A stretch of 64,000 nt of DNA from Sphaerobacter sp. Its GTDB lineage: Bacteria; Chloroflexota; Chloroflexia; Thermomicrobiales; Thermomicrobiaceae. The stretch is taken from NCBI GenBank assembly GCA_029961075.1, contig JASBVL010000034.1, positions 1-64,000 of the forward strand. Direction: 5' to 3'. A program made the position numbers and the translations under genes. Below are positions 1-64,000 of the stretch, one piece after another (position 1 is the first letter of the stretch; each line of letters opens with the position of its first letter). The notes under the pieces are model-generated. The model saw nothing but the letters and a program-made list of their open reading frames with translations, ran no database searches and was not told the origin of the DNA.

Positions 1-740
1 GCCCGGTCCAGCCGGGCGAGCCGGCGCATGAGGTGGCGCGACGCTACCCCCTGCCGCGCTGCGTCAACGCGGCGGGCGGCATCATCGCCGACATGGGGGA
101 CCTGCTGAAGTTCGCCGCCTTCCACCTGGGCGACGGCACGGTCGGGGGGACGCGCGTGCTGTCACCCGCGTCGCTGGCGGCCATGCGCGCGCCGCAGGCG
201 CGGGCGGGGAGCTTTGCCGACGCCTACGGGCTCGCCTGGGCGCTGCACCACTACGACGGCGCCCAGGTGGCGGGGCACGGCGGCACGACCGGCGGCTTCC
301 AGGCGCAGCTCCGCATCGTGCCCGAGCGTCGCTTCGCTGTGGGCGTGCTGACGAACAGCGCGCAGGGCGCGGCGGCCTACAGCGAGATCATCGACTGGGT
401 CCTGGCGCGGGAGTGCCACCTGCACCCGGTGCAGCCGGAGCCGGTGCGGCTGTCCGCGGATGAGCTGGCCTGGTTTGCCGGGCGCTACCAGCGGCCGGAC
501 GTGACCATCACCATCGCGGTCGATGGGGAGCGGCTGCGGGCCGACGTGGTGACCCGCAGCCAGTTGAGCGGCAAGGAGACGACGCTGCCGCCGCTGAGCC
601 TGGTCCCGGTCGGTGAGCAGCGCTTCCTGATCGCCGACACGCACGTGCGCGGGGAGACGGTGGAGTTCCTGGCCGGTCCCGACGGCGCGCCGCGCTTCAT
701 CCGCTTCCACGGCCGGCTGGCCGACTGGCAGGGGCGCTAG
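1..740 (+). CDS. Serine hydrolase / class C beta-lactamase-like protein, C-terminal part
   Basis: The frame is open from base 3, so the gene begins outside the window; 245 residues are visible. The segment PRCVNAAGGIIADMGDLLKF followed by GHGGTTGGFQAQL is typical of the serine beta-lactamase-like (penicillin-binding-protein fold) family. The HGG triplet in the second segment corresponds to the third active-site motif (KTG/HxG). The SxxK and YxN motifs must lie upstream. The last 100 residues form a beta-rich tail like the C-terminal domain of peptidase/esterase members. The substrate cannot be inferred. GTG at 33 is an internal codon, not a start. Confidence 0.8.
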   Translation, partial: PVQPGEPAHEVARRYPLPRCVNAAGGIIADMGDLLKFAAFHLGDGTVGGTRVLSPASLAAMRAPQARAGSFADAYGLAWALHHYDGAQVAGHGGTTGGFQAQLRIVPERRFAVGVLTNSAQGAAAYSEIIDWVLARECHLHPVQPEPVRLSADELAWFAGRYQRPDVTITIAVDGERLRADVVTRSQLSGKETTLPPLSLVPVGEQRFLIADTHVRGETVEFLAGPDGAPRFIRFHGRLADWQGR

Positions 741-898
741 CGGCCCTCCCCCCAGCCCCTCTCTCCCAATCCTGGGAGCGTCACTGGAGCGGGCTGAGCG
801 GGTCTTTGGAGTGCGGCGGCTGCGGCCGCCGCACTCCAGAAGAAGGCCCCCCTCTCCCCCGTGGGGGAGAGGGGGCCGGGGGTGTGGGGTGTCTGCGC
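741..898. repeat. Intergenic palindromes (807-838 and 845-877)
   Basis: This 158-bp gap between two convergent genes holds two nearly perfect hairpins. The first (807-838) has 14-base arms TGGAGTGCGGCGGC and GCCGCCGCACTCCA around a TGCG loop; the same arms bound the element at 19045-19194 next to a REP-type transposase. The second (845-877) pairs GGCCCCCCTCTCCCCC with GGGGGAGAGGGGGCC and resembles the core of the heptamer-array family elsewhere in the window. Either hairpin could end transcription from both sides, but neither is followed by a T tract. Confidence 0.75.
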
Positions 899-3160
899 CT
901 ACTCCTTGTTCGCCAGCGCGGCGCGCACGCGCTCGGCGCTGATCGGCAGCTCGGTGACCCGGGCGCCGGTGGCGTCGGCGATCGCGTTGGCGATGGCGGC
1001 CGCGGTCGGGATGACCGGCGGCTCGCCGACGCCCTTGGCGCCGAACGGCCCCGCCGGGGCCGGCACCTCGACCAGGATCGTCTCGATGGGCGGGACCTGC
1101 GCGGCGGAGGGGAGGCTGTAGTCGAGCAGCGAGGGGTTGAGCGGCTGGCCGTGGTCGTCGTAGACCAGGCCCTCGTGCAGCGCCCAGCCGATGCCCTGGG
1201 CGACGCCGCCGACGATCTGCCCCTCCACCAGGGCCGGGTTCAGCGCCCGCCCGACGTCCTGCGCCGCGATGATCCGCAGCAGCTCGACCGCGCCGGTCGC
1301 CGGGTCGACCCGGACGTGGGCGATCTGACCGGAGAAGCCGGGCGCGCGGGCGGTCACGGCCGACTTGCCGTTGCCGTAGACCGGCTCGTACTTCCCGCCG
1401 AAGGTCATGCTCAGGCGCGCGATCTCGCTGAGGGCGAGCCCGCGGTCCGGCACGCCTCGGACCTGCACCCGGCCGTCGACCAGCTCCAGGTCCTCCGGCG
1501 CGGCCTCCAGCTCGGCGGCGGCGATGCGGAAGACCTGCTGGCGGGCATCCTCGGCGGCGGCGCGGACGGCCAGCCCGACGGTGTAGGTGATCTTGCTGCC
1601 GCCGCTCATGCCGGCGTAGGGGGCGTTATCGGTGTTGCCGGTGGCGATCTTGACCCGCTCCACCGGGACACCGAAGGTCTCGGCGGCGATCATGGCCATG
1701 GTGGTGTTGGTGCCGGTGATGTCGACCGAGCCGAGCGAGACGGTCAGGCTGCCGTCGGTGTTGAGGCGGACGTTGGCCGCGCACGGCTCGACCCCGCCGG
1801 GCCAGCCGCCGATGGCGATGCCGTAGCCCTCGTTGGGGCCGGGGGCGCGCCGCTGCCAGTGCTCGCGCAGCGCCTCGAGGACCTGCGTCAGCCCGATCTC
1901 GGGCCAGGGCACGTCGTTCGGCTGCGGGTCGCCGGGGACCGAGGCGTTGCGGAGGCGGAACTCCAGCGGGTCCCAGCCGAGCGCGCGGGCCGCCTCGTCG
2001 ACGGCCTGCTCGATCGCGAAGGTGGCCTGGGGGGCGCCGGGCGCGCGGTAGGCGCCGACGCCCGGCTTGTTGGTCAGCACCTCATAGCCGGTCAGATCCA
2101 GGTTCGCGCAGCGGTAGTAGCCGCCCAGCATCAGCAGGGCCACGTTGGTCGGCGCGCCGGGGTAGACGCCGGAGTCGAAGATGGCCTGCGCCTGGATCGC
2201 GGTGATGGTGCCGTCGCGCCTGGCCCCCAGCTTGATGTCGATGATCGCGCCGGGGGCGGGGGTGGCCAGCAGGAACTCCTCCATGCGGCTGAGGACCAGC
2301 TTGACCGGGCGGCCGGTGCGGAGCGCCAGGGCGCCGACCAGGGGCTCCAGCAGGACGGTCTTGCCGCCGAAGCCGCCGCCGACCTCCATCGGCACGATCG
2401 TGACCTGGTTCTGCTCCAGACCGAGCGTGTCGGCGGTGACGGTGCGGACGTAGAACTGCCCCTGGGTGGCCGTATAGATGGTCAGGTTGCCGAGCGGGTC
2501 GGGCACGGCCAGCGTCGCGTGCGGCTCGAGATAGCCCTGATGGACGACGGGCGTGCGGAAGGTGCGCTCGACGATCGTGTCCGCCGCGGCGAAGCCGCGC
2601 GCGATATCGCCGCGGCGGAAGCGGACGGCGCTGGTGACGTTGTCCGACAGCCGGGCGACGTCGATCTCCTCGCCGCCCTGCACCGTGGCGTGCATCTGCG
2701 CCTCGGCCCACTCGCCTTCGAGCGCCTTGGGGCGGATCGCCGGGGCGTCCGGCTGCATCGCGGCGCGCGGGTCGATCGCCACGGGCAGCGGCTCGTAGTC
2801 GACCTGGACCAGGGCGGCCGCCTCCTCGGCCGCCGCCTCGCTCTCCGCGACCACGACGGCGACGGGCTGGCCGTAGTAGATCACCGTGTCGCGGGCGAGC
2901 ATGGCCCGCGCCCGCTCCGACGGCTCGGGGCCCTCCGGCAACAGGTCGGCCCCGGTGACGACATCGACGACGCCGGGGACCGCCCGCGCCGCGCTGGTGT
3001 CGATGCGGGTGATGCGCGCGTGGGCCTGGGTCGCCGTCGTCAGCCGGGCAGCGAGGGTCCCGGGTGGGTTCAGGTCGGCCGTGTAGCGGGTCTGGCCGCG
3101 CACCTTCTGCGGCGAGTCGATGCGCGGGATCGCCTTCCCGATGAGCGTGGTCGCGGTCAT
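899..3160 (-). CDS. Xanthine dehydrogenase / CO dehydrogenase family molybdopterin-binding subunit
   Basis: This 753-residue protein is the large, molybdenum-cofactor subunit of a molybdenum hydroxylase. The N-terminal Ald_Xan_dh_C type domain runs from IGKAIPRIDSPQKVRGQ. The Mo-pterin domains follow, with GGGFGGK, an AYRAPG loop near residue 370 and the catalytic glutamate of GAKGVGE near residue 713. The loop is not the AYxCSFR signature of form I CO dehydrogenase, so the substrate is more likely an aldehyde, purine or N-heterocycle (inference). ATG at 3160 is chosen over an upstream in-frame start because GAGGGAGG lies just before it. Its partners, the 2Fe-2S and FAD subunits, are not adjacent on either side. 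Confidence 0.9.
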   Translation of the reverse strand: MTATTLIGKAIPRIDSPQKVRGQTRYTADLNPPGTLAARLTTATQAHARITRIDTSAARAVPGVVDVVTGADLLPEGPEPSERARAMLARDTVIYYGQPVAVVVAESEAAAEEAAALVQVDYEPLPVAIDPRAAMQPDAPAIRPKALEGEWAEAQMHATVQGGEEIDVARLSDNVTSAVRFRRGDIARGFAAADTIVERTFRTPVVHQGYLEPHATLAVPDPLGNLTIYTATQGQFYVRTVTADTLGLEQNQVTIVPMEVGGGFGGKTVLLEPLVGALALRTGRPVKLVLSRMEEFLLATPAPGAIIDIKLGARRDGTITAIQAQAIFDSGVYPGAPTNVALLMLGGYYRCANLDLTGYEVLTNKPGVGAYRAPGAPQATFAIEQAVDEAARALGWDPLEFRLRNASVPGDPQPNDVPWPEIGLTQVLEALREHWQRRAPGPNEGYGIAIGGWPGGVEPCAANVRLNTDGSLTVSLGSVDITGTNTTMAMIAAETFGVPVERVKIATGNTDNAPYAGMSGGSKITYTVGLAVRAAAEDARQQVFRIAAAELEAAPEDLELVDGRVQVRGVPDRGLALSEIARLSMTFGGKYEPVYGNGKSAVTARAPGFSGQIAHVRVDPATGAVELLRIIAAQDVGRALNPALVEGQIVGGVAQGIGWALHEGLVYDDHGQPLNPSLLDYSLPSAAQVPPIETILVEVPAPAGPFGAKGVGEPPVIPTAAAIANAIADATGARVTELPISAERVRAALANKE

Positions 3161-3351
3161 TGTGCCTCCCTCGGCTCCTCGTGCTCGTGTCGCGACCGGA
3201 ATCTTGATCCCTGACTGCCTGCGCGTCAAGGTGCGGCGTGGCGGGCGGGGATCCCATCACGTGTACGGACAGTGCATACTAGGCGCGGCCGGCCGGCGCC
3301 GGCCGGCCGCGCGGGACGATCGGGTCGATGCTGGCAGGGAGGAAGGCCAGG

Positions 3352-4317
3352 GTGCGGAGGGGAGCACCGAGCGGCACGGGTCGGATCGCGGGCGCGCTGC
3401 TGATCCTGCTGTGCGTCGTTGTCCTGGCGGCCTGCGGTGGAGCCGGACCCGCGACGGCGACCGCCACCAGCGCCGTCGCGACCGCGCCCGCCAGTCCGAT
3501 AGCGGCGTCCCCCGCCCCCGCGGCCGCGACGCCGGCCACCGCCCTGCGGGAGGCTGACTGGGGCGCGGTGCTGCGCGCCGATCCGCACCTGCGGACGGAA
3601 CCGGCGTCGCCGGGGATGCCCGGCGCGCTGGGCGACCTGTACCTGGCGGAGGGGCCGGGTGGGGTCTCGGGCTTCCCCGCGCTGCGGGACATCCAGTTCG
3701 GCGACCTCGACGGCGATGGGCAGGAGGAGGCGATCATCCCGCTCCAGTCGGACGGCACGAGCGGCACGATCGGCGTGCTGGTCTACCGGGCCGGCCCGGA
3801 CGGCCCGCGCCTGGCGGCGACGCGCGCGGGCGCCCGGCTGAGCCTGCGCCTGGACGGCGGACAGCTCGTGCTCCGGGAAGCGGCCTATGCCGGATGGGAG
3901 CCCAATTGCTGCCCGAGCGCCTGGGTCGAGACCCGCTACCGGCTCGCGGGTGACGCGCTGGAGCCGACGGCGGAGCGGGTCGAGCCGGTGCAGGGGACGG
4001 AGCGGCTGACGGCGGAGCATTTCTACGCGCTGCTCGCGGACGGCCGCTACGAGGAGGCGTACACCTTCCTGTCGCCGGGCTTCCAGGCGGCGCACCCGTA
4101 CGACGCCTGGCGCGCCGCCTACGCGGGCACCGAGCGCATCACCGCCTACGTGGCGCAGAGCGAGCCGGGCCGGGTGACGGTGAACCTGGAGACGGAGGAG
4201 CGCGCCGCCGACGGCGCAGTAGTGATCCGCCACTTCAGCGGCACCTGGGACCTGGTCTTCAGCGCCGAGCGCAAGCAGTGGCTGCTCGACCGGGCGGAGC
4301 TGAAGGAGGTGCCGTAG
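3352..4317 (+). CDS. Putative lipoprotein with FG-GAP-like segment
   Basis: The 321-residue protein begins with a basic stretch, a hydrophobic segment (ALLILLCVVVLAACGG) and a lipobox LAAC, so it is probably exported and lipid-anchored. A low-complexity Ala/Thr/Pro linker follows. Then comes QFGDLDGDGQEEAIIPLQ, which looks like a calcium-binding FG-GAP/integrin-type loop, and the C-terminal third resembles an NTF2-like or DUF4878-like domain (EHFYALLADGRYEEAYTFLS). GTG at 3352 is preferred to ATG at 3328 because GGGAGGAAGG sits seven bases upstream of it. The molecular role is unknown; an envelope sensor or stress lipoprotein is possible. Confidence 0.75.
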   Translation: MRRGAPSGTGRIAGALLILLCVVVLAACGGAGPATATATSAVATAPASPIAASPAPAAATPATALREADWGAVLRADPHLRTEPASPGMPGALGDLYLAEGPGGVSGFPALRDIQFGDLDGDGQEEAIIPLQSDGTSGTIGVLVYRAGPDGPRLAATRAGARLSLRLDGGQLVLREAAYAGWEPNCCPSAWVETRYRLAGDALEPTAERVEPVQGTERLTAEHFYALLADGRYEEAYTFLSPGFQAAHPYDAWRAAYAGTERITAYVAQSEPGRVTVNLETEERAADGAVVIRHFSGTWDLVFSAERKQWLLDRAELKEVP

Positions 4318-4329
4318 GGGCGGGGGGAG

Positions 4330-4533
4330 CGTCAGGCGTCATGGAGGGGCGTGTGTCGTGATGCGTGGGGCGTGGTGTGTAGTGCGTACTGCGTATTCCG
4401 TGTTGCGTGATGCGTGTTCCGTGCCCCTCACCCACACCGGGGAGAGGGGAGAAGAGAGCATGGGATACGGAGTGCGCATTACGCAGGACGCACCACGGAC
4501 TACGCACCACGCACCACGCACCACTCGTCTGAC
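4330..4533. repeat. Heptamer inverted array, locus A
   Basis: The left arm is a tandem run of 7-bp units of the form TGCGTNN or TCCGTNN (for example 4383-4424, six units in register). The core at about 4425-4455 contains CCCCTCACCC and GGGGAGAGGGG. The right arm (4481-4522) carries six inverted units of the form ACGCANN or ACGGANN. The whole can fold into one long imperfect hairpin. No gene fits here; apparent short reading frames simply translate the heptamers. Confidence 0.85.
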
Positions 4534-4559
4534 CTCGGATGACGGACTGGAGGGCGGTT

Positions 4560-4976
4560 ATGCTGGATACGACGACGGCGTGGGGCCGACTGGCCGACCG
4601 GCGGCTGCGCGAGGAGCAGGTCATCTGGCTGACGACCGTGCGGCGGGACGGGCAGCCGCAGCCGACGCCCGTGTGGTTTCTCTGGGATGGCCGGTCGATC
4701 CTGATCTACGCGCAGCCGAACCAGCAGAAGCTGCGCAACATCCGCCACAACCCGCGGGTGTCGCTGCACCTCAACACCGACGCGCGCGGCGACAGCGTCG
4801 TGCGCATCGACGGCGTGGCGGAGCTCGTGCGGGACGGGCCGCCCGCCACCGCGGTGCCGCAGTTTACCGACAAGTATCGCGCCGGGATGCAGCGCATCGG
4901 CACCGATCCGGAGGACTTTGCCCGCGACTACTCGGTCGCCATCCGCGTCGTGCCGCAGCGGTTCTATGGCTGGTAG
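4560..4976 (+). CDS. TIGR03667-type PPOX-class F420-dependent oxidoreductase
   Basis: This 138-residue protein has the split beta-barrel (flavin reductase-like/PPOX) fold. The segments VIWLTTVRRDGQPQPTPVWF, NQQKLRNIRHNPRVSLHL and FTDKYRAGMQRI match the Rv3369-like F420-binding subgroup, which acts as a small cytoplasmic dimer reducing unidentified substrates with reduced F420. ATG at 4560 follows GGAGGG by six bases and is preferred to ATG 4539. F420 rather than FMN as cofactor is inferred from the subgroup; a luciferase-like domain at 32.9 kb also suggests the host makes F420. Confidence 0.8.
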   Translation: MLDTTTAWGRLADRRLREEQVIWLTTVRRDGQPQPTPVWFLWDGRSILIYAQPNQQKLRNIRHNPRVSLHLNTDARGDSVVRIDGVAELVRDGPPATAVPQFTDKYRAGMQRIGTDPEDFARDYSVAIRVVPQRFYGW

Positions 4977-5042
4977 CTCGTGCGGATCCAGACAAATGGG
5001 GGAGATGAGTCATGAGCGTTCCCGGCGCGTGATTGGCGCCAG

Positions 5043-5588
5043 ATGACGGCATGGATGGCCGACCTGCTGAAGCGGCGGACCGGTGACGACGTGGAGACGT
5101 GGAATGCCCGCGTCCGTGAGTCCGGCGCACACGACGAGGCGAGCCTGCGGGCGTGGCTCACCGAGCAGGGCGTAACTGGCTACGCGCAAACGCTCCTGGT
5201 GATGGAGCGGTTCGGCTATCCTGACTTCCTGCGCGCCACGGCCGATGAGCTGATTGCCGGGCAATACGCCGACCGATCCGCGCTACGGTCGATCCTGGAC
5301 GCGGTGCTGGTGCGGGCGGGGCAGATTGGCGAGGTGAAGGTTCAGGCGCGCAAGACGTATGTGTCCCTGGTCACGCCGCGCCGGACCTTCGCGGTGGTGC
5401 AGGCCACGACCAGGCGGCGGGTGGATCTTGGGCTGCGACTCGCGGACCCGCCACTTGGCGGGCGCCTCCACGCTGCCTCGAGCATGGGCAGCAGCGCCAT
5501 GACGGCGCGGATTGGCCTCGAATCGGTAGAGGAGGTCGACGACGAGGTCGACTACTGGCTGCGGCGCGCCTACGAAGAGAACACCTGA
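5043..5588 (+). CDS. DUF4287/DUF5655 domain protein
   Basis: The 181-residue protein has an N-terminal helical DUF4287-like segment (LLKRRTGDDVETWNARVR, then the LRAWLTEQGVTGYAQTLLVMER stretch). Its C-terminal half resembles DUF5655 (VYVSLVTPRRTFAVVQ-like strand, then DLGLRL). Both domains are widespread in bacteria without a known biochemical role. The start is uncertain: ATG 5043 overlaps the stop of a 13-codon reading frame that begins at 5005, and ATG 5052 is also possible. No convincing Shine-Dalgarno sequence is present, so expression could be weak or coupled. Confidence 0.7.
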   Translation: MTAWMADLLKRRTGDDVETWNARVRESGAHDEASLRAWLTEQGVTGYAQTLLVMERFGYPDFLRATADELIAGQYADRSALRSILDAVLVRAGQIGEVKVQARKTYVSLVTPRRTFAVVQATTRRRVDLGLRLADPPLGGRLHAASSMGSSAMTARIGLESVEEVDDEVDYWLRRAYEENT

Positions 5589-5862
5589 TCAGACGATCGC
5601 GCCGGAGCATGACACGCGTTCGTCCGCGGCGCTGGCTACAGGACGAATGCTGGCTTTCCGCGACTGTCCCGACCAGCGCCCCTACCGGATTGGGAGCCGC
5701 TGAGCGCGTACTTGGGCTTGACAAGGCCTTCCGGGTTCCGGATGATGACCGCACCGGTAATCCGCGCGGTGCTGTTGGAGCCCCTGCGCAGTCCGTCGTT
5801 GGACGCTTCCCTCGCCTAGGAGCATCCTCCGCGCGTTTCACGCACTCCCCTGGAGGGTGATC
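5589..5862 (+). promoter_or_regulatory. Upstream region of ctaG with candidate sigma-70 promoter
   Basis: No credible gene is seen in this 274-bp gap. A perfect -35 hexamer TTGACA (5718-5723) is followed after 17 bases by GATGAT (5741-5746), a moderate -10 box, which would give an untranslated leader of a little over 100 bases before ctaG. The 83-codon open frame inside the gap lacks a family resemblance and reads through the promoter, so I do not call it. Confidence 0.45.
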
Positions 5863-6735
5863 GTGGTCATCCCCCTGCTCCATGCAGCCAGCGCTGCGAT
5901 CCCGGAGGCGTGGTACCGGGCCTGGCACGCCGATCCGCTGATCATGCTGCTGCTCGGCGGCTCCGCCGCGTGGTACCTGCTCGCCTACCGGGCGGCCGCC
6001 CGGGCCGGCCGGCGGGTGCCGCCCCGGTGGCAGGTCCTCGCCTACCTGGGTGGGCTGGTGAGTCTGGCCGTGGCGCTTCTGGGGCCGCCGGACCACTTCA
6101 ACGGCGTGCTCTTCTCGATCCACATGGTCCAGCACCTGATCCTCATGCTGGTTGCCGCGCCGCTGCTGGTGTTGGGCCGGCCGGTGCAGGTCCTCCTGCG
6201 TGGCCTGCGCCCTCGCCACAGCCGCGCTCTGATGGGGATCACCGCCCGGCACCCCGGGCTGCGCGGGCTGCTCGGTGTGGTCGTCCACCCGGTGACTGTG
6301 TTCCTCCTCTACAATGGGAGCTTCCTGTTCTGGCACCTCCCGGGACCATATCAGGCCGCCGTGCGCAACGACCTCATCCACGATCTGGAGCATTTCGCCT
6401 TCTTCGGCACGGCGCTCCTCTTCTGGTGGGTGCTGATCGACCCGGTCCCGCGGCACTATCGCCTGTCCACGACCGCAGCCGCGCTGCTGCTGTTCGCGAC
6501 CTGGATGGCCGGGGACCTCATCTGCGCCACGATCACCCTGTCGCGCGACCTCATCTATCCGGTCTACGCCGAGACGGAGACGCCCTGGGGGTTGAAGCCG
6601 CTCGGCGACCAGCGGCTTGGGGGCGCGATCATGTGGGCTAGCGCGGGACTCTACTACGCGGTGGTCCTGATCGGTCTCCTGGCCGCGCCGTACCTCCGAA
6701 CGCACCCGGCGGGCCACGCCGGCCAGCACGCCTGA
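5863..6735 (+). CDS. ctaG: Caa3-type cytochrome oxidase assembly factor CtaG
   Basis: This 290-residue protein has about seven membrane segments and matches the Caa3_CtaG family, which helps assemble heme-copper oxidases, probably in copper delivery. Conserved features are the HMVQHLILMLVAAPLLVLG segment with its histidines, FLFWHLPGPYQAA, HDLEHFAFFGTALLFWW and a late GLYYAVVLIGL helix. GTG at 5863 is chosen because GGAGG lies seven bases upstream; GTG at 5857 would sit almost on top of that site. It heads the heme-copper gene group but is separated from it by 228 bp that contain hairpins. Confidence 0.88.
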   Translation: MVIPLLHAASAAIPEAWYRAWHADPLIMLLLGGSAAWYLLAYRAAARAGRRVPPRWQVLAYLGGLVSLAVALLGPPDHFNGVLFSIHMVQHLILMLVAAPLLVLGRPVQVLLRGLRPRHSRALMGITARHPGLRGLLGVVVHPVTVFLLYNGSFLFWHLPGPYQAAVRNDLIHDLEHFAFFGTALLFWWVLIDPVPRHYRLSTTAAALLLFATWMAGDLICATITLSRDLIYPVYAETETPWGLKPLGDQRLGGAIMWASAGLYYAVVLIGLLAAPYLRTHPAGHAGQHA

Positions 6736-6963
6736 TCGATCCGGGCCCGGTGGCCCGGCGCGCGGCATCGAATCCCGCCCCAGCGGGTGGGGCGAAACCA
6801 TCCCGACGGGTAGGAGACAGCCGGTGGCGGTGTTGCTACCGTAGCTAAAGCCCGGCACAGCGTAACGCGAGCCAGCGTCGCATCGGTGGTTCCATGGTGA
6901 CCCGCGGCAGCGGTTCATATCGCCGTTTGCGGTTCGATCAGCGTACCGGAAGGGGCATCACCC
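6736..6963 (+). promoter_or_regulatory. Structured leader between ctaG and the heme-copper genes
   Basis: This 228-bp gap has a perfect hairpin directly after ctaG (CCGGGCC 6741-6747, GGCCCGG 6752-6758). A second stem is CGCCCC/GGGGCG at about 6778-6795. After that the sequence continues through AAACCATCC, GGGTAGG and two further self-complementary stretches to about 6860. It looks like a folded RNA leader. I cannot assign it to a known riboswitch class; it shares only part of the first hairpin of class I c-di-GMP aptamers. Confidence 0.35.
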
Positions 6964-7134
6964 ATGGCACACGACGAGCCGTCCCAGACTCCGGGTCGAG
7001 AGCGACCCCCCTGGCCGCAGGTGCTCCTCGACGACCTGTTCTTGCTCCTGCTCGCCGGGCTGGTGGTGCCGACGTTGACCTACATCGTGTGGGGGCTGAT
7101 CAGCCTGGCCAACGTGCCGCTCTTCGGGGAGTAG
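6964..7134 (+). CDS. Small single-pass membrane protein of the heme-copper operon
   Basis: This is a 56-residue peptide that starts MAHDEPSQTPGRERPPWPQ and then has one hydrophobic helix (VLLDDLFLLLLAGLVVPTLT, continuing YIVWGLISLA), ending VPLFGE. The ATG lies nine bases after GGAAGGGG. It sits 49 bp before subunit II in the same direction. Position and topology are those of small accessory subunits of B-family heme-copper enzymes, such as subunit IIa of ba3 oxidase, but the sequence is not one I recognise. It would normally be missed by gene finders because of its length. Confidence 0.7.
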   Translation: MAHDEPSQTPGRERPPWPQVLLDDLFLLLLAGLVVPTLTYIVWGLISLANVPLFGE

Positions 7135-7183
7135 GGACAGGGCCGAGCGGATCGCCCGTGCGGTGCGGGGAGAGGGGGTGTGC

Positions 7184-7735
7184 ATGGCTGGCCGGTTCAG
7201 CCCGCTGGCGAAGCCCCAGGGGACCTGGTGGAGCCCGCTGGGCCGCGACGAGCGGCTCTGGGTGGCGATCGCTGCCATCTGGGGCCTGGGCAGGTTCCTC
7301 ATGATCGCGTTCATCTTGCCGGCGATCGGCAACGAGCAGAACGAGATCCAGAGTTACCGGATCGATCCCGCCGAGTTCCATCGCCTGGCTACGGAGTTCA
7401 CTGAGGCACACCAGATCGGGGAGATGGATGGCGTCCCGGTGGTCGCTCCGCCGCCCGGCAGCGACATCTACCTGGAGGGGCAGCAGTTCGCCTGGCGGCC
7501 GGTGGTGCAGCTCAAGCGCGGCGAGCAGTACCGGTTCCTGATCTCCTCGCGCGATGTGCAGCACGGCTTCTCGCTGGTGATGTCGCGCCACTCCCTCAAC
7601 TTCCAGGTCTTGCCGGGCTTCGTCACCGCGATCCACCTGACGCCCGAGCAGGTGGGCGAGTTCGCCGTCGTCTGTAACGAGTTCTGTGGCGCGGGCCACC
7701 ACGTCATGACCGGCCGGATCATCGTGACCGACTAG
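7184..7735 (+). CDS. Heme-copper enzyme subunit II (CuA domain)
   Basis: The 183-residue protein has one N-terminal membrane anchor (about residues 27-48) followed by an extracytoplasmic cupredoxin domain. A complete binuclear CuA site is visible: H127 in VQHGFS, then C164-x3-C168, H172 and M175 in VVCNEFCGAGHHVM. It should accept electrons from cytochrome c or a cupredoxin and pass them to subunit I. The short single-helix form is typical of B-family (ba3-like) enzymes. ATG at 7184 follows GGGAGAGGGGG; GTG 7163 is upstream of this site and less likely. The stop is 24 bp from the next start. Confidence 0.88.
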   Translation: MAGRFSPLAKPQGTWWSPLGRDERLWVAIAAIWGLGRFLMIAFILPAIGNEQNEIQSYRIDPAEFHRLATEFTEAHQIGEMDGVPVVAPPPGSDIYLEGQQFAWRPVVQLKRGEQYRFLISSRDVQHGFSLVMSRHSLNFQVLPGFVTAIHLTPEQVGEFAVVCNEFCGAGHHVMTGRIIVTD

Positions 7736-7759
7736 GGCGCGGGGGAAAGGGGCGACACG

Positions 7760-9499
7760 ATGCAGATGGTAATGTCGGGCCTGGCGCGCCGCTGCGGGGT
7801 CACCGGGCTCGTGATCGACCGATCGGCCGAGCGGCTGATCAAGTTCCACGCGGTGACTGCGGTCCTCTTCCTGGCGCTCGGCGGCACGCTGGCGCTGCTG
7901 ATCGCGCTGACCCGCTGGCAGGTGGTCCATCTCCTGCCGGCCAAGCAGTTCTACGCCTTCCTCTCCGCGCACGGCATGGTCATGCTGATCTTCTGGATCC
8001 TCTTCTTCGAGATGGCCGGCCTCGTCTTCGGCAGCACGGTACTGCTGAGCGCGCGGATGGTCGTGCCCGGGCTCGGCTGGGTAGCCTACGCCATGATGCT
8101 GGGTGGCGCGGTGATCGCCACCGGGCTGATGGTGACCGACCGGGCCACGGTGATGTTTACCTCCTACCCACCGCTCAAGGCCCCGCCCCTCTACTACGCG
8201 TCCGTCCTGGTCTTTGCGGTGGGGGCGATTCTGGGGGTGGTTCACTTCTTCATCAACGTCGTCGCCGCGCGAATGCGTGGAGATGTCGGCTCGCTGCCGC
8301 TCTTCACCTTCGCGCTGGCGGGGGCGGGGATCATCGCGCTCTGGAGCCTGATCTCCGGTGCGGTGGCGCTGCTGCCGGCCTTTCTCTGGTCGGCGGGTGT
8401 CATCGACTCGATCGACCCGGGCGTCTACCGGCTCCTCTACTGGGGGCTGGGGCACGGAGCGCAGCAGGTGAACCTGGCGGCGATGGTGGCGGTCTGGTAC
8501 GGGCTCGCCAGCCTGATGACCGGCGGCCGCCCCCTCAACGAGGGCCTGAGCCGCTTCGCGATCGTCCTGTACATCTTCTTCATCAACATGGGGGCGATGC
8601 ACCACCTGCTGGTCGACCCGGGCCTGACCACGTGGCTGCGCAACATCAACACCAGCTACTTCATGTACCTGGCCGTACTCGGGAGCCTGATTCACGGCTT
8701 CAGCATCCCCGCCTCGGTCGAGCTGGGGATGCGGACACAGGGGTACCGGAAGGGGCTGTTCGGCTGGCTGCGGCGGGCGCCCTGGGGTGAACCCGGCTTC
8801 GCCGCGCTTGCGGTGAGCCTCTTCCTCTTCGGGGTCATGGGCGGCATCAGCGGGGTGATCATCGGCGGGCCGCAGGTGAACATGATCGTCCACAACACGC
8901 TGCTGTCGCCCGCGCACTTCCATATGACGGTGGTGGCGGGCACGACGATGGCCTTCATGGGGCTCGCCTATTACCTTGTGCCGCTGATCTTCCAGCGGCA
9001 GCTCGTGCTGCGGCGCTGGGCCACGTACCAGCCCTACATCTACGGCGCGGGCATGGTCGTCTGGGGGCTCGGGACCGGGCTGGCGGGGCACTGGGGCGTG
9101 CCGCGGCGCCACTGGGACATCTCCTTCGACCGGGTCTCGACGCTCCCTACCCAGATCTTCCAGACGACCGTGGTGGATGTCTTCATGGCGCTGCTGGGGA
9201 TCGGCGCGGTCATCGCGGTCATCGGCGGGGCGATGTTCGTGACGATCATCGTCTCCACCGTCGCCCTCGGGCAGCGTACCGCGACGCCGAACCTGGGGCG
9301 GGTCATAGCGGATGCGTTCTCGTCGGCGCCGGCCGTGGCCGGAGCCTCCGGTGAGGAGAAGGAGGCTCCGGTGCCCGCCCATGGCGCGTTCGAGGCGCCG
9401 GGCGCGCTGGTGTTGTCCCTGGCGTTCTTGACGCTGTTCGTGTTGCTGTACGGCTTCTCCTGGTTTGAGTTGAGCACCGTGCCCTGGCGGGTGCGCTAG
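7760..9499 (+). CDS. Heme-copper enzyme subunit I, variant lacking the catalytic tyrosine (possible NO reductase)
   Basis: This 579-residue polytopic protein of the heme-copper superfamily has 12 or more helices. Metal ligands are present: H71 (SAHGMVMLIFW) and H388 for the low-spin heme, H386 for the active-site heme (AHFHM), and H232, H281 and H282 for CuB or FeB. In oxygen reductases of the A and B families the motif after the first CuB ligand is H-P-x-V-Y, the Tyr being cross-linked. Here it reads H-G-A-Q-Q-V, so position +4 is Gln236. In cNOR the same position is Glu. This makes an NO-reducing role plausible, or an unusual oxidase. Heme A is probable because ctaA follows directly. The call of the superfamily is firm; the reaction is inference. 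Confidence 0.85.
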   Translation: MQMVMSGLARRCGVTGLVIDRSAERLIKFHAVTAVLFLALGGTLALLIALTRWQVVHLLPAKQFYAFLSAHGMVMLIFWILFFEMAGLVFGSTVLLSARMVVPGLGWVAYAMMLGGAVIATGLMVTDRATVMFTSYPPLKAPPLYYASVLVFAVGAILGVVHFFINVVAARMRGDVGSLPLFTFALAGAGIIALWSLISGAVALLPAFLWSAGVIDSIDPGVYRLLYWGLGHGAQQVNLAAMVAVWYGLASLMTGGRPLNEGLSRFAIVLYIFFINMGAMHHLLVDPGLTTWLRNINTSYFMYLAVLGSLIHGFSIPASVELGMRTQGYRKGLFGWLRRAPWGEPGFAALAVSLFLFGVMGGISGVIIGGPQVNMIVHNTLLSPAHFHMTVVAGTTMAFMGLAYYLVPLIFQRQLVLRRWATYQPYIYGAGMVVWGLGTGLAGHWGVPRRHWDISFDRVSTLPTQIFQTTVVDVFMALLGIGAVIAVIGGAMFVTIIVSTVALGQRTATPNLGRVIADAFSSAPAVAGASGEEKEAPVPAHGAFEAPGALVLSLAFLTLFVLLYGFSWFELSTVPWRVR

Positions 9500-9510
9500 A
9501 CCCGGCCGGG

Positions 9511-10506
9511 GTGTGGAGCGTGGGAAAGCGCGTGAGAGGTGGTCTGGCTCTGGTGTCCTCGACGAAGGTCCCCCGACGCTTCGCCCGGCTGGCGATCGCG
9601 ACCGCGGTCGCCGGCTACCTCCTGATCGTGGTCGGCGGCACGGTGCGCGTGACGGGTGCCGGTATGGGCTGCGGTCCTGACTGGCCGCTCTGCAATGGTC
9701 GGGTGATCCCGGCGTGGGACATGCTGGCCTGGACCGAGTTCATCCACCGGGTGGTGGCGCTGGCGGTCATCCTGCTGACCGGGCTACTCGCGGTGCAGGG
9801 CTGGCGGCTGCGGCGGGTCAATCCCTGGTTCGCTCGCCTGCCGCTGGCTGCTGTCGGGCTGGTGCTGGTGCAGGCGTCGCTCGGTGCGATCACGGTGTTC
9901 ACCCACCTGGACGCGCTGGTCGTCACGATCCACCTGGGCGTGGCGCTCACCTATCTGGCGATCGGCCTGACCCTCGCCCTGCTCGCGGTGGCGGCGAACG
10001 GCGCGCGCGGGCCGGCCCGCGCTGCGCCCGGCGTGCGGCTCGGTGCCTGGGCACCGGCTGCCGCGGCCGGCGTCTTCGCGGTGATGCTGACCGGGGCGTA
10101 CACCGCGAAGAGCGGCGCCAGCATCGCCTGCACCGAGTGGCCGCTCTGCGGCGGGGCGTGGGTGCCGACTGGCTGGACGCCGGTCGATGTCCACCTTACC
10201 CACCGGTGGACTGCGGTCGTGGCGGCCGTGCTGGTGGCGTTGGTGGGGCGGCATGCCCGGCGCTGGCGCGCGGACGCGCCGGTGCTCGCGACGCTCGGCA
10301 GCACCGCCGACCTGTTGATGGGGGTACAGATCCTGGTCGGGGCGGCGAATATCTGGCTCGACCTCGCACCGGCGGTGCGGATCGCCCACCTGGCGATTGC
10401 GGCGCTCATCTGGGCGCTGCTGGTGCTGCTGGTGCTGCTGGATCGGCGCCCGGCGCTGGCCGCCGCCCCGCTGCCGCGTTCGGCGCCCGCCCCATCCCGT
10501 GCCTGA
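9511..10506 (+). CDS. ctaA: Heme A synthase, CtaA/COX15 family
   Basis: The 331-residue, eight-helix protein oxidises heme O to heme A. Both halves of the internal duplication carry their histidines: EFIHRVVA and HLGVALTYL in the first, HLTHRWTA and RIAHLAIA in the second. Extracytoplasmic cysteine pairs CGPDWPLC and CTEWPLC match the CtaA redox loops. The signature VGGTVRVTGAGMGCGPDWPL is clear. It starts 11 bp after subunit I and so belongs to that operon. The start is uncertain (GTG 9511, 9520 or 9532). No ctaB (heme O synthase) is in the window. Confidence 0.92.
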   Translation: MWSVGKRVRGGLALVSSTKVPRRFARLAIATAVAGYLLIVVGGTVRVTGAGMGCGPDWPLCNGRVIPAWDMLAWTEFIHRVVALAVILLTGLLAVQGWRLRRVNPWFARLPLAAVGLVLVQASLGAITVFTHLDALVVTIHLGVALTYLAIGLTLALLAVAANGARGPARAAPGVRLGAWAPAAAAGVFAVMLTGAYTAKSGASIACTEWPLCGGAWVPTGWTPVDVHLTHRWTAVVAAVLVALVGRHARRWRADAPVLATLGSTADLLMGVQILVGAANIWLDLAPAVRIAHLAIAALIWALLVLLVLLDRRPALAAAPLPRSAPAPSRA

Positions 10507-10515
10507 GCGCGGACG

Positions 10516-10866
10516 CTAGCCCCGGTTCGGGCCGGGCGCCTCGTCGCGGCGGGGGCTGAGGGCGTTCAGGGTTTCGACCACCTCGTCACCGATCACCCGC
10601 GCGCCGTGCGGGACATCCCCGGGGATGACGGCCACCTCGCCGGGGCCGAAGACCTGGCGCCGGCCGGCGACGTCGAACTCGATCCGGCCGCGGAGGACGG
10701 CGGTGACCTGCTCCTGCGGGTGGTGGTGTTGGGGGAAGACCGCGCCCGGCTGGTAGAGGTAGCGGACCAGCGTCTGCCGTTCCCCGTGGACCACCTGGCG
10801 GGTGATCCCGGGGTAGACCTCCTCGGCCGGGATGTCGTCCCAGGCCACCGCACGCACGTCCGTCAT
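10516..10866 (-). CDS. Cupin domain protein
   Basis: This 116-residue single-domain beta-barrel carries both cupin motifs: PQHHHPQEQVTAVLRGRIEF, with a run of metal-binding His plus Glu, and PGDVPHGARVIGDEVV. Such small cupins bind a divalent metal and act in varied roles (isomerases, dioxygenases, sensors); nothing here fixes the substrate. ATG at 10866 is directly preceded by GGGAGG, with almost no spacer, so GTG at 10857 may be the true start. It is convergent with ctaA, ten bases apart. Confidence 0.8.
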   Translation of the reverse strand: MTDVRAVAWDDIPAEEVYPGITRQVVHGERQTLVRYLYQPGAVFPQHHHPQEQVTAVLRGRIEFDVAGRRQVFGPGEVAVIPGDVPHGARVIGDEVVETLNALSPRRDEAPGPNRG

Positions 10867-11082
10867 CCTCCCGTTCCCTTCACTGCTCCCGGTCCCCCTC
10901 ACCCCCGGCCCCTCTCCCACAAGGGGAGATGGGAGGCGATGGGCCCCCCACTCGGACGAAGTCGTTTCGTTCCGGTGCGAACGACACCGGGGGCACGATG
11001 TACTTACGCTCGGAGCGCCGGAATGCCGCCGGCGCTCCTGGTCGGGTGGGTGTCCTGAGACTCAGGACAGGTGCTTGGATGG
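10867..11082. repeat. Intergenic region with heptamer-family core and palindromes
   Basis: This 216-bp gap contains CCCTCACCCCCGGCCCCTC followed by CAAGGGGAGATGGGAGG (about 10895-10938), which is the core of the heptamer-array family without its arms. Around 10955-11005 lie self-complementary stretches (for example GTTCCGGTGCGAAC). GAGCGCCGGAATGCCGCCGGCGCTC at about 11014-11038 is a strong hairpin, and GTCCTGAGACTCAGGAC at about 11052-11068 is another. No gene is seen. Confidence 0.55.
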
Positions 11083-11577
11083 TCAGCCAGGCACCCAGGG
11101 CGGCACGTCGTCGGTGCCGGCGGTGATGTCTTCCGGCGGCACGTCGAGCAGTTTGGCCACCTGGGCGCTGAGGTCTGCCATGGCCCCCTTCTGGAAGCCC
11201 ATCCCCTGCCAGACGATCTCGCCGTCCTGGTGGATGAGGAAGATGGTGGGCGTGGCCAGGATGTCGTAGGCCCGCGAGGTCGCGTAGTCGTCCTGGTCGA
11301 TCAGGAGCGGGAACGTGATCCCGTAGCGGCGCGCGAACGAGCGGGTGACGTTGGGCGAGTCCTGCGCGATGCCCCAGACGGTGAGCCGGTCCTTCGGATA
11401 GCGCTGATAGATCTTCTCCAGGAAGGGGAAGGCGGTCTTGCTGGCCTGGCAGGACGACTTGTAGATGGCGATCAGGACCGGGCCGGACCTGAGCGCCTCG
11501 GCCAGGCTGTGCATCCGCCCCTCCGCGGCGTCGGGGAGGGTAAACTCCGGCGCGCGCGCACCGATCTCCAGCGGCAT
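11083..11577 (-). CDS. Thioredoxin-fold (AhpC/TSA, TlpA-like) redox protein
   Basis: This 164-residue cytoplasmic protein has the peroxiredoxin/TlpA fold: APEFTLPDAAEGRMHSLAEA, then the active-site region AIYKSSCQASKTAFPFLEKI, and later YDILATPTIFLIHQDGEIVW with the cis-Pro TPT. Only one active-site cysteine is present (SSCQAS); the second cysteine of a CxxC pair is serine. It may act as a one-cysteine peroxidase or through mixed disulfides. ATG 11577 follows GGAGAGGAG. It lies 141 bp downstream of trpS on the same strand. Confidence 0.78.
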   Translation of the reverse strand: MPLEIGARAPEFTLPDAAEGRMHSLAEALRSGPVLIAIYKSSCQASKTAFPFLEKIYQRYPKDRLTVWGIAQDSPNVTRSFARRYGITFPLLIDQDDYATSRAYDILATPTIFLIHQDGEIVWQGMGFQKGAMADLSAQVAKLLDVPPEDITAGTDDVPPWVPG

Positions 11578-11718
11578 CCCGCACTCCTCTCCTGCGTCTC
11601 CCCTGGCTGCGCCCGTGGCCGCGCCCCGGTCGCCGTCGCCTGGCGGGGAAGGCGGCAGTCCACCCCTAATCAACCATACCCTACCCCGCCGGCGGCCGGG
11701 GCGCCGGCGGGGCATGCC

Positions 11719-12765
11719 TCAGAGCGTGGGCAGCCCCAGCCCGGTGACGTCGCGGACGCGCTCCATCTTCGCGGCGGCGATCGCCCGCGCCCGCGCAGCA
11801 CCCTCCTGCAGGATCCTGACCACATCCGCCGGCTGGGCCGTCAGCTCGTCCAGCCGCTGCTGGATCGGGGCCAGGTGCTCGACGATCACCTCGGCCAGGT
11901 CCCGCTTGAACTCCCCGTACCCCTTCCCGGCATAGCGGCGCTCCAGCTCAGGGATGGGGATATCGGAGAAGAGGTGGTAGATGGCGAGCAGGTTCGAGAT
12001 GGCCGGCTTCTCGGCCTCGTCGTAGCGGACCTCGGCACCGGAGTCGGTCACCGCGCGGCGGATCTTGCGGCGGATCACGTCCGGGCTGTCGCGCAGCTCG
12101 ATGCGGCTGGCGGGGTCCGGATCGCTTTTGCTCATCTTCTTCGTCGGGTCCTGCAGCGACATGATGCGCGCCCCGGCCTCTTTGATGTCCGGCTCGGGGA
12201 CGACGAACGTCTCCCCGAAGGTGTTGTTGAAGCGGATGGCCAGGTCGCGGGTCAGCTCGATGTGCTGCTTCTGGTCCTCGCCGACCGGGATCTGGGCCGC
12301 GTCGTAGAGCAGGATGTCGGCCGCCTGGAGGACGGGGTAGAAGAGGATGCCGGCGCCGACACGCTCGTTGCCCTTGGACTTCTCCTTGAACTGGGTCATG
12401 CGGCGCAGCTCGCCGACGGTGGCCAGCGTGCCGAGGATCCAGGCCAGCTCGGTGTGCTCGTGCACCTCGGACTGGACGAAGAGGATCGAGCGGGCGGGGT
12501 CGATCCCGGCGGCCAGGAGGACGCTGGCCAGCTCGAGGTTGCGCGCCCGGAGGTCGGCCGGGTCGTAGGGCACGGTCATGGCGTGGAGGTCGACGATGCA
12601 GAAGATGTTGTCGTACTGGTCCTGCTGCCGGACCCAGTTGCGGATCGCACCGAGGTAGTTGCCGATGTGGATACCGCCAGTGGGCTGGATGCCGGAGAGG
12701 ACGCGTGGGCGACGGGCCGGCGCCTCTGCGCCCGCCGGGCCGGTCCTGGTGGCCACGTCGTTCAT
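11719..12765 (-). CDS. trpS: Tryptophanyl-tRNA synthetase
   Basis: The 348-residue class I synthetase charges tRNA-Trp. The HIGN signature is at residues 33-36 (GIHIGNYLGAIRNWV), and the KMSKS loop (PTKKMSKSDPD) is near residue 220. Other conserved parts are SGIQPTGG, VGEDQKQHIELTRDLA and the C-terminal helical anticodon-binding region ending in RARAIAAAKMERVRDVTGL. The length is normal. A leader of nearly 400 bases with a T-box/terminator switch precedes the ATG, so expression should rise when uncharged tRNA-Trp accumulates. Confidence 0.97.
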   Translation of the reverse strand: MNDVATRTGPAGAEAPARRPRVLSGIQPTGGIHIGNYLGAIRNWVRQQDQYDNIFCIVDLHAMTVPYDPADLRARNLELASVLLAAGIDPARSILFVQSEVHEHTELAWILGTLATVGELRRMTQFKEKSKGNERVGAGILFYPVLQAADILLYDAAQIPVGEDQKQHIELTRDLAIRFNNTFGETFVVPEPDIKEAGARIMSLQDPTKKMSKSDPDPASRIELRDSPDVIRRKIRRAVTDSGAEVRYDEAEKPAISNLLAIYHLFSDIPIPELERRYAGKGYGEFKRDLAEVIVEHLAPIQQRLDELTAQPADVVRILQEGAARARAIAAAKMERVRDVTGLGLPTL

Positions 12766-12842
12766 GTCGGCTGTCCCTTTCGTATCCCTTCCGTTGGCTG
12801 GATCGCCGTCCGCCGGTGATCGCGGCCGCGCTGCTCAGGGAT

Positions 12843-13198
12843 AACGATACAAAACCTCCGCCCCTCAGGGACGGAGGAGTTGATGTTACCACTCCGCGGT
12901 GTCACCCTCGTTAGGTCCCGCGCGGGCGGGGCCCCGCTCAGTGGGTCCCGGTCCGGCGCGACGGCCGGGAACCCGGCTCCTTGGTAACGGTGGAGCGGCC
13001 GGCGCCGCCTCCTGGCCGCGGCGTCCCGCGCGTTCGGGGCGCAGCTCGCGAAGCCATTCCGCGCCGCCGCCGGCATCGGCGTTCCACCGGCTGCCGACTC
13101 GCTGGGGCCGCGTGTCGGCGCGTACGCGTTCCGGTCGTAGCTGTTCGCGCTCTCGTGTTGTCGAGCTGAGCCTATCAGGCGGCGCGACCAGGCGTCAA
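12843..13198 (-). promoter_or_regulatory. T-box leader and promoter of trpS
   Basis: Reading the minus strand, a promoter TTGACG (13193-13198), an 18-base spacer and TAGGCT (13169-13174) precede a long structured leader. At 12890-12908 the sequence AGGGTGACACCGCGGAG matches the conserved T-box core (AGGGTGG-ACCGCG). GCGGAG in it can pair with CTCCG just downstream to form an antiterminator. The competing structure is a perfect terminator hairpin, CCTCCG-T-CCC / GGG-G-CGGAGG, followed by TTTT (12853-12878). A TGG triplet followed by AA (13085-13087) is a candidate Trp specifier. Stem I was not folded, so the specifier is tentative. Confidence 0.85.
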
Positions 13199-13363
13199 GG
13201 CGGGGTGGCGGCAGGGGTCGGCTATACTGGCGGTGCCGGACACGCGGGCTGGGGCGGGGAGGAGCGCGGCGACGCCGCGGGGAACGCATCCTGTTGAAAG
13301 GATCGGGACGTATATTGAGGTGCCACGTCGTGGTGGCCGGGCGTGGTCGGCGCACGGGTCGGC

Positions 13364-13951
13364 ATGGATACTGACCTGCGGCAGTTGGCCGACGAAGAGC
13401 TGGTCCAGCGGATGGGCGCGGGCGATGTCGACGCGCTCGAGGTGCTCTACGGGCGGTATGCGCGGGTGGTCTACTCCTTCGCGGTGCGCATCGTCGGCGA
13501 CGGGCTCCTGGCGGAGGAGGTGCTGCAGGAGGCGTTCATGCGCTCCTGGCAGCAGGCGAGCCGCTTCGAGCTGGCGCGGGGGACCTTCGCGAGCTGGCTC
13601 TTGAGCATCACCCACAACCTCGCGATCGACGAGGTGCGCAAGCGGCAGCGCCGGCCGCAGCGCGCCGATCGGGTGGACTTCACCGATGTGCTGCGCAGCG
13701 AGATCGACGCGACCGCGGACGTGGAGGAGGCCGCGGAGGCGGCGGAGCTGCGGGAGCGGATCCGCGGGGCCATGGCGAGGCTGCCGCCGGCGCAGCAGCG
13801 GGTGATCGAGCTGGCCTACTTCGGCGGCCTGACGCAGCGCGAGATCGCGGCGCTGCTCGATGAGCCGCTGGGCACGATCAAGACGCGGATGCGCCTGGCG
13901 ATGCAGAAGCTGAAGGACGTGCTGGGCCCGGAGGAGGACGTGCGAGGCTGA
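13364..13951 (+). CDS. ECF-subfamily RNA polymerase sigma factor
   Basis: This 195-residue sigma-70 family protein has only regions 2 and 4. Region 2 spans ALEVLYGRYARVVYSFAVRI through GTFASWLLSITHNLAIDEVR. Region 4 is MARLPPAQQRVIELAYFGGL followed by TQREIAALLDEPLGTIKTRM, with the helix-turn-helix. ATG 13364 is chosen by alignment of the domain start; GTG 13343 is also in frame. A zinc-type anti-sigma factor follows 265 bp downstream. Upstream, GGAAC near 13280 followed by CGGGA about 18 bases later might be an ECF-type promoter for autoregulation, but this is weak. Confidence 0.92.
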   Translation: MDTDLRQLADEELVQRMGAGDVDALEVLYGRYARVVYSFAVRIVGDGLLAEEVLQEAFMRSWQQASRFELARGTFASWLLSITHNLAIDEVRKRQRRPQRADRVDFTDVLRSEIDATADVEEAAEAAELRERIRGAMARLPPAQQRVIELAYFGGLTQREIAALLDEPLGTIKTRMRLAMQKLKDVLGPEEDVRG

Positions 13952-14216
13952 CGCGACGCGCGGCTGGGCGCCCGGGTGCCGGTGATGCCGGGCGGTGCTC
14001 CGTGCGACACGCCCCGCCTCGACCGGAGGTGTCTCATCTGTCGCTTCGCCCAGGATGACGGGGCGTCGGCCAAGGGTGACACGGGCGTCGCGCCGGATGA
14101 CAATGGGGGCCTTATCCGGCTGATCGCGGGGACGCCGGGAGCGGCGTAGGGGCTCCGCGGAGGGGACGACACCGATGCATCCGTGCGCGCAGGCGGTATG
14201 AGGGTTTGCCACGGGC

Positions 14217-14990
14217 ATGAGTGAGCGTGAGGACCACCACGCCGAAATCGCCGAGCTGATCCCGGCCTACGTGCTCGGTGCGCTCGAGCCGGACGAGATC
14301 GAGGCGGTGGAGCTGCACCTGGTCGGCTGCGCGGCATGCCGCGCGCAGGTCGAGGCCGAGCGCCGCGTCGCCGGGCTGCTGCCGTACCTTGCCGAGCCGC
14401 GGCCGGTGCCGGTGCGCGCCCGCCGGCAGCTCTTGGCGCGGATCGACGCGATAGCGCCGGTCGCGCCCCCAGCTCGACGGCGCCTCCCCGCCCCGCTGGC
14501 TCGCTTCGGCTGGGTGGCCGCCATCGCCGCGGTGCTGGTGGCGGCGCTCCTCGGCATCAACAGCCTGCGGATGCAGGAGCAGGTGAAGCAGAAGGACCTC
14601 GAGTTGACGGCCGCCCAGGAGAACCAGCGCTCCGTGGCCCGCTTCGTCGGCTCCCCGCGCGGCTTCGTGACCGCGCTGCAGAGCACCGGGGTCGCCCCGG
14701 CCGCCCAGGGCGGCGTGATCCTCGATCCGACCCGCAACGCGGCGCTGCTGATGGTGGACGGGCTGCCGAAGCCGCCGCCCGGCCAGGCCTACGTCGTCTG
14801 GATGGTGCGCGGCAACCAGCACTTCAACGTCGGCGTGCTCCCGATCGCGGACGATGGCCGTGCCACGCTCTACATCTCCCCGCCCGATGCGCTGGCGAGC
14901 TACGACGGCATCCTCGTCACCGAGGAGTCCGGCCCGCTGGCGGCGAACCCACGCGGCGTGCGCATGATGTCGGCGCGCGTCGAGCCCTAG
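14217..14990 (+). CDS. Membrane anti-sigma factor (RskA-like, zinc-finger type)
   Basis: The 257-residue protein starts with a cytoplasmic anti-sigma domain bearing H34-x3-C38-x2-C41 (HLVGCAAC), the zinc-binding pattern of ZAS anti-sigma factors. One membrane helix follows at about residues 97-117 (FGWVAAIAAVLVAALLG), then a coiled stretch. The RskA-type extracytoplasmic domain contains GGVILDPTRNAALLMVDGLP and PPPGQAYVVWMVRG. It should hold the preceding ECF sigma factor at the membrane until an envelope signal triggers release. The start has only a weak ribosome site. Confidence 0.88.
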   Translation: MSEREDHHAEIAELIPAYVLGALEPDEIEAVELHLVGCAACRAQVEAERRVAGLLPYLAEPRPVPVRARRQLLARIDAIAPVAPPARRRLPAPLARFGWVAAIAAVLVAALLGINSLRMQEQVKQKDLELTAAQENQRSVARFVGSPRGFVTALQSTGVAPAAQGGVILDPTRNAALLMVDGLPKPPPGQAYVVWMVRGNQHFNVGVLPIADDGRATLYISPPDALASYDGILVTEESGPLAANPRGVRMMSARVEP

Positions 14991-15098
14991 CCCCTAGACC
15001 AAAGGTACTCTTCCCCCATGCGCCCCCTGCACCGTCGGTGAACGGTACGACTGGCCCTTGGAATAGGGAGGGATTTCTCTTTACGCTGATGTCGGTGC

Positions 15099-15542
15099 AT
15101 GACCTCGACCGATTCGTGGCGGAGACCTGAGGGCTGGCCCGTGCAGAGGCATCGGCGCACACGACGTGAGACACGACCCGGGCAGGCGCTCGTCGAGTTC
15201 GCGCTTGGCGGGATTGTCTTTTTCATGTTGCTGTTCGGCACGATCGACTTCGGTCGTGCGATCTTCATGTATTCCGAGCTGACGAACGCGGTCCGTGAGG
15301 GGGCGCGCTACGCCCAGATCCAGCCGACGCAGACCGCGAGCATCCGGGATGTCGTCGTGCGCAAGGCACCGGGCCTGGGCCTGCGGGCCGCGGATGTCTC
15401 GGTCACGTGCAGCCCGGCGCAGTGCCCGCCCGGCGGGACGGTGACGGTGGCCGCCTCGCTGCCGTTCGGGACGGTCACGCAGGACCTCCTCGGTCTCGGG
15501 CCGATTACGCTGCGGGCATCGGCCGAGAACACCATCGAGTGA
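15099..15542 (+). CDS. TadE-like pilus/secretion protein
   Basis: This 147-residue protein has a short basic N-terminus and then GQALVEFALGGIVFFMLLFG, the type IV pilin-like hydrophobic segment with Glu at position 5 of the mature-like region that marks TadE proteins. TIDFGRAIFMYSELTNAVRE and GARYAQIQ complete the TadE motif. The C-terminal extracytoplasmic domain has two cysteines (CSPAQC). It is the first of three Tad-type genes in one unit. TadE proteins are minor pseudopilins of tight-adherence pili or surface assemblies. Confidence 0.85.
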   Translation: MTSTDSWRRPEGWPVQRHRRTRRETRPGQALVEFALGGIVFFMLLFGTIDFGRAIFMYSELTNAVREGARYAQIQPTQTASIRDVVVRKAPGLGLRAADVSVTCSPAQCPPGGTVTVAASLPFGTVTQDLLGLGPITLRASAENTIE

Positions 15543-15578
15543 GGGCGGGGGCGGGATCGCGCGAGTGGGAGGCTGGCG

Positions 15579-16013
15579 ATGCAGTTGATGAGCAAGCGAC
15601 GCGCGGTGCGTGCCCGGCGCCGGCTGCGCGGCCAGAGCCTGGTGGAGCTTGCCATCGCGCTGCCGCTCCTGTTGCTCCTGCTGCTCGGCACGATCGACCT
15701 CGGTCGGATGTTCGTGGACTATGTTCAGATGCGCAACGCGGCGTTCCGGGGCGCGCGGTACGGGGCGACGGCCCCGGACGACACCGCCGGGATCCGCGAT
15801 CAGGTTCGCAGCCATGGGGTGCCGGCGGATACCGTCGTGACGGTCACCTGCGACCCGGTCGCGTGCGGAGCCGTCGTGCCGGGCACACCGGCGACGATCA
15901 CGGTCTCCGCCGCGCGCACCTTCACCCCGGTAACGGTCGGGTTTCTCCAGCGATTCTTCGGCCTGGGGCCGGTGAACCTGAAAGCTCACGCCACGGTGAG
16001 GGTAGCGACATGA
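15579..16013 (+). CDS. Second TadE-like protein
   Basis: This 144-residue paralogue of the preceding gene shares GQSLVELAIALPLLLLLLLG, TIDLGRMFVDYVQMRNAAF and RGARYGA. The C-terminal domain also has a paired cysteine motif (CDPVAC) and a related ending (FFGLGPVNLKAHATV against LLGLGPITLRASAEN), so the pair arose by duplication. The stop codon overlaps the next start as ATGA, indicating translational coupling. Confidence 0.85.
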   Translation: MQLMSKRRAVRARRRLRGQSLVELAIALPLLLLLLLGTIDLGRMFVDYVQMRNAAFRGARYGATAPDDTAGIRDQVRSHGVPADTVVTVTCDPVACGAVVPGTPATITVSAARTFTPVTVGFLQRFFGLGPVNLKAHATVRVAT

Positions 16014-17056
16014 CGCGAGGCTCCCTATTCCGTGCCCTGTGGCGCGCCCGGGCGCACGGCCAGGTGCTCGTCCTCTTCGCCGTGGCCCTGGTGGCCCTGG
16101 TGGGGATGATGGGGCTCGCGATCGATTTGGGGTTCATGTTCTCGCAGAAGCGGGCGATCCAGAACGCCGCCGACGCGGGCGCGCTGGCCGGCGCCCTACA
16201 GTTGACCAAGTCGACGCCGAGCAACCCACTCCCGGTGCAGAACGAGATCGCCCAGATCGTGGCGCAGAACGGCTTCGGTGGTGCGACGCCCCAACTGGTG
16301 TCCTGCGAGTACATCGACTCGGCGAACACCGCGCTCGGCCCCTGCGCCGCGCCGCCGCCGGCCGACGCGGCCGGCGTGCAGGTGGTGGTGCGTGAGACCC
16401 ACCCGACCTTCTTCATTCAGGTGGTCCCGGGTGCGCCAGATCAGGCATCGACGCAGGCGACCGCGCGGGCGCGGGTCTTCAAGGTGATGAATGGCCCGGG
16501 CGATGCGCCCTTCATCATCTGTGGGGTCGGCACGAAGGTCATGGACGGCAGCAGTGTCTCGATCCTGAACGCGGATGGCACCCTCAACGCAGCCGCGATC
16601 GGCAAGACCTTCGAGGTACACGGGCCGCAGATCGCTGACTGCGGCGCGCCGTCCAGCAAGTTCAAGGGCCTGGCGGATCAGGACGCCAACGAGGGGCTCG
16701 GCGTCGGGGACTGGTTCATCAGCGACAACGGCGTCAAGGCCGGCCCGACGCGCGTGCGGGTGAACGGGGTCGGCGGCTGTCAGAAGGGGGCCGACGGTGA
16801 CTTCAACTGCATCATGGTCCTGCCCATCGCCACGGACAACCCGCCGCCGGTGAAGGCGGGGCCGAACATCAAACTGAAGGTCGTCGCCTTCGGCGTCTTC
16901 CGGGTGAGTGCCTGTGGGGCGAACTGCCACCAGGCGGAACTGCTCGGGCAGTACGTCATCGGCCCCGGCGATCCCAACGATGGCTGGATCCCCGACCTGC
17001 AGGATGACTGGCAGGTCGGCGATAACGGGCTGCTGATGGTGCGGCTCGTGGGCTAG
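16010..17056 (+). CDS. TadG-like surface/pilus protein
   Basis: The 348-residue protein has an N-terminal TadG/TadE-like helix (HGQVLVLFAVALVALVGMMG) followed by LAIDLGFMFSQKRAIQNAAD and AGALAGALQL, the classic Flp pilus-associated TadG start. The rest is a long extracytoplasmic region with many cysteines and no von Willebrand domain that I can identify. It overlaps the preceding gene by four bases. The three genes lack the Tad motor and secretin genes here, so they probably use an export system encoded elsewhere. Confidence 0.8.
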   Translation: MTRGSLFRALWRARAHGQVLVLFAVALVALVGMMGLAIDLGFMFSQKRAIQNAADAGALAGALQLTKSTPSNPLPVQNEIAQIVAQNGFGGATPQLVSCEYIDSANTALGPCAAPPPADAAGVQVVVRETHPTFFIQVVPGAPDQASTQATARARVFKVMNGPGDAPFIICGVGTKVMDGSSVSILNADGTLNAAAIGKTFEVHGPQIADCGAPSSKFKGLADQDANEGLGVGDWFISDNGVKAGPTRVRVNGVGGCQKGADGDFNCIMVLPIATDNPPPVKAGPNIKLKVVAFGVFRVSACGANCHQAELLGQYVIGPGDPNDGWIPDLQDDWQVGDNGLLMVRLVG

Positions 17057-17183
17057 CCGTTGGTTGTGGCAACCGATCGCGCGGATTGCGCGCGGCCCGC
17101 GTCACCCGGCGCGGGCCGCGTGCCGTCTCCTGGCTCGGGTGGGGGCACGGCGCCGGGGCTCGGGCGGCGTTGCCGTGGATGCC
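17057..17183. terminator. Hairpin between convergent genes
   Basis: Between TadG (+) and the GYD gene (-) lies a strong hairpin: CGCGGCCCGCG at 17091-17101 pairs with CGCGGGCCGCG at 17110-17120 around an eight-base loop. There is no T tract, as is common in very GC-rich genomes, so its terminator role is inferred from position. Confidence 0.5.
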
Positions 17184-17474
17184 TCACTGGCCGCGGATGG
17201 CGGCGGTGAAGCGGTCCAGGTCGATGGCGGGCATGGTCAGGAACTGGACCGTGCCGCGGCTGCTGAGGGCCACCGACACCTTGACGATCGTCTCGTTGTC
17301 GGGCGCCTCGACGACATTGACGAAGTCGTAGGGGCCGAGGACGGCCCACTGCTCCAGGACGCGCGCGCCCATGGCCTCGACCTCGCGGTTGACCTCGGTG
17401 ATTCGCTCCGGCCGCTCCTGGATCGTCTCGCGGCCATCGTCGGTCAGTGTGCTGAGCATGATGTAGGTTGGCAT
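17184..17474 (-). CDS. GYD domain protein
   Basis: The 96-residue protein matches the GYD family (ferredoxin-like alpha/beta fold): PTYIMLSTLTDDGRETIQER, VLEQWAVLGPYDFVNVVEAP with the conserved G-x-Y-D, and FLTMPAIDLDRFTAAI at the end. These small proteins are common in Chloroflexota and Actinomycetota and have no proven function. GGAGTGGAGAG precedes the ATG. Confidence 0.85.
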   Translation of the reverse strand: MPTYIMLSTLTDDGRETIQERPERITEVNREVEAMGARVLEQWAVLGPYDFVNVVEAPDNETIVKVSVALSSRGTVQFLTMPAIDLDRFTAAIRGQ

Positions 17475-17684
17475 GGCTGCTCTCCACTCCGGGGGCCTGC
17501 CCCGCTGCTCGGCGCGCGGCCGGTGCGCGCCATCGGGTACACCCCACGCTCCGCAATTCCCGTGCAGGCGCGCCCTCTTGACCGGCCCGGGCGCGCCGCT
17601 GAAGATGGGCGGGCGACACGATCCGGAGGAAGAGCGCCGCGGCCGCGGCCGGGCATGTCGAGAGGAGTCGAGCCGGTGGAGTCC

Positions 17685-18458
17685 ATGCAGATCGTGCGCT
17701 ATCGCGCGGGGGACCGGGTTGCCTGGGGCGTGCTCGACGGTGACACGGTGCGCCAGGCGTCGGGTGACCCGTTCAGCGGGCTAACGCCCGGGGCCGAGGT
17801 CGGCCCGCTGGAGGCGGTGGAGCTGCTGCCGCCGGTGGCGCCGAGCAAGATCGTGGCGATCGGCCTGAACTACCTGGACCACATCACCCAGGACGCGCAC
17901 GGGTTTGAGCAGCCGGAGAACCCGATCATCTTCCTCAAGCCGCCGAGCTCGCTGGTGGCCCACGGGGGCGCGATCGTGCTGCCGCAGGGGACGGAGCGGG
18001 TCGAGAGCGAGGCCGAGCTGGCGGTGGTCATCGGGCGGCGCGCGCGCTACGTGCCGGCCGAGCGCGCCTACGACTACATCCTCGGGCTGACCTGCTCCAA
18101 CGACGTGAGCGCGCGCGACTACCAGTTCAAGGACGGGCAGTGGGTGCGCGCCAAGGGCTTCGACACGTTCACGCCGCTCGGCCCGGCCATCGTCACCGGG
18201 CTGCGCGCCGATGACCTGGCCATCACCTGCCGGCTCAACGGCGAGGTGCGCCAGCAGTCCACGACGGCGATGCTGCTCTTCGGGGTGCCGTACCTGATCG
18301 AGTTCATCAGCCGGGTGATGACGCTGGAGCCGGGCGACGTCATCATGACCGGGACGCCGGCCGGTCCGCCGCGCATGGCGCCGGGCGACGTCGTCGAGGT
18401 GGAGATCGCCGGGGTGGGCGTGCTGCGCAACCCCGTGGTGGCGGAGGAGTTGCCGTAG
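17685..18458 (+). CDS. Fumarylacetoacetate hydrolase family protein
   Basis: This 257-residue FAH-superfamily enzyme catalyses hydrolysis or decarboxylation of acyl-pyruvate-type acids with a divalent metal. Metal ligands are visible as the acidic pair of ESEAELAVVIG and the Asp of SNDVSARDYQ. Other family marks are IGLNYLDHITQD, PIIFLKPPSSLV and GDVIMTGTPAGP. Start choice is between ATG 17685 (GGAG three bases upstream) and GTG 17676 (AGAGGAG eight bases upstream). Substrate unknown; 2-hydroxyhepta-diene-dioate isomerases and acylpyruvases share this form. Confidence 0.88.
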   Translation: MQIVRYRAGDRVAWGVLDGDTVRQASGDPFSGLTPGAEVGPLEAVELLPPVAPSKIVAIGLNYLDHITQDAHGFEQPENPIIFLKPPSSLVAHGGAIVLPQGTERVESEAELAVVIGRRARYVPAERAYDYILGLTCSNDVSARDYQFKDGQWVRAKGFDTFTPLGPAIVTGLRADDLAITCRLNGEVRQQSTTAMLLFGVPYLIEFISRVMTLEPGDVIMTGTPAGPPRMAPGDVVEVEIAGVGVLRNPVVAEELP

Positions 18459-18493
18459 GCAGAGTCGCGCTCACGTCTGGGAGAGGAGCGCCG

Positions 18494-19041
18494 TTGTCAG
18501 ACTGGCCGCACGCGCCGCTGCACCGGCTCGACGAGGCAGGCGCCTACTTTGTCACCGGAGCGACGTATCGGAAGGCGCATCACTTCCGAGACCGGCAGCG
18601 GTTGACGATGCTCCAGGCGCATCTGCTCTCACTCGCCCGCGACTACGGCTGGCACCTGCAAGCCTGGGCTGTCTTTTCGAACCATTATCACTTCGTGGCC
18701 TGGTCCGACTCGGGAGGCCAGTCGCTGTCGGCGCTGATCCGGCGTCTACACTCAATCACTGCGCGCGAGGTGAACCAGCTTGATGGGACGCCGGCACGCA
18801 GGGTCTGGTTCCAGTACTGGGAGACCCCCTGACGTTTGAGCGCTCCTACCTCGCGCGGCTGAACTACGTCCACCAGAACCCCGTTCGGCATGGCCTAGTG
18901 ACGCGGGCAGCAGAGTACCCGTGGTGCTCTGCTGCCTGGTTTGAGCAGACCGCATCTCCCGCGTTCTTCAAGACGGTCACCGGCTTCCGGACAGACCGTG
19001 TGCAGGTGCGCGACAACTACGAGGTAGCGATCGACTGGTGA
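18494..19041 (+). pseudogene. REP-associated tyrosine (Y1/HUH) transposase, frameshifted
   Basis: From a TTG start behind GAGAGGAG, the first 112 residues contain the HUH motif (FSNHYHFVAW). Translation ends at TGA in GAGACCCCCTGACG (18830-18832). In another frame the protein continues without a break to 19041 with FERSYLARLNYVHQNPVRHG, the helix that holds the catalytic tyrosine, and then YPWCSAAW. Adding one C to the run of five would restore one 180-residue RAYT-type protein. So this is either an inactivated copy, a sequencing slip, or a programmed shift on the C run. It touches a palindrome-ended element at 19045. Confidence 0.85.
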
Positions 19042-19044
19042 TTC

Positions 19045-19194
19045 TGGAGTGCGGCGGCCGCAGCCGCCGCTTTCCCCCGTGGGAGCGAGCTCCCACGCCG
19101 GGGACTGGTGCGCACGGCGCCGCGAAGCCCTCGGCAGGAAAGCGGCGGTTGCGACCGCCGCGGAGCAAAGCGGCGGCTGCGGCCGCCGCACTCC
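19045..19194. mobile_element. 150-bp REP/MITE-like element with terminal inverted repeats
   Basis: The ends are TGGAGTGCGGCGGC (19045-19058) and GCCGCCGCACTCCA (19181-19194), exact reverse complements. Inside there are further self-complementary blocks (GTGGGAGCGAGCTCCCAC at about 19079-19096; GCGGCGGTTGCGACCGCCGC at about 19142-19161). No reading frame is credible. It begins four bases after the transposase frame and ends 15 bases before pyrD's stop. The same arms form a compact palindrome at 807-838. This fits a non-autonomous element served by a RAYT-type transposase. Confidence 0.7.
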
Positions 19195-19208
19195 AAAGGG
19201 CCGTCGCC

Positions 19209-20300
<1,092 letters not shown>

Positions 20301-20507
20301 GGTGGTGTGCTCCTCCTCCCCAGCCCGGCCCGGCCTGGCCGCCCGGAACTGTAGGGGACGGCGCCCGTCTCGGCAACCGTGGGGAGCGGTGAGGCGCGGT
20401 GCGCAGCCCTCACCCCGGCCCCTCTCCCAACGTTGGGAGAGGGGGAGGCACGCAACACGGAACACGTCGCCCGCGTGACGGCTGACGGCTCACGCCCGCG
20501 GCACGGC
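20301..20507. repeat. Half heptamer array (locus F) upstream of pyrD
   Basis: The stretch at about 20402-20446 has CCCTCACCCCGGCCCCTC and CAACGTTGGGAGAGGGGG, the family core. It is followed by ACGCAACACGGAACACGTC (about 20453-20471), three right-arm heptamers, then GTGACGGCTGACGGCTCACG. The left arm is missing, so this is a decayed or half element. The rest of the gap, nearest pyrD, holds no gene and would carry its promoter, which I could not pick out. Confidence 0.65.
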
Positions 20508-20963
20508 CTAGCCGATCGCGCAGACCCAGGCCCGCGGCCCGCCGGGCCGCTCCGGGCGCCAGCAGCGATTGCCGCTGGGATAGGAGATCTCGTAGCCGCT
20601 GCCGCGGCGGGGGATGGCGAGCGCGACGAGTCGGTGCGCGCGGTCGAGCTCGGCGCGCAGCGTCGCCGGTGCGGTGCGGACCTGTCCCCGGTCGATCCCC
20701 TCCTCGGGCACGCTCAGGGTGATGTAGGCCGCGTCACCGTGCAGCTCGACGTACGCGGCGGCGACGGGGTCGCTCGTCCACGGCTGGAGCACGGCGGTCA
20801 GGTCCCGGCCGGGGATGGCCCGGAGCTCGACGCCGACCAGGCGCCCGCCCTCGCCGACATCGACGTAGCCCGGCAGGTCGAGCGCGGCGCGAGGCGCCTC
20901 GGCCGGTCGCTCGTCGAGCGTGAGGCGGAGGGTGTTGGCGGCCGGGTCGTAGGTGAGGCGCAT
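20508..20963 (-). CDS. DUF2283-like protein
   Basis: The 151-residue protein begins MRLTYDPAANTLRLTLDERP and continues to LPGYVDVGEGGRLVGVEL, the DUF2283 pattern (a short beta-sheet domain common near toxin-antitoxin loci and in stand-alone form). The second half looks like an unrelated tail. It lies in the same direction as the iron ABC operon, 48 bp after it, and may be co-transcribed. Function unknown. Confidence 0.7.
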   Translation of the reverse strand: MRLTYDPAANTLRLTLDERPAEAPRAALDLPGYVDVGEGGRLVGVELRAIPGRDLTAVLQPWTSDPVAAAYVELHGDAAYITLSVPEEGIDRGQVRTAPATLRAELDRAHRLVALAIPRRGSGYEISYPSGNRCWRPERPGGPRAWVCAIG

Positions 20964-21011
20964 GGCGTGTCCTTCTGTCGAATTGGGCCGGCCGGGGCCG
21001 GCGCGCCGGCC

Positions 21012-22082
21012 CTAGCGCGGCGCGGTCAGGCCGATGCGGGTGTCGGCGTCGTAGGCGGCGAGCCGGCTGCGATTGCAGCGGACGCGCACGCGGGTGCCCG
21101 GGGCGATGTCGACGTAGGACGGCTGGTCCGACTGCAACTGCACGCCGCAGGGGAGCTGCACCAGGTAGGTGAACTCCGCGCCGTTGAAGCGGCGGGCGGT
21201 CACGACGGCGACCCCGTTGGGGTCCACCTCGAGGGTGACGTCGCGCGGGCGGACCAGGAGGTCGACCAACTGCGGTGCCGGGGCCTGGTCGAGGCCGAAC
21301 TGGCCCAGGTCGGACAGGGCGACGTCGCCGGCCACGCGGGCCGGCACAAAGGTGCCCTGGCCGACGAAGCGGGCCACCGCGCGGGTGGCCGGGTAGTGGT
21401 AGACGATGTCGGGGGTGTCGATCTGCTCGATGCGGCCCTGCAGCATCACGGCGACGCGGTCGGCCACGGTCATCGCCTCCTGCTGGTCGTGGGTGACCAG
21501 GATGGCGGTCGCCTGGATGGCCTTGAGCAGCTCGCGGACCTCGGCGCGCATCTGGGCGCGCATCTCGGTGTCGAGGTTGGAGAAGGGCTCGTCGAGCAGG
21601 AGGACGTGCGGCCGCGGGGCGAGGGCGCGCGCGATGGCGACGCGCTGCTGCTGGCCGCCGGAGAGCTGATGCGGGTAGCGGTGCGCCACCGCCTCGAGGC
21701 CGGTGAGCGCGAGCAGGTCGTCGCAGCGCGAGCGGCGCTCGGCGGCGGGCAGGTGGCGGAGGCCGAAGGCGATGTTGTCGCTCACGGTGAGGTGCGGGAA
21801 GAGGGCGTAGTCCTGGAAGACCATCCCGACCCCGCGGCGCTCGGGCGGCACGAAGGGGGTCGCGCCGCCGGCGACCGGCTGGCCGGCGATGGCGATCGTG
21901 CCGGTGTCGGGCCGCTCGAAGCCCGCGATGAGGCGCAGGGTGGTGGTCTTGCCGCAGCCGCTGGGGCCGAGCAGGGCGACGATCTCGCCCGGCGCGATGG
22001 CCATGGTGACGTCGTGGACGGCCGGCTCGGCGGCCCCCGGGAACCACTTGCTGACGCCGTTCAGCTCGATGGCCGTGTGCAT
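21012..22082 (-). CDS. fbpC: Iron(III)/spermidine-type ABC transporter ATP-binding protein
   Basis: The 356-residue ATPase has the Walker A GPSGCGKTTT, Q-loop VFQDYALFPH, ABC signature LSGGQQQRVAIARAL, Walker B HVLLLDEPFSN and H-loop VTHDQ. The C-terminal third is a TOBE-type regulatory domain (LVRPRDVTLEVDPNGVAVVT). This is the FbpC/PotA layout. It energises the permease encoded 77 bp upstream, and with the binding protein forms an iron uptake system. ATG 22082 follows GGGAGGGG. Confidence 0.9.
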   Translation of the reverse strand: MHTAIELNGVSKWFPGAAEPAVHDVTMAIAPGEIVALLGPSGCGKTTTLRLIAGFERPDTGTIAIAGQPVAGGATPFVPPERRGVGMVFQDYALFPHLTVSDNIAFGLRHLPAAERRSRCDDLLALTGLEAVAHRYPHQLSGGQQQRVAIARALAPRPHVLLLDEPFSNLDTEMRAQMRAEVRELLKAIQATAILVTHDQQEAMTVADRVAVMLQGRIEQIDTPDIVYHYPATRAVARFVGQGTFVPARVAGDVALSDLGQFGLDQAPAPQLVDLLVRPRDVTLEVDPNGVAVVTARRFNGAEFTYLVQLPCGVQLQSDQPSYVDIAPGTRVRVRCNRSRLAAYDADTRIGLTAPR

Positions 22083-22159
22083 GTCCCCTCCCTCACCGAT
22101 CGCCTGGGTGCTGCCCGGCCGTGTCCAGTCTACCATCACGTCGCGTCGCGGCTGCCTGC

Positions 22160-23800
22160 TCAGGGCTCGAAACGGCTGTCCCGCCAGGCGGTGACGGCCA
22201 TCGGGAGCGCGGACAGCAGGATGAGCAGGAGGGCCGGGGCGGCGCCGCGCGCCCAGAAGGCCTCGGCGGTGGCGCTCCAGACCTGGGTGGCCAGGGTGTC
22301 GAAGCCGGTCGGCCGGAGCAGCAGGGTGGCCGGTAGCTCCTTCATCACCGTCAGGAAGGTGAGCGCCCCGGCGCTGAAGAGCCCGGGGTAGGTCAGCGGC
22401 ATCGTCACCCGGAGCCAGACCCGTGGGGGGGAGTGGCCGAGGCTGCGGGCCGCCTCTTCGACGCGCGGGCTGACCTGGAGCAGCGAGGCGCGCAGGGTGC
22501 CGACGGCCTGGGGCAAGAAGCGGATGAGGTAGGCCACGACCAGCATCCCGAGGGTCTGGTAGAGCCAGGGGACGTGCCGGGCGCCGAAGAAGACGAGGGC
22601 CAGCGCGACGACGATGCCCGGCAGGCCGTAGCCGAGATAGGTTAGGCGCTCGATGGCGTGGCTGAGGCGGCTGGGGTGCCGCACCGTGAGGATGGCGATC
22701 GGGAGCGCCGCGAGGATCGCCACCAGGCCGGCGAGGAGCGAGAGGCCCACCGAGTTGAGCGCCGCGGACCAGACCAGCCGGAGCGGCTCGCCGGCGCGGA
22801 GCCCGCGGACCAGCCAGGAGGCGATGACGCCGATGGGGAGCACCAGCGTGACGGTCACGATGGCGGCGCAGTAGGCCAGCGCCAGCGGCGTCCAGCGGCC
22901 CAGGCGGACGCGCGCCGGCGGCCGGGTGACGCCGGCGGTGCTGCGGTAGTAGCGTGCGCGACCCCGGGCGCGGGCGTCGAGTGCGAGCAGGACCGCGGTG
23001 ATGGCGACGAGCACGAGGGCCAGCCCGGCGGCCAGGGAGCGGTCGAAGGCGCCGCGGTACTGGTTGTAGATGGCGCGGGTGAAGACATCGTAGCGGAGCA
23101 GGGAGACGGCGCCGAAGTCGCTCAGGACGTAGAGCGCGACGAGCAGGGAGCCGGCCAGGAGCGCCGGGCGCAGGAGCGGGACGGTGACCCGGAAGAAGGT
23201 GCCCCAGGGGCCGAGCCCGAGCGAGCGGGCGGCCTCCTCCAGCGCCGGGTCGAGCCCCAGGAGCGCCGAGCGGAGCGCCAGCAGGAGGTAGGGGTAGCTC
23301 AGGAGCGTGAGCGTCAGCCAGGCGCCGAAGAAGCCGTAGATCTCCGGCAGCCGCTGGATGCCCAGGGTGGCCTCGAGCAGGCTCTGCAGGGCGCCGCGCG
23401 GCCCGAGCGTGGCGATGACGGCGAAGCCGCCGACGTAGCTGGGGATCACCAGCGGCAGGGAGGTGGCCACCGTCCAGAGCCGCCGGCCCGGGAGATCGGT
23501 GCGGGCGGTGAGCCAGGCCAGCGGGAGGGCAATGGCCACGCAGGCCGCGGTCACGGTCGCGGCCAGCAGGAGCGAGTTGCGGATCAGGAGCAGGGTGCGG
23601 TCGCGCCAGAGCAGGGGCAGGAGCTCGGGGCCGGCCGCGGCCGCGCGCAGGACGAGGTAGCCCAGCGGGGCGACCATGAGCAGGGCCACGATGAGCGCCG
23701 GGAGCACCAGCAGCGGGGGGAGGTGCTCGCGCGCCGCGCGGCGCGGGCGGGCTCCCGTGCTCGTCGTGGGCTGCGGCATGGACGCCCCGCGGGTGAACAT
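22160..23800 (-). CDS. fbpB: Iron(III) ABC transporter permease, fused double domain
   Basis: The 546-residue protein has about 12 helices and two copies of the binding-protein-dependent permease domain, as in FbpB. The two EAA-type coupling loops are EEAARSLGLGPWGTFFRVTV and EEAARSLGHSPPRVWLRVTM. It is placed three bases after the binding-protein gene; ATG 23800 or 23779 could be the start, neither with a strong ribosome site, so coupling to the gene before is likely. Confidence 0.92.
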   Translation of the reverse strand: MFTRGASMPQPTTSTGARPRRAAREHLPPLLVLPALIVALLMVAPLGYLVLRAAAAGPELLPLLWRDRTLLLIRNSLLLAATVTAACVAIALPLAWLTARTDLPGRRLWTVATSLPLVIPSYVGGFAVIATLGPRGALQSLLEATLGIQRLPEIYGFFGAWLTLTLLSYPYLLLALRSALLGLDPALEEAARSLGLGPWGTFFRVTVPLLRPALLAGSLLVALYVLSDFGAVSLLRYDVFTRAIYNQYRGAFDRSLAAGLALVLVAITAVLLALDARARGRARYYRSTAGVTRPPARVRLGRWTPLALAYCAAIVTVTLVLPIGVIASWLVRGLRAGEPLRLVWSAALNSVGLSLLAGLVAILAALPIAILTVRHPSRLSHAIERLTYLGYGLPGIVVALALVFFGARHVPWLYQTLGMLVVAYLIRFLPQAVGTLRASLLQVSPRVEEAARSLGHSPPRVWLRVTMPLTYPGLFSAGALTFLTVMKELPATLLLRPTGFDTLATQVWSATAEAFWARGAAPALLLILLSALPMAVTAWRDSRFEP

Positions 23801-23802
23801 GG

Positions 23803-24960
23803 CTACAGCAGCCCCACGTCGCGCAGCATCTCGAGCGTGGCGTCGAGATCGGCGAGGTCTGACAGGTCGAGGTCGGGCGTCTGAATCTCGGCGAGCGGGA
23901 CGAGGTTCGGGTCGGTCGGCACGCCGGGGATCAGCGGGTACTCGTGGGTCTCCTGGGCGAAGTAGGCCTGCGCCTCGGGCTGCAGCAGGAAGCGGACGAA
24001 GGCCGCGGCCTGCTCCTGCTGCGTGGCGGTGCTGAGGATCGCCGCCCCGGCCACGTTGATCAGCGCCCCCGGGTCGCCGTTGCGGTAGATGTAGTTCCGC
24101 GCGGGAAGGTCGTGGCCGGCCTCGGCGAGCTCGCGGTGGAGGTAGTAGTGATTGACGAAGCCGGCGTCGATCTCTCCGTTGATGACGGCGCGGACGATGA
24201 CGTCGTTGCTCTCGAAGACCTTGGCGCCGTTGTCGCGGATGCCCTCCAGCCACTGGCGGGCCACCTCATCCCCGCGCAGCAGCCGCAGCGCCGTGACGGC
24301 GGCCTGGAAGGAGGCGTTGGTCGGCGCCCAGCCGAGGCGGTTCTTCCACTTCGGATCGGTGAAGTCGAGGATCGAGGGCGGGATGTCCGACTCCGCCACC
24401 CGCTCGGTGTTGTAGACGACGGCGCGGGCGCGGCCGCTGACGCCGACCCAGACGCCGTCGCGGGAGCGGAAGCGCGGCTCGACCAGGTCCAGGATGTCGG
24501 CCGGGAGGGAGGCCAGGCGCTGCTCCCGGGCCAGGGCGCCGAGGGCACCGGCGTCCTGGGCGAAGAAGACGTCGGCGGGGCTGTTGTCCCCCTCTTCGAG
24601 GATGGCGGCGGCCATCTCGGCGGTGTTGCCGTAGCGAACTTCGACCTTCACGCCCGTCTCTTGGGCGAAGCGGTCGATGATCGGCTTGACCAGGTTCTCC
24701 GAGCGACCCGAGTAGACGGTCAGCGTCCCGCCGATCGTGCCGGTCGGCGTGCTGGGCGGGGTGGCGGCCCGGGGCGTCGACGCGGGCGTGGCCCCGCCGC
24801 TGCTGCCCGTGCTGGCCTGCCCGCCCGCCGTCGGTGCGGTCGTGGGCGTCGACTCACTGCCGCCGCAGGCGGCCAGGATCGGCGCCAGGAATGACGCGCC
24901 GGCCAGGGCTCCCATCATCCGGAACATCTCACGTCTGCTGAGTGAGCGCTGCGTGTTCAC
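23803..24960 (-). CDS. fbpA: Iron(III) ABC transporter substrate-binding lipoprotein
   Basis: This is a 385-residue extracytoplasmic binding protein. It starts with SRREMFRMM and a hydrophobic segment ending LAAC, so it may use a Tat-like signal with lipid anchoring, followed by a Ser/Thr/Pro/Gly linker. The mature domain starts LTVYSGRSENLVKPIIDRFA. FVNHYYLHRE contains the Tyr-Tyr pair that binds ferric iron in FbpA, which supports iron as the cargo. Its promoter overlaps a palindromic operator shared with the ZIP gene at 36.2 kb. Confidence 0.92.
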   Translation of the reverse strand: MNTQRSLSRREMFRMMGALAGASFLAPILAACGGSESTPTTAPTAGGQASTGSSGGATPASTPRAATPPSTPTGTIGGTLTVYSGRSENLVKPIIDRFAQETGVKVEVRYGNTAEMAAAILEEGDNSPADVFFAQDAGALGALAREQRLASLPADILDLVEPRFRSRDGVWVGVSGRARAVVYNTERVAESDIPPSILDFTDPKWKNRLGWAPTNASFQAAVTALRLLRGDEVARQWLEGIRDNGAKVFESNDVIVRAVINGEIDAGFVNHYYLHRELAEAGHDLPARNYIYRNGDPGALINVAGAAILSTATQQEQAAAFVRFLLQPEAQAYFAQETHEYPLIPGVPTDPNLVPLAEIQTPDLDLSDLADLDATLEMLRDVGLL

Positions 24961-25032
24961 GTACCCTCCGCGCGGCCACGGCTGGGGACCCCAGGCGTGG
25001 CATCCAGTCGAACCTACCGGTCGGGCGCGCGC

Positions 25033-25087
25033 AATCCCGACTAAATCAGTCGGGATTAGGGTACGGTGCGGTGTGGCGGCTTGTCAA
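25033..25087 (-). promoter_or_regulatory. Promoter and palindromic operator of the iron ABC operon
   Basis: On the minus strand, TTGACA (25082-25087), an 18-base spacer and TACCCT (25058-25063) form a good promoter. Directly next to the -10 box is a perfect palindrome at 25033-25057: arms AATCCCGACT and AGTCGGGATT with five bases between. The same motif in the same position relative to the -10 box occurs at 36125-36149. A repressor bound here would block initiation. GACT-N5-AGTC resembles IscR/Rrf2-type sites; a DtxR-type regulator is the alternative. Confidence 0.85.
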
Positions 25088-25253
25088 GAGGGCACGGCGG
25101 TCGCGTTGCGCATCGTGGGCGCGCCCACGCGTGGTGTTCAATGCTACCGCAGCCCGGTGGTCGGGGCCAGCCGCGACGCGTGCCCGCGGCCGGTGATCCT
25201 GAGCGGGGCGATGGTCGCCCCGTGGGTGCGCCCGGTGGGGCGGCGGGACGAGG

Positions 25254-27725
25254 CTAGGCGGCGCCCGCGCGGGTCGGGCCCCGGCGGCGGCGCTGCCGGA
25301 GGGCGCGGAGGCGGTCGAGGACACGCAGGCGCCAGGCGAAGCGGAGGATGACGGCCCAGCCGATGGCGACGTGGGCCAGGATGATGTAGTCGAGCGTGCC
25401 GAGCACCGTCAGGCCGTAGAAGGTGCGGGCAGTCGGCCAGGCCAGGACGCCGGCGTAGACGCCGAGCATGGCCGCGGCGAGGAGCGTCGAGCGCCAGTCG
25501 CCGTTGAGGTCGCTGCCGCCGACGAAGGCGGCATTGGGTGGCTGTGCGAACGGGATCATGATCAGGCCGCAGACCATGGTGATGGTGGTGAGCGCGGTGC
25601 GGGCGGTCTCCACGCTGGTGCCCTGCGCCAGGTAGAAGAGGTAGATCACGCCGGCCACCCAGGCGATCGAGCAGGCGGCCGGGACGACGAAGTGGCTGCC
25701 GGAGAGGACGAGGCGGCGCGGCGTGGTGCCGGGGCGCGCCCAGGCGGCCATGGCGACGACCGGGATGCCGACGGTCAGGAGCGCCAGGATCGCGTTGTGC
25801 TTCGGCGTGAAGGGGAACGGGGCCCCGGCCAGCGAGGTGCCGAAGATCACCAGCGCCACGTAGAGCGTGCGGACCAGGAAGAGGCGGATGATGTCCTGCA
25901 TGCCGCGCCGGATCCGCTGCCCCTCGCGGAAGGCGGCCGGCAGGGCGGCGAAGGAGTCCTCCAGCAGGACGATGTCGGCCACGCTGCGGCTGACCTGGCT
26001 GCCGCTGCGCATGGCGATGGCCAGGTTGCTCCGCTTCAAGGCGAGCACGTCGTTGACCCCGTCGCCGATCATGGCGACGTAGTGCCCCTGCTCGCGCAGG
26101 GCGCTGACCAGCCGTGCCTTCTGCTCCGGGGTGATGCGGCCGAAGACCGTCGCCTCCTGGGCGATGGGCATGAGGCTGCGCTCGTCGAGGCCCTGCAGCG
26201 CGGTGCCGGAGACGGCGCGGATGGGGCCGGGCAGACCCGCGTGGCGCGCCAGCGCGGCGACGGTGTCGGGGTTGTCGCCGGAGATGATCTTCAACGTGAT
26301 GCCCGCCTCGGCGAAGCGGGTGATGGTCTCGCGCGCCTCGGGGCGCAGCTCGTCCCGCAGCACGATCAGCCCGAGCGGGGTCAGGCCGGGCGGGAGGCAC
26401 GGCTGGCCCTGGCCGTCGTAGAGCGGCGGCAGATCGGGCCGGCCGGCGAAGAGCAGGACGCGCAGGCCGCGCTCGGTCCAGGCGGCGATGCGCGGCTCCA
26501 GGGAGTCCACGGATTGCAGGGCCGGGCGGAGCATCTCCGGGGCGCCGAGGACGTAGACGCCGCGCCCGACGGCATCGTCGAACGCCAGCGCGCTCCACTT
26601 GCGCGCGGAGGAGAAGGGGACCTCGGCGACGGCCTGCCGGGCGCGGCCCGGGCAGGCCGCGGCGATGGCGGTGATGGTGCGGTTGTCGGCGGGGGCGGTG
26701 GCGGCGTAGTCGCCGAGCGCGGCGCGCAGCCGGGTCTCGTCGGTCTGGAGCGGCTCGAGCGTCTCGAGGACGAGAGTGTTGGTGGTCAGGGTGCCGGTCT
26801 TGTCCAGGCAGAGCACGTCGATGTTGCTGGTCGACTCGACCGCGTTCATGCGCTGGATGAGGGCGCCGCTGCCGGCCATGCGCACGGCGGCCATGGCGTA
26901 GGTCACCGTGACCATGAAGACCAGGCCCTGGGGCACCAGGCTGACCAGCACCGCGGCCGCCTGGGTGAGCTCGCGCAGCCCGGGGTCGCGCGGCGACTGG
27001 TAGAAGGCGATCCCGACCTGGATCGAGAGCGCCACTACCAGCACCAGCATCACCTGGAGCACCAACCGGATCTCGCGCTGGAGCGGCGTCTTGACGTCGC
27101 GGAACTCCCGCGCCTGGGCGGTGATCTGCTGGGCCAGGCTGGCGGTGCCCACTTTGCGCGCCACGTAGACGCCGCTGCCGGTCATGCAGAAGGTGCCGGA
27201 GTGGACGGTGTCGCCGGGACGCTTGCGGACCAGATCGGACTCGCCGGTCAGGAGCGACTCGTCGACGCTCAGCCCGCGCGCGTCGATGACCTCCCCATCG
27301 ACCAGGATCTGGTCGCCCGGGCGGACGATGAGGACGTCGTCGAGGACGATGTCGTCGGGGTTGACGGTGCGCTCCTGCCCCTCGCGGATCACGGTCGCGG
27401 TGGGCCGCAGCAGGAGGGCGATGCGGTCGAGCTGGCGCTTGGCCCGCACCTCCTGGACGATGCCGACGAGGACGTTGCCGACCACCAGGCTGGCGGTGAG
27501 CACCGCGTCGCCCGTGAGGCCGAGGGCGGCCAGCAGCCCGCAGATGGCGAAGAGGACCGTGTTGATGAAGGTGAGAGTGTTCTGGACGACGATGCGCTTG
27601 TAGGAGCGGCTGGTTTCGAAGGGGACGGCGTTGGTCTGGCCCCGCGCGCGGCGCGCGGCGACCTCGGCCTCGGTGAGGCCGCGCGGGCGGTCGATGGGGA
27701 TGGCGCGCTCCTGCGTGACGGTCAT
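25254..27725 (-). CDS. Cation-translocating P-type ATPase (CtpE-like)
   Basis: The 823-residue pump has the actuator motif SLLTGESD, phosphorylation motif DKTGTLTT, nucleotide-binding domain, and hinge GDGVNDVLALKRSNLAIAM. About ten helices are predicted; there is no N-terminal heavy-metal domain. Helix 4 reads LVPQGLVFMVTVTYAMAAVR, so the P-E-G-L of calcium-type pumps is P-Q-G-L here. Overall form is nearest to the mycobacterial CtpE group, for which calcium uptake has been proposed; the ion here is not proven. It stands alone. Confidence 0.88.
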   Translation of the reverse strand: MTVTQERAIPIDRPRGLTEAEVAARRARGQTNAVPFETSRSYKRIVVQNTLTFINTVLFAICGLLAALGLTGDAVLTASLVVGNVLVGIVQEVRAKRQLDRIALLLRPTATVIREGQERTVNPDDIVLDDVLIVRPGDQILVDGEVIDARGLSVDESLLTGESDLVRKRPGDTVHSGTFCMTGSGVYVARKVGTASLAQQITAQAREFRDVKTPLQREIRLVLQVMLVLVVALSIQVGIAFYQSPRDPGLRELTQAAAVLVSLVPQGLVFMVTVTYAMAAVRMAGSGALIQRMNAVESTSNIDVLCLDKTGTLTTNTLVLETLEPLQTDETRLRAALGDYAATAPADNRTITAIAAACPGRARQAVAEVPFSSARKWSALAFDDAVGRGVYVLGAPEMLRPALQSVDSLEPRIAAWTERGLRVLLFAGRPDLPPLYDGQGQPCLPPGLTPLGLIVLRDELRPEARETITRFAEAGITLKIISGDNPDTVAALARHAGLPGPIRAVSGTALQGLDERSLMPIAQEATVFGRITPEQKARLVSALREQGHYVAMIGDGVNDVLALKRSNLAIAMRSGSQVSRSVADIVLLEDSFAALPAAFREGQRIRRGMQDIIRLFLVRTLYVALVIFGTSLAGAPFPFTPKHNAILALLTVGIPVVAMAAWARPGTTPRRLVLSGSHFVVPAACSIAWVAGVIYLFYLAQGTSVETARTALTTITMVCGLIMIPFAQPPNAAFVGGSDLNGDWRSTLLAAAMLGVYAGVLAWPTARTFYGLTVLGTLDYIILAHVAIGWAVILRFAWRLRVLDRLRALRQRRRRGPTRAGAA

Positions 27726-27836
27726 CGCGTCGCCGCGTCCCGTTCCTCGTGCCGGCCGGCTCCGCGACCGATGATAGCCGATTGTCCACGCGACTGCTGT
27801 GCCGAGGGCGTCGTGCCGGGCGCCCGGGCGCCGCGG

Positions 27837-28655
27837 TCAGGCGGTCTCGCCCCAGGCCGCGCACTGGCGCATGGTCGCCAGGTTGGCCGGGAAGTAGTAG
27901 ACGAAGCGGAAGCGGGCGTCGCGGGTGAAGTGCTCCGAGGCCAGCCGGAAGGCGAGCCGGCCGGCGCCCGGCACGTTGAGGTGGACCGGCACGAGCGCCC
28001 GCGCCGCGCTGGCTGGCTGCTGCTCCCGCTCCGCCCGGTCCCAGTAGTGGCGGAAACGCGGCAGGGCTAGCAGGTCGGCCAGCAGGGCGGCGTACCAGGG
28101 CTCGCCGCGGACGGACTCGGTCTCGGCGCGCAGCGCGCGGATGAGGGCGGGGAGGAAGGCATCGGGCTCGGCGACGAGCGGCGCCAGCGGCGAGGCCGGG
28201 GCGAACCAGGCAGCCACGAGCGGGCGGCCGGCCAGCCCGGCGAGCCGCGGGTCGCGCGGCGACAGCCCGAAGAGGGGCGGGACGTAGCGGTTCCAGGCGA
28301 GCAGGCGGGTCTGGCAGTCGATGACGTACGCCGGGAAGGGGACCTCGTGCAGCTCGCGCCGGGCGACCGCGCAGGCCCAGGCGATGTCGTCTTCGGTCGG
28401 CAGCGGGGTGGCGACGGCGTAGCCGAAGAGCTCCATCACCTCGCGCCGCTCGCTGTAGCGGGCGCCGAGGGCGGTCAGGATGCGCTCCAGCGTGGCGCGC
28501 TCGGGCTGCGCGACGCGGCCCGACTCGATCCGCTGGAGATAGCCGGTCCCCAGCTCGGCCTCGGCCTCAACCCAGAGCTGCGTGCGGCCGGCCTGCTCGC
28601 GCAGGGCGCGCAGGCGGCTACCGCCCGGCGATCCGGGCGCCCAGTGCCGTTCCAT
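27837..28655 (-). CDS. HTH transcriptional regulator with MmyB-like ligand domain
   Basis: The 272-residue protein starts with an XRE-type helix-turn-helix (RLRALREQAGRTQLWVEAEA, then GTGYLQRIESGRVAQPERAT). The PAS-like MmyB domain contains PFPAYVIDCQTRLLAWNRYV and ends FRFVYYFPA. Such regulators may bind fatty acids or other small ligands. ATG 28655 is chosen; longer in-frame starts would run into the divergent azlC. It is divergent from azlCD with a 142-bp spacer, so it may control them (inference). TATACT on the minus strand (28723-28728) is a candidate -10 box. Confidence 0.85.
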   Translation of the reverse strand: MERHWAPGSPGGSRLRALREQAGRTQLWVEAEAELGTGYLQRIESGRVAQPERATLERILTALGARYSERREVMELFGYAVATPLPTEDDIAWACAVARRELHEVPFPAYVIDCQTRLLAWNRYVPPLFGLSPRDPRLAGLAGRPLVAAWFAPASPLAPLVAEPDAFLPALIRALRAETESVRGEPWYAALLADLLALPRFRHYWDRAEREQQPASAARALVPVHLNVPGAGRLAFRLASEHFTRDARFRFVYYFPANLATMRQCAAWGETA

Positions 28656-28797
28656 ATGCCGGCTGCCTCGCTCCCCCGCCAGTTCGACTTCGATGACGAT
28701 GACCGGACGGCAACGGGCTCCTAGTATAGCAAGCAGGGTGTGGTTGCCGGCCGAGCGGCGCCGGCCGCTCGGGCGCACGGCTTGGTGACGGTGACGA

Positions 28798-29565
28798 GTG
28801 GCGAGGCATGCCGTGGCTGAGCGCGGGCAGACCGTCGCGCCGCCGCCCCCGGCGACGGCGGACGCGGCGGACGCGGAGCCGCGCGGTGGGCCCTTGCGGC
28901 TCTTCGGGCGCGGCTTTCTCGCCATGCTGCCGCTCTGGGTGGGGGCGATCCCGACCGGGATCGCCTACGCCGTCGCGGCGCGGGGGGTGGGGATCGGGCC
29001 GGGCGAGACGCAGGTCATGAGCCTGGTCGTCTTCTCCGGCGCCGCCCAACTGAGCGCGGTGTCGCTGCTCGCGGCGGGCGCGCCGCTGCCGGTGCTGGCC
29101 GGGAGCGCGATGGCGCTCAATGCCCAGTTCCTGCTGCTCGGGCTGGCGGTCAGCCAGCAGCTCCGGCTGCGCTGGGTCGAGCGCATCGTGACCGCGTGGT
29201 TTCTCACCGATGCGGCCTACGGCGTCACGGCCGGGCGCCGGCCGCTGCGCCTGCCGGTCCTGCTCGGGGCCGGGGTGAGCATGTACCTCGGCTGGAACCT
29301 GGGGACCGCGCTGGGCGTGGTGGCGGGGCAGGCCCTGCCGGACCCGCGGCGGCTCGGCGTGGACCTCGTGATCCCGCTGACCTTCCTGGCGGTGCTCGCG
29401 CCGGTGCTGCGCACGCGGGCGGCGCTGCGGGCGGCGCTGGTCGCGGCCGTGGCCACCCCGCTGCTGAGCGGGCTGGTGCCGCCGGGCGTGGCGGTGCTGG
29501 GCGCCGGGGCGCTCGGCAGCGCGGCGGGGGCGTGGTGGTCGCGGCGCGCGGGGGAGCGGCGATGA
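28798..29565 (+). CDS. azlC: AzlC-family branched-chain amino acid exporter, large subunit
   Basis: The 255-residue inner-membrane protein has the AzlC signature GFLAMLPLWVGAIPTGIAYA, VMSLVVFSGAAQLSAVSLLA and AMALNAQFLLLGLAVS. It pairs with AzlD, encoded next with a 4-base overlap, to export branched-chain amino acids. The start is GTG 28798, or GTG 28813 which has a better spaced GGCGAGG. Confidence 0.9.
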   Translation: MARHAVAERGQTVAPPPPATADAADAEPRGGPLRLFGRGFLAMLPLWVGAIPTGIAYAVAARGVGIGPGETQVMSLVVFSGAAQLSAVSLLAAGAPLPVLAGSAMALNAQFLLLGLAVSQQLRLRWVERIVTAWFLTDAAYGVTAGRRPLRLPVLLGAGVSMYLGWNLGTALGVVAGQALPDPRRLGVDLVIPLTFLAVLAPVLRTRAALRAALVAAVATPLLSGLVPPGVAVLGAGALGSAAGAWWSRRAGERR

Positions 29566-29852
29566 GCGTGGCGTGGACGGTCGCAGCCGTGGCCGCGGGC
29601 GTGTTCGCCCTCCGGCTGGCGGGGCTGCTGGTGCCGCGCCGGGCGGTGCCGCCGGCGGCGGAGCAGGCGCTGCGGTTCTTGCCGATCGCCCTGCTGACCG
29701 CCCTGGTGGTGGCCAACCTGCGCGCGCAGCCGGACGGCCTCGCGGCCTGGCCGGCGGCCGTGGGCGGGGGCCTGGTGGCCTGGCGCACGCGCCGCATGTG
29801 GGCCTGCATCGTGAGCGGGCTGGCGATCTACTGGCTGCTGCGTCTCGTCTGA
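29562..29852 (+). CDS. azlD: AzlD-family branched-chain amino acid exporter, small subunit
   Basis: This 96-residue protein with about four helices has the AzlD pattern: FALRLAGLLVPRRAVPPAAE, ALRFLPIALLTALVVANL and a final CIVSGLAIYWLLRLV. Its ATG overlaps the azlC stop (ATGA), so translation is coupled, as usual for this two-subunit exporter. Confidence 0.88.
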   Translation: MSVAWTVAAVAAGVFALRLAGLLVPRRAVPPAAEQALRFLPIALLTALVVANLRAQPDGLAAWPAAVGGGLVAWRTRRMWACIVSGLAIYWLLRLV

Positions 29853-29886
29853 GCGGGCAGCGGCCGCGTCTGGGAGGGGGTGCCGC

Positions 29887-30399
29887 GTGATGGGCGAGGC
29901 GCGCGAGCGGGAGGTGTCGCTGCGGTGCGAGCTGCGGCCGGGCGACCTGGGCCGGGTGACCGAGCTGCACGGCGTCCTCTACGCCGCGGAGTACGGGTTC
30001 GATCACACCTTCGAGTCCTACGTCGCCGAGTCGCTCGGCGAGTTCGGCCGGCTGGCCCGGCCGGGGCGGGACCGGCTCTGGCTGGCGGAGCGGGACGGGC
30101 GCCTGGTCGGGTCGATCGGCATCGTCGGGCGCGAGGGCGGCGCGGCCCAGCTCCGCTGGTTCCTGGTACACCCCGACGCGCGCGGGCGCGGGCTGGGGCG
30201 GCGCCTGCTGGGGGAGTCGCTCGCCTTCTGCCGCGCGGCGGGCTACCGCTCGGTGTACCTCTGGACGGTGAACCTCTTGACCGACGCGGCGCGGCTCTAC
30301 ACCGCCGCCGGCTTCCGGCTGACCGAGGAGACGCCGGCCCGGCCGACGTGGGGCGTCATGCTGGCCGAGCAGCGCTACGACCTGACGCTGGCGGAGTGA
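29887..30399 (+). CDS. GNAT-family N-acetyltransferase
   Basis: The 170-residue acetyltransferase has the acetyl-CoA loop HPDARGRGLGRRLLGESLAF (Q/RxxGxG/A type). It also has the preceding strand AQLRWFLV and the late motif NLLTDAARLYTAAGFRLTEE. It is 34 bp after azlD and may be the third gene of that unit. The substrate is unknown. GTG 29887 and ATG 29890 are both possible starts after GGGAGGGGG. Confidence 0.88.
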   Translation: MMGEAREREVSLRCELRPGDLGRVTELHGVLYAAEYGFDHTFESYVAESLGEFGRLARPGRDRLWLAERDGRLVGSIGIVGREGGAAQLRWFLVHPDARGRGLGRRLLGESLAFCRAAGYRSVYLWTVNLLTDAARLYTAAGFRLTEETPARPTWGVMLAEQRYDLTLAE

Positions 30400-30435
30400 G
30401 CCGGGGCGGGCGGCCCCGCCCGCCCCGCGACGGGC

Positions 30436-31896
30436 TCAGCCCTTGATCGTCACGAGCGGGCGCAGGCGGGCGACCTTGGCGACGATGCCGGCCCCGCTCA
30501 TGATGTCGACCACCTGCTCGACGTCCTTGTAGGCGCCGGGCGCCTCCTCGCTGATCGAGGCCCGCCCGTGGGCGCGCACGATGATGCCGCGCTCGCGGAG
30601 CTGATGGACCACGCGATCCGCCGGGAAGGCCTTCTTCGCCTTGGTGCGCGAGGTGGCGCGTCCGGCGCCGTGGAGGGCGCTGCCGAAGGTCTCGCGCATG
30701 CCCCGCTCCGTCCCGCGCAGGACGTAGCTCGCCGTGCCCATCGTGCCGCCGACCAGGACCGGCTGGCCGACGGCGCGGTAGCGCTCGGGGATCTCGGGGC
30801 GGCCCGGGCCGAAGGCGCGGGTGGCACCCTTGCGGTGCACGAGCAGCCGCTTGCGCTGCCCGTCGACCTCGTGCAGCTCGAACTTCACCGTGTTGTGGGC
30901 CACCTCGTAGACGGTGCGGATCGTGGCCGGGTCCACGCCGAGCGCGTGCCGGAGCGCCTCGCGGACGAGGTGGGTCAGCACCTGGCGGTTGGCGAAGGCG
31001 CAGTTGGCCCCGGCCATGACCGCGGCGTAGTACTGGCGGCCCTCGGGGCTGTCGATCGGCGCGCAGACCAGCTCGCGCTCGCGGATCGGGATGCCGTACT
31101 TCTTGGCGGCCCGCTCCAGGATGGGGAGGTAGTCGGTGCCGATCTGGTGGCCGAGCGCGCGGCTGCCGGTGTGGAGCATGACGGTGATCTGGCCGCGCTC
31201 CAGGCCGAAGGCGCGCGCCGCCTCCTCGTCGAAGATCTCGTCCACCACCTGCACCTCGACGAAGTGGTTCCCCGAGCCGAGGGTGCCGACCTGTCGCAGT
31301 TGCCGCTGCTTGGCGGTGCGGCTGACCTGGGCGGGATCGGCCCCGGCGAGCTGGCCGTTTTCCTCGATGTAGGTCAGGTCGTCGGGGGTGCCGTAGCCGA
31401 GGCGGACGGCGTAGCTGGCCCCCTCGCGCAGCACCCGGTCGATCTCCTGCTCGGTGAGCCGCAGCTCCCCGGTGCTGCCGAGCCCGGCGGGGACGTCCTG
31501 GAAGAGGGCGTCGGCGACGCGCTCCTCCTTGCCGGCGAGGTCGGCGCGGGCCAGCTCGGTGCGGAGCAGGCGCACGCCGCAGTTGATGTCGAACCCGACG
31601 CCGGCCACGCTGATAACCCCATCGCTGGGGTCGAAGGCCGCGACGCCGCCGATCGGGAAGCCGTAGCCGGGGTGGACGTCGGCCATGGCGAGCGCGGCTC
31701 GCTGGATGCCGGGCAGGCTGGCGACGTTGACCAGTTGCTGGAGCGCGCTCCACTCCTGCGTCGCGGGCGCGGTCAGCGCCTGGATCACCTCCTCGTCGGC
31801 GTAGATGCGGGCCGGGACGCGCATCTCGCCCCGGGGCGGGATCTCATACACGTAGCGGTCGATGCGGGTGATCTGGGGTGTTGCCTGCTGTGCCAT
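30436..31896 (-). CDS. rtcB: RNA ligase RtcB
   Basis: The 486-residue tRNA-splicing-type ligase joins 2',3'-cyclic phosphate and 5'-OH RNA ends using GTP and manganese. Metal-site and catalytic segments are visible: MADVHPGYGFPIGG, GFDINCGVRLL, LGSGNHFVEVQ, MLHTGSRALGH, and LHGAGRATSR, which holds the histidine that takes GMP. ATG 31896 follows AGGAGAGG. No archease or RtcA gene lies beside it. Confidence 0.95.
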   Translation of the reverse strand: MAQQATPQITRIDRYVYEIPPRGEMRVPARIYADEEVIQALTAPATQEWSALQQLVNVASLPGIQRAALAMADVHPGYGFPIGGVAAFDPSDGVISVAGVGFDINCGVRLLRTELARADLAGKEERVADALFQDVPAGLGSTGELRLTEQEIDRVLREGASYAVRLGYGTPDDLTYIEENGQLAGADPAQVSRTAKQRQLRQVGTLGSGNHFVEVQVVDEIFDEEAARAFGLERGQITVMLHTGSRALGHQIGTDYLPILERAAKKYGIPIRERELVCAPIDSPEGRQYYAAVMAGANCAFANRQVLTHLVREALRHALGVDPATIRTVYEVAHNTVKFELHEVDGQRKRLLVHRKGATRAFGPGRPEIPERYRAVGQPVLVGGTMGTASYVLRGTERGMRETFGSALHGAGRATSRTKAKKAFPADRVVHQLRERGIIVRAHGRASISEEAPGAYKDVEQVVDIMSGAGIVAKVARLRPLVTIKG

Positions 31897-32083
31897 GGTT
31901 GCCCTCTCCTCGCGCTGCGTGTGCGCCGGGTGTGCTGGGCATGGTGGTGCCGGCCTGGGAAGGAGCCGTGACGGGGGCGGATGCCTGCCGCCCCGGTGGG
32001 CCGGCGCGTCGGCGATCGTCTCACGACAAGTGTACCGAAGCGGGGCGGAGAGCGGTCCGGGCCGGCGGTGCGACGTACCGCCC

Positions 32084-32114
32084 TTGACGCTCCCGCAGGG
32101 GCCGGGTTTAGGGT
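32084..32114 (+). promoter_or_regulatory. MerR-type promoter with 19-bp spacer
   Basis: TTGACG (32084-32089) and TAGGGT (32109-32114) are separated by exactly 19 bases. The spacer contains a partial dyad, CTCCC and GGG. MerR-family regulators act on promoters with such over-long spacers by untwisting the DNA, and CTCCC/GGGAG dyads are typical of the GyrI-domain subgroup (BmrR-like). It directly precedes the MerR-containing chimera, so autoregulation is likely. Confidence 0.7.
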
Positions 32115-32158
32115 GGTGGCTGGCCGCGGCGGCCGCCTGGACCGGGGGCGGGAGCGCA

Positions 32159-33715
32159 ATGTTCAAGATCGGTGACTTCTCCCGGCTGACGCCGGTCACG
32201 GTCCAGGCGCTGCGCCACTACGAGCAGCTCGGGCTGCTCGAGCCGGGGCACACCGACCCGTTCACCGGCTACCGCTACGACTCCAGCGCGCAGTTGCCGC
32301 GGCTCAACCGCATCCTGGCGCTCGAGGACCTCGGCTTCTCGCTGGAGCAGATCGGGCAGCTCCTCGACGCCGAGCTGGCGCCGGACCAGCTCCGCGCCGT
32401 GCTGCAGCTCAAGGCGGCCGAGGTCCGCGACCAGATCGCGGAGGCGCAGGCCCGGCTGGCGCGCCTCGATGCGCGCCAGCGCCAGCTCGAGCAGGGGGCG
32501 GACCTGCCGGCCGTCGACGTGGTGGTGAAGCGGGTCGGGCCGCTGCGGGTGGCCGCGGTGCGCGACGTGCTCCCGCATCGCGGGGCGCTCGGCGCGCTGT
32601 TCGGTGAGCTGGCCGCCTACCGGCAGCGGCACGGCCTGACGGTGACCGGCAGCGCGGTCATCTGGCACGACCCGGACTTCCGCGAGACCGGCGTCGACGC
32701 CGAGGCGGTGCTCATCACCGAGGACCCGGTGCGGCCGGAGGGCCGGGTGCGCGGGCGGCAGCTCCCCGCGGAGGCGGCGATGGCCTGCGTCGTCCATCAG
32801 GGCGACCCGGCGACGATCGGCCTGACCTGCCAGGCGCTGGCCGCCTGGATCGAGGCGAGCGGCTACCAGATCACCGGCCCGGAGCGCCTCGGCGCGACGC
32901 TGGCCGCGATGGCGCAGGCCGCCGAGGCCGCCGGGTTCGACGCGATCGCGGTCGCGGACCACGTCTGGCAGCACCCGATCCTGGGCGGGGCCGAGGGGCC
33001 CTCGCTGGAGTGCTACACGACGCTGGCGTTCCTGGCGGCGCAGACCCGGCGGGTAAAGCTGATGACCCTGGCGACGCCGGTCTCCTACCGGCACCCGGGC
33101 ATGCTGGCGAAGACGGTGCCCACGCTGGACGTGCTCTCGGGGGGCCGCGCCTGGCTGGGCAGCGGCACCGGCGACGACGAGGAGGAGGCGCGCGGCCTCG
33201 ACCTGCCCTTCCCGCCGCTCCGCGAGCGCTATGCGATGCTGGAGGAGACGCTCCAGATCTGCCTGCGCATGTGGAGCGGGGAGGTGGGGGACCGGCAGCC
33301 GTACCACGGCCAGCACTACCAGCTCGACCGCCTGCTCAACCTGCCGCAGAGCCTGGCCCGGCCGCACCCGCCGATCCTGATCGCCGGCGACGGCGAGCGC
33401 AAGACGCTGCGCCTGGTCGCGCGCTACGCCGACGCGTGCAGCCTGCGCCCGACGCCGGAGCTGCCGCACAAGCTCGAGGTGCTGCGGCGCCACTGCGAGG
33501 CCGAGGGGCGCGACTACGACGCGATCGCGAAGACCTGCGCCTTCCTGTTCGACGTGGGCGAGGACGGCGCGACGGCCGGCGAACTGATCGAGCGGCTGCG
33601 CTGGCTGGCGGGGATGGGGATCGAGACCGTCATGGGCTGGGTGGCGCACGGCGACCGGATCACGCCGATCGAGGTGGTGGGGCGCGAGGTGATCCCGGCG
33701 GTCGCCGATCTGTAG
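32159..33715 (+). CDS. MerR-GyrI regulator fused to luciferase-like (F420-type) oxidoreductase
   Basis: This 518-residue chimera has three parts. Residues 1-70 are a MerR helix-turn-helix (MFKIGDFSRLTPVTVQALRH). A dimerisation coil to about 112 and a GyrI-like ligand domain to about 238 follow (AVDVVVKRVGPLRVAAVRDV onward, ending ASGYQITGP). From about 241 it is a luciferase-like monooxygenase (ERLGATLAAMAQAAEAAGFD, DHVWQHP, LATPVSYRHPGMLAK, GRAWLGSGTG). At the junction GyrI lacks its last strands and the oxidoreductase lacks its first. It reads like an in-frame deletion joining two neighbouring genes around a G-P-E-R-L-type match. The frame is intact with a good ribosome site (GGGAG). Confidence 0.85.
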   Translation: MFKIGDFSRLTPVTVQALRHYEQLGLLEPGHTDPFTGYRYDSSAQLPRLNRILALEDLGFSLEQIGQLLDAELAPDQLRAVLQLKAAEVRDQIAEAQARLARLDARQRQLEQGADLPAVDVVVKRVGPLRVAAVRDVLPHRGALGALFGELAAYRQRHGLTVTGSAVIWHDPDFRETGVDAEAVLITEDPVRPEGRVRGRQLPAEAAMACVVHQGDPATIGLTCQALAAWIEASGYQITGPERLGATLAAMAQAAEAAGFDAIAVADHVWQHPILGGAEGPSLECYTTLAFLAAQTRRVKLMTLATPVSYRHPGMLAKTVPTLDVLSGGRAWLGSGTGDDEEEARGLDLPFPPLRERYAMLEETLQICLRMWSGEVGDRQPYHGQHYQLDRLLNLPQSLARPHPPILIAGDGERKTLRLVARYADACSLRPTPELPHKLEVLRRHCEAEGRDYDAIAKTCAFLFDVGEDGATAGELIERLRWLAGMGIETVMGWVAHGDRITPIEVVGREVIPAVADL

Positions 33716-33823
33716 TACCGCCGTACCGGGAGCGGCGGGCGTGCCGGGCGGCCGCGACCGCTGCGCACGGCCGGGCGCGCTCGCGTACCATTGGGCGCGG
33801 GTCTCGCGGAGAAGGGGGCAGCG

Positions 33824-35446
33824 GTGTCCAGCGGCGAGGAGCGGGCGGTGGCGATCGAGCGCGCGGCGGCCCGGGCCGAGCCGCCCGCCGGGCGCGGGCG
33901 AGTGCCGCCGGGCCTGCTGGCGCTCGGCGTGGCGTTGTGGGCCTTGCTGGCCGCCGCCTGGGTCTCGACGACCGTCTTCGACCGGCTGCCGCACGTCGAG
34001 GACGAGGTCGCGTTCCTGTTCCAGGCGCGCACCATGGCGGCGGGGCACATCGTGGCGCCGGCGCCGCCCGTGCCGGCCGCGTTCAGCATCCCGTTCGTCA
34101 TCGTGCGCGACGGGATGTGGTTCGGGAAGTACCCGCCGGGCTACCCCCTGGTGCTGGCGCTCGGGGTGCTGATCGGCCAGCCCTGGCTGCTCAACCCGAT
34201 TGCCGGGGCGGTGGCGATCCTGCTGCTCTACCGCGCCGGCCGCGCGGTCTACCGCCCCGGCACCGGGCTGCTGGCGGCGGCGCTGCTGGCGACGTCGCCC
34301 GTCTTCCTGCTCCAGGCTGGGTCGTTTATGTCGCACGTCGTCGGCCTGATCTGGGCGACGGCCCTGCTGCTGCTGTTCGCGCGGGCGCGCGCGGGCGGGG
34401 CGCTGCTGCCGGCCGTGGCAGCCGGGGCGGCGGTCGGTATGCTCTTCCTCGCGCGGCCGCTGACGGCGGTCGGGATCGGCCTGCCGTACGCGCTGGTCGC
34501 GGCGGCCGACCTGGCGGCCGGGCCGGTGGGACGGCGGCGGGCCCTGGCGCTGGCGGCGGGGTTCCTGCCGTTCGTCGCGCTCCTGCTGGCCTACAACGCG
34601 TATACGACCGGCTCGCCGGTCCGCTTCGGCTATGAGCTGTGGTGGCCGTTCGACCGGATCGGCTTCGGGCCGGACGTCGGCCCGCATGGGCACGACCTGG
34701 CGGCCGGCCTGCGGAACACGGGCTACAACCTCGACGCGCTGCGCCGGCTGCTCTTCGGCTGGCCGGGCTGGCTGACCCTGCTGCCGGCGGCGCTCGCCGT
34801 GGGCGTGGCCCTGGTGGCGCTCGGGGCGCGCGCGGCGGCGCGCTGGCGCGGGGCTCGGCCGGCGCTGCGGGTGCCGGGCGGGGCCGCCTGGGGCTGGGAT
34901 CTGCTGCTGGCGGGGAGCGCGCTCGGGCTGATCCTGGTCCACATCGCCTACTGGACGCCCGGGCAGATGTACGGGCCGCGCTATTACTTCGAGGCGACCG
35001 GCGCGCTGGCGCTGCTGACGGCCCGCGGGCTGCTGCACCTGGCCGGCGGGCTCGCCTGGGCCCTGCGGCGCGCCCGGCTCCCGGCCGGCCGGGCGCGGCC
35101 GCTGGCGGCCGCGGCGGTGCTGCTGCCGGTGGCGGTGCTCTCCCTGCGCGGGCTCGGCACGGTCGGGCTGCGGGAGTTCCAGGCGTACCACGACTGGTAC
35201 GCCATCAACGGCGATGGCCTGCGGCGGGTGGCGGCCGCCCGGATCGACCACGCGGTCGTCTTCGTCGCCGCGAGCTACTGGACGGGCTACGCCCCGTTCT
35301 TTGCCCAGAACCGTCCGACGCTGGACGGGCCGATCGTCTACGCTCTCGACCGCGGCCCGGAGACGAACCGGGCGGTGATGGCGCACTTCCCGGGGCGGAC
35401 GTTCTACCGCTACGCCGGTGGGCGGGTGGTGCGGATCGAGCCGTGA
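33824..35446 (+). CDS. GT-C fold membrane glycosyltransferase-like protein
   Basis: The 540-residue protein has about 11 helices. An acidic motif (VEDEVAFLFQARTMAAGHIV) lies in the first outer loop, followed by MWFGKYPPGYPLVLALGVLI, the pattern of PMT/ArnT-like (GT39/GT83) enzymes that move sugars from polyprenyl carriers. A soluble C-terminal part of about 90 residues ends the protein. The acceptor is unknown. GTG 33824 follows AAGGGGG at a normal distance. No cell-wall genes flank it. Confidence 0.75.
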   Translation: MSSGEERAVAIERAAARAEPPAGRGRVPPGLLALGVALWALLAAAWVSTTVFDRLPHVEDEVAFLFQARTMAAGHIVAPAPPVPAAFSIPFVIVRDGMWFGKYPPGYPLVLALGVLIGQPWLLNPIAGAVAILLLYRAGRAVYRPGTGLLAAALLATSPVFLLQAGSFMSHVVGLIWATALLLLFARARAGGALLPAVAAGAAVGMLFLARPLTAVGIGLPYALVAAADLAAGPVGRRRALALAAGFLPFVALLLAYNAYTTGSPVRFGYELWWPFDRIGFGPDVGPHGHDLAAGLRNTGYNLDALRRLLFGWPGWLTLLPAALAVGVALVALGARAAARWRGARPALRVPGGAAWGWDLLLAGSALGLILVHIAYWTPGQMYGPRYYFEATGALALLTARGLLHLAGGLAWALRRARLPAGRARPLAAAAVLLPVAVLSLRGLGTVGLREFQAYHDWYAINGDGLRRVAAARIDHAVVFVAASYWTGYAPFFAQNRPTLDGPIVYALDRGPETNRAVMAHFPGRTFYRYAGGRVVRIEP

Positions 35447-35960
35447 GGCGTCATGCGTGTTCCGTGATGCGTACTGCGTACTGCGTGTTGCGTGGTGCGG
35501 GGTGTGTGATCGTGGTGCGCGGGGCTGGTGGCGGCCGCGGCGCGGCATCGCCCGGTGCGGGTGGCGCGCCCATCCCCCGCGGAACGGCGCCTGGCCGCAC
35601 CCCACGCGAGTGTCCGCTCGGAGCGGGGCGTGTCGAGCGGAGCACCGCCCGGAGCCGCCCGGTGTCGTGACGAGGTCCACGCGGGTGAGCACCAGGCTCT
35701 CTCCTACCACACCGAGGCCGCGCCGACACTGTGGCCGGCGCGGCTCCGTGCGCCGCCGGCGCTCCACGCGGCGGTAGGCTCCGTTCGGCGTACGGCCCTC
35801 TCCGACCAGGCGGGCACGCGGGCGTGCCAGCCGGCTCTGCCGCGTCAGCCCCGGGTCCTTACGGGCTCCCGGAGCACCCCTCACCCCCAGTCCCCTCCCA
35901 CAAGGGGAGAGGGGAGCACCACGCAACACGCACCACGGGCCGCGGGAATGTCTGACACCT
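35447..35960. repeat. Heptamer inverted array, locus C, with internal 370-bp spacer
   Basis: The left arm (about 35449-35500) carries TGCGTNN/TCCGTNN units. The core-like CCCTCACCCCCAGTCCCC with AAGGGGAGAGGGG and the right-arm ACGCAACACGCACCACGG lie only at about 35879-35940. Between is about 370 bp of non-coding, GC-rich sequence, including GAGCACCAGGCTCTCTCCTACC (35689-35710), a degenerate copy of which occurs near 61600. No gene is seen. This copy may carry an insertion or be two half elements. Confidence 0.65.
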
Positions 35961-36095
35961 GACGCGTGACGTATCATGGCCCGGCACAGGGCCGTTGCGC
36001 GCGAACGGGCGGCATGCCGAGCCGTGCGCCGTACCGGTGCCAACGGATCGTGCCGGCAGCGCGCCGGCGCGACTCTTCGCCGGGCCTTGCCCGCC

Positions 36096-36149
36096 TTGAC
36101 AGCGGAAGACTGCCCACCTAAGATAATCCCGACTCGATCAGTCGGGTTT
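36096..36149 (+). promoter_or_regulatory. Promoter and palindromic operator of the ZIP transporter gene
   Basis: TTGACA (36096-36101), a 17-base spacer and TAAGAT (36119-36124) form a near-ideal promoter. The next base starts a 25-bp palindrome (36125-36149): arms AATCCCGACT and AGTCGGGTTT with five bases between, eight of ten positions paired. It matches the site at 25033-25057 in sequence and in its position just after the -10 box. The leader to the ATG is about 120 bases. Confidence 0.85.
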
Positions 36150-36251
36150 TTGTCCCGAGCTACAACCGATGGTGGAGCCGGGCTCGCCGGTCTCAAGCGC
36201 GGCGGGCCGAGGTCCCGCGCGTGCGGGCTTGCGGTGAGAGGACAAATACGA

Positions 36252-37007
36252 ATGCCATTGTTTCAGACCGGCGTTCTCGGTGCACTGGCCGGGCTGACGA
36301 TTTTCCTCGGGCTTCCCTTTGCCCGGATACGCGCGGTGGCGCGAGAACGGCTCGCTTTCCTGAACGCCGTGGCCATCGGGATCTTGTTCTTCCTCTTCGT
36401 CGACATCGTCGAGCACGCGGCCGAGCCGATCGAGGCGCTGGCGACCCGGCATGCGGGCGAAACGTGGCTGCTCCTCTTCCTGCTGATCGTTGGCTTTGCC
36501 GGTGGGCTACTCAGCCTGGTGTACTACGCGCAGCGCACGCATCGCGTCCGGTCGGAGTCGGCGGAGCGGACGGCGCTGGTGATCGCGGCCGGCATCGGGC
36601 TGCACAACTTCTCCGAGGGGCTGGCGATCGGAAGCTCCTCGCACGCCGGCGGGATGACGCTGGCGCTGATGCTGATCATTGGGTTCGGGCTGCATAACGC
36701 CACCGAGGGCTTCGGCATCGCGGCGCCGCTCGCCGGGCAGACCGCCGGCTGGGGGTTCCTCGCCGTGGCCGGGCTCATCGCCGGTGGCCCGACCTTCCTG
36801 GGCACCCTGCTGGGCTACTTCTTCTTCTCGCGGCCGGTGTCGGTGCTCTTCCTCGCTCTGGCGAGCGGGGCGATCATGTACGTCATCGGCGAGCTGATGG
36901 CGGCCGGCCGCAGGCTCGGTGCGCCGACCTGGAACGGCTGGGGCCTGACCGTGGGCCTGCTGGCCGGCGTGCTCACCGAGGTCATCCTTAGCGCCGCCGG
37001 CGGGTGA
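36252..37007 (+). CDS. ZIP-family divalent metal transporter
   Basis: The 251-residue protein has eight likely helices. The ZIP metal-pathway motifs are GIGLHNFSEGLAIGSS (helix 4) and GFGLHNATEGFGIA (helix 5), each with H-N-x-x-E-G. ZIP proteins import zinc, iron or manganese. Because its promoter shares the operator of the ferric iron ABC operon, iron import or the balance between metals is the likely context. ATG 36252 is taken since the hydrophobic protein starts there and GAGAGGA precedes it. Confidence 0.9.
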   Translation: MPLFQTGVLGALAGLTIFLGLPFARIRAVARERLAFLNAVAIGILFFLFVDIVEHAAEPIEALATRHAGETWLLLFLLIVGFAGGLLSLVYYAQRTHRVRSESAERTALVIAAGIGLHNFSEGLAIGSSSHAGGMTLALMLIIGFGLHNATEGFGIAAPLAGQTAGWGFLAVAGLIAGGPTFLGTLLGYFFFSRPVSVLFLALASGAIMYVIGELMAAGRRLGAPTWNGWGLTVGLLAGVLTEVILSAAGG

Positions 37008-37206
37008 TCGGCCGGGCTGGCTCATCCCTTGTACCTCAACCTGCGGCACGGCACTTTCGGCGAGCGAGGCGCCGCTGCGACCGTCTTCACCGGAACTGCC
37101 CGCGAGGCGTATCCCACGGCACGTCGATGTGTTACCTTGTGGCCCGGCTCAGGGGCGGGCCTGCTGGGATCACGGGCGGTGCTGTTGGAGCGGAAGGGGC
37201 GTCTGA

Positions 37207-38631
37207 ATGGGCGGTGCGGACGAGATCTGCTTCATGACGGCGCGGGAGCTGGCGGCGCGCATCCGCCGGCGTGAGCTGTCGGCGCGCGAGGTGATGGAGG
37301 CGCACCTGGCGCAGATCGCGCGGGTCAACCCGCTCGTCAACGCCATCGTGTCGCAGGTGCCGGAGGAGGAGGCGCTGGCGCTGGCCGACGCCGCGGACGC
37401 GGCGCTGGCGCGGGGGGACGAGGTCGGGCCGCTGCACGGGCTGCCGATCGCCCACAAGGACCTGGAGGAGACCAAGGGGCTGCGCACCACCTTCGGCTCG
37501 CCGATCTACCGCGACTACATCCCCGAGCGCGACACGCTGCTGGTCGAGCGGCTGAAGCGGGCCGGCGCGCTGACCATCGGCAAGACCAACGTGCCGGAGT
37601 TCGGCGCGGGCTCGCAGACCTTCAACCCGGTCTTCGGCCCGACCCGGAACCCCTACGACCTGAGCAAGACCTGCGGCGGCAGCAGCGGCGGCGCGGCGGT
37701 GGCGCTGGCCTGCGGCATGCTGCCGATCGCCGACGGGAGCGACACGGGCGGCTCGCTGCGCAACCCGGGCAACTTCAACAACGTGGTCGGGTTCCGGCCG
37801 TCGGCCGGGCGCGTGCCGACCTGGCCGGCCGCGATGGGGTGGTCGACGCTCGGGGTCAAGGGGCCGCTGGCGCGGACGGTCGGCGACGTGGCGCTGCTGC
37901 TCTCGGCCATGGCCGGGCCGGACCCGCGCTCGCCCATCGCGCTGCCGGAGCCGGGCAGCGTCTTCGCGCGGCCGCTGGAGCGGGACTTCCGCGGGGTGCG
38001 CGTGGCCTGGAGCCGGGACCTCGGCGGGCTGCCGGTCGATCCGCGCGTGACCGCGGTGCTGGAGAGCCAGCGGCACGTCTTCGCCGATCTGGGCTGCGTG
38101 GTCGAGGAGGCGACGCCCGACCTGCGCGACGCCGACGAGATCTTCCACGTGCTGCGGGCGCTGCACTTCGCGGTGCGGCATGCCGAGCACCTGGAGCGGC
38201 ACCGGGACCTGCTCAAGGACACGGTCATCTGGAACACCGAGGCGGGGCTGAAGCTCAGCGCGCTGGACGTGGGGCGGGCCGAGGTGAAGCGCACCCTGCT
38301 GTACCACCGCGTGCGCGCCTTCATGGAGGAGTACGAGTTTCTGATCTGCCCGGTGAACCAGGTGCCGCCGTTCCCGGTCGAGCAGCCCTACCCGACCGAG
38401 ATCAACGGCGTGCCGATGGAGAGCTACATCGCCTGGATGAAGTCGGCCTACTACATCACCGTGACCGGCCTGCCGGCCATCTCGGTGCCCTGCGGCTTCA
38501 CCCCGGAGGGCCTGCCGGTCGGGGTGCAGATCGTGGGGCGCTACCGGGACGACTTCGGCGTGCTCCAGCTCGCTAACGCCTTCGAGCAGGCGACGCAGGT
38601 GTGGCGACGGCGCCCGCCGGTGGTGGCGTAG
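37207..38631 (+). CDS. Amidase signature family enzyme
   Basis: The 474-residue amidase shows the full Ser-cisSer-Lys triad: K84 (HKDLEETKG), S160 (CGGSSGGAAV) and S183 (SDTGGSLRNPGNF). Length and order are normal. It hydrolyses an amide or ester of unknown identity. It is one of three such enzymes in this window and is not a GatA, as no gatB or gatC is nearby. TACCTT in the 199-bp upstream gap is a possible -10 box. Confidence 0.9.
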   Translation: MGGADEICFMTARELAARIRRRELSAREVMEAHLAQIARVNPLVNAIVSQVPEEEALALADAADAALARGDEVGPLHGLPIAHKDLEETKGLRTTFGSPIYRDYIPERDTLLVERLKRAGALTIGKTNVPEFGAGSQTFNPVFGPTRNPYDLSKTCGGSSGGAAVALACGMLPIADGSDTGGSLRNPGNFNNVVGFRPSAGRVPTWPAAMGWSTLGVKGPLARTVGDVALLLSAMAGPDPRSPIALPEPGSVFARPLERDFRGVRVAWSRDLGGLPVDPRVTAVLESQRHVFADLGCVVEEATPDLRDADEIFHVLRALHFAVRHAEHLERHRDLLKDTVIWNTEAGLKLSALDVGRAEVKRTLLYHRVRAFMEEYEFLICPVNQVPPFPVEQPYPTEINGVPMESYIAWMKSAYYITVTGLPAISVPCGFTPEGLPVGVQIVGRYRDDFGVLQLANAFEQATQVWRRRPPVVA

Positions 38632-38676
38632 CCGGAGCGGGGGCGGGGGCGGCGCTCCTCCGCCCCCAGGCCGGCC
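38632..38676. terminator. Hairpin between convergent genes
   Basis: GGGGGCGG (38645-38652) pairs with CCGCCCCC (38660-38667) around a seven-base loop, in the 45-bp gap between the amidase and the beta-propeller gene. There is no T tract; a two-way terminator role is inferred from position. Confidence 0.5.
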
Positions 38677-40446
38677 CTACGGGCGGGCGGGGGTGGCGAC
38701 GATCTTGATGACCTCGCCGCGGCCGGCGTCGGCGACGTAGAGGGCGCCGTCGAGCCCGGCGGCGAGGGCGACCGGCTGGGAGAAGCCGGTGGCGAACTCG
38801 ACGATCTCGGGCGGCTGGCCGTTGGGATGGGGCACGGTGCGGACCAGGCTCGCGCCGCGGTCGGTGCTGACCGCGGCGAACAGGGTGTCAGGCTCGACGC
38901 CGGGCCAGAGCCCGCTGTCGAAGCGCAGCACCGCGTGCACCGTCATGTCAGGGGGGAACCTGGCGACCAGCCGGTTGGGGGTGGGGCCCAGCGTGTCGCT
39001 CCCGACCAGCGGGCTCACGTCGATGGGGACCTGGTACAGTCCGTGCTGACCCCCGGACGGACGATCGACGACGAGGAGCTGCTGGTGGGCGACGAGGAGC
39101 GGCCCCGGGTTCGCCAGGCCGACGCGGGCAGGCCGGAGGGCACCGTCGGTGTCGATCTGGGCCACGACGCGCGACTGCCGAGAGGCCACATGCGCGCCCG
39201 CGACGAACACCCGCCCGCGCGCGTCGACGGCGGGCGTGCCAAGGGGGCCCGGGGCGGGGTCGATGGCGCGGGTCAGGTAGGTCGTGCGGTCGGCGACGCC
39301 GTCCAGATCGCCATCGTCGAGCCGGAGGACCCCGTTGTCGACGGCGACGTACACGGTGGTGCCGACGATGGCGATGCCGCGCGGGTTGGGGAGCCCCTCG
39401 GCGAAGACGTTGACGTCCGCGGCGGTGCCGTCGGCGCGCTCCCGCTCGACGGAGAGCACGCGGCCCTCGGCGGTGACGATCCACAAGTTGCCGGCCGGGC
39501 CGAGCGCCAGGCCGACCGGCGTGCCGAGATCGCGCGCGTAGACGCCGTCGGCGAACCCGGCAGGGACCGCCACGCTGGGCGCGTCCGGCCCGGCGTGCGG
39601 GTCGGGCCACCGCCGGGGCGGGTCGGCGTCGTAGCGCCAGCGGTAGTAATGCCGGCCGGTGTTGGCGGTGGTGAAGCGGCGCTCGGGCTGGAGCCCCGGG
39701 GTATAGACCAGGATGCGGCGCTCGAACACCTGGACGAGCGACGGCAGCGCGAGGCCGTCGCGGCGGTAGATCGTCCAGTAGGGCTCGCTGATCGGGTACC
39801 CCATCGCCTCGATCCAGGTGATGGTGCCGAACGGGTGACGGTCGAAGAAGGCGACCGTGATATCCGGGAGATTGTGGCCGGTTTCCTCGATGTAGTCGGC
39901 CGCGCGCAGGGTGACGACCGGGGGGCGGTCCTCGGGCTGGCCGCGACTGTCGATCCAGGCGACCGGGAGCTCGGCACCCAGGTGCGAGGGGGCCGGGCGC
40001 CCGACGACGTGGCTGAGCGCGGCATAGGTGGGGACGCGGTCGTCTGGGGCACCGCTGTCGATCGGGATGGCGGGCGACGGCCTGGCGGCGGTGAGGGTGT
40101 CGCCGAGGAGGATGTGCCCGGTGGTCAGCTCCAGGGCCAGCAGCCCCTGGCTCACCGTCGGGTCGCCGCCCCCGCGGGGCAGGGTGAGCTCCATACGGCC
40201 GCGGTCGAAGTACTGCACGATGTGCCGGCCGCCCGGGGCGTCGGCATACGGCTCGACGCGCCAGGCCAGCGGCTCGCTCCCCCAGAGGTCGAAGCTCGAC
40301 GGCGACCGCGACCGGGCCGACCAGAGGTTCTGGAAGGCCGGGTTGGCGAACGTGGGACCGTCGGCGTGCTGCACCGGCAGGAGGCTGACGCCGATCAGGG
40401 TGATAACGAGAAGGGCGATGACCTGCTTGCCCACCGTGCGTGGCAC
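38677..40446 (-). CDS. Secreted beta-propeller (NHL/sorbosone dehydrogenase-like) protein
   Basis: The 589-residue protein has a signal-type N-terminus (QVIALLVITLIGVSLLP). The N-terminal region contains NPAFQNLWSARSRSP, PGGRHIVQYFDRGRMEL and QGLLALELTTGHILLGD. I associate this arrangement with secreted Chloroflexota proteins of unknown function. The C-terminal half has propeller repeats (GTPVGLALGPAGNLWIVTAE; GLPNPRGIAIVGTTVYVAVD; FSQPVALAAGLDGALYVADA). The start is probably GTG 40446 or the GTG four codons later. The ligand or substrate is unknown. Confidence 0.75.
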   Translation of the reverse strand: MPRTVGKQVIALLVITLIGVSLLPVQHADGPTFANPAFQNLWSARSRSPSSFDLWGSEPLAWRVEPYADAPGGRHIVQYFDRGRMELTLPRGGGDPTVSQGLLALELTTGHILLGDTLTAARPSPAIPIDSGAPDDRVPTYAALSHVVGRPAPSHLGAELPVAWIDSRGQPEDRPPVVTLRAADYIEETGHNLPDITVAFFDRHPFGTITWIEAMGYPISEPYWTIYRRDGLALPSLVQVFERRILVYTPGLQPERRFTTANTGRHYYRWRYDADPPRRWPDPHAGPDAPSVAVPAGFADGVYARDLGTPVGLALGPAGNLWIVTAEGRVLSVERERADGTAADVNVFAEGLPNPRGIAIVGTTVYVAVDNGVLRLDDGDLDGVADRTTYLTRAIDPAPGPLGTPAVDARGRVFVAGAHVASRQSRVVAQIDTDGALRPARVGLANPGPLLVAHQQLLVVDRPSGGQHGLYQVPIDVSPLVGSDTLGPTPNRLVARFPPDMTVHAVLRFDSGLWPGVEPDTLFAAVSTDRGASLVRTVPHPNGQPPEIVEFATGFSQPVALAAGLDGALYVADAGRGEVIKIVATPARP

Positions 40447-40618
40447 TCCCTGGCGGCTGTGCCGGCGTGATCCACGGGCACTGCGTACCGTGTGGTGCCT
40501 GCCCGCTCACTCGTAGAACGAGTGGGCTGGCCGGCCGGTTCCATGCCGCGGCGCGCGCCTGTGTTACCATCGGCCAGCAGCCTACCCACGCGCCGCTGCC
40601 GAGGCGAGAGGAGTGACG

Positions 40619-41296
40619 ATGCCGCTCACCGGGATCGACGCGCTGGTATTCGACCTGTACGGCACCCTCCTCGACGTGGACCGTCTCGACGAGCAGCGCC
40701 GCGCGGTGCTGCCGCAGGCGGAGGGGCTGGTCGCGCTCTGGCGCGCGACCCAGCTACGCTACACCTTCATCCGCACGCTGATGGGGGATTACGTCGACTT
40801 CTGGGCGATCACGGCGGCGGCGCTCGACCACGCGGCCGCCTGCCTGGGGGTCCCGCTCGCGCCGAGCGAGCGCCAGCGCCTGCTGGACGCGTGGCTCGAC
40901 CTGCGGCCGTTTCCCGAGGTGCCGGCGGCCCTGGCGGCGCTGGCCGGGCGGCCGCTGGCGATCCTGTCCAACGGCAGCCCGGCGATGCTGGACGCGGCGC
41001 TGGAGCGCAGCGGGCTGAAGCCGGCGTTCGACCTGGTGCTCAGCGCGGACACGGTCCGGCGCTTCAAACCGCACCCCGCGGTCTACGCGCTGGCGCCTGC
41101 CTGGCTGCGGCTGCCGGCCGAGCGGATCCTCTTCTGCTCCAGCAACGGCTTCGACGTGGCCGGCGCGGGGCGCTTTGGGCTGCGGGTGTGCCACGTGGCG
41201 CGGGATCGGGCGCCGCTCGACCGGCTGGGGGTGGAGCCGGACGTGACGATCGCCTCGCTGGCGGATCTGCCGGGTCTGCTGGCGCCGCGCGCGTGA
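40619..41296 (+). CDS. Haloacid dehalogenase type II-like HAD hydrolase
   Basis: The 225-residue HAD-superfamily enzyme has nucleophile Asp12 in DALVFDLYGTLLDVD, motif II SNGSP, and motif III/IV parts RRFKPHPAVYALA and LFCSSNGFDVAGAG. The S-N-G-F-D form fits the L-2-haloacid dehalogenase group, which converts 2-haloacids to hydroxyacids, though many members act on phosphates. ATG 40619 sits six bases after GAGAGGA. Confidence 0.85.
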   Translation: MPLTGIDALVFDLYGTLLDVDRLDEQRRAVLPQAEGLVALWRATQLRYTFIRTLMGDYVDFWAITAAALDHAAACLGVPLAPSERQRLLDAWLDLRPFPEVPAALAALAGRPLAILSNGSPAMLDAALERSGLKPAFDLVLSADTVRRFKPHPAVYALAPAWLRLPAERILFCSSNGFDVAGAGRFGLRVCHVARDRAPLDRLGVEPDVTIASLADLPGLLAPRA

Positions 41297-41443
41297 GCGG
41301 GGCGGGGGCCTGTCCCAACGGACAGCCGATGACTGTGCCGTGGTCCGATGGTGGGGGCGGGCGATGTCCCTAATACTTGCGGTAACAGGCAGGGCGACTG
41401 AGACCGCACGCCCGACGGCCGACGCTACCCATCGGTGAGGGTG

Positions 41444-44125
41444 ATGACGACGCGCGACAGCCTCTCTCCACATCTCCGTGCCGCCGCAGCGGCCATCCTG
41501 GCCCATCGGGAGGCGATCCGTGTCACCTGGGAGTCCCTCCTCGACCTGCACCCGCAGGAGAAGGCCGCCCAGCAAGCGATCTCCGAACAGCTCGACGCCT
41601 GTATCGTCAGCTTCGCCGGCTACCTGCTCGGGGAGGATCCAAGCATCTCGTCGATGGCGGACCGCTGGTGGGACATGGGGCCCACCCGCGAGCAGGCGGC
41701 AGACGCCGCGGTGGCCCTCGGCCTGTTTGCGGAGACGCTGCGGCGGAGCCTGGCGCGGGTGCCTGGCCTCCGGGTGGACGTGGCGAGACTCGTGCCGGCC
41801 GCGTCGGAGTTCGCGCGCGACGTGCTGGGGGCGATCTTCGTGCGCGAGGGCGCCGGGACGAGCGAACGCGACTGGACCCGTGTGGTGGAGGTGCTGGCCC
41901 GGGTCCGGCGCCGGCGGATGGCACGGGTGAGCGCGCTCACCGACATTGCCCACGCGGTCAGCACGACCCAGAACCCCGACGATCTCTTCGAGCAGGTCCA
42001 CGCGGCCTGCTCGCGCATCTTCAATGGCGACGACTTCAGTATCAGTCTGTACGACGCCGCGACCCGGGCGGTCGTCCCGCACCTGCTCTACGTCGGTGGC
42101 GCGCGCCGGCACGACCTGGAAGGCCAGGCGCTTGGCTCCTCGCTGCATTGGGTGGTGGCGGAGACGCAGCAGCCCTTGGCGGTGGCCGACTACCTGGCGG
42201 CCTGCGCCGAGCACGGCGCGGTGCCCGAGCCGGCCTACGCGGCCAACGGGGCGCGGCCGTGGATGGCGGCGCCGATGGTGCAGGGCGACCAGACGATCGG
42301 GGTGATCGCCGTCTTCTCGCCGCTGCTGCCCTTCGATTGGGAAGATGTCGAGATCCTGGCCGGGATCGCCCGCCATACGGCGGTGGCCCTGGAGAATAGC
42401 CGGCTGCTGCGCCAGCAGCAGCGTCGGACCGAGCAGTTGCGCGCGGTCAACCAACTGGCGCGCCGCCTGGCTGCCCTGCGCGACCCGGACACGCTGCTCT
42501 CCACGGCGGTGGTGCTGATCCACCAGCTCCTGGGGTACTCCGCGGTGTCGCTCTTCCTGGTCGACGACGCGGGCGATACCGTGAGCCTCCGGGCCCACTC
42601 CAATCCGGAGACGGCGCGCCAGCTCCTCGGCCTGCGCTTCCCGATCGGCGCGCAGGGCCCGGGCATCGTCGCCGCCGTGGCGGCCTCGGGGCAGGCGGCG
42701 GTGGTGGCCGATGTCTCGCAGGACCCGCGCTACGTCGGCACGCCGGCCACGGCCGACACGCGCTCGGAGACGGCGGTGCCGATCCTGCGCGAGGGGCAGG
42801 TGCTGGGGGTGCTCGACGTGCAGAGCACCCGGCTCAACGCCTTCGACGCCGACGACTTGACCACCCTGTCCACCATCGCCGACCAGCTCGCCATCGCGCT
42901 CGAGAACGCGCGCCTGTTCCACGAGGAGCACGAGCGCAGCCGGGCGCTGGCGCTGATGCTGGCGACGACGCGCGCGGCCGGGTCGTCGCTGGTGCTCGAC
43001 GAGGTGCTGGAGCGCCTGGCGGAGGGCCTGGCCGAGGCGGCCGGGGTGTCGAACTGCGCGATCTACCTGCTGGACGAAGACGGGCAAACGCTCATGCCGA
43101 CGGCCATCGCGACCGGCCCCCGGACCTCGTTCGACTGTGGGCGGCTCCGGGGCACGGTGCTGCGGGTGGACGAGAGCCCGACGATTCGGAGCGTGCTGGC
43201 CCAGCGGGAGCCGTTCTCTTGCTGCCGATTGCCGCAGGACAGCCGCGACGACCCGGTGCTGGAGCGGCTCCTCGCCGGGGGCTGTGGGCTGGCGGTGCCG
43301 CTGGCCGCCAAGGGGCGGGTGCTCGGCCTGGCGCTCGTGATCGCCGAGCAGCAATGCGACGAATTCACGCCGGATCGCATCCAGTTGATCCGCGGGGTGG
43401 CGGACTCGGCGGGCCTGGCGGTGGAGAACGCGCGCCTCTACGCGCGGACGCACGGGCTCGCGATCGCCGAGGAGCGCGGTCGGCTGGCGCAGGAGATCCA
43501 CGATACGCTGGCGCAGGGGCTCACGGCGATCTCCCTCCACCTCGACCTCGCCGACGCCTACCTGCCCCACAAGCCGGAGCAGGCGAGCGAGAAGGTGCGG
43601 CGGGCGCTCGAGCTGACACGCGCCAACCTGGAGGAGGTACGCCGCTCGGTGCTCGACCTGCGGGCGGCGCGGCTGCATCAGATGTCGCTCCGGGATGCGC
43701 TCTGGCGGCTGGTGCAGTCGTTCGCGGCGGAGACCGGGATCGACGCGGAGTTCACGGCGGAGGGCCTGACGGGGCGCCTCTCGGCGCGGGTCGAGATCGG
43801 GCTGTACCGCATCGCCGAGGAGGCGCTGTGCAACGTGCGGCGCCACGCGGGCGCGCGCCACGTGCGGGTGGGGCTGACGGCGGCGGCGGGGCAGGTGTCG
43901 CTCACCGTCGAGGACGATGGGGTCGGCTTTGCGCACGAGGACGTGGGGCGCGACAATGGAGGCGGATTTGGCCTGATGTCGATCCGCGAGCGCGCCCGGC
44001 TGCTGCGCGGGACGCTCGACCTGAGCAGCGTCCCGGGGGCCGGGACCCGCCTGGTGGTGACGATTCCGGCCGAAGGGGTGCTGCACGCGACGCCGGTGGG
44101 AAAGAACGAGGATACGACGGCATGA
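41444..44125 (+). CDS. Multi-GAF sensor histidine kinase (HisKA_3/NarL type)
   Basis: The 893-residue soluble kinase begins with an all-helical domain of about 150 residues that looks like an RsbR-type N-terminal sensor. Three GAF domains follow (about 165-310, 330-485 and 515-665). Then come the HisKA_3 box with the phospho-histidine at residue 686 (RLAQEIHDTLAQGL) and a GHKL ATPase domain (EALCNVRRHA, EDDGVGF, GFGLMSIRERA). No membrane segment is present, so it senses a cytoplasmic signal. Its stop overlaps the response regulator start (ATGA). Confidence 0.92.
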   Translation: MTTRDSLSPHLRAAAAAILAHREAIRVTWESLLDLHPQEKAAQQAISEQLDACIVSFAGYLLGEDPSISSMADRWWDMGPTREQAADAAVALGLFAETLRRSLARVPGLRVDVARLVPAASEFARDVLGAIFVREGAGTSERDWTRVVEVLARVRRRRMARVSALTDIAHAVSTTQNPDDLFEQVHAACSRIFNGDDFSISLYDAATRAVVPHLLYVGGARRHDLEGQALGSSLHWVVAETQQPLAVADYLAACAEHGAVPEPAYAANGARPWMAAPMVQGDQTIGVIAVFSPLLPFDWEDVEILAGIARHTAVALENSRLLRQQQRRTEQLRAVNQLARRLAALRDPDTLLSTAVVLIHQLLGYSAVSLFLVDDAGDTVSLRAHSNPETARQLLGLRFPIGAQGPGIVAAVAASGQAAVVADVSQDPRYVGTPATADTRSETAVPILREGQVLGVLDVQSTRLNAFDADDLTTLSTIADQLAIALENARLFHEEHERSRALALMLATTRAAGSSLVLDEVLERLAEGLAEAAGVSNCAIYLLDEDGQTLMPTAIATGPRTSFDCGRLRGTVLRVDESPTIRSVLAQREPFSCCRLPQDSRDDPVLERLLAGGCGLAVPLAAKGRVLGLALVIAEQQCDEFTPDRIQLIRGVADSAGLAVENARLYARTHGLAIAEERGRLAQEIHDTLAQGLTAISLHLDLADAYLPHKPEQASEKVRRALELTRANLEEVRRSVLDLRAARLHQMSLRDALWRLVQSFAAETGIDAEFTAEGLTGRLSARVEIGLYRIAEEALCNVRRHAGARHVRVGLTAAAGQVSLTVEDDGVGFAHEDVGRDNGGGFGLMSIRERARLLRGTLDLSSVPGAGTRLVVTIPAEGVLHATPVGKNEDTTA

Positions 44126-44760
44126 TTCGGATACTCGTCGTCGACGATCACCCGGTCGTCCGGGAGGGGCTGGTGGCCATCCTGGAGGCACAGGACGACT
44201 TGACCGTCGTTGGCGAGGCCGGCGACGGGGACGAGGCCGTGCGCCAGTACCAGGCGCTCCGGCCCGATGTGGTGCTGATGGATCTGGCCATGCCGGGGAC
44301 CGACGGGGTCCAGGCGATCCAGGAGATCAAGCGCTTCGACCCGGACGCCCACGTCGTGGTGCTCACCGCCTACGATACGGACGAGCGGATCCTCCAGGCG
44401 GTGCAGGCGGGGGCCTCAGGCTATCTCCTCAAGGGCGCGCCGCGTGAGGAGATCTTCCGGGCGGTGCGCGTGGTTCACCGGGGCGGCTCGCTGCTGGAGC
44501 CGGTGGTCGCGGGCAAGTTGCTGAGCCGGGTCGGCGACATGCTGCGGGGCGAGCCGGCCGAGGAGGAGCTGACGCCGCGGGAGCTGGATGTGCTGACGCT
44601 CATGGCGCGCGGCCTCCGCAACAAAGAGATCGCCTACGAGCTCTCCATCACCGAGCGCACCGTCAAATTCCACGCCAACGCGATCTACCGCAAGCTGGAC
44701 GTTGGCGGCCGGACCGAGGCCGTCAGCAAGGCGATCCAGCGCGGGCTGGTCCGTCCCTAG
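44122..44760 (+). CDS. NarL/FixJ-type response regulator
   Basis: The 212-residue regulator has a complete receiver (D8, D9, phospho-acceptor D54 in VLMDLAMPGTDG, Lys of LLKGA). The LuxR-type helix-turn-helix is EELTPRELDVLTLMARGLRN followed by KEIAYELSITERTVKFHANA. It is the partner of the kinase before it and is translationally coupled to it. Target genes are unknown. Confidence 0.95.
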   Translation: MIRILVVDDHPVVREGLVAILEAQDDLTVVGEAGDGDEAVRQYQALRPDVVLMDLAMPGTDGVQAIQEIKRFDPDAHVVVLTAYDTDERILQAVQAGASGYLLKGAPREEIFRAVRVVHRGGSLLEPVVAGKLLSRVGDMLRGEPAEEELTPRELDVLTLMARGLRNKEIAYELSITERTVKFHANAIYRKLDVGGRTEAVSKAIQRGLVRP

Positions 44761-45101
44761 GGCTGGCTGGCGACCGTGCGGACGTGGTGGCCCGGCGCGG
44801 GCGGGGTGCCGGGCTTCCGCAGGTTGCGCGAATCGGCAAGGGTGCGCCGATGGCGAGCCAAAGGCGGTCCTGCGCGTAGCGGGGCCCCTGCATCAGCCGG
44901 GTGCGGGTGGGCTACGCTTTTCCTGTGGCTACGTGCAGGCAAGATGGTGGAAATCAGCTATGATAAGGGGCAACCCGCGCCAAACGGCGGTGGACGGGGC
45001 GCGGGGACCGGTGCGGTGCCAGCACCGACCGGACGGAGAGTTTGCGCACCACGCGACATCTCCGAGGCATGCGAGGAGCAGAGAGCAGAGGGGAGCCGAC
45101 G
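44761..45101 (+). promoter_or_regulatory. Upstream region of the Lrp-type gene
   Basis: No gene fits this 341-bp gap. TATGAT at 44959-44964 is a good -10 hexamer without a clear -35 box. A leader of about 130 bases would result, and GGGGAGCC supplies the ribosome site. I see no tandem repeats or strong terminator after the response regulator. Confidence 0.4.
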
Positions 45102-45632
45102 ATGAGTGATGGCCAGGGTCCGCGGCGGGTCAGGCAGCTTCAGCCCGATAATCTCGATCGGCAGATTATTCGCATGCTGCGTGCGGACGGCCGCCGCAGC
45201 AATCGCGAGATCGCGCGGCGGCTGAACGTGCCCGAAGCGACGGTACGCTATCGCGTCCGCCGGCTGATCGAGAGCGGGGTGCTCAAGATCACGGCCTCGG
45301 TCGACCCCGCGCATCTTGGCTACGCCCTGACGGCGGTGATCAGCGTGCAGGTGGAGCCGGAGCGGATCAGCGAGGCCGCGGAGACGATCGCCGGGATGCC
45401 CGAGGTGATGTGGTGCGCGATTACGGCCGGCGCGCACGACATCATGGTGATGGCGTCCTTCCGCAGCCAGGAGGAGATGTTCGCCTTCCTGACCGACCGG
45501 TTGGCGCGGATTCCGGGGACGCTCCGGACCGAGACCTCCGTCGCGCTGCGGGTGCTGAAGAAGCAGCACGAGTGGGCGACCGACCTGACCTCGAAGGTCG
45601 AGCGCGGCGAGCCCATCGGCACGACCTCCTGA
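45102..45632 (+). CDS. Lrp/AsnC-family transcriptional regulator
   Basis: The 176-residue regulator has an N-terminal helix-turn-helix (DNLDRQIIRMLRADGRRSNR, EIARRLNVPEATVRYRVRRL) and a C-terminal RAM ligand-binding domain (LTAVISVQVEPERISEAAET, PEVMWCAITAGAHDIMVMAS). Such proteins sense amino acids or similar effectors as octamers. The PfkB kinase gene follows after 64 bp on the same strand and may be its target or partner. Confidence 0.93.
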   Translation: MSDGQGPRRVRQLQPDNLDRQIIRMLRADGRRSNREIARRLNVPEATVRYRVRRLIESGVLKITASVDPAHLGYALTAVISVQVEPERISEAAETIAGMPEVMWCAITAGAHDIMVMASFRSQEEMFAFLTDRLARIPGTLRTETSVALRVLKKQHEWATDLTSKVERGEPIGTTS

Positions 45633-45696
45633 CCGCCAATCACCGCGGGGGCGGGCTGCATGCCGCCGGCGCGGCGATCGGCCCAAGGGGTGGGGT

Positions 45697-46671
45697 GTGG
45701 TGGCGGCTGACTACGACGTCGTAACCTTCGGCGAGACGATGATTCGCCTGGCGACGCGCCCGGGCGAGCGGCTGGAGACGGCAGCCACGCTCGAGGCGGG
45801 GATCGGCGGTGCCGAGTCCAACGTCGCCGTCGCCCTCGCCCGCCTCGGGCGGCGGGTCGCCTGGTCCTCGGTGCTCCCGCGCAACCCCTTCGGCGCGCGA
45901 ATCGCCGGCGAGCTGCGCCGCCACGGCGTCGACGTCTCCCACGTCCACTGGGTCGACCAGGGGCGCGTCGGGGTCTACTACCTCGACACGGGCGCCGCGC
46001 CGCGCCCCACCCAGGTGCTCTACGACCGTGCCGGGTCGGCGGTGGCCACCTGCGACCCCGACGCGCTCGACCCGGCGCTGGCCGCGCGCGGGCGGCTGCT
46101 CCACCTCACCGGCATTACCCCGGCGCTGAGCGCCCAGTGCGCCGCGATCACCCGGCGGCTGGCGGACGCCGCCAGGGCGGCGGGGGTCCCGATCAGCTTC
46201 GACGTCAACTACCGGAGCCGGCTGTGGTCGCCCCAGGAGGCGGCCGCCGGCCTGGAGCCGCTCTGCCGCGCGGCGACGGTCCTGCTCTGCGGGCGCAGCG
46301 ACGCGCGCACCGTCTGGGGCCTGAGCGGCTCGGACGAGGCGCTGCTCCGGGGGCTGGCCGCGCGCTTCGGCGCGCCGGTCACGGTGCTGACGACCGGGGA
46401 GAACGGGGCGCTGGCCCTGACGCCGGACGGGACCCTCCACCGGGAGCCGGCCGTCAGCGTCGCGGTGATCGACCGCGTCGGCGCCGGGGATGCCTTCGCC
46501 GCCGGCTTCCTCCACGGGTATCTCGCGGGCGACGTGCCGCTCGGGCTGCGGCTCGGCGTGCGCCTGGCGGCGCTGAAGATGACGGTCCGCGGCGACCTGG
46601 CGGTCCTGAGCGGCGAGGATATCGCGGCCTGCCTCAGTGACGCGGGCCAGCCGCAGGCGATCGTGCGGTGA
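45697..46671 (+). CDS. PfkB-family sugar kinase (2-keto-3-deoxygluconate kinase-like)
   Basis: The 324-residue kinase has GIGGAESNVAVALARLG near the N-terminus and the C-terminal PfkB signature DRVGAGDAFAAGFLHG, with the catalytic Asp of GAGDAF. ISFDVNYRSRLWSP and TFGETMIRLATRPGERLE are typical of the KDG kinase subgroup, which forms 2-keto-3-deoxy-6-phosphogluconate in sugar acid breakdown. Sugar specificity is inferred only. GTG 45697 and 45700 are both possible starts. Confidence 0.85.
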   Translation: MVAADYDVVTFGETMIRLATRPGERLETAATLEAGIGGAESNVAVALARLGRRVAWSSVLPRNPFGARIAGELRRHGVDVSHVHWVDQGRVGVYYLDTGAAPRPTQVLYDRAGSAVATCDPDALDPALAARGRLLHLTGITPALSAQCAAITRRLADAARAAGVPISFDVNYRSRLWSPQEAAAGLEPLCRAATVLLCGRSDARTVWGLSGSDEALLRGLAARFGAPVTVLTTGENGALALTPDGTLHREPAVSVAVIDRVGAGDAFAAGFLHGYLAGDVPLGLRLGVRLAALKMTVRGDLAVLSGEDIAACLSDAGQPQAIVR

Positions 46672-46689
46672 GGGGCGGCGAGGGGCAAC

Positions 46690-46985
46690 CGTCAGGCGTC
46701 AGGCGTGGTGCGTGATCCGTGCGTATTGCGTACTGCGTATTGCGTACTGCGTCATCCGTCACGCGTCGTCCGGGGCGCGGGGCACCGCCCACCTGACGCG
46801 ATGCGGCAGACCTGCCACGCGCTGGGCGGGTGGGCGCCCGACCCTCACCCCCGTCCCCCCTCTCCCAACCTTAGGAGAGGGGGAACAAACGGCACACGCA
46901 CTGCGAATCACGGATCACGGAATACGCACGACGCACCACGCAATACGCAGTACGCAATACGGACCACGCATGACGCATGACGTAG
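46690..46985. repeat. Heptamer inverted array, locus D (most complete copy)
   Basis: The left arm starts GTCAGGCGTCAGGCG (46691-46705), then heptamers TGCGTAT, TGCGTAC, TGCGTAT, TGCGTAC, TGCGTCA, TCCGTCA (about 46727-46768). A middle section of about 75 bp follows, then the core CCCTCACCCCCGTCCCCCC with AGGAGAGGGGG (about 46845-46872). The right arm is a long run of ACGGANN/ACGCANN units (about 46910-46982), ending TGACGCATGACGTA. It lies between the convergent PfkB and dcd genes. Confidence 0.9.
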
Positions 46986-47002
46986 CCGGGCCCCGCCTCG
47001 CC

Positions 47003-47518
47003 TCACGGCTGGTCCTGGCCCTGGAAGCGGCCGCTGTAGGCGGCTTCGCCGACGCACTCTTCCAGGATGATCTGGCAGATGGCGGTGCCGGGGTGGATGG
47101 CGAGCGGCACCGGGCCGGCGTTGTTCATCTCGAGCACCTGCTTGGCGCGCGTGATGCCGGGCTGCATGAAGTTCGCCGTGACGTGCACCATCAGCCCGAT
47201 GCGGGCGAAGCGGCTGCGGCCCTGGATCCAGCCGCAGACGTCGGGGGGCAGCGTGATGCGCTCCTGGGTGACGCCGTGGATCGCCTGGCCCGGGAGGAGC
47301 AGGAAGTAGTCGTCGACCTCGATCAGGCGGGTCACCGACCGGTAGTCGGCGTCGTCGGTGACGTGGAAGATCTCCTGGGCTGGCTGAAACACGCGGAACT
47401 GCCGTCCCAGGTGCAGGTCGATCGAGGCCGGTCCCACCTGTGCCGGATCGAACGGATCGATCACGATGGTACCGGCCTCGATGCGCCGGAGGATCTCCGA
47501 GCGGGTCAGCACTGCCAT
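47003..47518 (-). CDS. dcd: dCTP deaminase
   Basis: The 171-residue dUTPase-superfamily enzyme deaminates dCTP to dUTP for thymidylate synthesis. Conserved parts are QVGPASIDLHLGRQFRVF, IQGRSRFARIGLMVHVTANF, and LEMNNAGPVPLAIHPG with the catalytic Glu. The S-S-x-A-R element of the E. coli enzyme is R-S-R-F-A-R here. The ATG is next to GAAGGAGG. Whether it also cleaves dUTP, as in bifunctional homologues, cannot be told. Confidence 0.9.
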   Translation of the reverse strand: MAVLTRSEILRRIEAGTIVIDPFDPAQVGPASIDLHLGRQFRVFQPAQEIFHVTDDADYRSVTRLIEVDDYFLLLPGQAIHGVTQERITLPPDVCGWIQGRSRFARIGLMVHVTANFMQPGITRAKQVLEMNNAGPVPLAIHPGTAICQIILEECVGEAAYSGRFQGQDQP

Positions 47519-47592
47519 GGCGTCCTCCTTCTGTCGATGATGATGCCGCGGTGGAGAGTGGGCGCCGTGGGGCTGCCGCGCGGGGGGCCGGT

Positions 47593-49053
47593 TCAGGCGG
47601 TGCTGGGCCGCTCCGGCTCTTCCCCGGTCTCCTCCTCGGCCTGCTGCGCCGGCGCGCTGCCGGGCTCGGCGGGCGGCTCGCCCGGCTCAGACGTGGCCGC
47701 CTCCGCGGGCGCGGCCGGCTCGGCCTCGGCGACCTTCGCAGACGCCGCGGGCGGCGCGAGATCGGGCGGGGCGATCGTGCCGAGCACGCGGGCGCACCAG
47801 CCGGCGACGGCCAACAGCGCGGCGTCGTGGCCGCGGCGGGCGACGAGCTGGGTGGCGAGCGGCAGGCCGTCGGCGTTGAGGCCGGTCGGGAGCGTGATGG
47901 TCGGCGTGCCGAGCAGGGACCACGGCGCCTGGAAGGTGCGGTCGCCGGTGGTGGTGTGGCGCGGCGCCGCATTGCTGGCGGTGGGCAGGAGATAGGCGTC
48001 GATGCCGGCGAGGGCGGCGTCGACCGCGTGGCCGAGCTGCCGCCGCAGCCGGCGGGCCTTGAGCACGTAGGCGGCGGGGATGAGCTGGCCCACCTCGATC
48101 TCCTGGCGGAGGATGGCCCCGTAGTCGTTCGGGTAGCGGGCGAGCTGCTCGGCGTGGAGCGCCGCGACCTCGGCCTGCATGATCACGTGATGGACCGCCA
48201 GGAGGAGGTCGAGCTCGACCGGGAGCGATCGCTCCTCGACCGTGGCGCCGGCCGCGCGCAGCCGCGCGGCGACATCGGTCAGGTGGTCCCGCACGTCCGG
48301 CTCGGCGCGCTCCAGGAAGTCGGTGAGGAGGACGAGGCGCGGGGGCGTGGTGCGCGCCGCGCGGTCGGGCTCGGTGTCGGTCAGGGCGCCGAAGGTGAGC
48401 GCGACGTCGTCGACGGTGCGGGCCAGGAGGCCGACGTGGTCGAGCGACCAGGCCAGCGGGATGACCCCCTGCCGGCTGATCCAGTTGTAGGTGGGCTTGA
48501 ACCCGACGGTGCCGCAGTAGGCGGCCGGGCGCAGCACGGAGCCGGCCGTCTGGGTCCCCAGGGCCAGCGGGACCATCCGCGCGGCGACGGCCGCGCCGGA
48601 CCCGGCGCTCGATCCGCCCGGGGTCCGGTCCGCCCTCCAGGGGTTCCTGGTCGGAGCCGGGTCGGCGTGTGCGAACTGGGTCGTGTGTACCTTGCCGAGG
48701 ATGACTGCCCCGGCGGCGCGCAGCCGCGCGACGACGGCCGCGTCCTCGGTCGCCACCCGGTCGCGGTAGGGAGCGAAGCCGGCGGCCGTGGGCAGGCCCG
48801 CGACATCGATGACGTCTTTGACGCCGACGGGCACCCCATGCAGCGGGCCGATCGTCCCCGCGGCGGCGTCGCGGTCGCGTGCGGCGGCCTCGGCCAGGGC
48901 CGCGTCGGCCGCCACCGTGGCCCACGCCTGGATCTCCGCGTCGAGGCCGGTGATGCGCTCCAGCAGCGCGGCGACGAGGTCGACCGCGGACAGCTCCCGC
49001 GCGCGCACGCGCTGGACGATCTCGCGGGCGGTGAGGTCGGCGAGCGTCGTCAT
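47593..49053 (-). CDS. Amidase signature enzyme with acidic Ala/Pro C-terminal tail (AtzE/GatA-like)
   Basis: The 486-residue amidase has the triad K79 (GVKDVIDV), S149 (PGGSSAGSGAAV) and S172 (TQTAGSVLRPAAYCG). The last 55 residues are a low-complexity Ala/Pro/Glu tail not usual in the family. Its start overlaps the stop of a 69-residue protein that resembles the small AtzG/GatC-type partners, so it probably acts as a two-subunit hydrolase rather than a transamidosome component. Confidence 0.88.
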   Translation of the reverse strand: MTTLADLTAREIVQRVRARELSAVDLVAALLERITGLDAEIQAWATVAADAALAEAAARDRDAAAGTIGPLHGVPVGVKDVIDVAGLPTAAGFAPYRDRVATEDAAVVARLRAAGAVILGKVHTTQFAHADPAPTRNPWRADRTPGGSSAGSGAAVAARMVPLALGTQTAGSVLRPAAYCGTVGFKPTYNWISRQGVIPLAWSLDHVGLLARTVDDVALTFGALTDTEPDRAARTTPPRLVLLTDFLERAEPDVRDHLTDVAARLRAAGATVEERSLPVELDLLLAVHHVIMQAEVAALHAEQLARYPNDYGAILRQEIEVGQLIPAAYVLKARRLRRQLGHAVDAALAGIDAYLLPTASNAAPRHTTTGDRTFQAPWSLLGTPTITLPTGLNADGLPLATQLVARRGHDAALLAVAGWCARVLGTIAPPDLAPPAASAKVAEAEPAAPAEAATSEPGEPPAEPGSAPAQQAEEETGEEPERPSTA

Positions 49054-49259
49054 GCGTCACCCCCTCCGTTGACGCCGGACGTATCGGGCGCGGCGTCGCG
49101 GAGATCCAAGGGCACGGCGGCGATCCGTGCCAGGGCGCCCGCGGTGCGCTCCAGGGTGCCTGCCATCTCGTAGGTGCGCATCGGCCCGAAGGTCTCGGCG
49201 GCCATGCGGCGGAGCTGGGCGAGGACCTTCTTCTCGGATAGCTGTGCGTCCAGTTTCAC
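49050..49259 (-). CDS. Small AtzG/GatC-like amidase partner
   Basis: This 69-residue protein starts at GTG (MKLDAQLSEKKVLAQLRRMA) and ends LERTAGALARIAAVPLDLRD with a short acidic tail. The helical layout with a late VPLDLxD patch is like AtzG/DUF4089 and GatC small subunits that wrap around amidases. It overlaps the amidase start by four bases (ATGA), which supports a protein complex. The resemblance is by pattern only. Confidence 0.6.
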   Translation of the reverse strand: MKLDAQLSEKKVLAQLRRMAAETFGPMRTYEMAGTLERTAGALARIAAVPLDLRDAAPDTSGVNGGGDA

Positions 49260-49531
49260 GGTGGTGCCCGTTTCCCCGTTTGCCTGACCGGTGGTGGCCA
49301 GCGGTGAGCGCGACGGCCGGAGATCGGCCGTGGAGAGTAGTCTGAGCGAGCCGGCCCCGCGCGTCAAGCCGCGCGGGGCGCGGCGGGCCGGGCCATTTCT
49401 CAACGAACGGGGCGTGTTATAGTCCATGGTGGCGCCGGTCGGCGGTCGCACCCTGTTCCGCCATGGGTGGGGCGGTCGTGCGCGATCGGCCCGGGTATCG
49501 CGCGGCTCGTGATACGCACGGAGGAGGAGAC
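49260..49531. promoter_or_regulatory. Divergent intergenic region with promoter for the CDGSH operon
   Basis: This 272-bp gap separates the amidase unit (-) from the Fe-S unit (+). TATAGT at 49418-49423 is a good -10 box for the plus-strand genes, with no clear -35. No other gene is credible. The minus-strand promoter was not found. Confidence 0.4.
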
Positions 49532-49741
49532 GTGGCTGACGTTCGGGTCACGGTCACTCGCAATGGCTCGTACCACATCCAGGGCAAGGTGCTCCTGGTT
49601 GACCATCAGGGGAACGAGATCCCGTACGAGGGGGACGAGGTGTGGCTGTGCCGCTGTGGCCAGTCGCAGACCAAGCCGTTCTGTGACGGGAGCCACAAGC
49701 GGGTGTGGTCCAAGGACAATCCGGACCGGCCGAATCCGTAG
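49532..49741 (+). CDS. CDGSH iron-sulfur domain protein
   Basis: The 69-residue protein carries the full 2Fe-2S CDGSH signature CRCGQSQTKPFCDGSHK (three Cys and one His). GTG 49532 follows GGAGGAGGAG. CDGSH proteins are small redox or cluster-transfer carriers. It heads a three-gene redox unit with a Rieske ferredoxin and a ferredoxin reductase, 103 bp upstream of the former. Confidence 0.92.
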   Translation: MADVRVTVTRNGSYHIQGKVLLVDHQGNEIPYEGDEVWLCRCGQSQTKPFCDGSHKRVWSKDNPDRPNP

Positions 49742-49844
49742 CCGAGCTGACGCCCGCCAGCGCCGCCGACCGCGTGCCGGGACGGCCGCCGAACACCATC
49801 CCGGGGACACGCACGGCCGGCGGGCCCGATAGGGGAGCAATTGC

Positions 49845-50189
49845 ATGCCAGGATCGAGTGACGACTACGTGCGGGTGATGCCCGTTGACGAGATCGCGGA
49901 GGCGGAGATCTACGAGTTCGAGGTGGACGGCGAGCCGCGGATCCTGACCCGCGTCGGCGACGAGATCTTCGCCTGCGACGGGATCTGCACGCATGAGTAT
50001 GCCGAGCTGGCCGAGGGGGAGATCGAAGACCACGTGGTCTACTGCCCGCTCCACGGCTCCGGGTTCGATCTGCGCACCGGGGCGGTCACGAGCCTGCCGG
50101 CGGTGACGCCGCTCCCGATCTATGACGTGAAGATCGAAGGCGGGCAGGTGTTCGTCTCGCGCCGGCCGCGCGGCGAGAGCGGAGCGTAG
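49845..50189 (+). CDS. Rieske 2Fe-2S ferredoxin
   Basis: The 114-residue soluble Rieske protein has both ligand loops, C-T-H (CDGICTHEYAELAEGEIED) and C-P-L-H (VVYCPLHGSGFDLRTG). It matches the ferredoxin components of aromatic-ring dioxygenases (BphF-like), but no oxygenase gene is in the window. The stop is three bases before the reductase start, so the two are surely co-translated. Confidence 0.93.
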   Translation: MPGSSDDYVRVMPVDEIAEAEIYEFEVDGEPRILTRVGDEIFACDGICTHEYAELAEGEIEDHVVYCPLHGSGFDLRTGAVTSLPAVTPLPIYDVKIEGGQVFVSRRPRGESGA

Positions 50190-50192
50190 CCG

Positions 50193-51431
50193 ATGGCGCG
50201 CCGGCCGGTATCCGTCCTGCTCGGGGCCGGGGTCGCTGGCCACTTCGCGGCCGATGCCCTGCGCCAGGCCGGCTTCGATGGACAGGTGCTCCTGATCGGT
50301 GCCGAGCCGGTGCGGCCCTACGATCGCCCGTCGTTGTCCAAGGGCTTCCTCCAGGGGCAGAAGGAGGCCGACGCGCTCTTCTTCCGGCCGGAGGCGTTCT
50401 ACCGCGAGCGGGACATCGAGCTGCTGCTCGGCCGCCGCGCCGTCGCCCTCGACGTCGCCGCGCGGCGGGTGGCGCTCGACTCCGGCGAGTCGGTGCGCTA
50501 CGACAAGCTGCTGATCGCGACCGGGGCCGGCCCGATCCGGCCGCGCCTGCCGGGGTTTGACCTGTCCGGCGTCCACGTGCTGCGCTCGCTAGCGGACGCG
50601 ACCGCGCTGCGGGAGGACCTGGCGGCGGCCGAGCGGGTGGTGATCGTCGGCGCCGGGTTCATCGGCTGCGAGGTGGCGGCCAGTGCCCGGGCGCTCGGGC
50701 GTGCGGTGACGCTGGTCGACCTGCTGACGGCGCCGATGGGCCACGTGCTCGGCGATGAGCTGGCGGCGGTCTACGCCGAGCTGCACCGCGCCCACGGGGT
50801 GGACCTGCGCATGGGCCGCCGGGTGGTGGAGCTGCGCGGGCAGGGCCGCGTCGAGGAGGCGGTGCTGGACGACGGCACGCGGCTCGTCTGCGACGTGGTG
50901 GTGGTCGGCGTGGGGGTGCGGCCGGAGGCCGGGCTGGCCGCCGACGCGGGGCTGGCGGTGGACCGCGGCATCCTGGTCGACGAGCACGGCGCGACCAGCG
51001 CGCTGGATGTGTACGCGGCCGGCGATGTGGCCTACTGGTGGCACCCGACGCTGGGCCGGCGGCTGATGGTCGAGCACTTCGACCACGCCGGGATGCAGGG
51101 CGCGGCGGTGGGGCGCGCGATGGCGGGCCAGCCGGAGTCGTACGCGCCGGTGCCGTCCTTCTGGACCGACCAGTACGACACGACGCTGCAGTACTACGGC
51201 TACCCGATCGGGTGGGACCAGGTGGTGCTGCGGGGCGAGCCGTCCGCCTTCGCGGTGTCGGCCTTCTACCTGGTCGGGGGGCGGGTCGTGGCGGCGGCGA
51301 TGCTCAACCGTCCGAAGGAGCACCGCGCCGCCCGCCGGCTGGTGGCGGCCAGGGCCGCGGTGGAGCCGGCCGTGCTGGCCGACCCCGACACCGACCTGCG
51401 GGCGCTGGCGAAGCAGCTCGCGGGGGAGTAG
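50193..51431 (+). CDS. FAD-dependent ferredoxin reductase
   Basis: The 412-residue flavoprotein has two dinucleotide-binding motifs, GAGVAGHFAADALRQ for FAD and VIVGAGFIGCEVA for NAD(P)H, with YAAGDVAYWW near the end and the C-terminal reductase domain. It is of the BphA4/rubredoxin reductase type and should pass electrons from NAD(P)H to the adjacent Rieske ferredoxin. The terminal acceptor is not encoded here. Confidence 0.93.
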   Translation: MARRPVSVLLGAGVAGHFAADALRQAGFDGQVLLIGAEPVRPYDRPSLSKGFLQGQKEADALFFRPEAFYRERDIELLLGRRAVALDVAARRVALDSGESVRYDKLLIATGAGPIRPRLPGFDLSGVHVLRSLADATALREDLAAAERVVIVGAGFIGCEVAASARALGRAVTLVDLLTAPMGHVLGDELAAVYAELHRAHGVDLRMGRRVVELRGQGRVEEAVLDDGTRLVCDVVVVGVGVRPEAGLAADAGLAVDRGILVDEHGATSALDVYAAGDVAYWWHPTLGRRLMVEHFDHAGMQGAAVGRAMAGQPESYAPVPSFWTDQYDTTLQYYGYPIGWDQVVLRGEPSAFAVSAFYLVGGRVVAAAMLNRPKEHRAARRLVAARAAVEPAVLADPDTDLRALAKQLAGE

Positions 51432-51705
51432 GGACGGCAGGCGTCACGCGTCACGCGTACTGCGTGATGCGTATTGCGTATTCCGTGGTGCGTGATGCAT
51501 GTTGCGTCGTGCGTGTTGCGTGTGACGTGTTCCGTGCGCTTCCCCCCCTCCCCAGGTGGGAGACAGCCTGACGAGTGACACCTCGCCCCTCCCCACTCCC
51601 CCATGTGGGGAGACGGGCTGGGGGATCGCCTCGCTCCCCCCTCTCCCAACTTTGGGAGGGGCCGGGGGTGAGGGCCACGCAATACGCAGTACGCAACACG
51701 CACTG
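51432..51705. repeat. Heptamer inverted array, locus E
   Basis: The left arm (about 51447-51535) has a dozen TGCGTNN-type units, among them TGCGTGA, TGCGTAT, TGCGTAT and TCCGTGG in direct succession. The middle holds two pyrimidine/purine cores (CCCCTCCCCACTCCCCC with GTGGGGAGACGGG, then CCCCCCTCTCCCAAC with TTTGGGAGGGG). The right arm is short (ACGCAAT, ACGCAGT, ACGCAAC, ACGCACT at about 51677-51704) and ends five bases before the proC stop. Confidence 0.85.
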
Positions 51706-51709
51706 GCGG

Positions 51710-52573
51710 CTACCGGAGCTCGGGGCCGCCGTTCTTGCGGCCCTCGCCGAGCTCCTGGGCGCGCTTGTAGGCGGCCCAGACCGCCTGGGCGATGACGGTG
51801 CGCAGGCCGCCCTTCTCCATCTGGTAGAGCGCGGCGGCGGTGGTGCCGCCCGGCGTCGTGACCATGTTGCGCAGCTCGGCCGGGTGCTTGCCCGAGGCGC
51901 GGGCGAAGAGCACCGAGCCGAGCATCGTCTGGTACACGAGCTGCTCGGCCGTGCGGCGGTGCAGGCCGAGGTGGACCCCGGCGTCGACCAGCGCCTCCAT
52001 CATCTGGAAGACGTAGGCCGGGCCGGAGCCGCTCAGCGCCGTGGCCATGTCGATCTGGTCCTCGGCGTCGACGCGCACGGTCAGTCCCATGGCGCGGAGG
52101 ACGGCGTCGACCAGCTCCTGCCTGCGGTCGTCGACACCGGCCGCGGCGTACCAGGCGGTGACGCCGCTGCCGATCTGCGCCGGGGTGTTCGGCATGGCCC
52201 GCACGATGGCGCCGTGCTGAAGCCCGGCGCTGAGGCGGGCGACGGTGGCGCCGGGGATGATCGAGACGACGACCTGCTCCGGGCGCAGCGTGCCGGCGAG
52301 GTCCCGCAGGACGGCGTCGAGGGTCTGCGGCTTGACGGTGAGCATGACCAGGTCCGCCTCGGCCGCCGCCTCCCGGTTGTCGGCGACGATGCGGACGCCG
52401 TAGCGGTCGGCCAGCTCCTGGCGCCGGGCCGGGAGCGGCTCACCGCCGCTGATCTGGCGCGGCGCGACCAGCTCGCCGCGCAGCAAGGCCGACATGATGG
52501 CCTCGGCCATGACCCCGCAGCCGATGAAGGCGATCCGTGCGTCGCGCAGGATGTCCTGCCCCGTCCGCTCCAT
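51710..52573 (-). CDS. proC: Pyrroline-5-carboxylate reductase
   Basis: The 287-residue enzyme reduces pyrroline-5-carboxylate to proline with NAD(P)H. The nucleotide motif is IAFIGCGVMAEAIMSALLRG. MPNTPAQIGSGVTAWYA and SGSGPAYVFQMMEALVDAG are the conserved substrate and dimer regions, with ELRNMVTTPGGTTAAALY near the end. A leader with a Pro-rich small frame and a strong hairpin precedes it. Confidence 0.95.
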   Translation of the reverse strand: MERTGQDILRDARIAFIGCGVMAEAIMSALLRGELVAPRQISGGEPLPARRQELADRYGVRIVADNREAAAEADLVMLTVKPQTLDAVLRDLAGTLRPEQVVVSIIPGATVARLSAGLQHGAIVRAMPNTPAQIGSGVTAWYAAAGVDDRRQELVDAVLRAMGLTVRVDAEDQIDMATALSGSGPAYVFQMMEALVDAGVHLGLHRRTAEQLVYQTMLGSVLFARASGKHPAELRNMVTTPGGTTAAALYQMEKGGLRTVIAQAVWAAYKRAQELGEGRKNGGPELR

Positions 52574-52938
52574 GATTGGCTCCTCCCGGGCGCGCCGCTC
52601 GGGGCGGCGGCGCCGTGATCGTGACGTCGGTTGGCCTGTGGGGTGTCTGGGCCCTCACACACCGAGCGGGTGCCGACTGGCACCCGCCCCACTCGGAAAT
52701 CGCGTCGATCGACTCAGCAGGGATCTCCGAGGGCAGCGGGTGGAGGGCCGCCGGTAGGGTCCGGGGCAGGGAGCGGGCCGAGGAGCGCGGGCGCGGCGGC
52801 GCGCAGCAGCGACTGGCCGACCGCCTGGGCGCGGTCGAGTGGGCGGTGGTGATGGGCGGCGTCGCGCGTGCGCATCCTGTCTCCTCCAGCAACCCGCGCG
52901 GCGCGGCGCGGGCGCGGCAGGCTGATCTCGTGTGCCCG
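52574..52938 (-). promoter_or_regulatory. Leader region of proC with hairpin and promoter
   Basis: The 365-bp region upstream of proC holds a candidate promoter that just enters the next gene: on the minus strand TTGCCT (52963-52968), 16 bases, TAGAAT (52941-52946). The leader would be about 360 bases. A perfect hairpin, CGGGTGCC / GGCACCCG (about 52667-52686), lies between the small leader frame and proC, without a T tract. GGGAGGAG is the proC ribosome site. The layout allows attenuation, but no terminator is proven. Confidence 0.4.
52714..52875 (-). CDS. Possible proline-rich leader peptide upstream of proC
   Basis: ATG 52875 follows GGAGGAGACAG on the minus strand and opens a 53-codon frame with ten proline codons, including three in a row (TGGPPPAALGDPC at the end). 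It stops about 30 bases before the hairpin at 52667-52686. It could be an attenuator peptide for a proline gene, but Pro codons are frequent by chance in such GC-rich DNA, so support is weak. Confidence 0.3.
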   Translation of the reverse strand: MRTRDAAHHHRPLDRAQAVGQSLLRAAAPALLGPLPAPDPTGGPPPAALGDPC

Positions 52939-53997
52939 CTATTCTACACCCTGGGCAGCCTGAGGCAAGCGGCCGGCGCGCAGCAGCCCATGCGCGGCCG
53001 CGTGCGCCATGACGGCGTCGACGTCGATGGTGCGCGGGCCGTCGCTGCGCAGCCAGACCGTGGCGCGGTCGGCGGGGGTCAGCTCGATCTCGCGCTCGCC
53101 GTCGAGCGCCAGGCAGCCGAGCGCGGGGGTCAGCGGCACCGCCTGGCCGGGGGCGATCCGGCGCCACTCGGCCACGCCGACCGGCAGGATGAGCCCCGGG
53201 GCCAGCGGCGCGTGGACCACCAGCGGTGCCGTGGCCGGGTCGGCCAGGCGGAGGTAGAGCGCCTCCCCCGCGCCGCGCGGGAGCGGATCGACCAGCGCGG
53301 CGGTGCCGGAGAGGCCGACCGCGCCCGGCTGGGCGAAGGCGACGATCACCTCCGTGATCGCCTCGGCCCGCCAGAGGGCGCGGGAGCCGATCCAGGGGTC
53401 GGTGCTGAGCGCGACGTCCACGAGCGCCAGCTCCTCGCGGGGGGTCGCGCCCTCGACCTGCACTGTGAGTCGCGCCTCTTGCCGCAGAGCGCGTTCCGGC
53501 GCCACCTGGCCGGTGGCGAGGAACCCGGTCGCGAGGCCGGCGATGGTGGCCTCGCGGAGCTGGGGGAAGGCGTTATTGGTGCCGGTGGAGAGGGTGCACA
53601 GGGGCGTGTCGCCGCAGTGCGTGGCGACGACCCGGTGGGTGCCGTCGCCCCCCAGGACGACGATGGCGGCGACGCCGGCCTCGACCAGCAGCCGGGTCGC
53701 GAGGGCGCTGTCCTCCGGGCCGTCGTGGAGCGGCATATCCAGGGTCGTCAGCGCCGGGAGCCGGGGCGGGTGGGGGTCGGTGTGGTGGGCGCGCAGGTTG
53801 CGCTCCAGGCTCTCGCCGAGGCCGGCGCCGGCCGGCATGAGCAGGACCTGCTCCACGCCGACCGCGCCGAGACCGACGAGGAGGCGGTAGATCATCCGCC
53901 CCTTCTCGGCGTTGTCGAAGACGGAGGCGCCGCTGACGAGGCGGCGGATGTCCCGGCCCGAGGCGGGGTTGGCGATGACGCCGACGGTCGCAGGCAT
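52939..53997 (-). CDS. acoX: AcoX-like NAD kinase-fold protein
   Basis: The 352-residue protein of the ATP-NAD kinase/diacylglycerol kinase fold has VGVIANPASGRDIRRLV at the start, then VVLGGDGTHRVVA (GGDG motif) and LSTGTNNAFP. AcoX homologues sit in acetoin dehydrogenase operons, as here, where it ends the acoA-acoB-acoC run. Its exact reaction is unproven, although NAD(H) phosphorylation has been suggested from the fold. It lies four bases after the E2 gene. Confidence 0.85.
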   Translation of the reverse strand: MPATVGVIANPASGRDIRRLVSGASVFDNAEKGRMIYRLLVGLGAVGVEQVLLMPAGAGLGESLERNLRAHHTDPHPPRLPALTTLDMPLHDGPEDSALATRLLVEAGVAAIVVLGGDGTHRVVATHCGDTPLCTLSTGTNNAFPQLREATIAGLATGFLATGQVAPERALRQEARLTVQVEGATPREELALVDVALSTDPWIGSRALWRAEAITEVIVAFAQPGAVGLSGTAALVDPLPRGAGEALYLRLADPATAPLVVHAPLAPGLILPVGVAEWRRIAPGQAVPLTPALGCLALDGEREIELTPADRATVWLRSDGPRTIDVDAVMAHAAAHGLLRAGRLPQAAQGVE

Positions 53998-54001
53998 GGC
54001 C

Positions 54002-55132
54002 TTACGCGTCCGCCTCGGCCAGGAAGCGGTCGATCAGGCGGGTCACCTCCCCCGCCGCCTCCATCTGCACCGAGTGCCCCTTCCCCTCGATGATGGTCAC
54101 CTGCGCCCGCTCGGGGAGCGCCCGCGCGTGGTCGGCGGGGATCACCCGGTCCTCGCGGCCCCAGATGCCCAGCACCGGCAGGGACGTCGCCGCCAGCGCC
54201 GGAGCCAGGTCGATCGCCTGTCGCCCGCCCGGGAAGAGGCGGTCGGCCAGCGTGCGCAGCGCCTGGTCGACGCCGTCGATGCGCTTGGCGCGCAGCGTGT
54301 CCTCCACGAGCTGGCGGGTGACGAGTGCCGGGTCGGCGAAGAGCATGGCCAGGACCGGGGTCATCTGCCGGCGCGAGCTGGCGGCGATGAAGCCCTCGAT
54401 GTACTCCCGGTTGATCTCGGGGCCGAGCCCGGCGCTGGCGATGAGGGTCAGCGAGCTGACGCGCGCGGGGTGGGCCGCGGCGGCGGCCATGGCGGTCGCC
54501 CCGCCCATCGAGTGCCCGACCAGGTGGGCGCGCGCGATGCCCAGCGCGTCCATGAAGCCAACGACGGTGGCGGCCAGCGTGTCGAGGGTGCCGTCGCCGA
54601 CGTCCTTGCTCGAGCCCCCGTGCCCGGGCAGGTCGAGGGCGTAGACGGTGCGGCCGTCGGCCAGCGCCTCGTGGTTGAAGAGCCAGGTGTTGAGGTCGCC
54701 GCCGAAGCCGTGGATCAGGATGACCGCCGGGCCGTCCTCGCCGTGCTTCAGGTAGCGGATCGTCCGGTCGCCGACGGCGACGTGCTCCGGGGCCGGGCCG
54801 GTCTCGCCCGTCTCGGCGGGCGGCACGAAGGTCGCGCGGAACTCGGCGATCAGGCGCTCGATCTGCTCCTCCGGGGTCGTCGCGTCGGCGATGACGCCGA
54901 GCATGCCGCCGACGGGGATGACCTGACCGACCTCGGCGACGCGGCGGCGGAGGATGCCCTCGGCCGGCGCCTCGACGACGCCGTTGATCTTCTCCGTCTC
55001 GACCTCGGCGACCTCATCGCCGGGCCGGATGACGCTGCCCTCCTCGACCAACCAGCTCACCAGTCGGCCCTCGGTCATCGAGAGTCCCCACTTGGGCATG
55101 GTCAGCTTGACGATGGAGGTGTCGGTGGTCAT
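54002..55132 (-). CDS. acoC: Acetoin cleavage system E2 component: lipoyl domain plus alpha/beta hydrolase
   Basis: The 376-residue protein has a lipoyl domain at residues 8-82 with the lipoylated K48 in VETEKING. After a linker comes an alpha/beta hydrolase domain (AVILIHGFGGDLNTWLFN; nucleophile in VGHSMGGAT; Asp in WGREDRVIP; His in GKGHSVQ). This is the AcoC layout, in which the hydrolase-fold domain acts as acetyltransferase to CoA. It overlaps the E1-beta gene stop by four bases. Confidence 0.9.
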   Translation of the reverse strand: MTTDTSIVKLTMPKWGLSMTEGRLVSWLVEEGSVIRPGDEVAEVETEKINGVVEAPAEGILRRRVAEVGQVIPVGGMLGVIADATTPEEQIERLIAEFRATFVPPAETGETGPAPEHVAVGDRTIRYLKHGEDGPAVILIHGFGGDLNTWLFNHEALADGRTVYALDLPGHGGSSKDVGDGTLDTLAATVVGFMDALGIARAHLVGHSMGGATAMAAAAAHPARVSSLTLIASAGLGPEINREYIEGFIAASSRRQMTPVLAMLFADPALVTRQLVEDTLRAKRIDGVDQALRTLADRLFPGGRQAIDLAPALAATSLPVLGIWGREDRVIPADHARALPERAQVTIIEGKGHSVQMEAAGEVTRLIDRFLAEADA

Positions 55133-56157
55133 GCGGTGACCTCCGCTCCCTTCCCGGCGACCTGGCGCACGGCGTCGACGATGCGGGCCGGGCTCGGGAC
55201 GAAGGCGTCCTCCAGCGTCGGGCTGAAGGGCACCGGCGCGTGCGGCGCGGTGACCATCTGGATGGGTGCCTTGAGCGCCGAGAAGCAGTGCTGGGCGACC
55301 TGCGCCGCCACGTCGCTGGCGAAGCCGCAGCGCGGGTAGGCCTCGTCGACGACCACGAGCCGCCCGGTCCGCTCGACGCTCTCGAAGATGGTCTCGGTGT
55401 CGAGCGGCGAGGTGGTGCGCGGGTCGACGATCTCACACGCGATCCCCTCGGCGGCGAGCGTGTCGGCCGCCTGCTGGGCCATGCTGACCATCCGGCCGAG
55501 GGCGACGATGGTCACGTCGTCCCCCTCGCGGACGTAGGCGGCCTCGCCGAAGGGGATGGTGTAGGACTCCTCGGGGACGTCGCCCTCCATGGTGTAGAGC
55601 ACCTTGTGCTCGAAGAAGATGACCGGGTCGTCGTCGCGGATGGCCTGGATGAGCAGGCCCTTGGCGTCGTAGGGGTTGGAGGGAACGACGACCTTCAGCC
55701 CGGGGATGTGGGTGAAGATCGGGTAGAGGGCCTGGGAGTGCTGGGCGGCGGCGCGGATGCCGGCGCCGTACATGGTGCGGATGACGACGGGGGTCCTGGC
55801 CTTGCCGCCGAACATGTAGCGGAACTTGGCGGCCTGGTTGAAGATCTGGTCGAAGCAGACGCCCATGAAGTCGACGAACATCAGCTCGGCCACCGGGCGG
55901 AGGCCGCTGGCGGCCCCGCCGATGGCGGCGCCGATGAAGGCGGACTCGCTGATCGGGGTATCGAGGACGCGGTCATTGAACTGGGTCCAGAGCCCCTTGG
56001 TGACGCCCAGCGGGCCGCCCCAGGCGTCGCCCTGCTGCCCGTTGGCGCCGGCCCCGCCGGAGATGTCCTCGCCGAGCAGGACCACCGTCGGGTCGCGGCG
56101 CATCTCCTGCGCGAGCGCCTCGTTGATCGCCTGCTGGAACGTGAGCCGTCGAGCCAT
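55129..56157 (-). CDS. acoB: Thiamine-dependent dehydrogenase E1 beta subunit (acetoin type)
   Basis: The 342-residue transketolase-like subunit has VVLLGEDISGGAGANGQQGD, ISESAFIGAAIGGAASGLRP and VVVPSNPYDAKGLLIQAIRD, then EIVDPRTTSPLDTETI in the C-terminal domain. It pairs with the alpha subunit upstream to cleave acetoin (or decarboxylate a 2-oxo acid) with TPP. Acetoin is inferred from the neighbouring AcoC- and AcoX-like genes. ATG 56157 follows GGAGGG. Confidence 0.92.
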   Translation of the reverse strand: MARRLTFQQAINEALAQEMRRDPTVVLLGEDISGGAGANGQQGDAWGGPLGVTKGLWTQFNDRVLDTPISESAFIGAAIGGAASGLRPVAELMFVDFMGVCFDQIFNQAAKFRYMFGGKARTPVVIRTMYGAGIRAAAQHSQALYPIFTHIPGLKVVVPSNPYDAKGLLIQAIRDDDPVIFFEHKVLYTMEGDVPEESYTIPFGEAAYVREGDDVTIVALGRMVSMAQQAADTLAAEGIACEIVDPRTTSPLDTETIFESVERTGRLVVVDEAYPRCGFASDVAAQVAQHCFSALKAPIQMVTAPHAPVPFSPTLEDAFVPSPARIVDAVRQVAGKGAEVTA

Positions 56158-56272
56158 GTCTGCACCCTCCGTCTGCTGGGCGAACAGCGCTGCCCGGCGT
56201 CGTGGCGGTCGGGGCGGCGGCATGCGGGACACCTCCGGCCCCGACCGGGGGCGTGTTGCGGGCGGCGCCCGG

Positions 56273-57274
56273 CTAGTAGGTGACGTAGACGTCGGTCACG
56301 AGGTCCGCCAGGTCGGGGTCCGGTGCGGCCTTGGCCTCGCGCACCGCGTCGTCGATCAGGGCGCGGACGTCCCGATCGATGGCGTCGAGCTCATCCCGAG
56401 TGATGACGCCGGTGGTGGTGACGCGCTCGGCGAAGCGGGTCAGGCAGTCGCGCGTCTGGCGGATGTGCTCGACCTCGTTGGGCGCGCGGTAGGTCTGCTG
56501 GTCGCCCTCGAAGTGCCCGTAGTAGCGGCTGACCTTGCACTCCAGTAGCGTCGGGCCGCCGCCAGCGCGGGCGCGGCGCACGGCCTCCCGCGCCGCCTCG
56601 TAGACGGCGAAGAAGTCGTGGCCGTCGACGATAACGCCGGGCAGGCCGAAGCCGTCGGCGCGCTTGGCGACGTCGATCCCCTTCTGGTGGTAGCGGCTGG
56701 AGGTGGACTCGGCGTAGCCGTTGTTCTCGACGACGAAGAGGACGGGGAGGTTCCAGACGGCGGCCAGGTTCAGGCTCTCCAGGAAGGTGCCCTGGTTCGA
56801 CCCCCCGTCGCCGACGAAGGCGACGCCGACCTGGTCGGTGCCGCGCATCTTGGCCGACAGCCCGACGCCGCAGATGAGCGGGGGCGCGCCGCCGACGATG
56901 CCGTTGGCGCCGAGCATGCCGAGGTCGAAGTCGGCGATGTGCATCGAGCCGCCCTTGCCCTTGCAGAGGCCGCCGCGCTTGCCATAGATCTCCTTCATCA
57001 TCGCCTTGACGTCGCAGCCCTTGGCGATGGCGTGGCCGTGGCCGCGGTGGGTGCTGCCGACCCAGTCGTCCGGGCGCAGGTTGGCACAGATCCCGGCGGC
57101 GATGGCCTCTTCGCCCGCGTAGAGATGCACGAAGCCGGGGATGTCGCCGGTGGCGAACTCCACGTGGAGCCGCTCCTCGAACTCCCGGATGGTGCGCATC
57201 ACCCGGTAGGCGTCAAGCAGGTCCTCCCTGCTCAGATCGCCGAGGACGGTGGGCGGGGCTGCCGAGGTGGTCAT
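56273..57274 (-). CDS. acoA: Thiamine-dependent dehydrogenase E1 alpha subunit (acetoin type)
   Basis: The 333-residue subunit carries the TPP motif VGVAFVGDGGSNQGTFLESL through VVENNGYAESTS, the STHRGHGHAIAKGCD active-site region and KGGSMHIADFD. GGAAGGAGG precedes the ATG. It is first in the run A-B-C-X. No dihydrolipoamide dehydrogenase (E3) follows, so the complex must use one from elsewhere. Confidence 0.92.
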   Translation of the reverse strand: MTTSAAPPTVLGDLSREDLLDAYRVMRTIREFEERLHVEFATGDIPGFVHLYAGEEAIAAGICANLRPDDWVGSTHRGHGHAIAKGCDVKAMMKEIYGKRGGLCKGKGGSMHIADFDLGMLGANGIVGGAPPLICGVGLSAKMRGTDQVGVAFVGDGGSNQGTFLESLNLAAVWNLPVLFVVENNGYAESTSSRYHQKGIDVAKRADGFGLPGVIVDGHDFFAVYEAAREAVRRARAGGGPTLLECKVSRYYGHFEGDQQTYRAPNEVEHIRQTRDCLTRFAERVTTTGVITRDELDAIDRDVRALIDDAVREAKAAPDPDLADLVTDVYVTY

Positions 57275-57417
57275 GGGATCCTCCTTCCCCGGGCCATGAC
57301 TGTGTGAATGTGGTTGTGCTTCCCATGGTAGCCCTCGGGAGACGGCGCCGCAAGAGGTGGGGGCCGACGCACGCTGGAGCCGTGGTGCGCCGGCGGTGTC
57401 TGTGCTACTGTTGATGC

Positions 57418-57651
57418 ATGGTCGACCATCGTGTGCAGATCCTCCTGGACGACGAGCGCTATAAGAAGGTGGTGCGGGAGGCCGAGCGACGTGGCACCTC
57501 GATCGCGGCCGTGATCCGCGACGCGATCGACCGGTTACCCACGGATCTCGAAGCCCGGCGTGCCGCCATCGCCGCCATCTTGGCTGCAGAGCCGATGCCG
57601 GTTCCCCAGGACCCGGCGGATCTGCGGCGGGAGCGTGGCGCACGCGCTTGA
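57418..57651 (+). CDS. Ribbon-helix-helix (antitoxin-like) protein
   Basis: The 77-residue protein opens with VDHRVQILLDDERYKKVVRE and AERRGTSIAAVIRDAIDRL, a ribbon-helix-helix DNA-binding domain as in VapB-type antitoxins, with a tail that would bind a toxin. No PIN-domain or other toxin frame follows. TACTGT (57406-57411) lies seven bases before the ATG and no ribosome site is present, so the transcript may be leaderless. Confidence 0.75.
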   Translation: MVDHRVQILLDDERYKKVVREAERRGTSIAAVIRDAIDRLPTDLEARRAAIAAILAAEPMPVPQDPADLRRERGARA

Positions 57652-57841
57652 TCGCATCGTCAGGGCCTGATCTCCAGCCGAGCGTCTATCCCCAGTCCAT
57701 CGCTGTGCGCCGGGTCGGGCGTGCGACGTCGTGCCCGGTGGGGGTGTCAGCCCCATCGGACGACGACGGCGCGAGTGGGCGCCCAGCGTCCCCCGCGCCC
57801 AGTGTGGGCGCGGGGCTGTGTGAGGCATGCCCCGGTGCCGG
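57652..57841. terminator. Convergent intergenic region with perfect hairpin
   Basis: CCCCGCGCCC (57791-57800) pairs perfectly with GGGCGCGGGG (57806-57815) around AGTGT, between the antitoxin-like gene (+) and an amidase (-). The position suggests a two-way terminator. Nothing resembling the missing toxin gene is found. Confidence 0.5.
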
Positions 57842-59350
57842 CTACGGCTCGCCCGGCAGGGGCGGCGTGGTGGCCGGCGGCCGCCGGTGCCCGGTCGCGC
57901 GCTCGAAGGCGTAGGCCAGCCGCAGCAGCGTCGGCTCGGCGAACGGGCTGCCGACGAGCTCGATGCCGACCGGAATGCCGTCGTCGGTGAACCCGGCGGG
58001 GACGGAGATGGCCGGCAGCGAGGTCTGCGCGGCGATCAGGGTGTTGGTCGGGAAGGTCAGGGTCGTCCACTTCCCCAGGTCGCGCTGGCGCGGCGGGAGG
58101 ACCTGGACGTCGGGGTAGAGCAGCGCATCCAACCGGTGGGCCGCCAGGACGTTCAGCACGGCGCGCTGGAAGCGCGTCTGCGCCGTGAGCCGCCGGAAGT
58201 ACTCGGGGTGCTCCTCCGGGTGGTCCGGTCCCTGGGCGATGCCCTCGAAGAGGTCCAGGCTGGGGTGGAACTGCTTGCTCGCGTAGATCTCCTCAACGGT
58301 CCGCACCGGCGCGCTCGGGCGGGCGGCGAGGAAGGCGTTGATGTCGTGCTTCGACTGGAGCAGGTAGAGCGACGTCTCGGCGATGAAGTCCTGGAGGTCT
58401 GGGATGCTGACCGGGTCAATCACCTCGGCCCCGAGGCTGCGCAGATCGTCGATGGCTTGGTTCACCACGCGGTTCACGGGGCCGGACTCGGGGTCGTCGT
58501 CCGCGCCGAACGCCTGGCGCAGCACGCCGATGCGCGCGCCGCGGAGGCCGTCCTCGCGGAGCTCGGCGGTGTAGCTCGCCGGGCGGCGGGCGCTGGCCAC
58601 GACCGCGGTGAAGGGGTCGCGCGGGTCGTAGCCGACGAGCGTGTCGAGCAGGATGGCGGCGTCGCGGACGGTACGGGTCATGGGGCCGGCGGTGTCCTGG
58701 AAGTAGACCAGCGGGGAGGCGCCGGAGCGGCTGATGAGGCCGGTCGTCACCCGCAGCCCAACCAGGTTGGTGAAGGAGGCGGGGAGTCGGATCGACCCGC
58801 CGGTGTCTTCCCCGATGCCGACGGCGCCGAGGTTGGCGGCCACGCCGGCCGCGGTGCCGCTGCTGGAGCCGCCCGGGTCCCGGTCGAGCGCGTAGGGGTT
58901 CCGGGTCTCGCCGCCGGCCGAGCAGAAGGCGAACCAGGCGGTGGCGAAATCGGGCAGGGTGGTCTTGGCGAGGATGATCGCGCCGGCCGCCCGCAGCCGC
59001 TCCACGAGGTGGGCGTCCGCGCTCGGGACGTAGTCCTTCAGCGCGATGGAGCCGAAGGTGGTGCGGAGCCCGCGCGTCTCGAACTGGTCCTTGAGCAGCA
59101 CCGGCACGCCATGCAGTGGGCCGGTGAGCGTCCCGCGCTCGCGGAAGGCGCGGTGGAGCGCGTCGGCCTCGTCGAGGGCCTGCGGGTTGACGGTGATGAT
59201 GGCCTTCAGCTCCGGACCTTTCCGGTCGTAGGCCTCGATGCGCGCCAGGTAGGCCTCGACTAACTGGCGCGCGGTGATGTGCCCGCCGCGCAGGGCGGCA
59301 TGGATGCGATCGATCGTCGTCTCTTCGAGCCGGAACGACAGCGGTGCCAT
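57842..59350 (-). CDS. Amidase signature family enzyme
   Basis: The 502-residue amidase has K87 (VLLKDQFETRG), S164 (PGGSSSGTAAGV) and S186 (GEDTGGSIRLPASF). LHGVPV and the late ISVPAGFTDDGIPVGIEL are normal for the family. GGGAAGGGAG precedes ATG 59350. It is transcribed away from the GH15 gene. Substrate unknown; it is not closely similar to the other two amidases in this window. Confidence 0.9.
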   Translation of the reverse strand: MAPLSFRLEETTIDRIHAALRGGHITARQLVEAYLARIEAYDRKGPELKAIITVNPQALDEADALHRAFRERGTLTGPLHGVPVLLKDQFETRGLRTTFGSIALKDYVPSADAHLVERLRAAGAIILAKTTLPDFATAWFAFCSAGGETRNPYALDRDPGGSSSGTAAGVAANLGAVGIGEDTGGSIRLPASFTNLVGLRVTTGLISRSGASPLVYFQDTAGPMTRTVRDAAILLDTLVGYDPRDPFTAVVASARRPASYTAELREDGLRGARIGVLRQAFGADDDPESGPVNRVVNQAIDDLRSLGAEVIDPVSIPDLQDFIAETSLYLLQSKHDINAFLAARPSAPVRTVEEIYASKQFHPSLDLFEGIAQGPDHPEEHPEYFRRLTAQTRFQRAVLNVLAAHRLDALLYPDVQVLPPRQRDLGKWTTLTFPTNTLIAAQTSLPAISVPAGFTDDGIPVGIELVGSPFAEPTLLRLAYAFERATGHRRPPATTPPLPGEP

Positions 59351-59620
59351 CGGAACTCCCTTCCCGCTCGGGCGCCCGGGCGACGGGCGCGGCAACGGCG
59401 GCCCCTCGCTCGGGCCCACGCTGGCGTGCTGCTGGATCGCTTCCAGCACGCCGGATGCCGCGGCTCCGCGCAGGACGCGCCGGGTTCCGGGGGACGAGGT
59501 GGCACGGGGCGTGCCGTCCGCTGCGCCCCAGGATGCCGCGGCACGCCGGGCGAGGGTGCCGTGGAACGGCGGTCGCGGCCAGATGAGCGGGTCGAGCGCG
59601 ACCCGGAGGCGAGGGACGGC

Positions 59621-61489
59621 GTGCGGAGTCAGCCGGATGGGATCGCGCCGCGGGAGTCGGCGTATCTCGCCATCGCGGACTACGGCGTGATCGGGGACGG
59701 GCGCAGCGTCGCGCTGGTGTCGCACACCGGCGCGATCGATTGGTGGTGCCTGCCGCGGGTCGACGGCGACCCGGTCTTCGCCCGGCTGCTGGACGACCGG
59801 CTCGGCGGGTCGTTCGCGATCCAGCCGCGCGGCCCGTTTCGTGGGCGCCAGGCGTACCTGGGCGCCACCAACGTGCTGGTGACCACCTTCACCACCGCCG
59901 AGGGTGAGGCGCGGGTGATGGACTTCATGCCGGCGCTGACGGAGGCGCAGAAGCGGCGCTATCCGGTGCCCTTCCGGGCGGTCGTGCGCCGGGTGGAGGG
60001 GGTCTCCGGCCGCGTGCCGATGCGGCTGCTGCTGCGTCCCCGCCCGGAGTACGGCGCGGTCACCCCGCAGGTGCGGCAGACCCGGGCGGATCGCTACGTG
60101 ATGGCGTGGCGCCACGAGGCGCTGCACGTGACCGCCAGCATTCCCCTGCGCATCGACCCGGGGACGCTCAGCGCCGACGTCGATCTCGTCCCCGGCCAGC
60201 GCGTCGACGTGGTGCTGTCCTACTCCAGCGAGGCCCCGGCCGAGCTGCCGACGCTGTCGAGCCTGGATCTGATCCAGCGGCTGACGCTGGCGTTCTGGGA
60301 AGGGTGGAGCGGGCAGTGCAGCTACGACGGGCCGTACCGGGAGGCGGTGCGCCGCAGCGCGCTGGCGCTCAAGCTGCTGACCTACGCGCCCTCGGGGGCG
60401 ATCATCGCGGCGCCGACGACCTCGCTGCCGGAGGGGATCGGGGGCGTGCGCAACTGGGACTACCGCTACTGCTGGCTGCGGGACGCGGCCTTCACCATCC
60501 GCGCCCTGCTCAGCCTCGGCTACGGCCGCGAAGCGCTGGCGTTTGCCGAGTGGCTGCTCCACACCACCCGCCTCACCCACCCGGAGCTGCAGGCCCTCTA
60601 CACGGTCTACGGCGAGGCCCACATTCCGGAGCGCACGCTTGCCTGGCTCGACGGCTATCGCGGCTCTCGGCCGGTGCGCGTCGGCAACGCCGCGGCCGAC
60701 CAGTTCCAGCTCGACGTGTACGGCGAGGTGCTGGACGCGCTGCGGATCTACCAACGGGCGGGCGGGCGGTTCGACCGCGATGCGTGGCGCCTGATCGCGG
60801 GGATGGCGGACGTCATCGACCGCCGCTGGGCCGAGCCGGACGACGGCATCTGGGAGGTGCGCTCGGGCCGTGCCCAGCATATCCACTCGAAGGTGATGTC
60901 CTGGGTCGGGCTGCAGGCCGCGATGGAGATGGCCAACCGCGCGCGCCGGCCGCTCCCGGTAGAGCGCTGGGGGCGGACCGCGGCGGCGATCCACGCCTGG
61001 GTGCAGCGCCACAGGTACGCCCCCCACCTCGGCGCGTTCACGCGCACGCCGGGTGGGCCGGATCTGGACGCGGCGCTCCTGGTCATGCCGCTGGTCGGCT
61101 TCCTCCCCGCGCGCGATTCCCGGGTGGTCAGCACGGTCGCGACGATCCAGCGGCGGCTGGCGCGGGGCGACCTGGTCTACCGCTATCTCGGGGAGGACGG
61201 GCTGCCGGGCGGCGAGGGGGCCTTCGTGCTCTGCTCCTTCTGGCTGGTGGAGGCGCTGGCGTACGTCGGCCGCCTCGACGAGGCGCACGCGCACTTCCAG
61301 CGCCTGCTCACGCGCCGCAACGCCCTGGGGCTGCTCTCGGAGGAGATCGACCCGGCCAGCGGGGCGCTGCTCGGGAACTACCCCCAGGCCTTCAGCCACA
61401 TCGGCCTGATCAACGCCGCGCTGACGCTGCAGGAGGCGGAGCAGGGGCGGCTGCCGCGGCCCTTCTCCCAGGCGGTGATCCCGGAGTAG
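59621..61489 (+). CDS. Glycoside hydrolase family 15 protein (glucoamylase/trehalase-like)
   Basis: The 622-residue protein has an N-terminal super-sandwich domain (AIADYGVIGDGRSVALVSHT, GAIDWWCLPRVDGDPVFARL) and a C-terminal (alpha/alpha)6 barrel. The two expected catalytic glutamates are in DGIWEVRSG and LLSEEIDP. RNWDYRYCWLRDAAFTIRAL is the substrate-site signature. GH15 enzymes release glucose from alpha-glucans or trehalose in an inverting reaction; there is no signal peptide, so intracellular glycogen or trehalose is likely. GTG 59621 follows GGAGGCGAGGG. Confidence 0.9.
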   Translation: MRSQPDGIAPRESAYLAIADYGVIGDGRSVALVSHTGAIDWWCLPRVDGDPVFARLLDDRLGGSFAIQPRGPFRGRQAYLGATNVLVTTFTTAEGEARVMDFMPALTEAQKRRYPVPFRAVVRRVEGVSGRVPMRLLLRPRPEYGAVTPQVRQTRADRYVMAWRHEALHVTASIPLRIDPGTLSADVDLVPGQRVDVVLSYSSEAPAELPTLSSLDLIQRLTLAFWEGWSGQCSYDGPYREAVRRSALALKLLTYAPSGAIIAAPTTSLPEGIGGVRNWDYRYCWLRDAAFTIRALLSLGYGREALAFAEWLLHTTRLTHPELQALYTVYGEAHIPERTLAWLDGYRGSRPVRVGNAAADQFQLDVYGEVLDALRIYQRAGGRFDRDAWRLIAGMADVIDRRWAEPDDGIWEVRSGRAQHIHSKVMSWVGLQAAMEMANRARRPLPVERWGRTAAAIHAWVQRHRYAPHLGAFTRTPGGPDLDAALLVMPLVGFLPARDSRVVSTVATIQRRLARGDLVYRYLGEDGLPGGEGAFVLCSFWLVEALAYVGRLDEAHAHFQRLLTRRNALGLLSEEIDPASGALLGNYPQAFSHIGLINAALTLQEAEQGRLPRPFSQAVIPE

Positions 61490-61612
61490 GGGGCGTGGGG
61501 TGTGGCGGGCGGGGCGTGGTGAGCGGAGCGGCCGCGAACGGAGCACCGCCGTTCCCCGTCGCCGTCCTGCGTTGGCGGCATCGGTGTCCGCGGGAGGGCA
61601 CCAGGCCCTCCC

Positions 61613-62113
61613 CTACCGGGGAACGGCGCGGCGCGCCGGCTTGGGGCGGTAGAAGGTGCCCAGGATGGCGCCGAAGGTGAGATGCGCCAGGATGGTGACG
61701 ACGGCGGTCTGCCGCCCGTAGTTGATCGCCAGGAACCCGGGCGGCTCCAGCTCCAGGGTCGGCTCGGGGCCGCGGGCATCGGTGGCCATGCGCGGGTGCA
61801 GGCCGGGCAGCGCGGGGAGGCCCACGATGAGTACGAAGAGGGCATGCACCGCGCCGACCAGCATGCCCAGCCACCAGGTGGCGCGGCGGAAGTACTGGAA
61901 GGTCGCCGCGTAGAGGAGCGCGAAGATCCAGCCGTTCGCCAGGTGGAAGAGGAAGCCGTAGACCTTGGCGCGGTCGCGGTTCGGTGTGAGCGTGAGGCCC
62001 AGGATCAGCGGGAGGTCGATGCGGGTCTGCCCGATGGCGGCCGCGCCCCGCATGATGGTCGTTAGGACCGTCGTCCCGGTGAAGCCCCAGAGCAGGACGT
62101 CGCGAATGTTCAT
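61613..62113 (-). CDS. Membrane protein of unknown function, four to five helices
   Basis: This 166-residue protein has several hydrophobic segments: VLLWGFTGTTVLTTIMRGAA, VYGFLFHLANGWIFALLYAA, WWLGMLVGAVHALFVLIVGL and TILAHLTFGAILGTFY. A loop before the last helix is polar (DARGPEPTLELEPPG). I do not recognise the family; similar proteins are hypothetical. GGGGGG precedes the ATG. Confidence 0.65.
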   Translation of the reverse strand: MNIRDVLLWGFTGTTVLTTIMRGAAAIGQTRIDLPLILGLTLTPNRDRAKVYGFLFHLANGWIFALLYAATFQYFRRATWWLGMLVGAVHALFVLIVGLPALPGLHPRMATDARGPEPTLELEPPGFLAINYGRQTAVVTILAHLTFGAILGTFYRPKPARRAVPR

Positions 62114-62158
62114 GGCCGCATCCCCCCGTGTATCCGCCGCGCTCCGGCGCGGCAGACC

Positions 62159-62164
62159 TATAAT
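62159..62164 (+). promoter_or_regulatory. -10 box TATAAT upstream of the LuxR-type gene
   Basis: A consensus TATAAT lies about 68 bases before the start of the regulator gene at 62233, in the divergent gap with the membrane protein gene. No good -35 hexamer is found at the normal distance. Confidence 0.4.
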
Positions 62165-62232
62165 CGACGCGGAGACCGCTCGCGCGGCCGGCCCCGCGTG
62201 CTCCTGTCGCCGCGCCTTGTGATTGGCCCGCC

Positions 62233-62862
62233 ATGCTCCGCGTCCTCGTCGCCGCACCCTATCCGATGACACGTGCCGGTCTGACGGCGCTCCTCGACAC
62301 CACGCCGGAGGTCGCGGTGGCGGGGGTTGCCGACGACGTCGCCGCCGCGCTGGCCGAGGTCGAGGCGACCGCGCCCGACGTCGTCCTGCTCGCCCCGGAC
62401 AACGAGGTCGAGGGCTGGCTGGAGGACCTGACCCGACTGACCGACGGCGCCGGGCTGCCGCCGATCCTCCTCTTGGTCGACGCGCCCGAGGTGGCGCCGG
62501 AGGCGCTGCGCTCGGGGATCACGGGCCTGCTCCTGCGCGATGCCGAGCCGGAGGAGATCGTGGCCGCGCTGCGCGCCGCTGCGCTGGGGCTGACGGTGCT
62601 GGATCGGCGCGCGGCGGAGCTGGTGACGACCGGCCCGGCGCCGCGCCCTGCGCCGGGCGCGGGGGAGCCGCTGACGCCGCGGGAGCGCGAGATCCTCCAA
62701 CTCATCGCACACGGCTTGCCCAACAAGTCGATCGCGGCCGAGCTCGGGATCAGCGAGCACACGGTCAAGTTCCACGTCGGGTCGATCCTCGGCAAGCTGG
62801 GGGCCGCCAGCCGGGCGGAGGCGCTGGCGCGCGCGGCCCGCGCCGGGCTCATCGTGCTGTGA
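62233..62862 (+). CDS. LuxR-type regulator with degenerate receiver domain
   Basis: The 209-residue protein is laid out like a NarL-type response regulator. The helix-turn-helix is complete (EPLTPREREILQLIAHGLPN, KSIAAELGISEHTVKFHVGS). In the receiver the acidic pair is Ala8-Pro9 (VLVAAPYP) and the phospho-acceptor position is Ala54 (DVVLLAPDN). It therefore cannot be phosphorylated in the usual way and probably responds to a ligand or a protein partner. No kinase is adjacent; protease genes follow on the same strand. Confidence 0.85.
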   Translation: MLRVLVAAPYPMTRAGLTALLDTTPEVAVAGVADDVAAALAEVEATAPDVVLLAPDNEVEGWLEDLTRLTDGAGLPPILLLVDAPEVAPEALRSGITGLLLRDAEPEEIVAALRAAALGLTVLDRRAAELVTTGPAPRPAPGAGEPLTPREREILQLIAHGLPNKSIAAELGISEHTVKFHVGSILGKLGAASRAEALARAARAGLIVL

Positions 62863-63008
62863 GGGGATGGCCCCTGCTCCCCCCAGCGGATGGGCGGGGG
62901 ACGAGGGGACGCCACCCTCCCCGTTCGTCTAGGTGCCGCGCTGCCGGATCGGGTGATTCGCGGGGGCGGTGCTCCTGCCTATGCTGGAGGCGAGAAAGGA
63001 GCATCTCC

Positions 63009-63929
63009 ATGAGCACCTCCAATGCAGGGAGCACGAACCTCTTGACCGCCCTCTCCGACAGCCTGGCCGACGCGGTCGCCACCGCGGCGCCGTCGGTCGT
63101 CCGGGTCGAGGCGCGGCGGCGGCTGGGCGCCACCGGGATCGTCTGGCACGCGGATGGGTTGATCGTCACGGCGGACCACGTGGTCGAGCGCGACGACGAC
63201 ATCACCGTCGGCCTGCCGGACGGGCGGGACGTGCGGGCGCACATCGTGGGCCGAGACCCGGGGACGGATGTGGCCGTGCTGCGGGTGGACGCGACCGGGC
63301 TGATGGCGGCGACGGCCGCGCCGGGTGCGGCGCGCGTCGGGCACCTGGTGCTGGCCCTGGGGCGGCCGCACGGCGGCGAGCCGATGGCCACGCTGGGCCT
63401 GGTCGGCGCGGTGGCCGGGCCGTGGCGGACCTGGCGGGGCGGGACCGTCGAGCAGGTGATCCGCTCGGACGTGACGCTCTATCCGGGCTTCTCCGGCGGG
63501 CCGCTGATCGACACCGAGGGCCGGCTGATCGGCATGAACACGTCGGTCCTCTCCCGCGGACTGCCGGTGACCCTGCCGCACGCGGTGCTGGCGCGGGTGG
63601 TCGAGGCGCTGGTGGCGAGGGGCAAGGTCAGCCGCGGCTACCTGGGGATCGCGACGCAGCCGGTGGTCCTGCCGGCGGGCCTGCGGGCGCAGCTCGGGCT
63701 GGCGCAGGAATCCGGCCTGCTCATCGTGCAGGTGGAGCCGGGGAGCCCGGCCGAGCAGGCGGGGCTGATGCTCGGCGATATCGTGATCGCCTTCGGCGGG
63801 CAGCCGACGCCCGAGCCGCAGGCGCTGCAGGCGCGGCTTGAGCCGGGCAGCGTGGGCACGCAGCAGCCGGTGCGGGTCATCCGCGGCGGCGCGCTGGCGG
63901 ACCTGACGGTCACGGTCGGCGAGCGGTAG
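63009..63929 (+). CDS. HtrA/DegP-like serine protease with PDZ domain
   Basis: The 306-residue trypsin-fold protease has H57 (IVTADHVVERDDD), D87 (DPGTDVAVLRVD) and S162 (YPGFSGGPLID), followed by one PDZ domain from about 205 (GYLGIATQPV, LLIVQVEPGSPAEQAGLMLG). There is no signal peptide or membrane anchor, so it should be cytoplasmic, unusual for HtrA enzymes. AAGGAG lies eight bases before ATG 63009. Another gene starts 12 bases after its stop. Confidence 0.9.
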   Translation: MSTSNAGSTNLLTALSDSLADAVATAAPSVVRVEARRRLGATGIVWHADGLIVTADHVVERDDDITVGLPDGRDVRAHIVGRDPGTDVAVLRVDATGLMAATAAPGAARVGHLVLALGRPHGGEPMATLGLVGAVAGPWRTWRGGTVEQVIRSDVTLYPGFSGGPLIDTEGRLIGMNTSVLSRGLPVTLPHAVLARVVEALVARGKVSRGYLGIATQPVVLPAGLRAQLGLAQESGLLIVQVEPGSPAEQAGLMLGDIVIAFGGQPTPEPQALQARLEPGSVGTQQPVRVIRGGALADLTVTVGER

Positions 63930-63940
63930 GGAGAGAACCG

Positions 63941-64000
63941 ATGGCGCTTGGAAGCACATGGGCACGGCTGGCGCCGCTGGCGGCCGAGATCGGCGCGGTG
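63941..64000 (+). CDS. Start of a following gene, cut by the window edge
   Basis: ATG 63941 after GGGAGAG opens a frame (MALGSTWARLAPLAAEIGAV) that runs to the window end. The first 20 residues do not reveal a family. The close spacing to the protease gene suggests one operon; a second S1C protease or a related partner is a guess only. Confidence 0.5.
   Translation, partial: MALGSTWARLAPLAAEIGAV

Follow-up and report, generated by a model that had tools for sequence, protein, structure and literature searches.

A probable eNOR-type nitric oxide reductase operon in a Sphaerobacter-like Chloroflexota bacterium

In this study, we found that a gene cluster on the + strand of a Sphaerobacter sp. 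contig is very probably the operon for an eNOR-type nitric oxide (NO) reductase, carried by a Sphaerobacter-like member of the Chloroflexota. The window, as the whole stretch of DNA analyzed here is called, comprises 64,000 nucleotides (assembly GCA_029961075.1, contig JASBVL010000034.1, positions 1-64,000). Judged from its sequence, the enzyme is a member of the eNOR family, which has already been described. CuA-containing NO reductases of the eNOR type were reportedly put forward by Hemp and Gennis in 2008. Our analysis adds to this known family a wider taxonomic range, genome-level support, and a conserved small putative subunit, and the range of eNOR-type genes now extends to a Sphaerobacter-like genome and to Thermomicrobium. 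N2O is a potent greenhouse gas. The records of Thermomicrobium roseum and Thermus label such genes as cytochrome oxidases, and the presumed N2O-forming step is therefore overlooked in these genomes.

Gene cluster and metal sites

The cluster consists of the following features:

5857..6735, + strand, CtaG-like (Caa3_CtaG) assembly factor, 292 aa (Pfam PF09678, 213 bits)
6964..7134 (coding to 7131), + strand, small single-TM protein, 56 aa, beginning MAHDEPSQ, identified by conservation
7184..7735, + strand, subunit II, 183 aa, with an N-terminal TM helix and a CuA cupredoxin domain (COX2/CoxB)
7760..9499 (coding to 9496), + strand, subunit I, putative eNOR catalytic subunit, 579 aa (COX1, 197 bits)
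9511..10506, + strand, CtaA heme A synthase, 331 aa (COX15-CtaA, PF02628, 136 bits)

Subunit II matched the Pfam family COX2 with 26 bits. It starts at ATG 7184, and an in-frame GTG at 7163 is a possible alternative upstream. Counted from the ATG, the CuA ligands H127, C164, E166, C168, H172, and M175 were all present, and they are kept in 80-82 of 82 subunit II sequences. The CuA site is thus complete, as an earlier note on this DNA had stated, and ctaA, which that note had assigned to the operon, directly follows subunit I. The nearest relative was a genome of the same genus (G347), and the nearest named isolate found was T. roseum, which carries the gene on a large plasmid (71% identity). 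Contamination or a chance reading frame was ruled out by the syntenic copy in the same-genus genome, whose subunit I is 95% identical, together with the dN/dS values between the two (subunit I, 0.13; subunit II, 0.16). The CtaG-like protein is likely an adjacent assembly helper for the enzyme. Such a gene was found near the eNOR genes in close relatives only (3/84 loci), and T. roseum also has one upstream.

Subunit I was aligned with the ba3 oxygen reductase of Thermus thermophilus. As shown by this alignment, H71, H232, H281, H282, H386, and H388 pair one to one with the ba3 metal ligands H72, H233, H282, H283, H384, and H386, confirming that all six heme and CuB histidines are kept. The motif at the first CuB ligand reads H232-G-A-Q235-Q236, in which Gln236 aligns with the cross-linked Tyr237 of ba3 and Gln235 with Val236. 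This agrees with the earlier reading that Gln236 takes the position of the cross-linked Tyr of oxygen reductases and that cNOR has Glu there, since the cNOR/qNOR rows read H-L-W-V-E. Subunit I further differs from ba3 by Phe133 for Tyr133, Val243 for Tyr244, and His312 for Thr312. It resembles ba3 in gene order (small TM protein, subunit II, subunit I) and in predicted fold, as an AlphaFold model of subunit I (mean pLDDT 84.7) matched ba3 structures with a TM score of about 0.76. The Thermus ba3 oxidases were its best solved relatives.

Relatives and nitrite reductases

A protein search of 400 Chloroflexota genomes identified a close homologue in 29 of them (48-95% identity), clearly apart from the oxygen reductases at about 30%. 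A scan of named genomes gave 80 loci in Chloroflexota, Pseudomonadota, Nitrospirota, Nitrospinota, Spirochaetota, Myxococcota, and others, and a plasmid search added homologues from Thermus and Defluviimonas. In the resulting set of 84 named-genome and plasmid loci, the homologues at all 84 have Gln-Gln following the first CuB His. A tree of 57 sequences was then examined, in which eNOR was represented by Gln-bearing homologues from Anaerolineales, Ardenticatenaceae, and Thermus standing in for the published accessions, and whose references were A-family, B-family, and cNOR/qNOR rows, leaving aside sNOR, gNOR, nNOR, bNOR, and the C-family (fixN). The 32 Gln-Gln sequences formed one clade (99/99 support) and the B-family a separate one (99/99), with the A-family and cNOR/qNOR rows apart. 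When only the window's sequence and its same-genus homologue were forced into the sampled B clade, the placement was rejected (p-AU 8.6e-10, at a cost of 90 log units). The grouping outside the oxygen-reductase clades is therefore upheld. A relationship of eNOR to B-family oxidases has been described (PMC11388526).

The H-x-x-Q-Q motif was invariant in the 32/32 clade members of the tree and also in a 43-sequence alignment (A2), indicating that the Gln-Gln motif is not due to chance. H-x-x-V-Y, which is found in 13/13 B-family sequences, is absent from the window's subunit I. E84 in helix II was likewise invariant in the clade and is lacking in the B rows. H312 was invariant as well, the same position being Lys in the A-family and Thr in the B-family. 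Helix VIII has a one-residue insertion compared with A and B oxidases.

We next considered the genomic surroundings of the homologues. Strong NirS matches (>300 bits) were present within 7 kb at nine loci outside Thermus (L037, L041, L059, L062, L078, L079, L091, L094, and L103), and at L041, L059, and L062 nirS lies directly upstream in the same direction. At L067, nirK is directly upstream of the eNOR genes. One genome (G088), with a subunit I 51% identical, carries nirK, a small TM protein, subunit II, subunit I, and ctaB on one strand. This gene order corresponds to the published arrangement in Ardenticatena maritima, where eNOR is in an operon with NirK (PMC4653789). The Thermus plasmid locus L116 adjoins nirS, a multicopper oxidase, an Rrf2 regulator, and a DUF542 protein. 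Among Chloroflexota, NirK was detected in 21/29 gene-bearing genomes versus 37/371 others (Fisher p 1e-13, with shared ancestry ignored). In one genus of the same family (g2), 3/4 genomes have the gene without detectable NirK.

The window's genome (91% complete) encodes a NirK (363 bits) on another contig, outside the eNOR operon, and the same-genus genome has a NirK 77% identical to it. The protein contains the stretch HNIDLH, presumably the type-1 copper/Asp-His site of NirK. Neither narG nor nosZ was detected above the cut-off in this 91% complete genome, and no cNOR or qNOR was found in it. It holds four COX1 genes, namely one A-family, two B-family, and the subunit I described here. As only one of the four is NOR-like, subunit I is the genome's only heme-copper-type NO reductase candidate. 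We infer that NO would be the substrate of the enzyme. The earlier note, whose description held up in every point that could be checked, had proposed a candidate NO reductase with a divergent oxidase as the alternative and had named eNOR among several NOR families. The clade, the invariant Gln, the synteny, and the co-occurrence with NirK point to eNOR; a genome devoid of any other heme-copper NOR argues in the same direction.

Directly downstream of nirK lies a second multicopper oxidase gene, in the window's genome as well as in the same-genus genome:

L147:2878-5311 (contig C35 of the window's genome, G000), - strand, second multicopper oxidase

The gene could instead encode a divergent B-family-like oxygen reductase without the helix-VI tyrosine, in which Tyr300 of helix VIII or another donor perhaps substitutes. 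In its favour, no solved fold is closer than that of the ba3 oxidases, the ctaA and CtaG genes belong to oxidase assembly, and Tyr300 is the sole invariant tyrosine without a ba3 counterpart. However, the loss of the Tyr is fixed clade-wide along with the second Gln, nitrite reductases neighbour the gene in relatives, and one A-family and two B-family oxidases are already encoded in the genome. On a helical wheel, Tyr300 would also lie about 180 degrees from S309, provided that helix VIII is regular. We therefore regard an oxygen reductase as improbable. A bifunctional NO and O2 reductase serving mainly NO detoxification in air appears somewhat less probable still. The gene occurs in aerobic thermophiles, some without NirK, and microoxic NO reduction has been discussed for eNOR and bNOR (PMC11388526), but such a function is demanded by no sequence feature and the Tyr loss speaks against efficient O2 reduction.

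Place within the eNOR family

By its published definition, eNOR has a Gln in place of the Tyr and a cupredoxin subunit II encoded immediately upstream (PMC8756737). The same report places eNOR in Chloroflexi, Thermus, and Rhodothermus, includes the latter two in its eNOR tree, and describes a two-subunit enzyme. The biochemical characterisation of eNOR as an NO reductase is reported in PMC11388526, which cites Murali et al. 2024. The window's enzyme has Gln for Tyr, six His ligands to heme and CuB, and a CuA subunit II (7184-7735) immediately upstream, and it groups with Gln-bearing homologues outside the oxygen-reductase clades. Its relatives occur in the published eNOR taxa and have nirK or nirS neighbours. 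No defining difference was found; the operon here additionally contains ctaA and a conserved third single-TM protein before subunit II. B-family membership does not fit, as the motif reads H-G-A-Q-Q and the enzyme falls outside the sampled B clade. The cNOR/qNOR enzymes would share the proposed reaction, but they have Glu at the site, which subunit I lacks, and are distant in the tree. They are not known to have a CuA subunit. Another non-canonical family (sNOR, gNOR, nNOR, or bNOR) is very unlikely, because, although cupredoxin subunits are also described for sNOR and gNOR, the published residues at the Tyr position are Asn for sNOR and CuA-NOR (bNOR), Asp for gNOR, and Glu for cNOR/qNOR, and Gln is found only in eNOR (PMC8756737).

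In two Thermus homologues (L116:8989-10671 and L118:6989-8668), located on plasmids of two strains, H-F-K replaces H-F-H, with Lys as the counterpart of the low-spin heme ligand H388.

Third protein, heme supply and proposed mechanism

The 56-residue protein was absent from the earlier note. A single membrane helix is evident in its sequence, which bears the signature Q-x3-D ... Y-x2-W-G ... P, with the conserved residues Q19, D23, Y40, W43, G44, and P52. A small protein of this kind lies directly upstream of subunit II at at least 77 of the 84 loci, including 73/84 by tblastn, and was found by pattern at L040, L059, and the Thermus loci L116 and L118. Several loci without a match are cut by contig ends. 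The dN/dS of the 56-residue ORF was 0.13, and the protein had no match in Pfam or NCBIfam. Because the equivalent place in B-family operons is taken by a small TM protein of another kind, the 56-residue protein is probably a third subunit and the positional counterpart of ba3 subunit IIa. This conserved third gene provides a simple marker for the family and raises a structural question.

The enzyme likely contains heme A, because the window's genome has two CtaA genes (one in the eNOR operon and the second on contig C93), the T. roseum locus has a ctaA-ctaB fusion, and ctaB-like matches were present at 44/84 loci. The occurrence of ctaA alone would be no proof.

In the mechanism we propose for the eNOR-type enzyme, a soluble donor would reduce CuA of subunit II. 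By homology to ba3, electrons would then pass from CuA to the low-spin heme (H71/H388) and on to the site formed by the second heme (H386) and CuB (H232, H281, and H282), where two NO would be converted to N2O and water. Gln236 takes the place of the redox-active Tyr, which oxygen reductases require for cleavage of the O-O bond. Gln235 lies next to it, at a position that lines the pocket in ba3. The alignment places Y247, S309, H312, and S315 at K-channel positions, resembling Y248/S309 of ba3, and one conserved proton channel is among the eNOR criteria. Proton uptake may proceed via a K-channel analogue of Y247, S309, and H312. The likely role would be to remove and respire, under low oxygen, NO from the cell's own NirK. 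It is possible, although we hold it only tentatively, that the enzyme is a three-subunit, heme-A-using, proton-pumping eNOR, in which the conserved helix protein of 40-60 residues belongs to the enzyme as a genuine subunit, the heme comes from the dedicated ctaA, and a His K-channel, replacing Lys or Thr, feeds both the site and the pump.

At nine loci, a second COX1-like protein of about 460 aa (GH[IV][LVI]Q, P[AS]HYH) adjoins the eNOR homologues, read as open frames on the + strand; it does not occur in the window's genome:

L064:2321-3691, + strand, second COX1-like protein
L068, L069, L079, and L086, + strand, second COX1-like protein, starting near 8704, 12068, 8693, and 4694, respectively
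L087, L092, L094, and L106, + strand, second COX1-like protein, starting near 8673, 10499, 1558, and 10302, respectively

This protein retains the heme histidines together with the first His of the CuB site, and the His-His CuB pair is missing. It groups in a clade of its own (99/100) and, as judged from these residues, is a CuB-less heme-copper paralogue.
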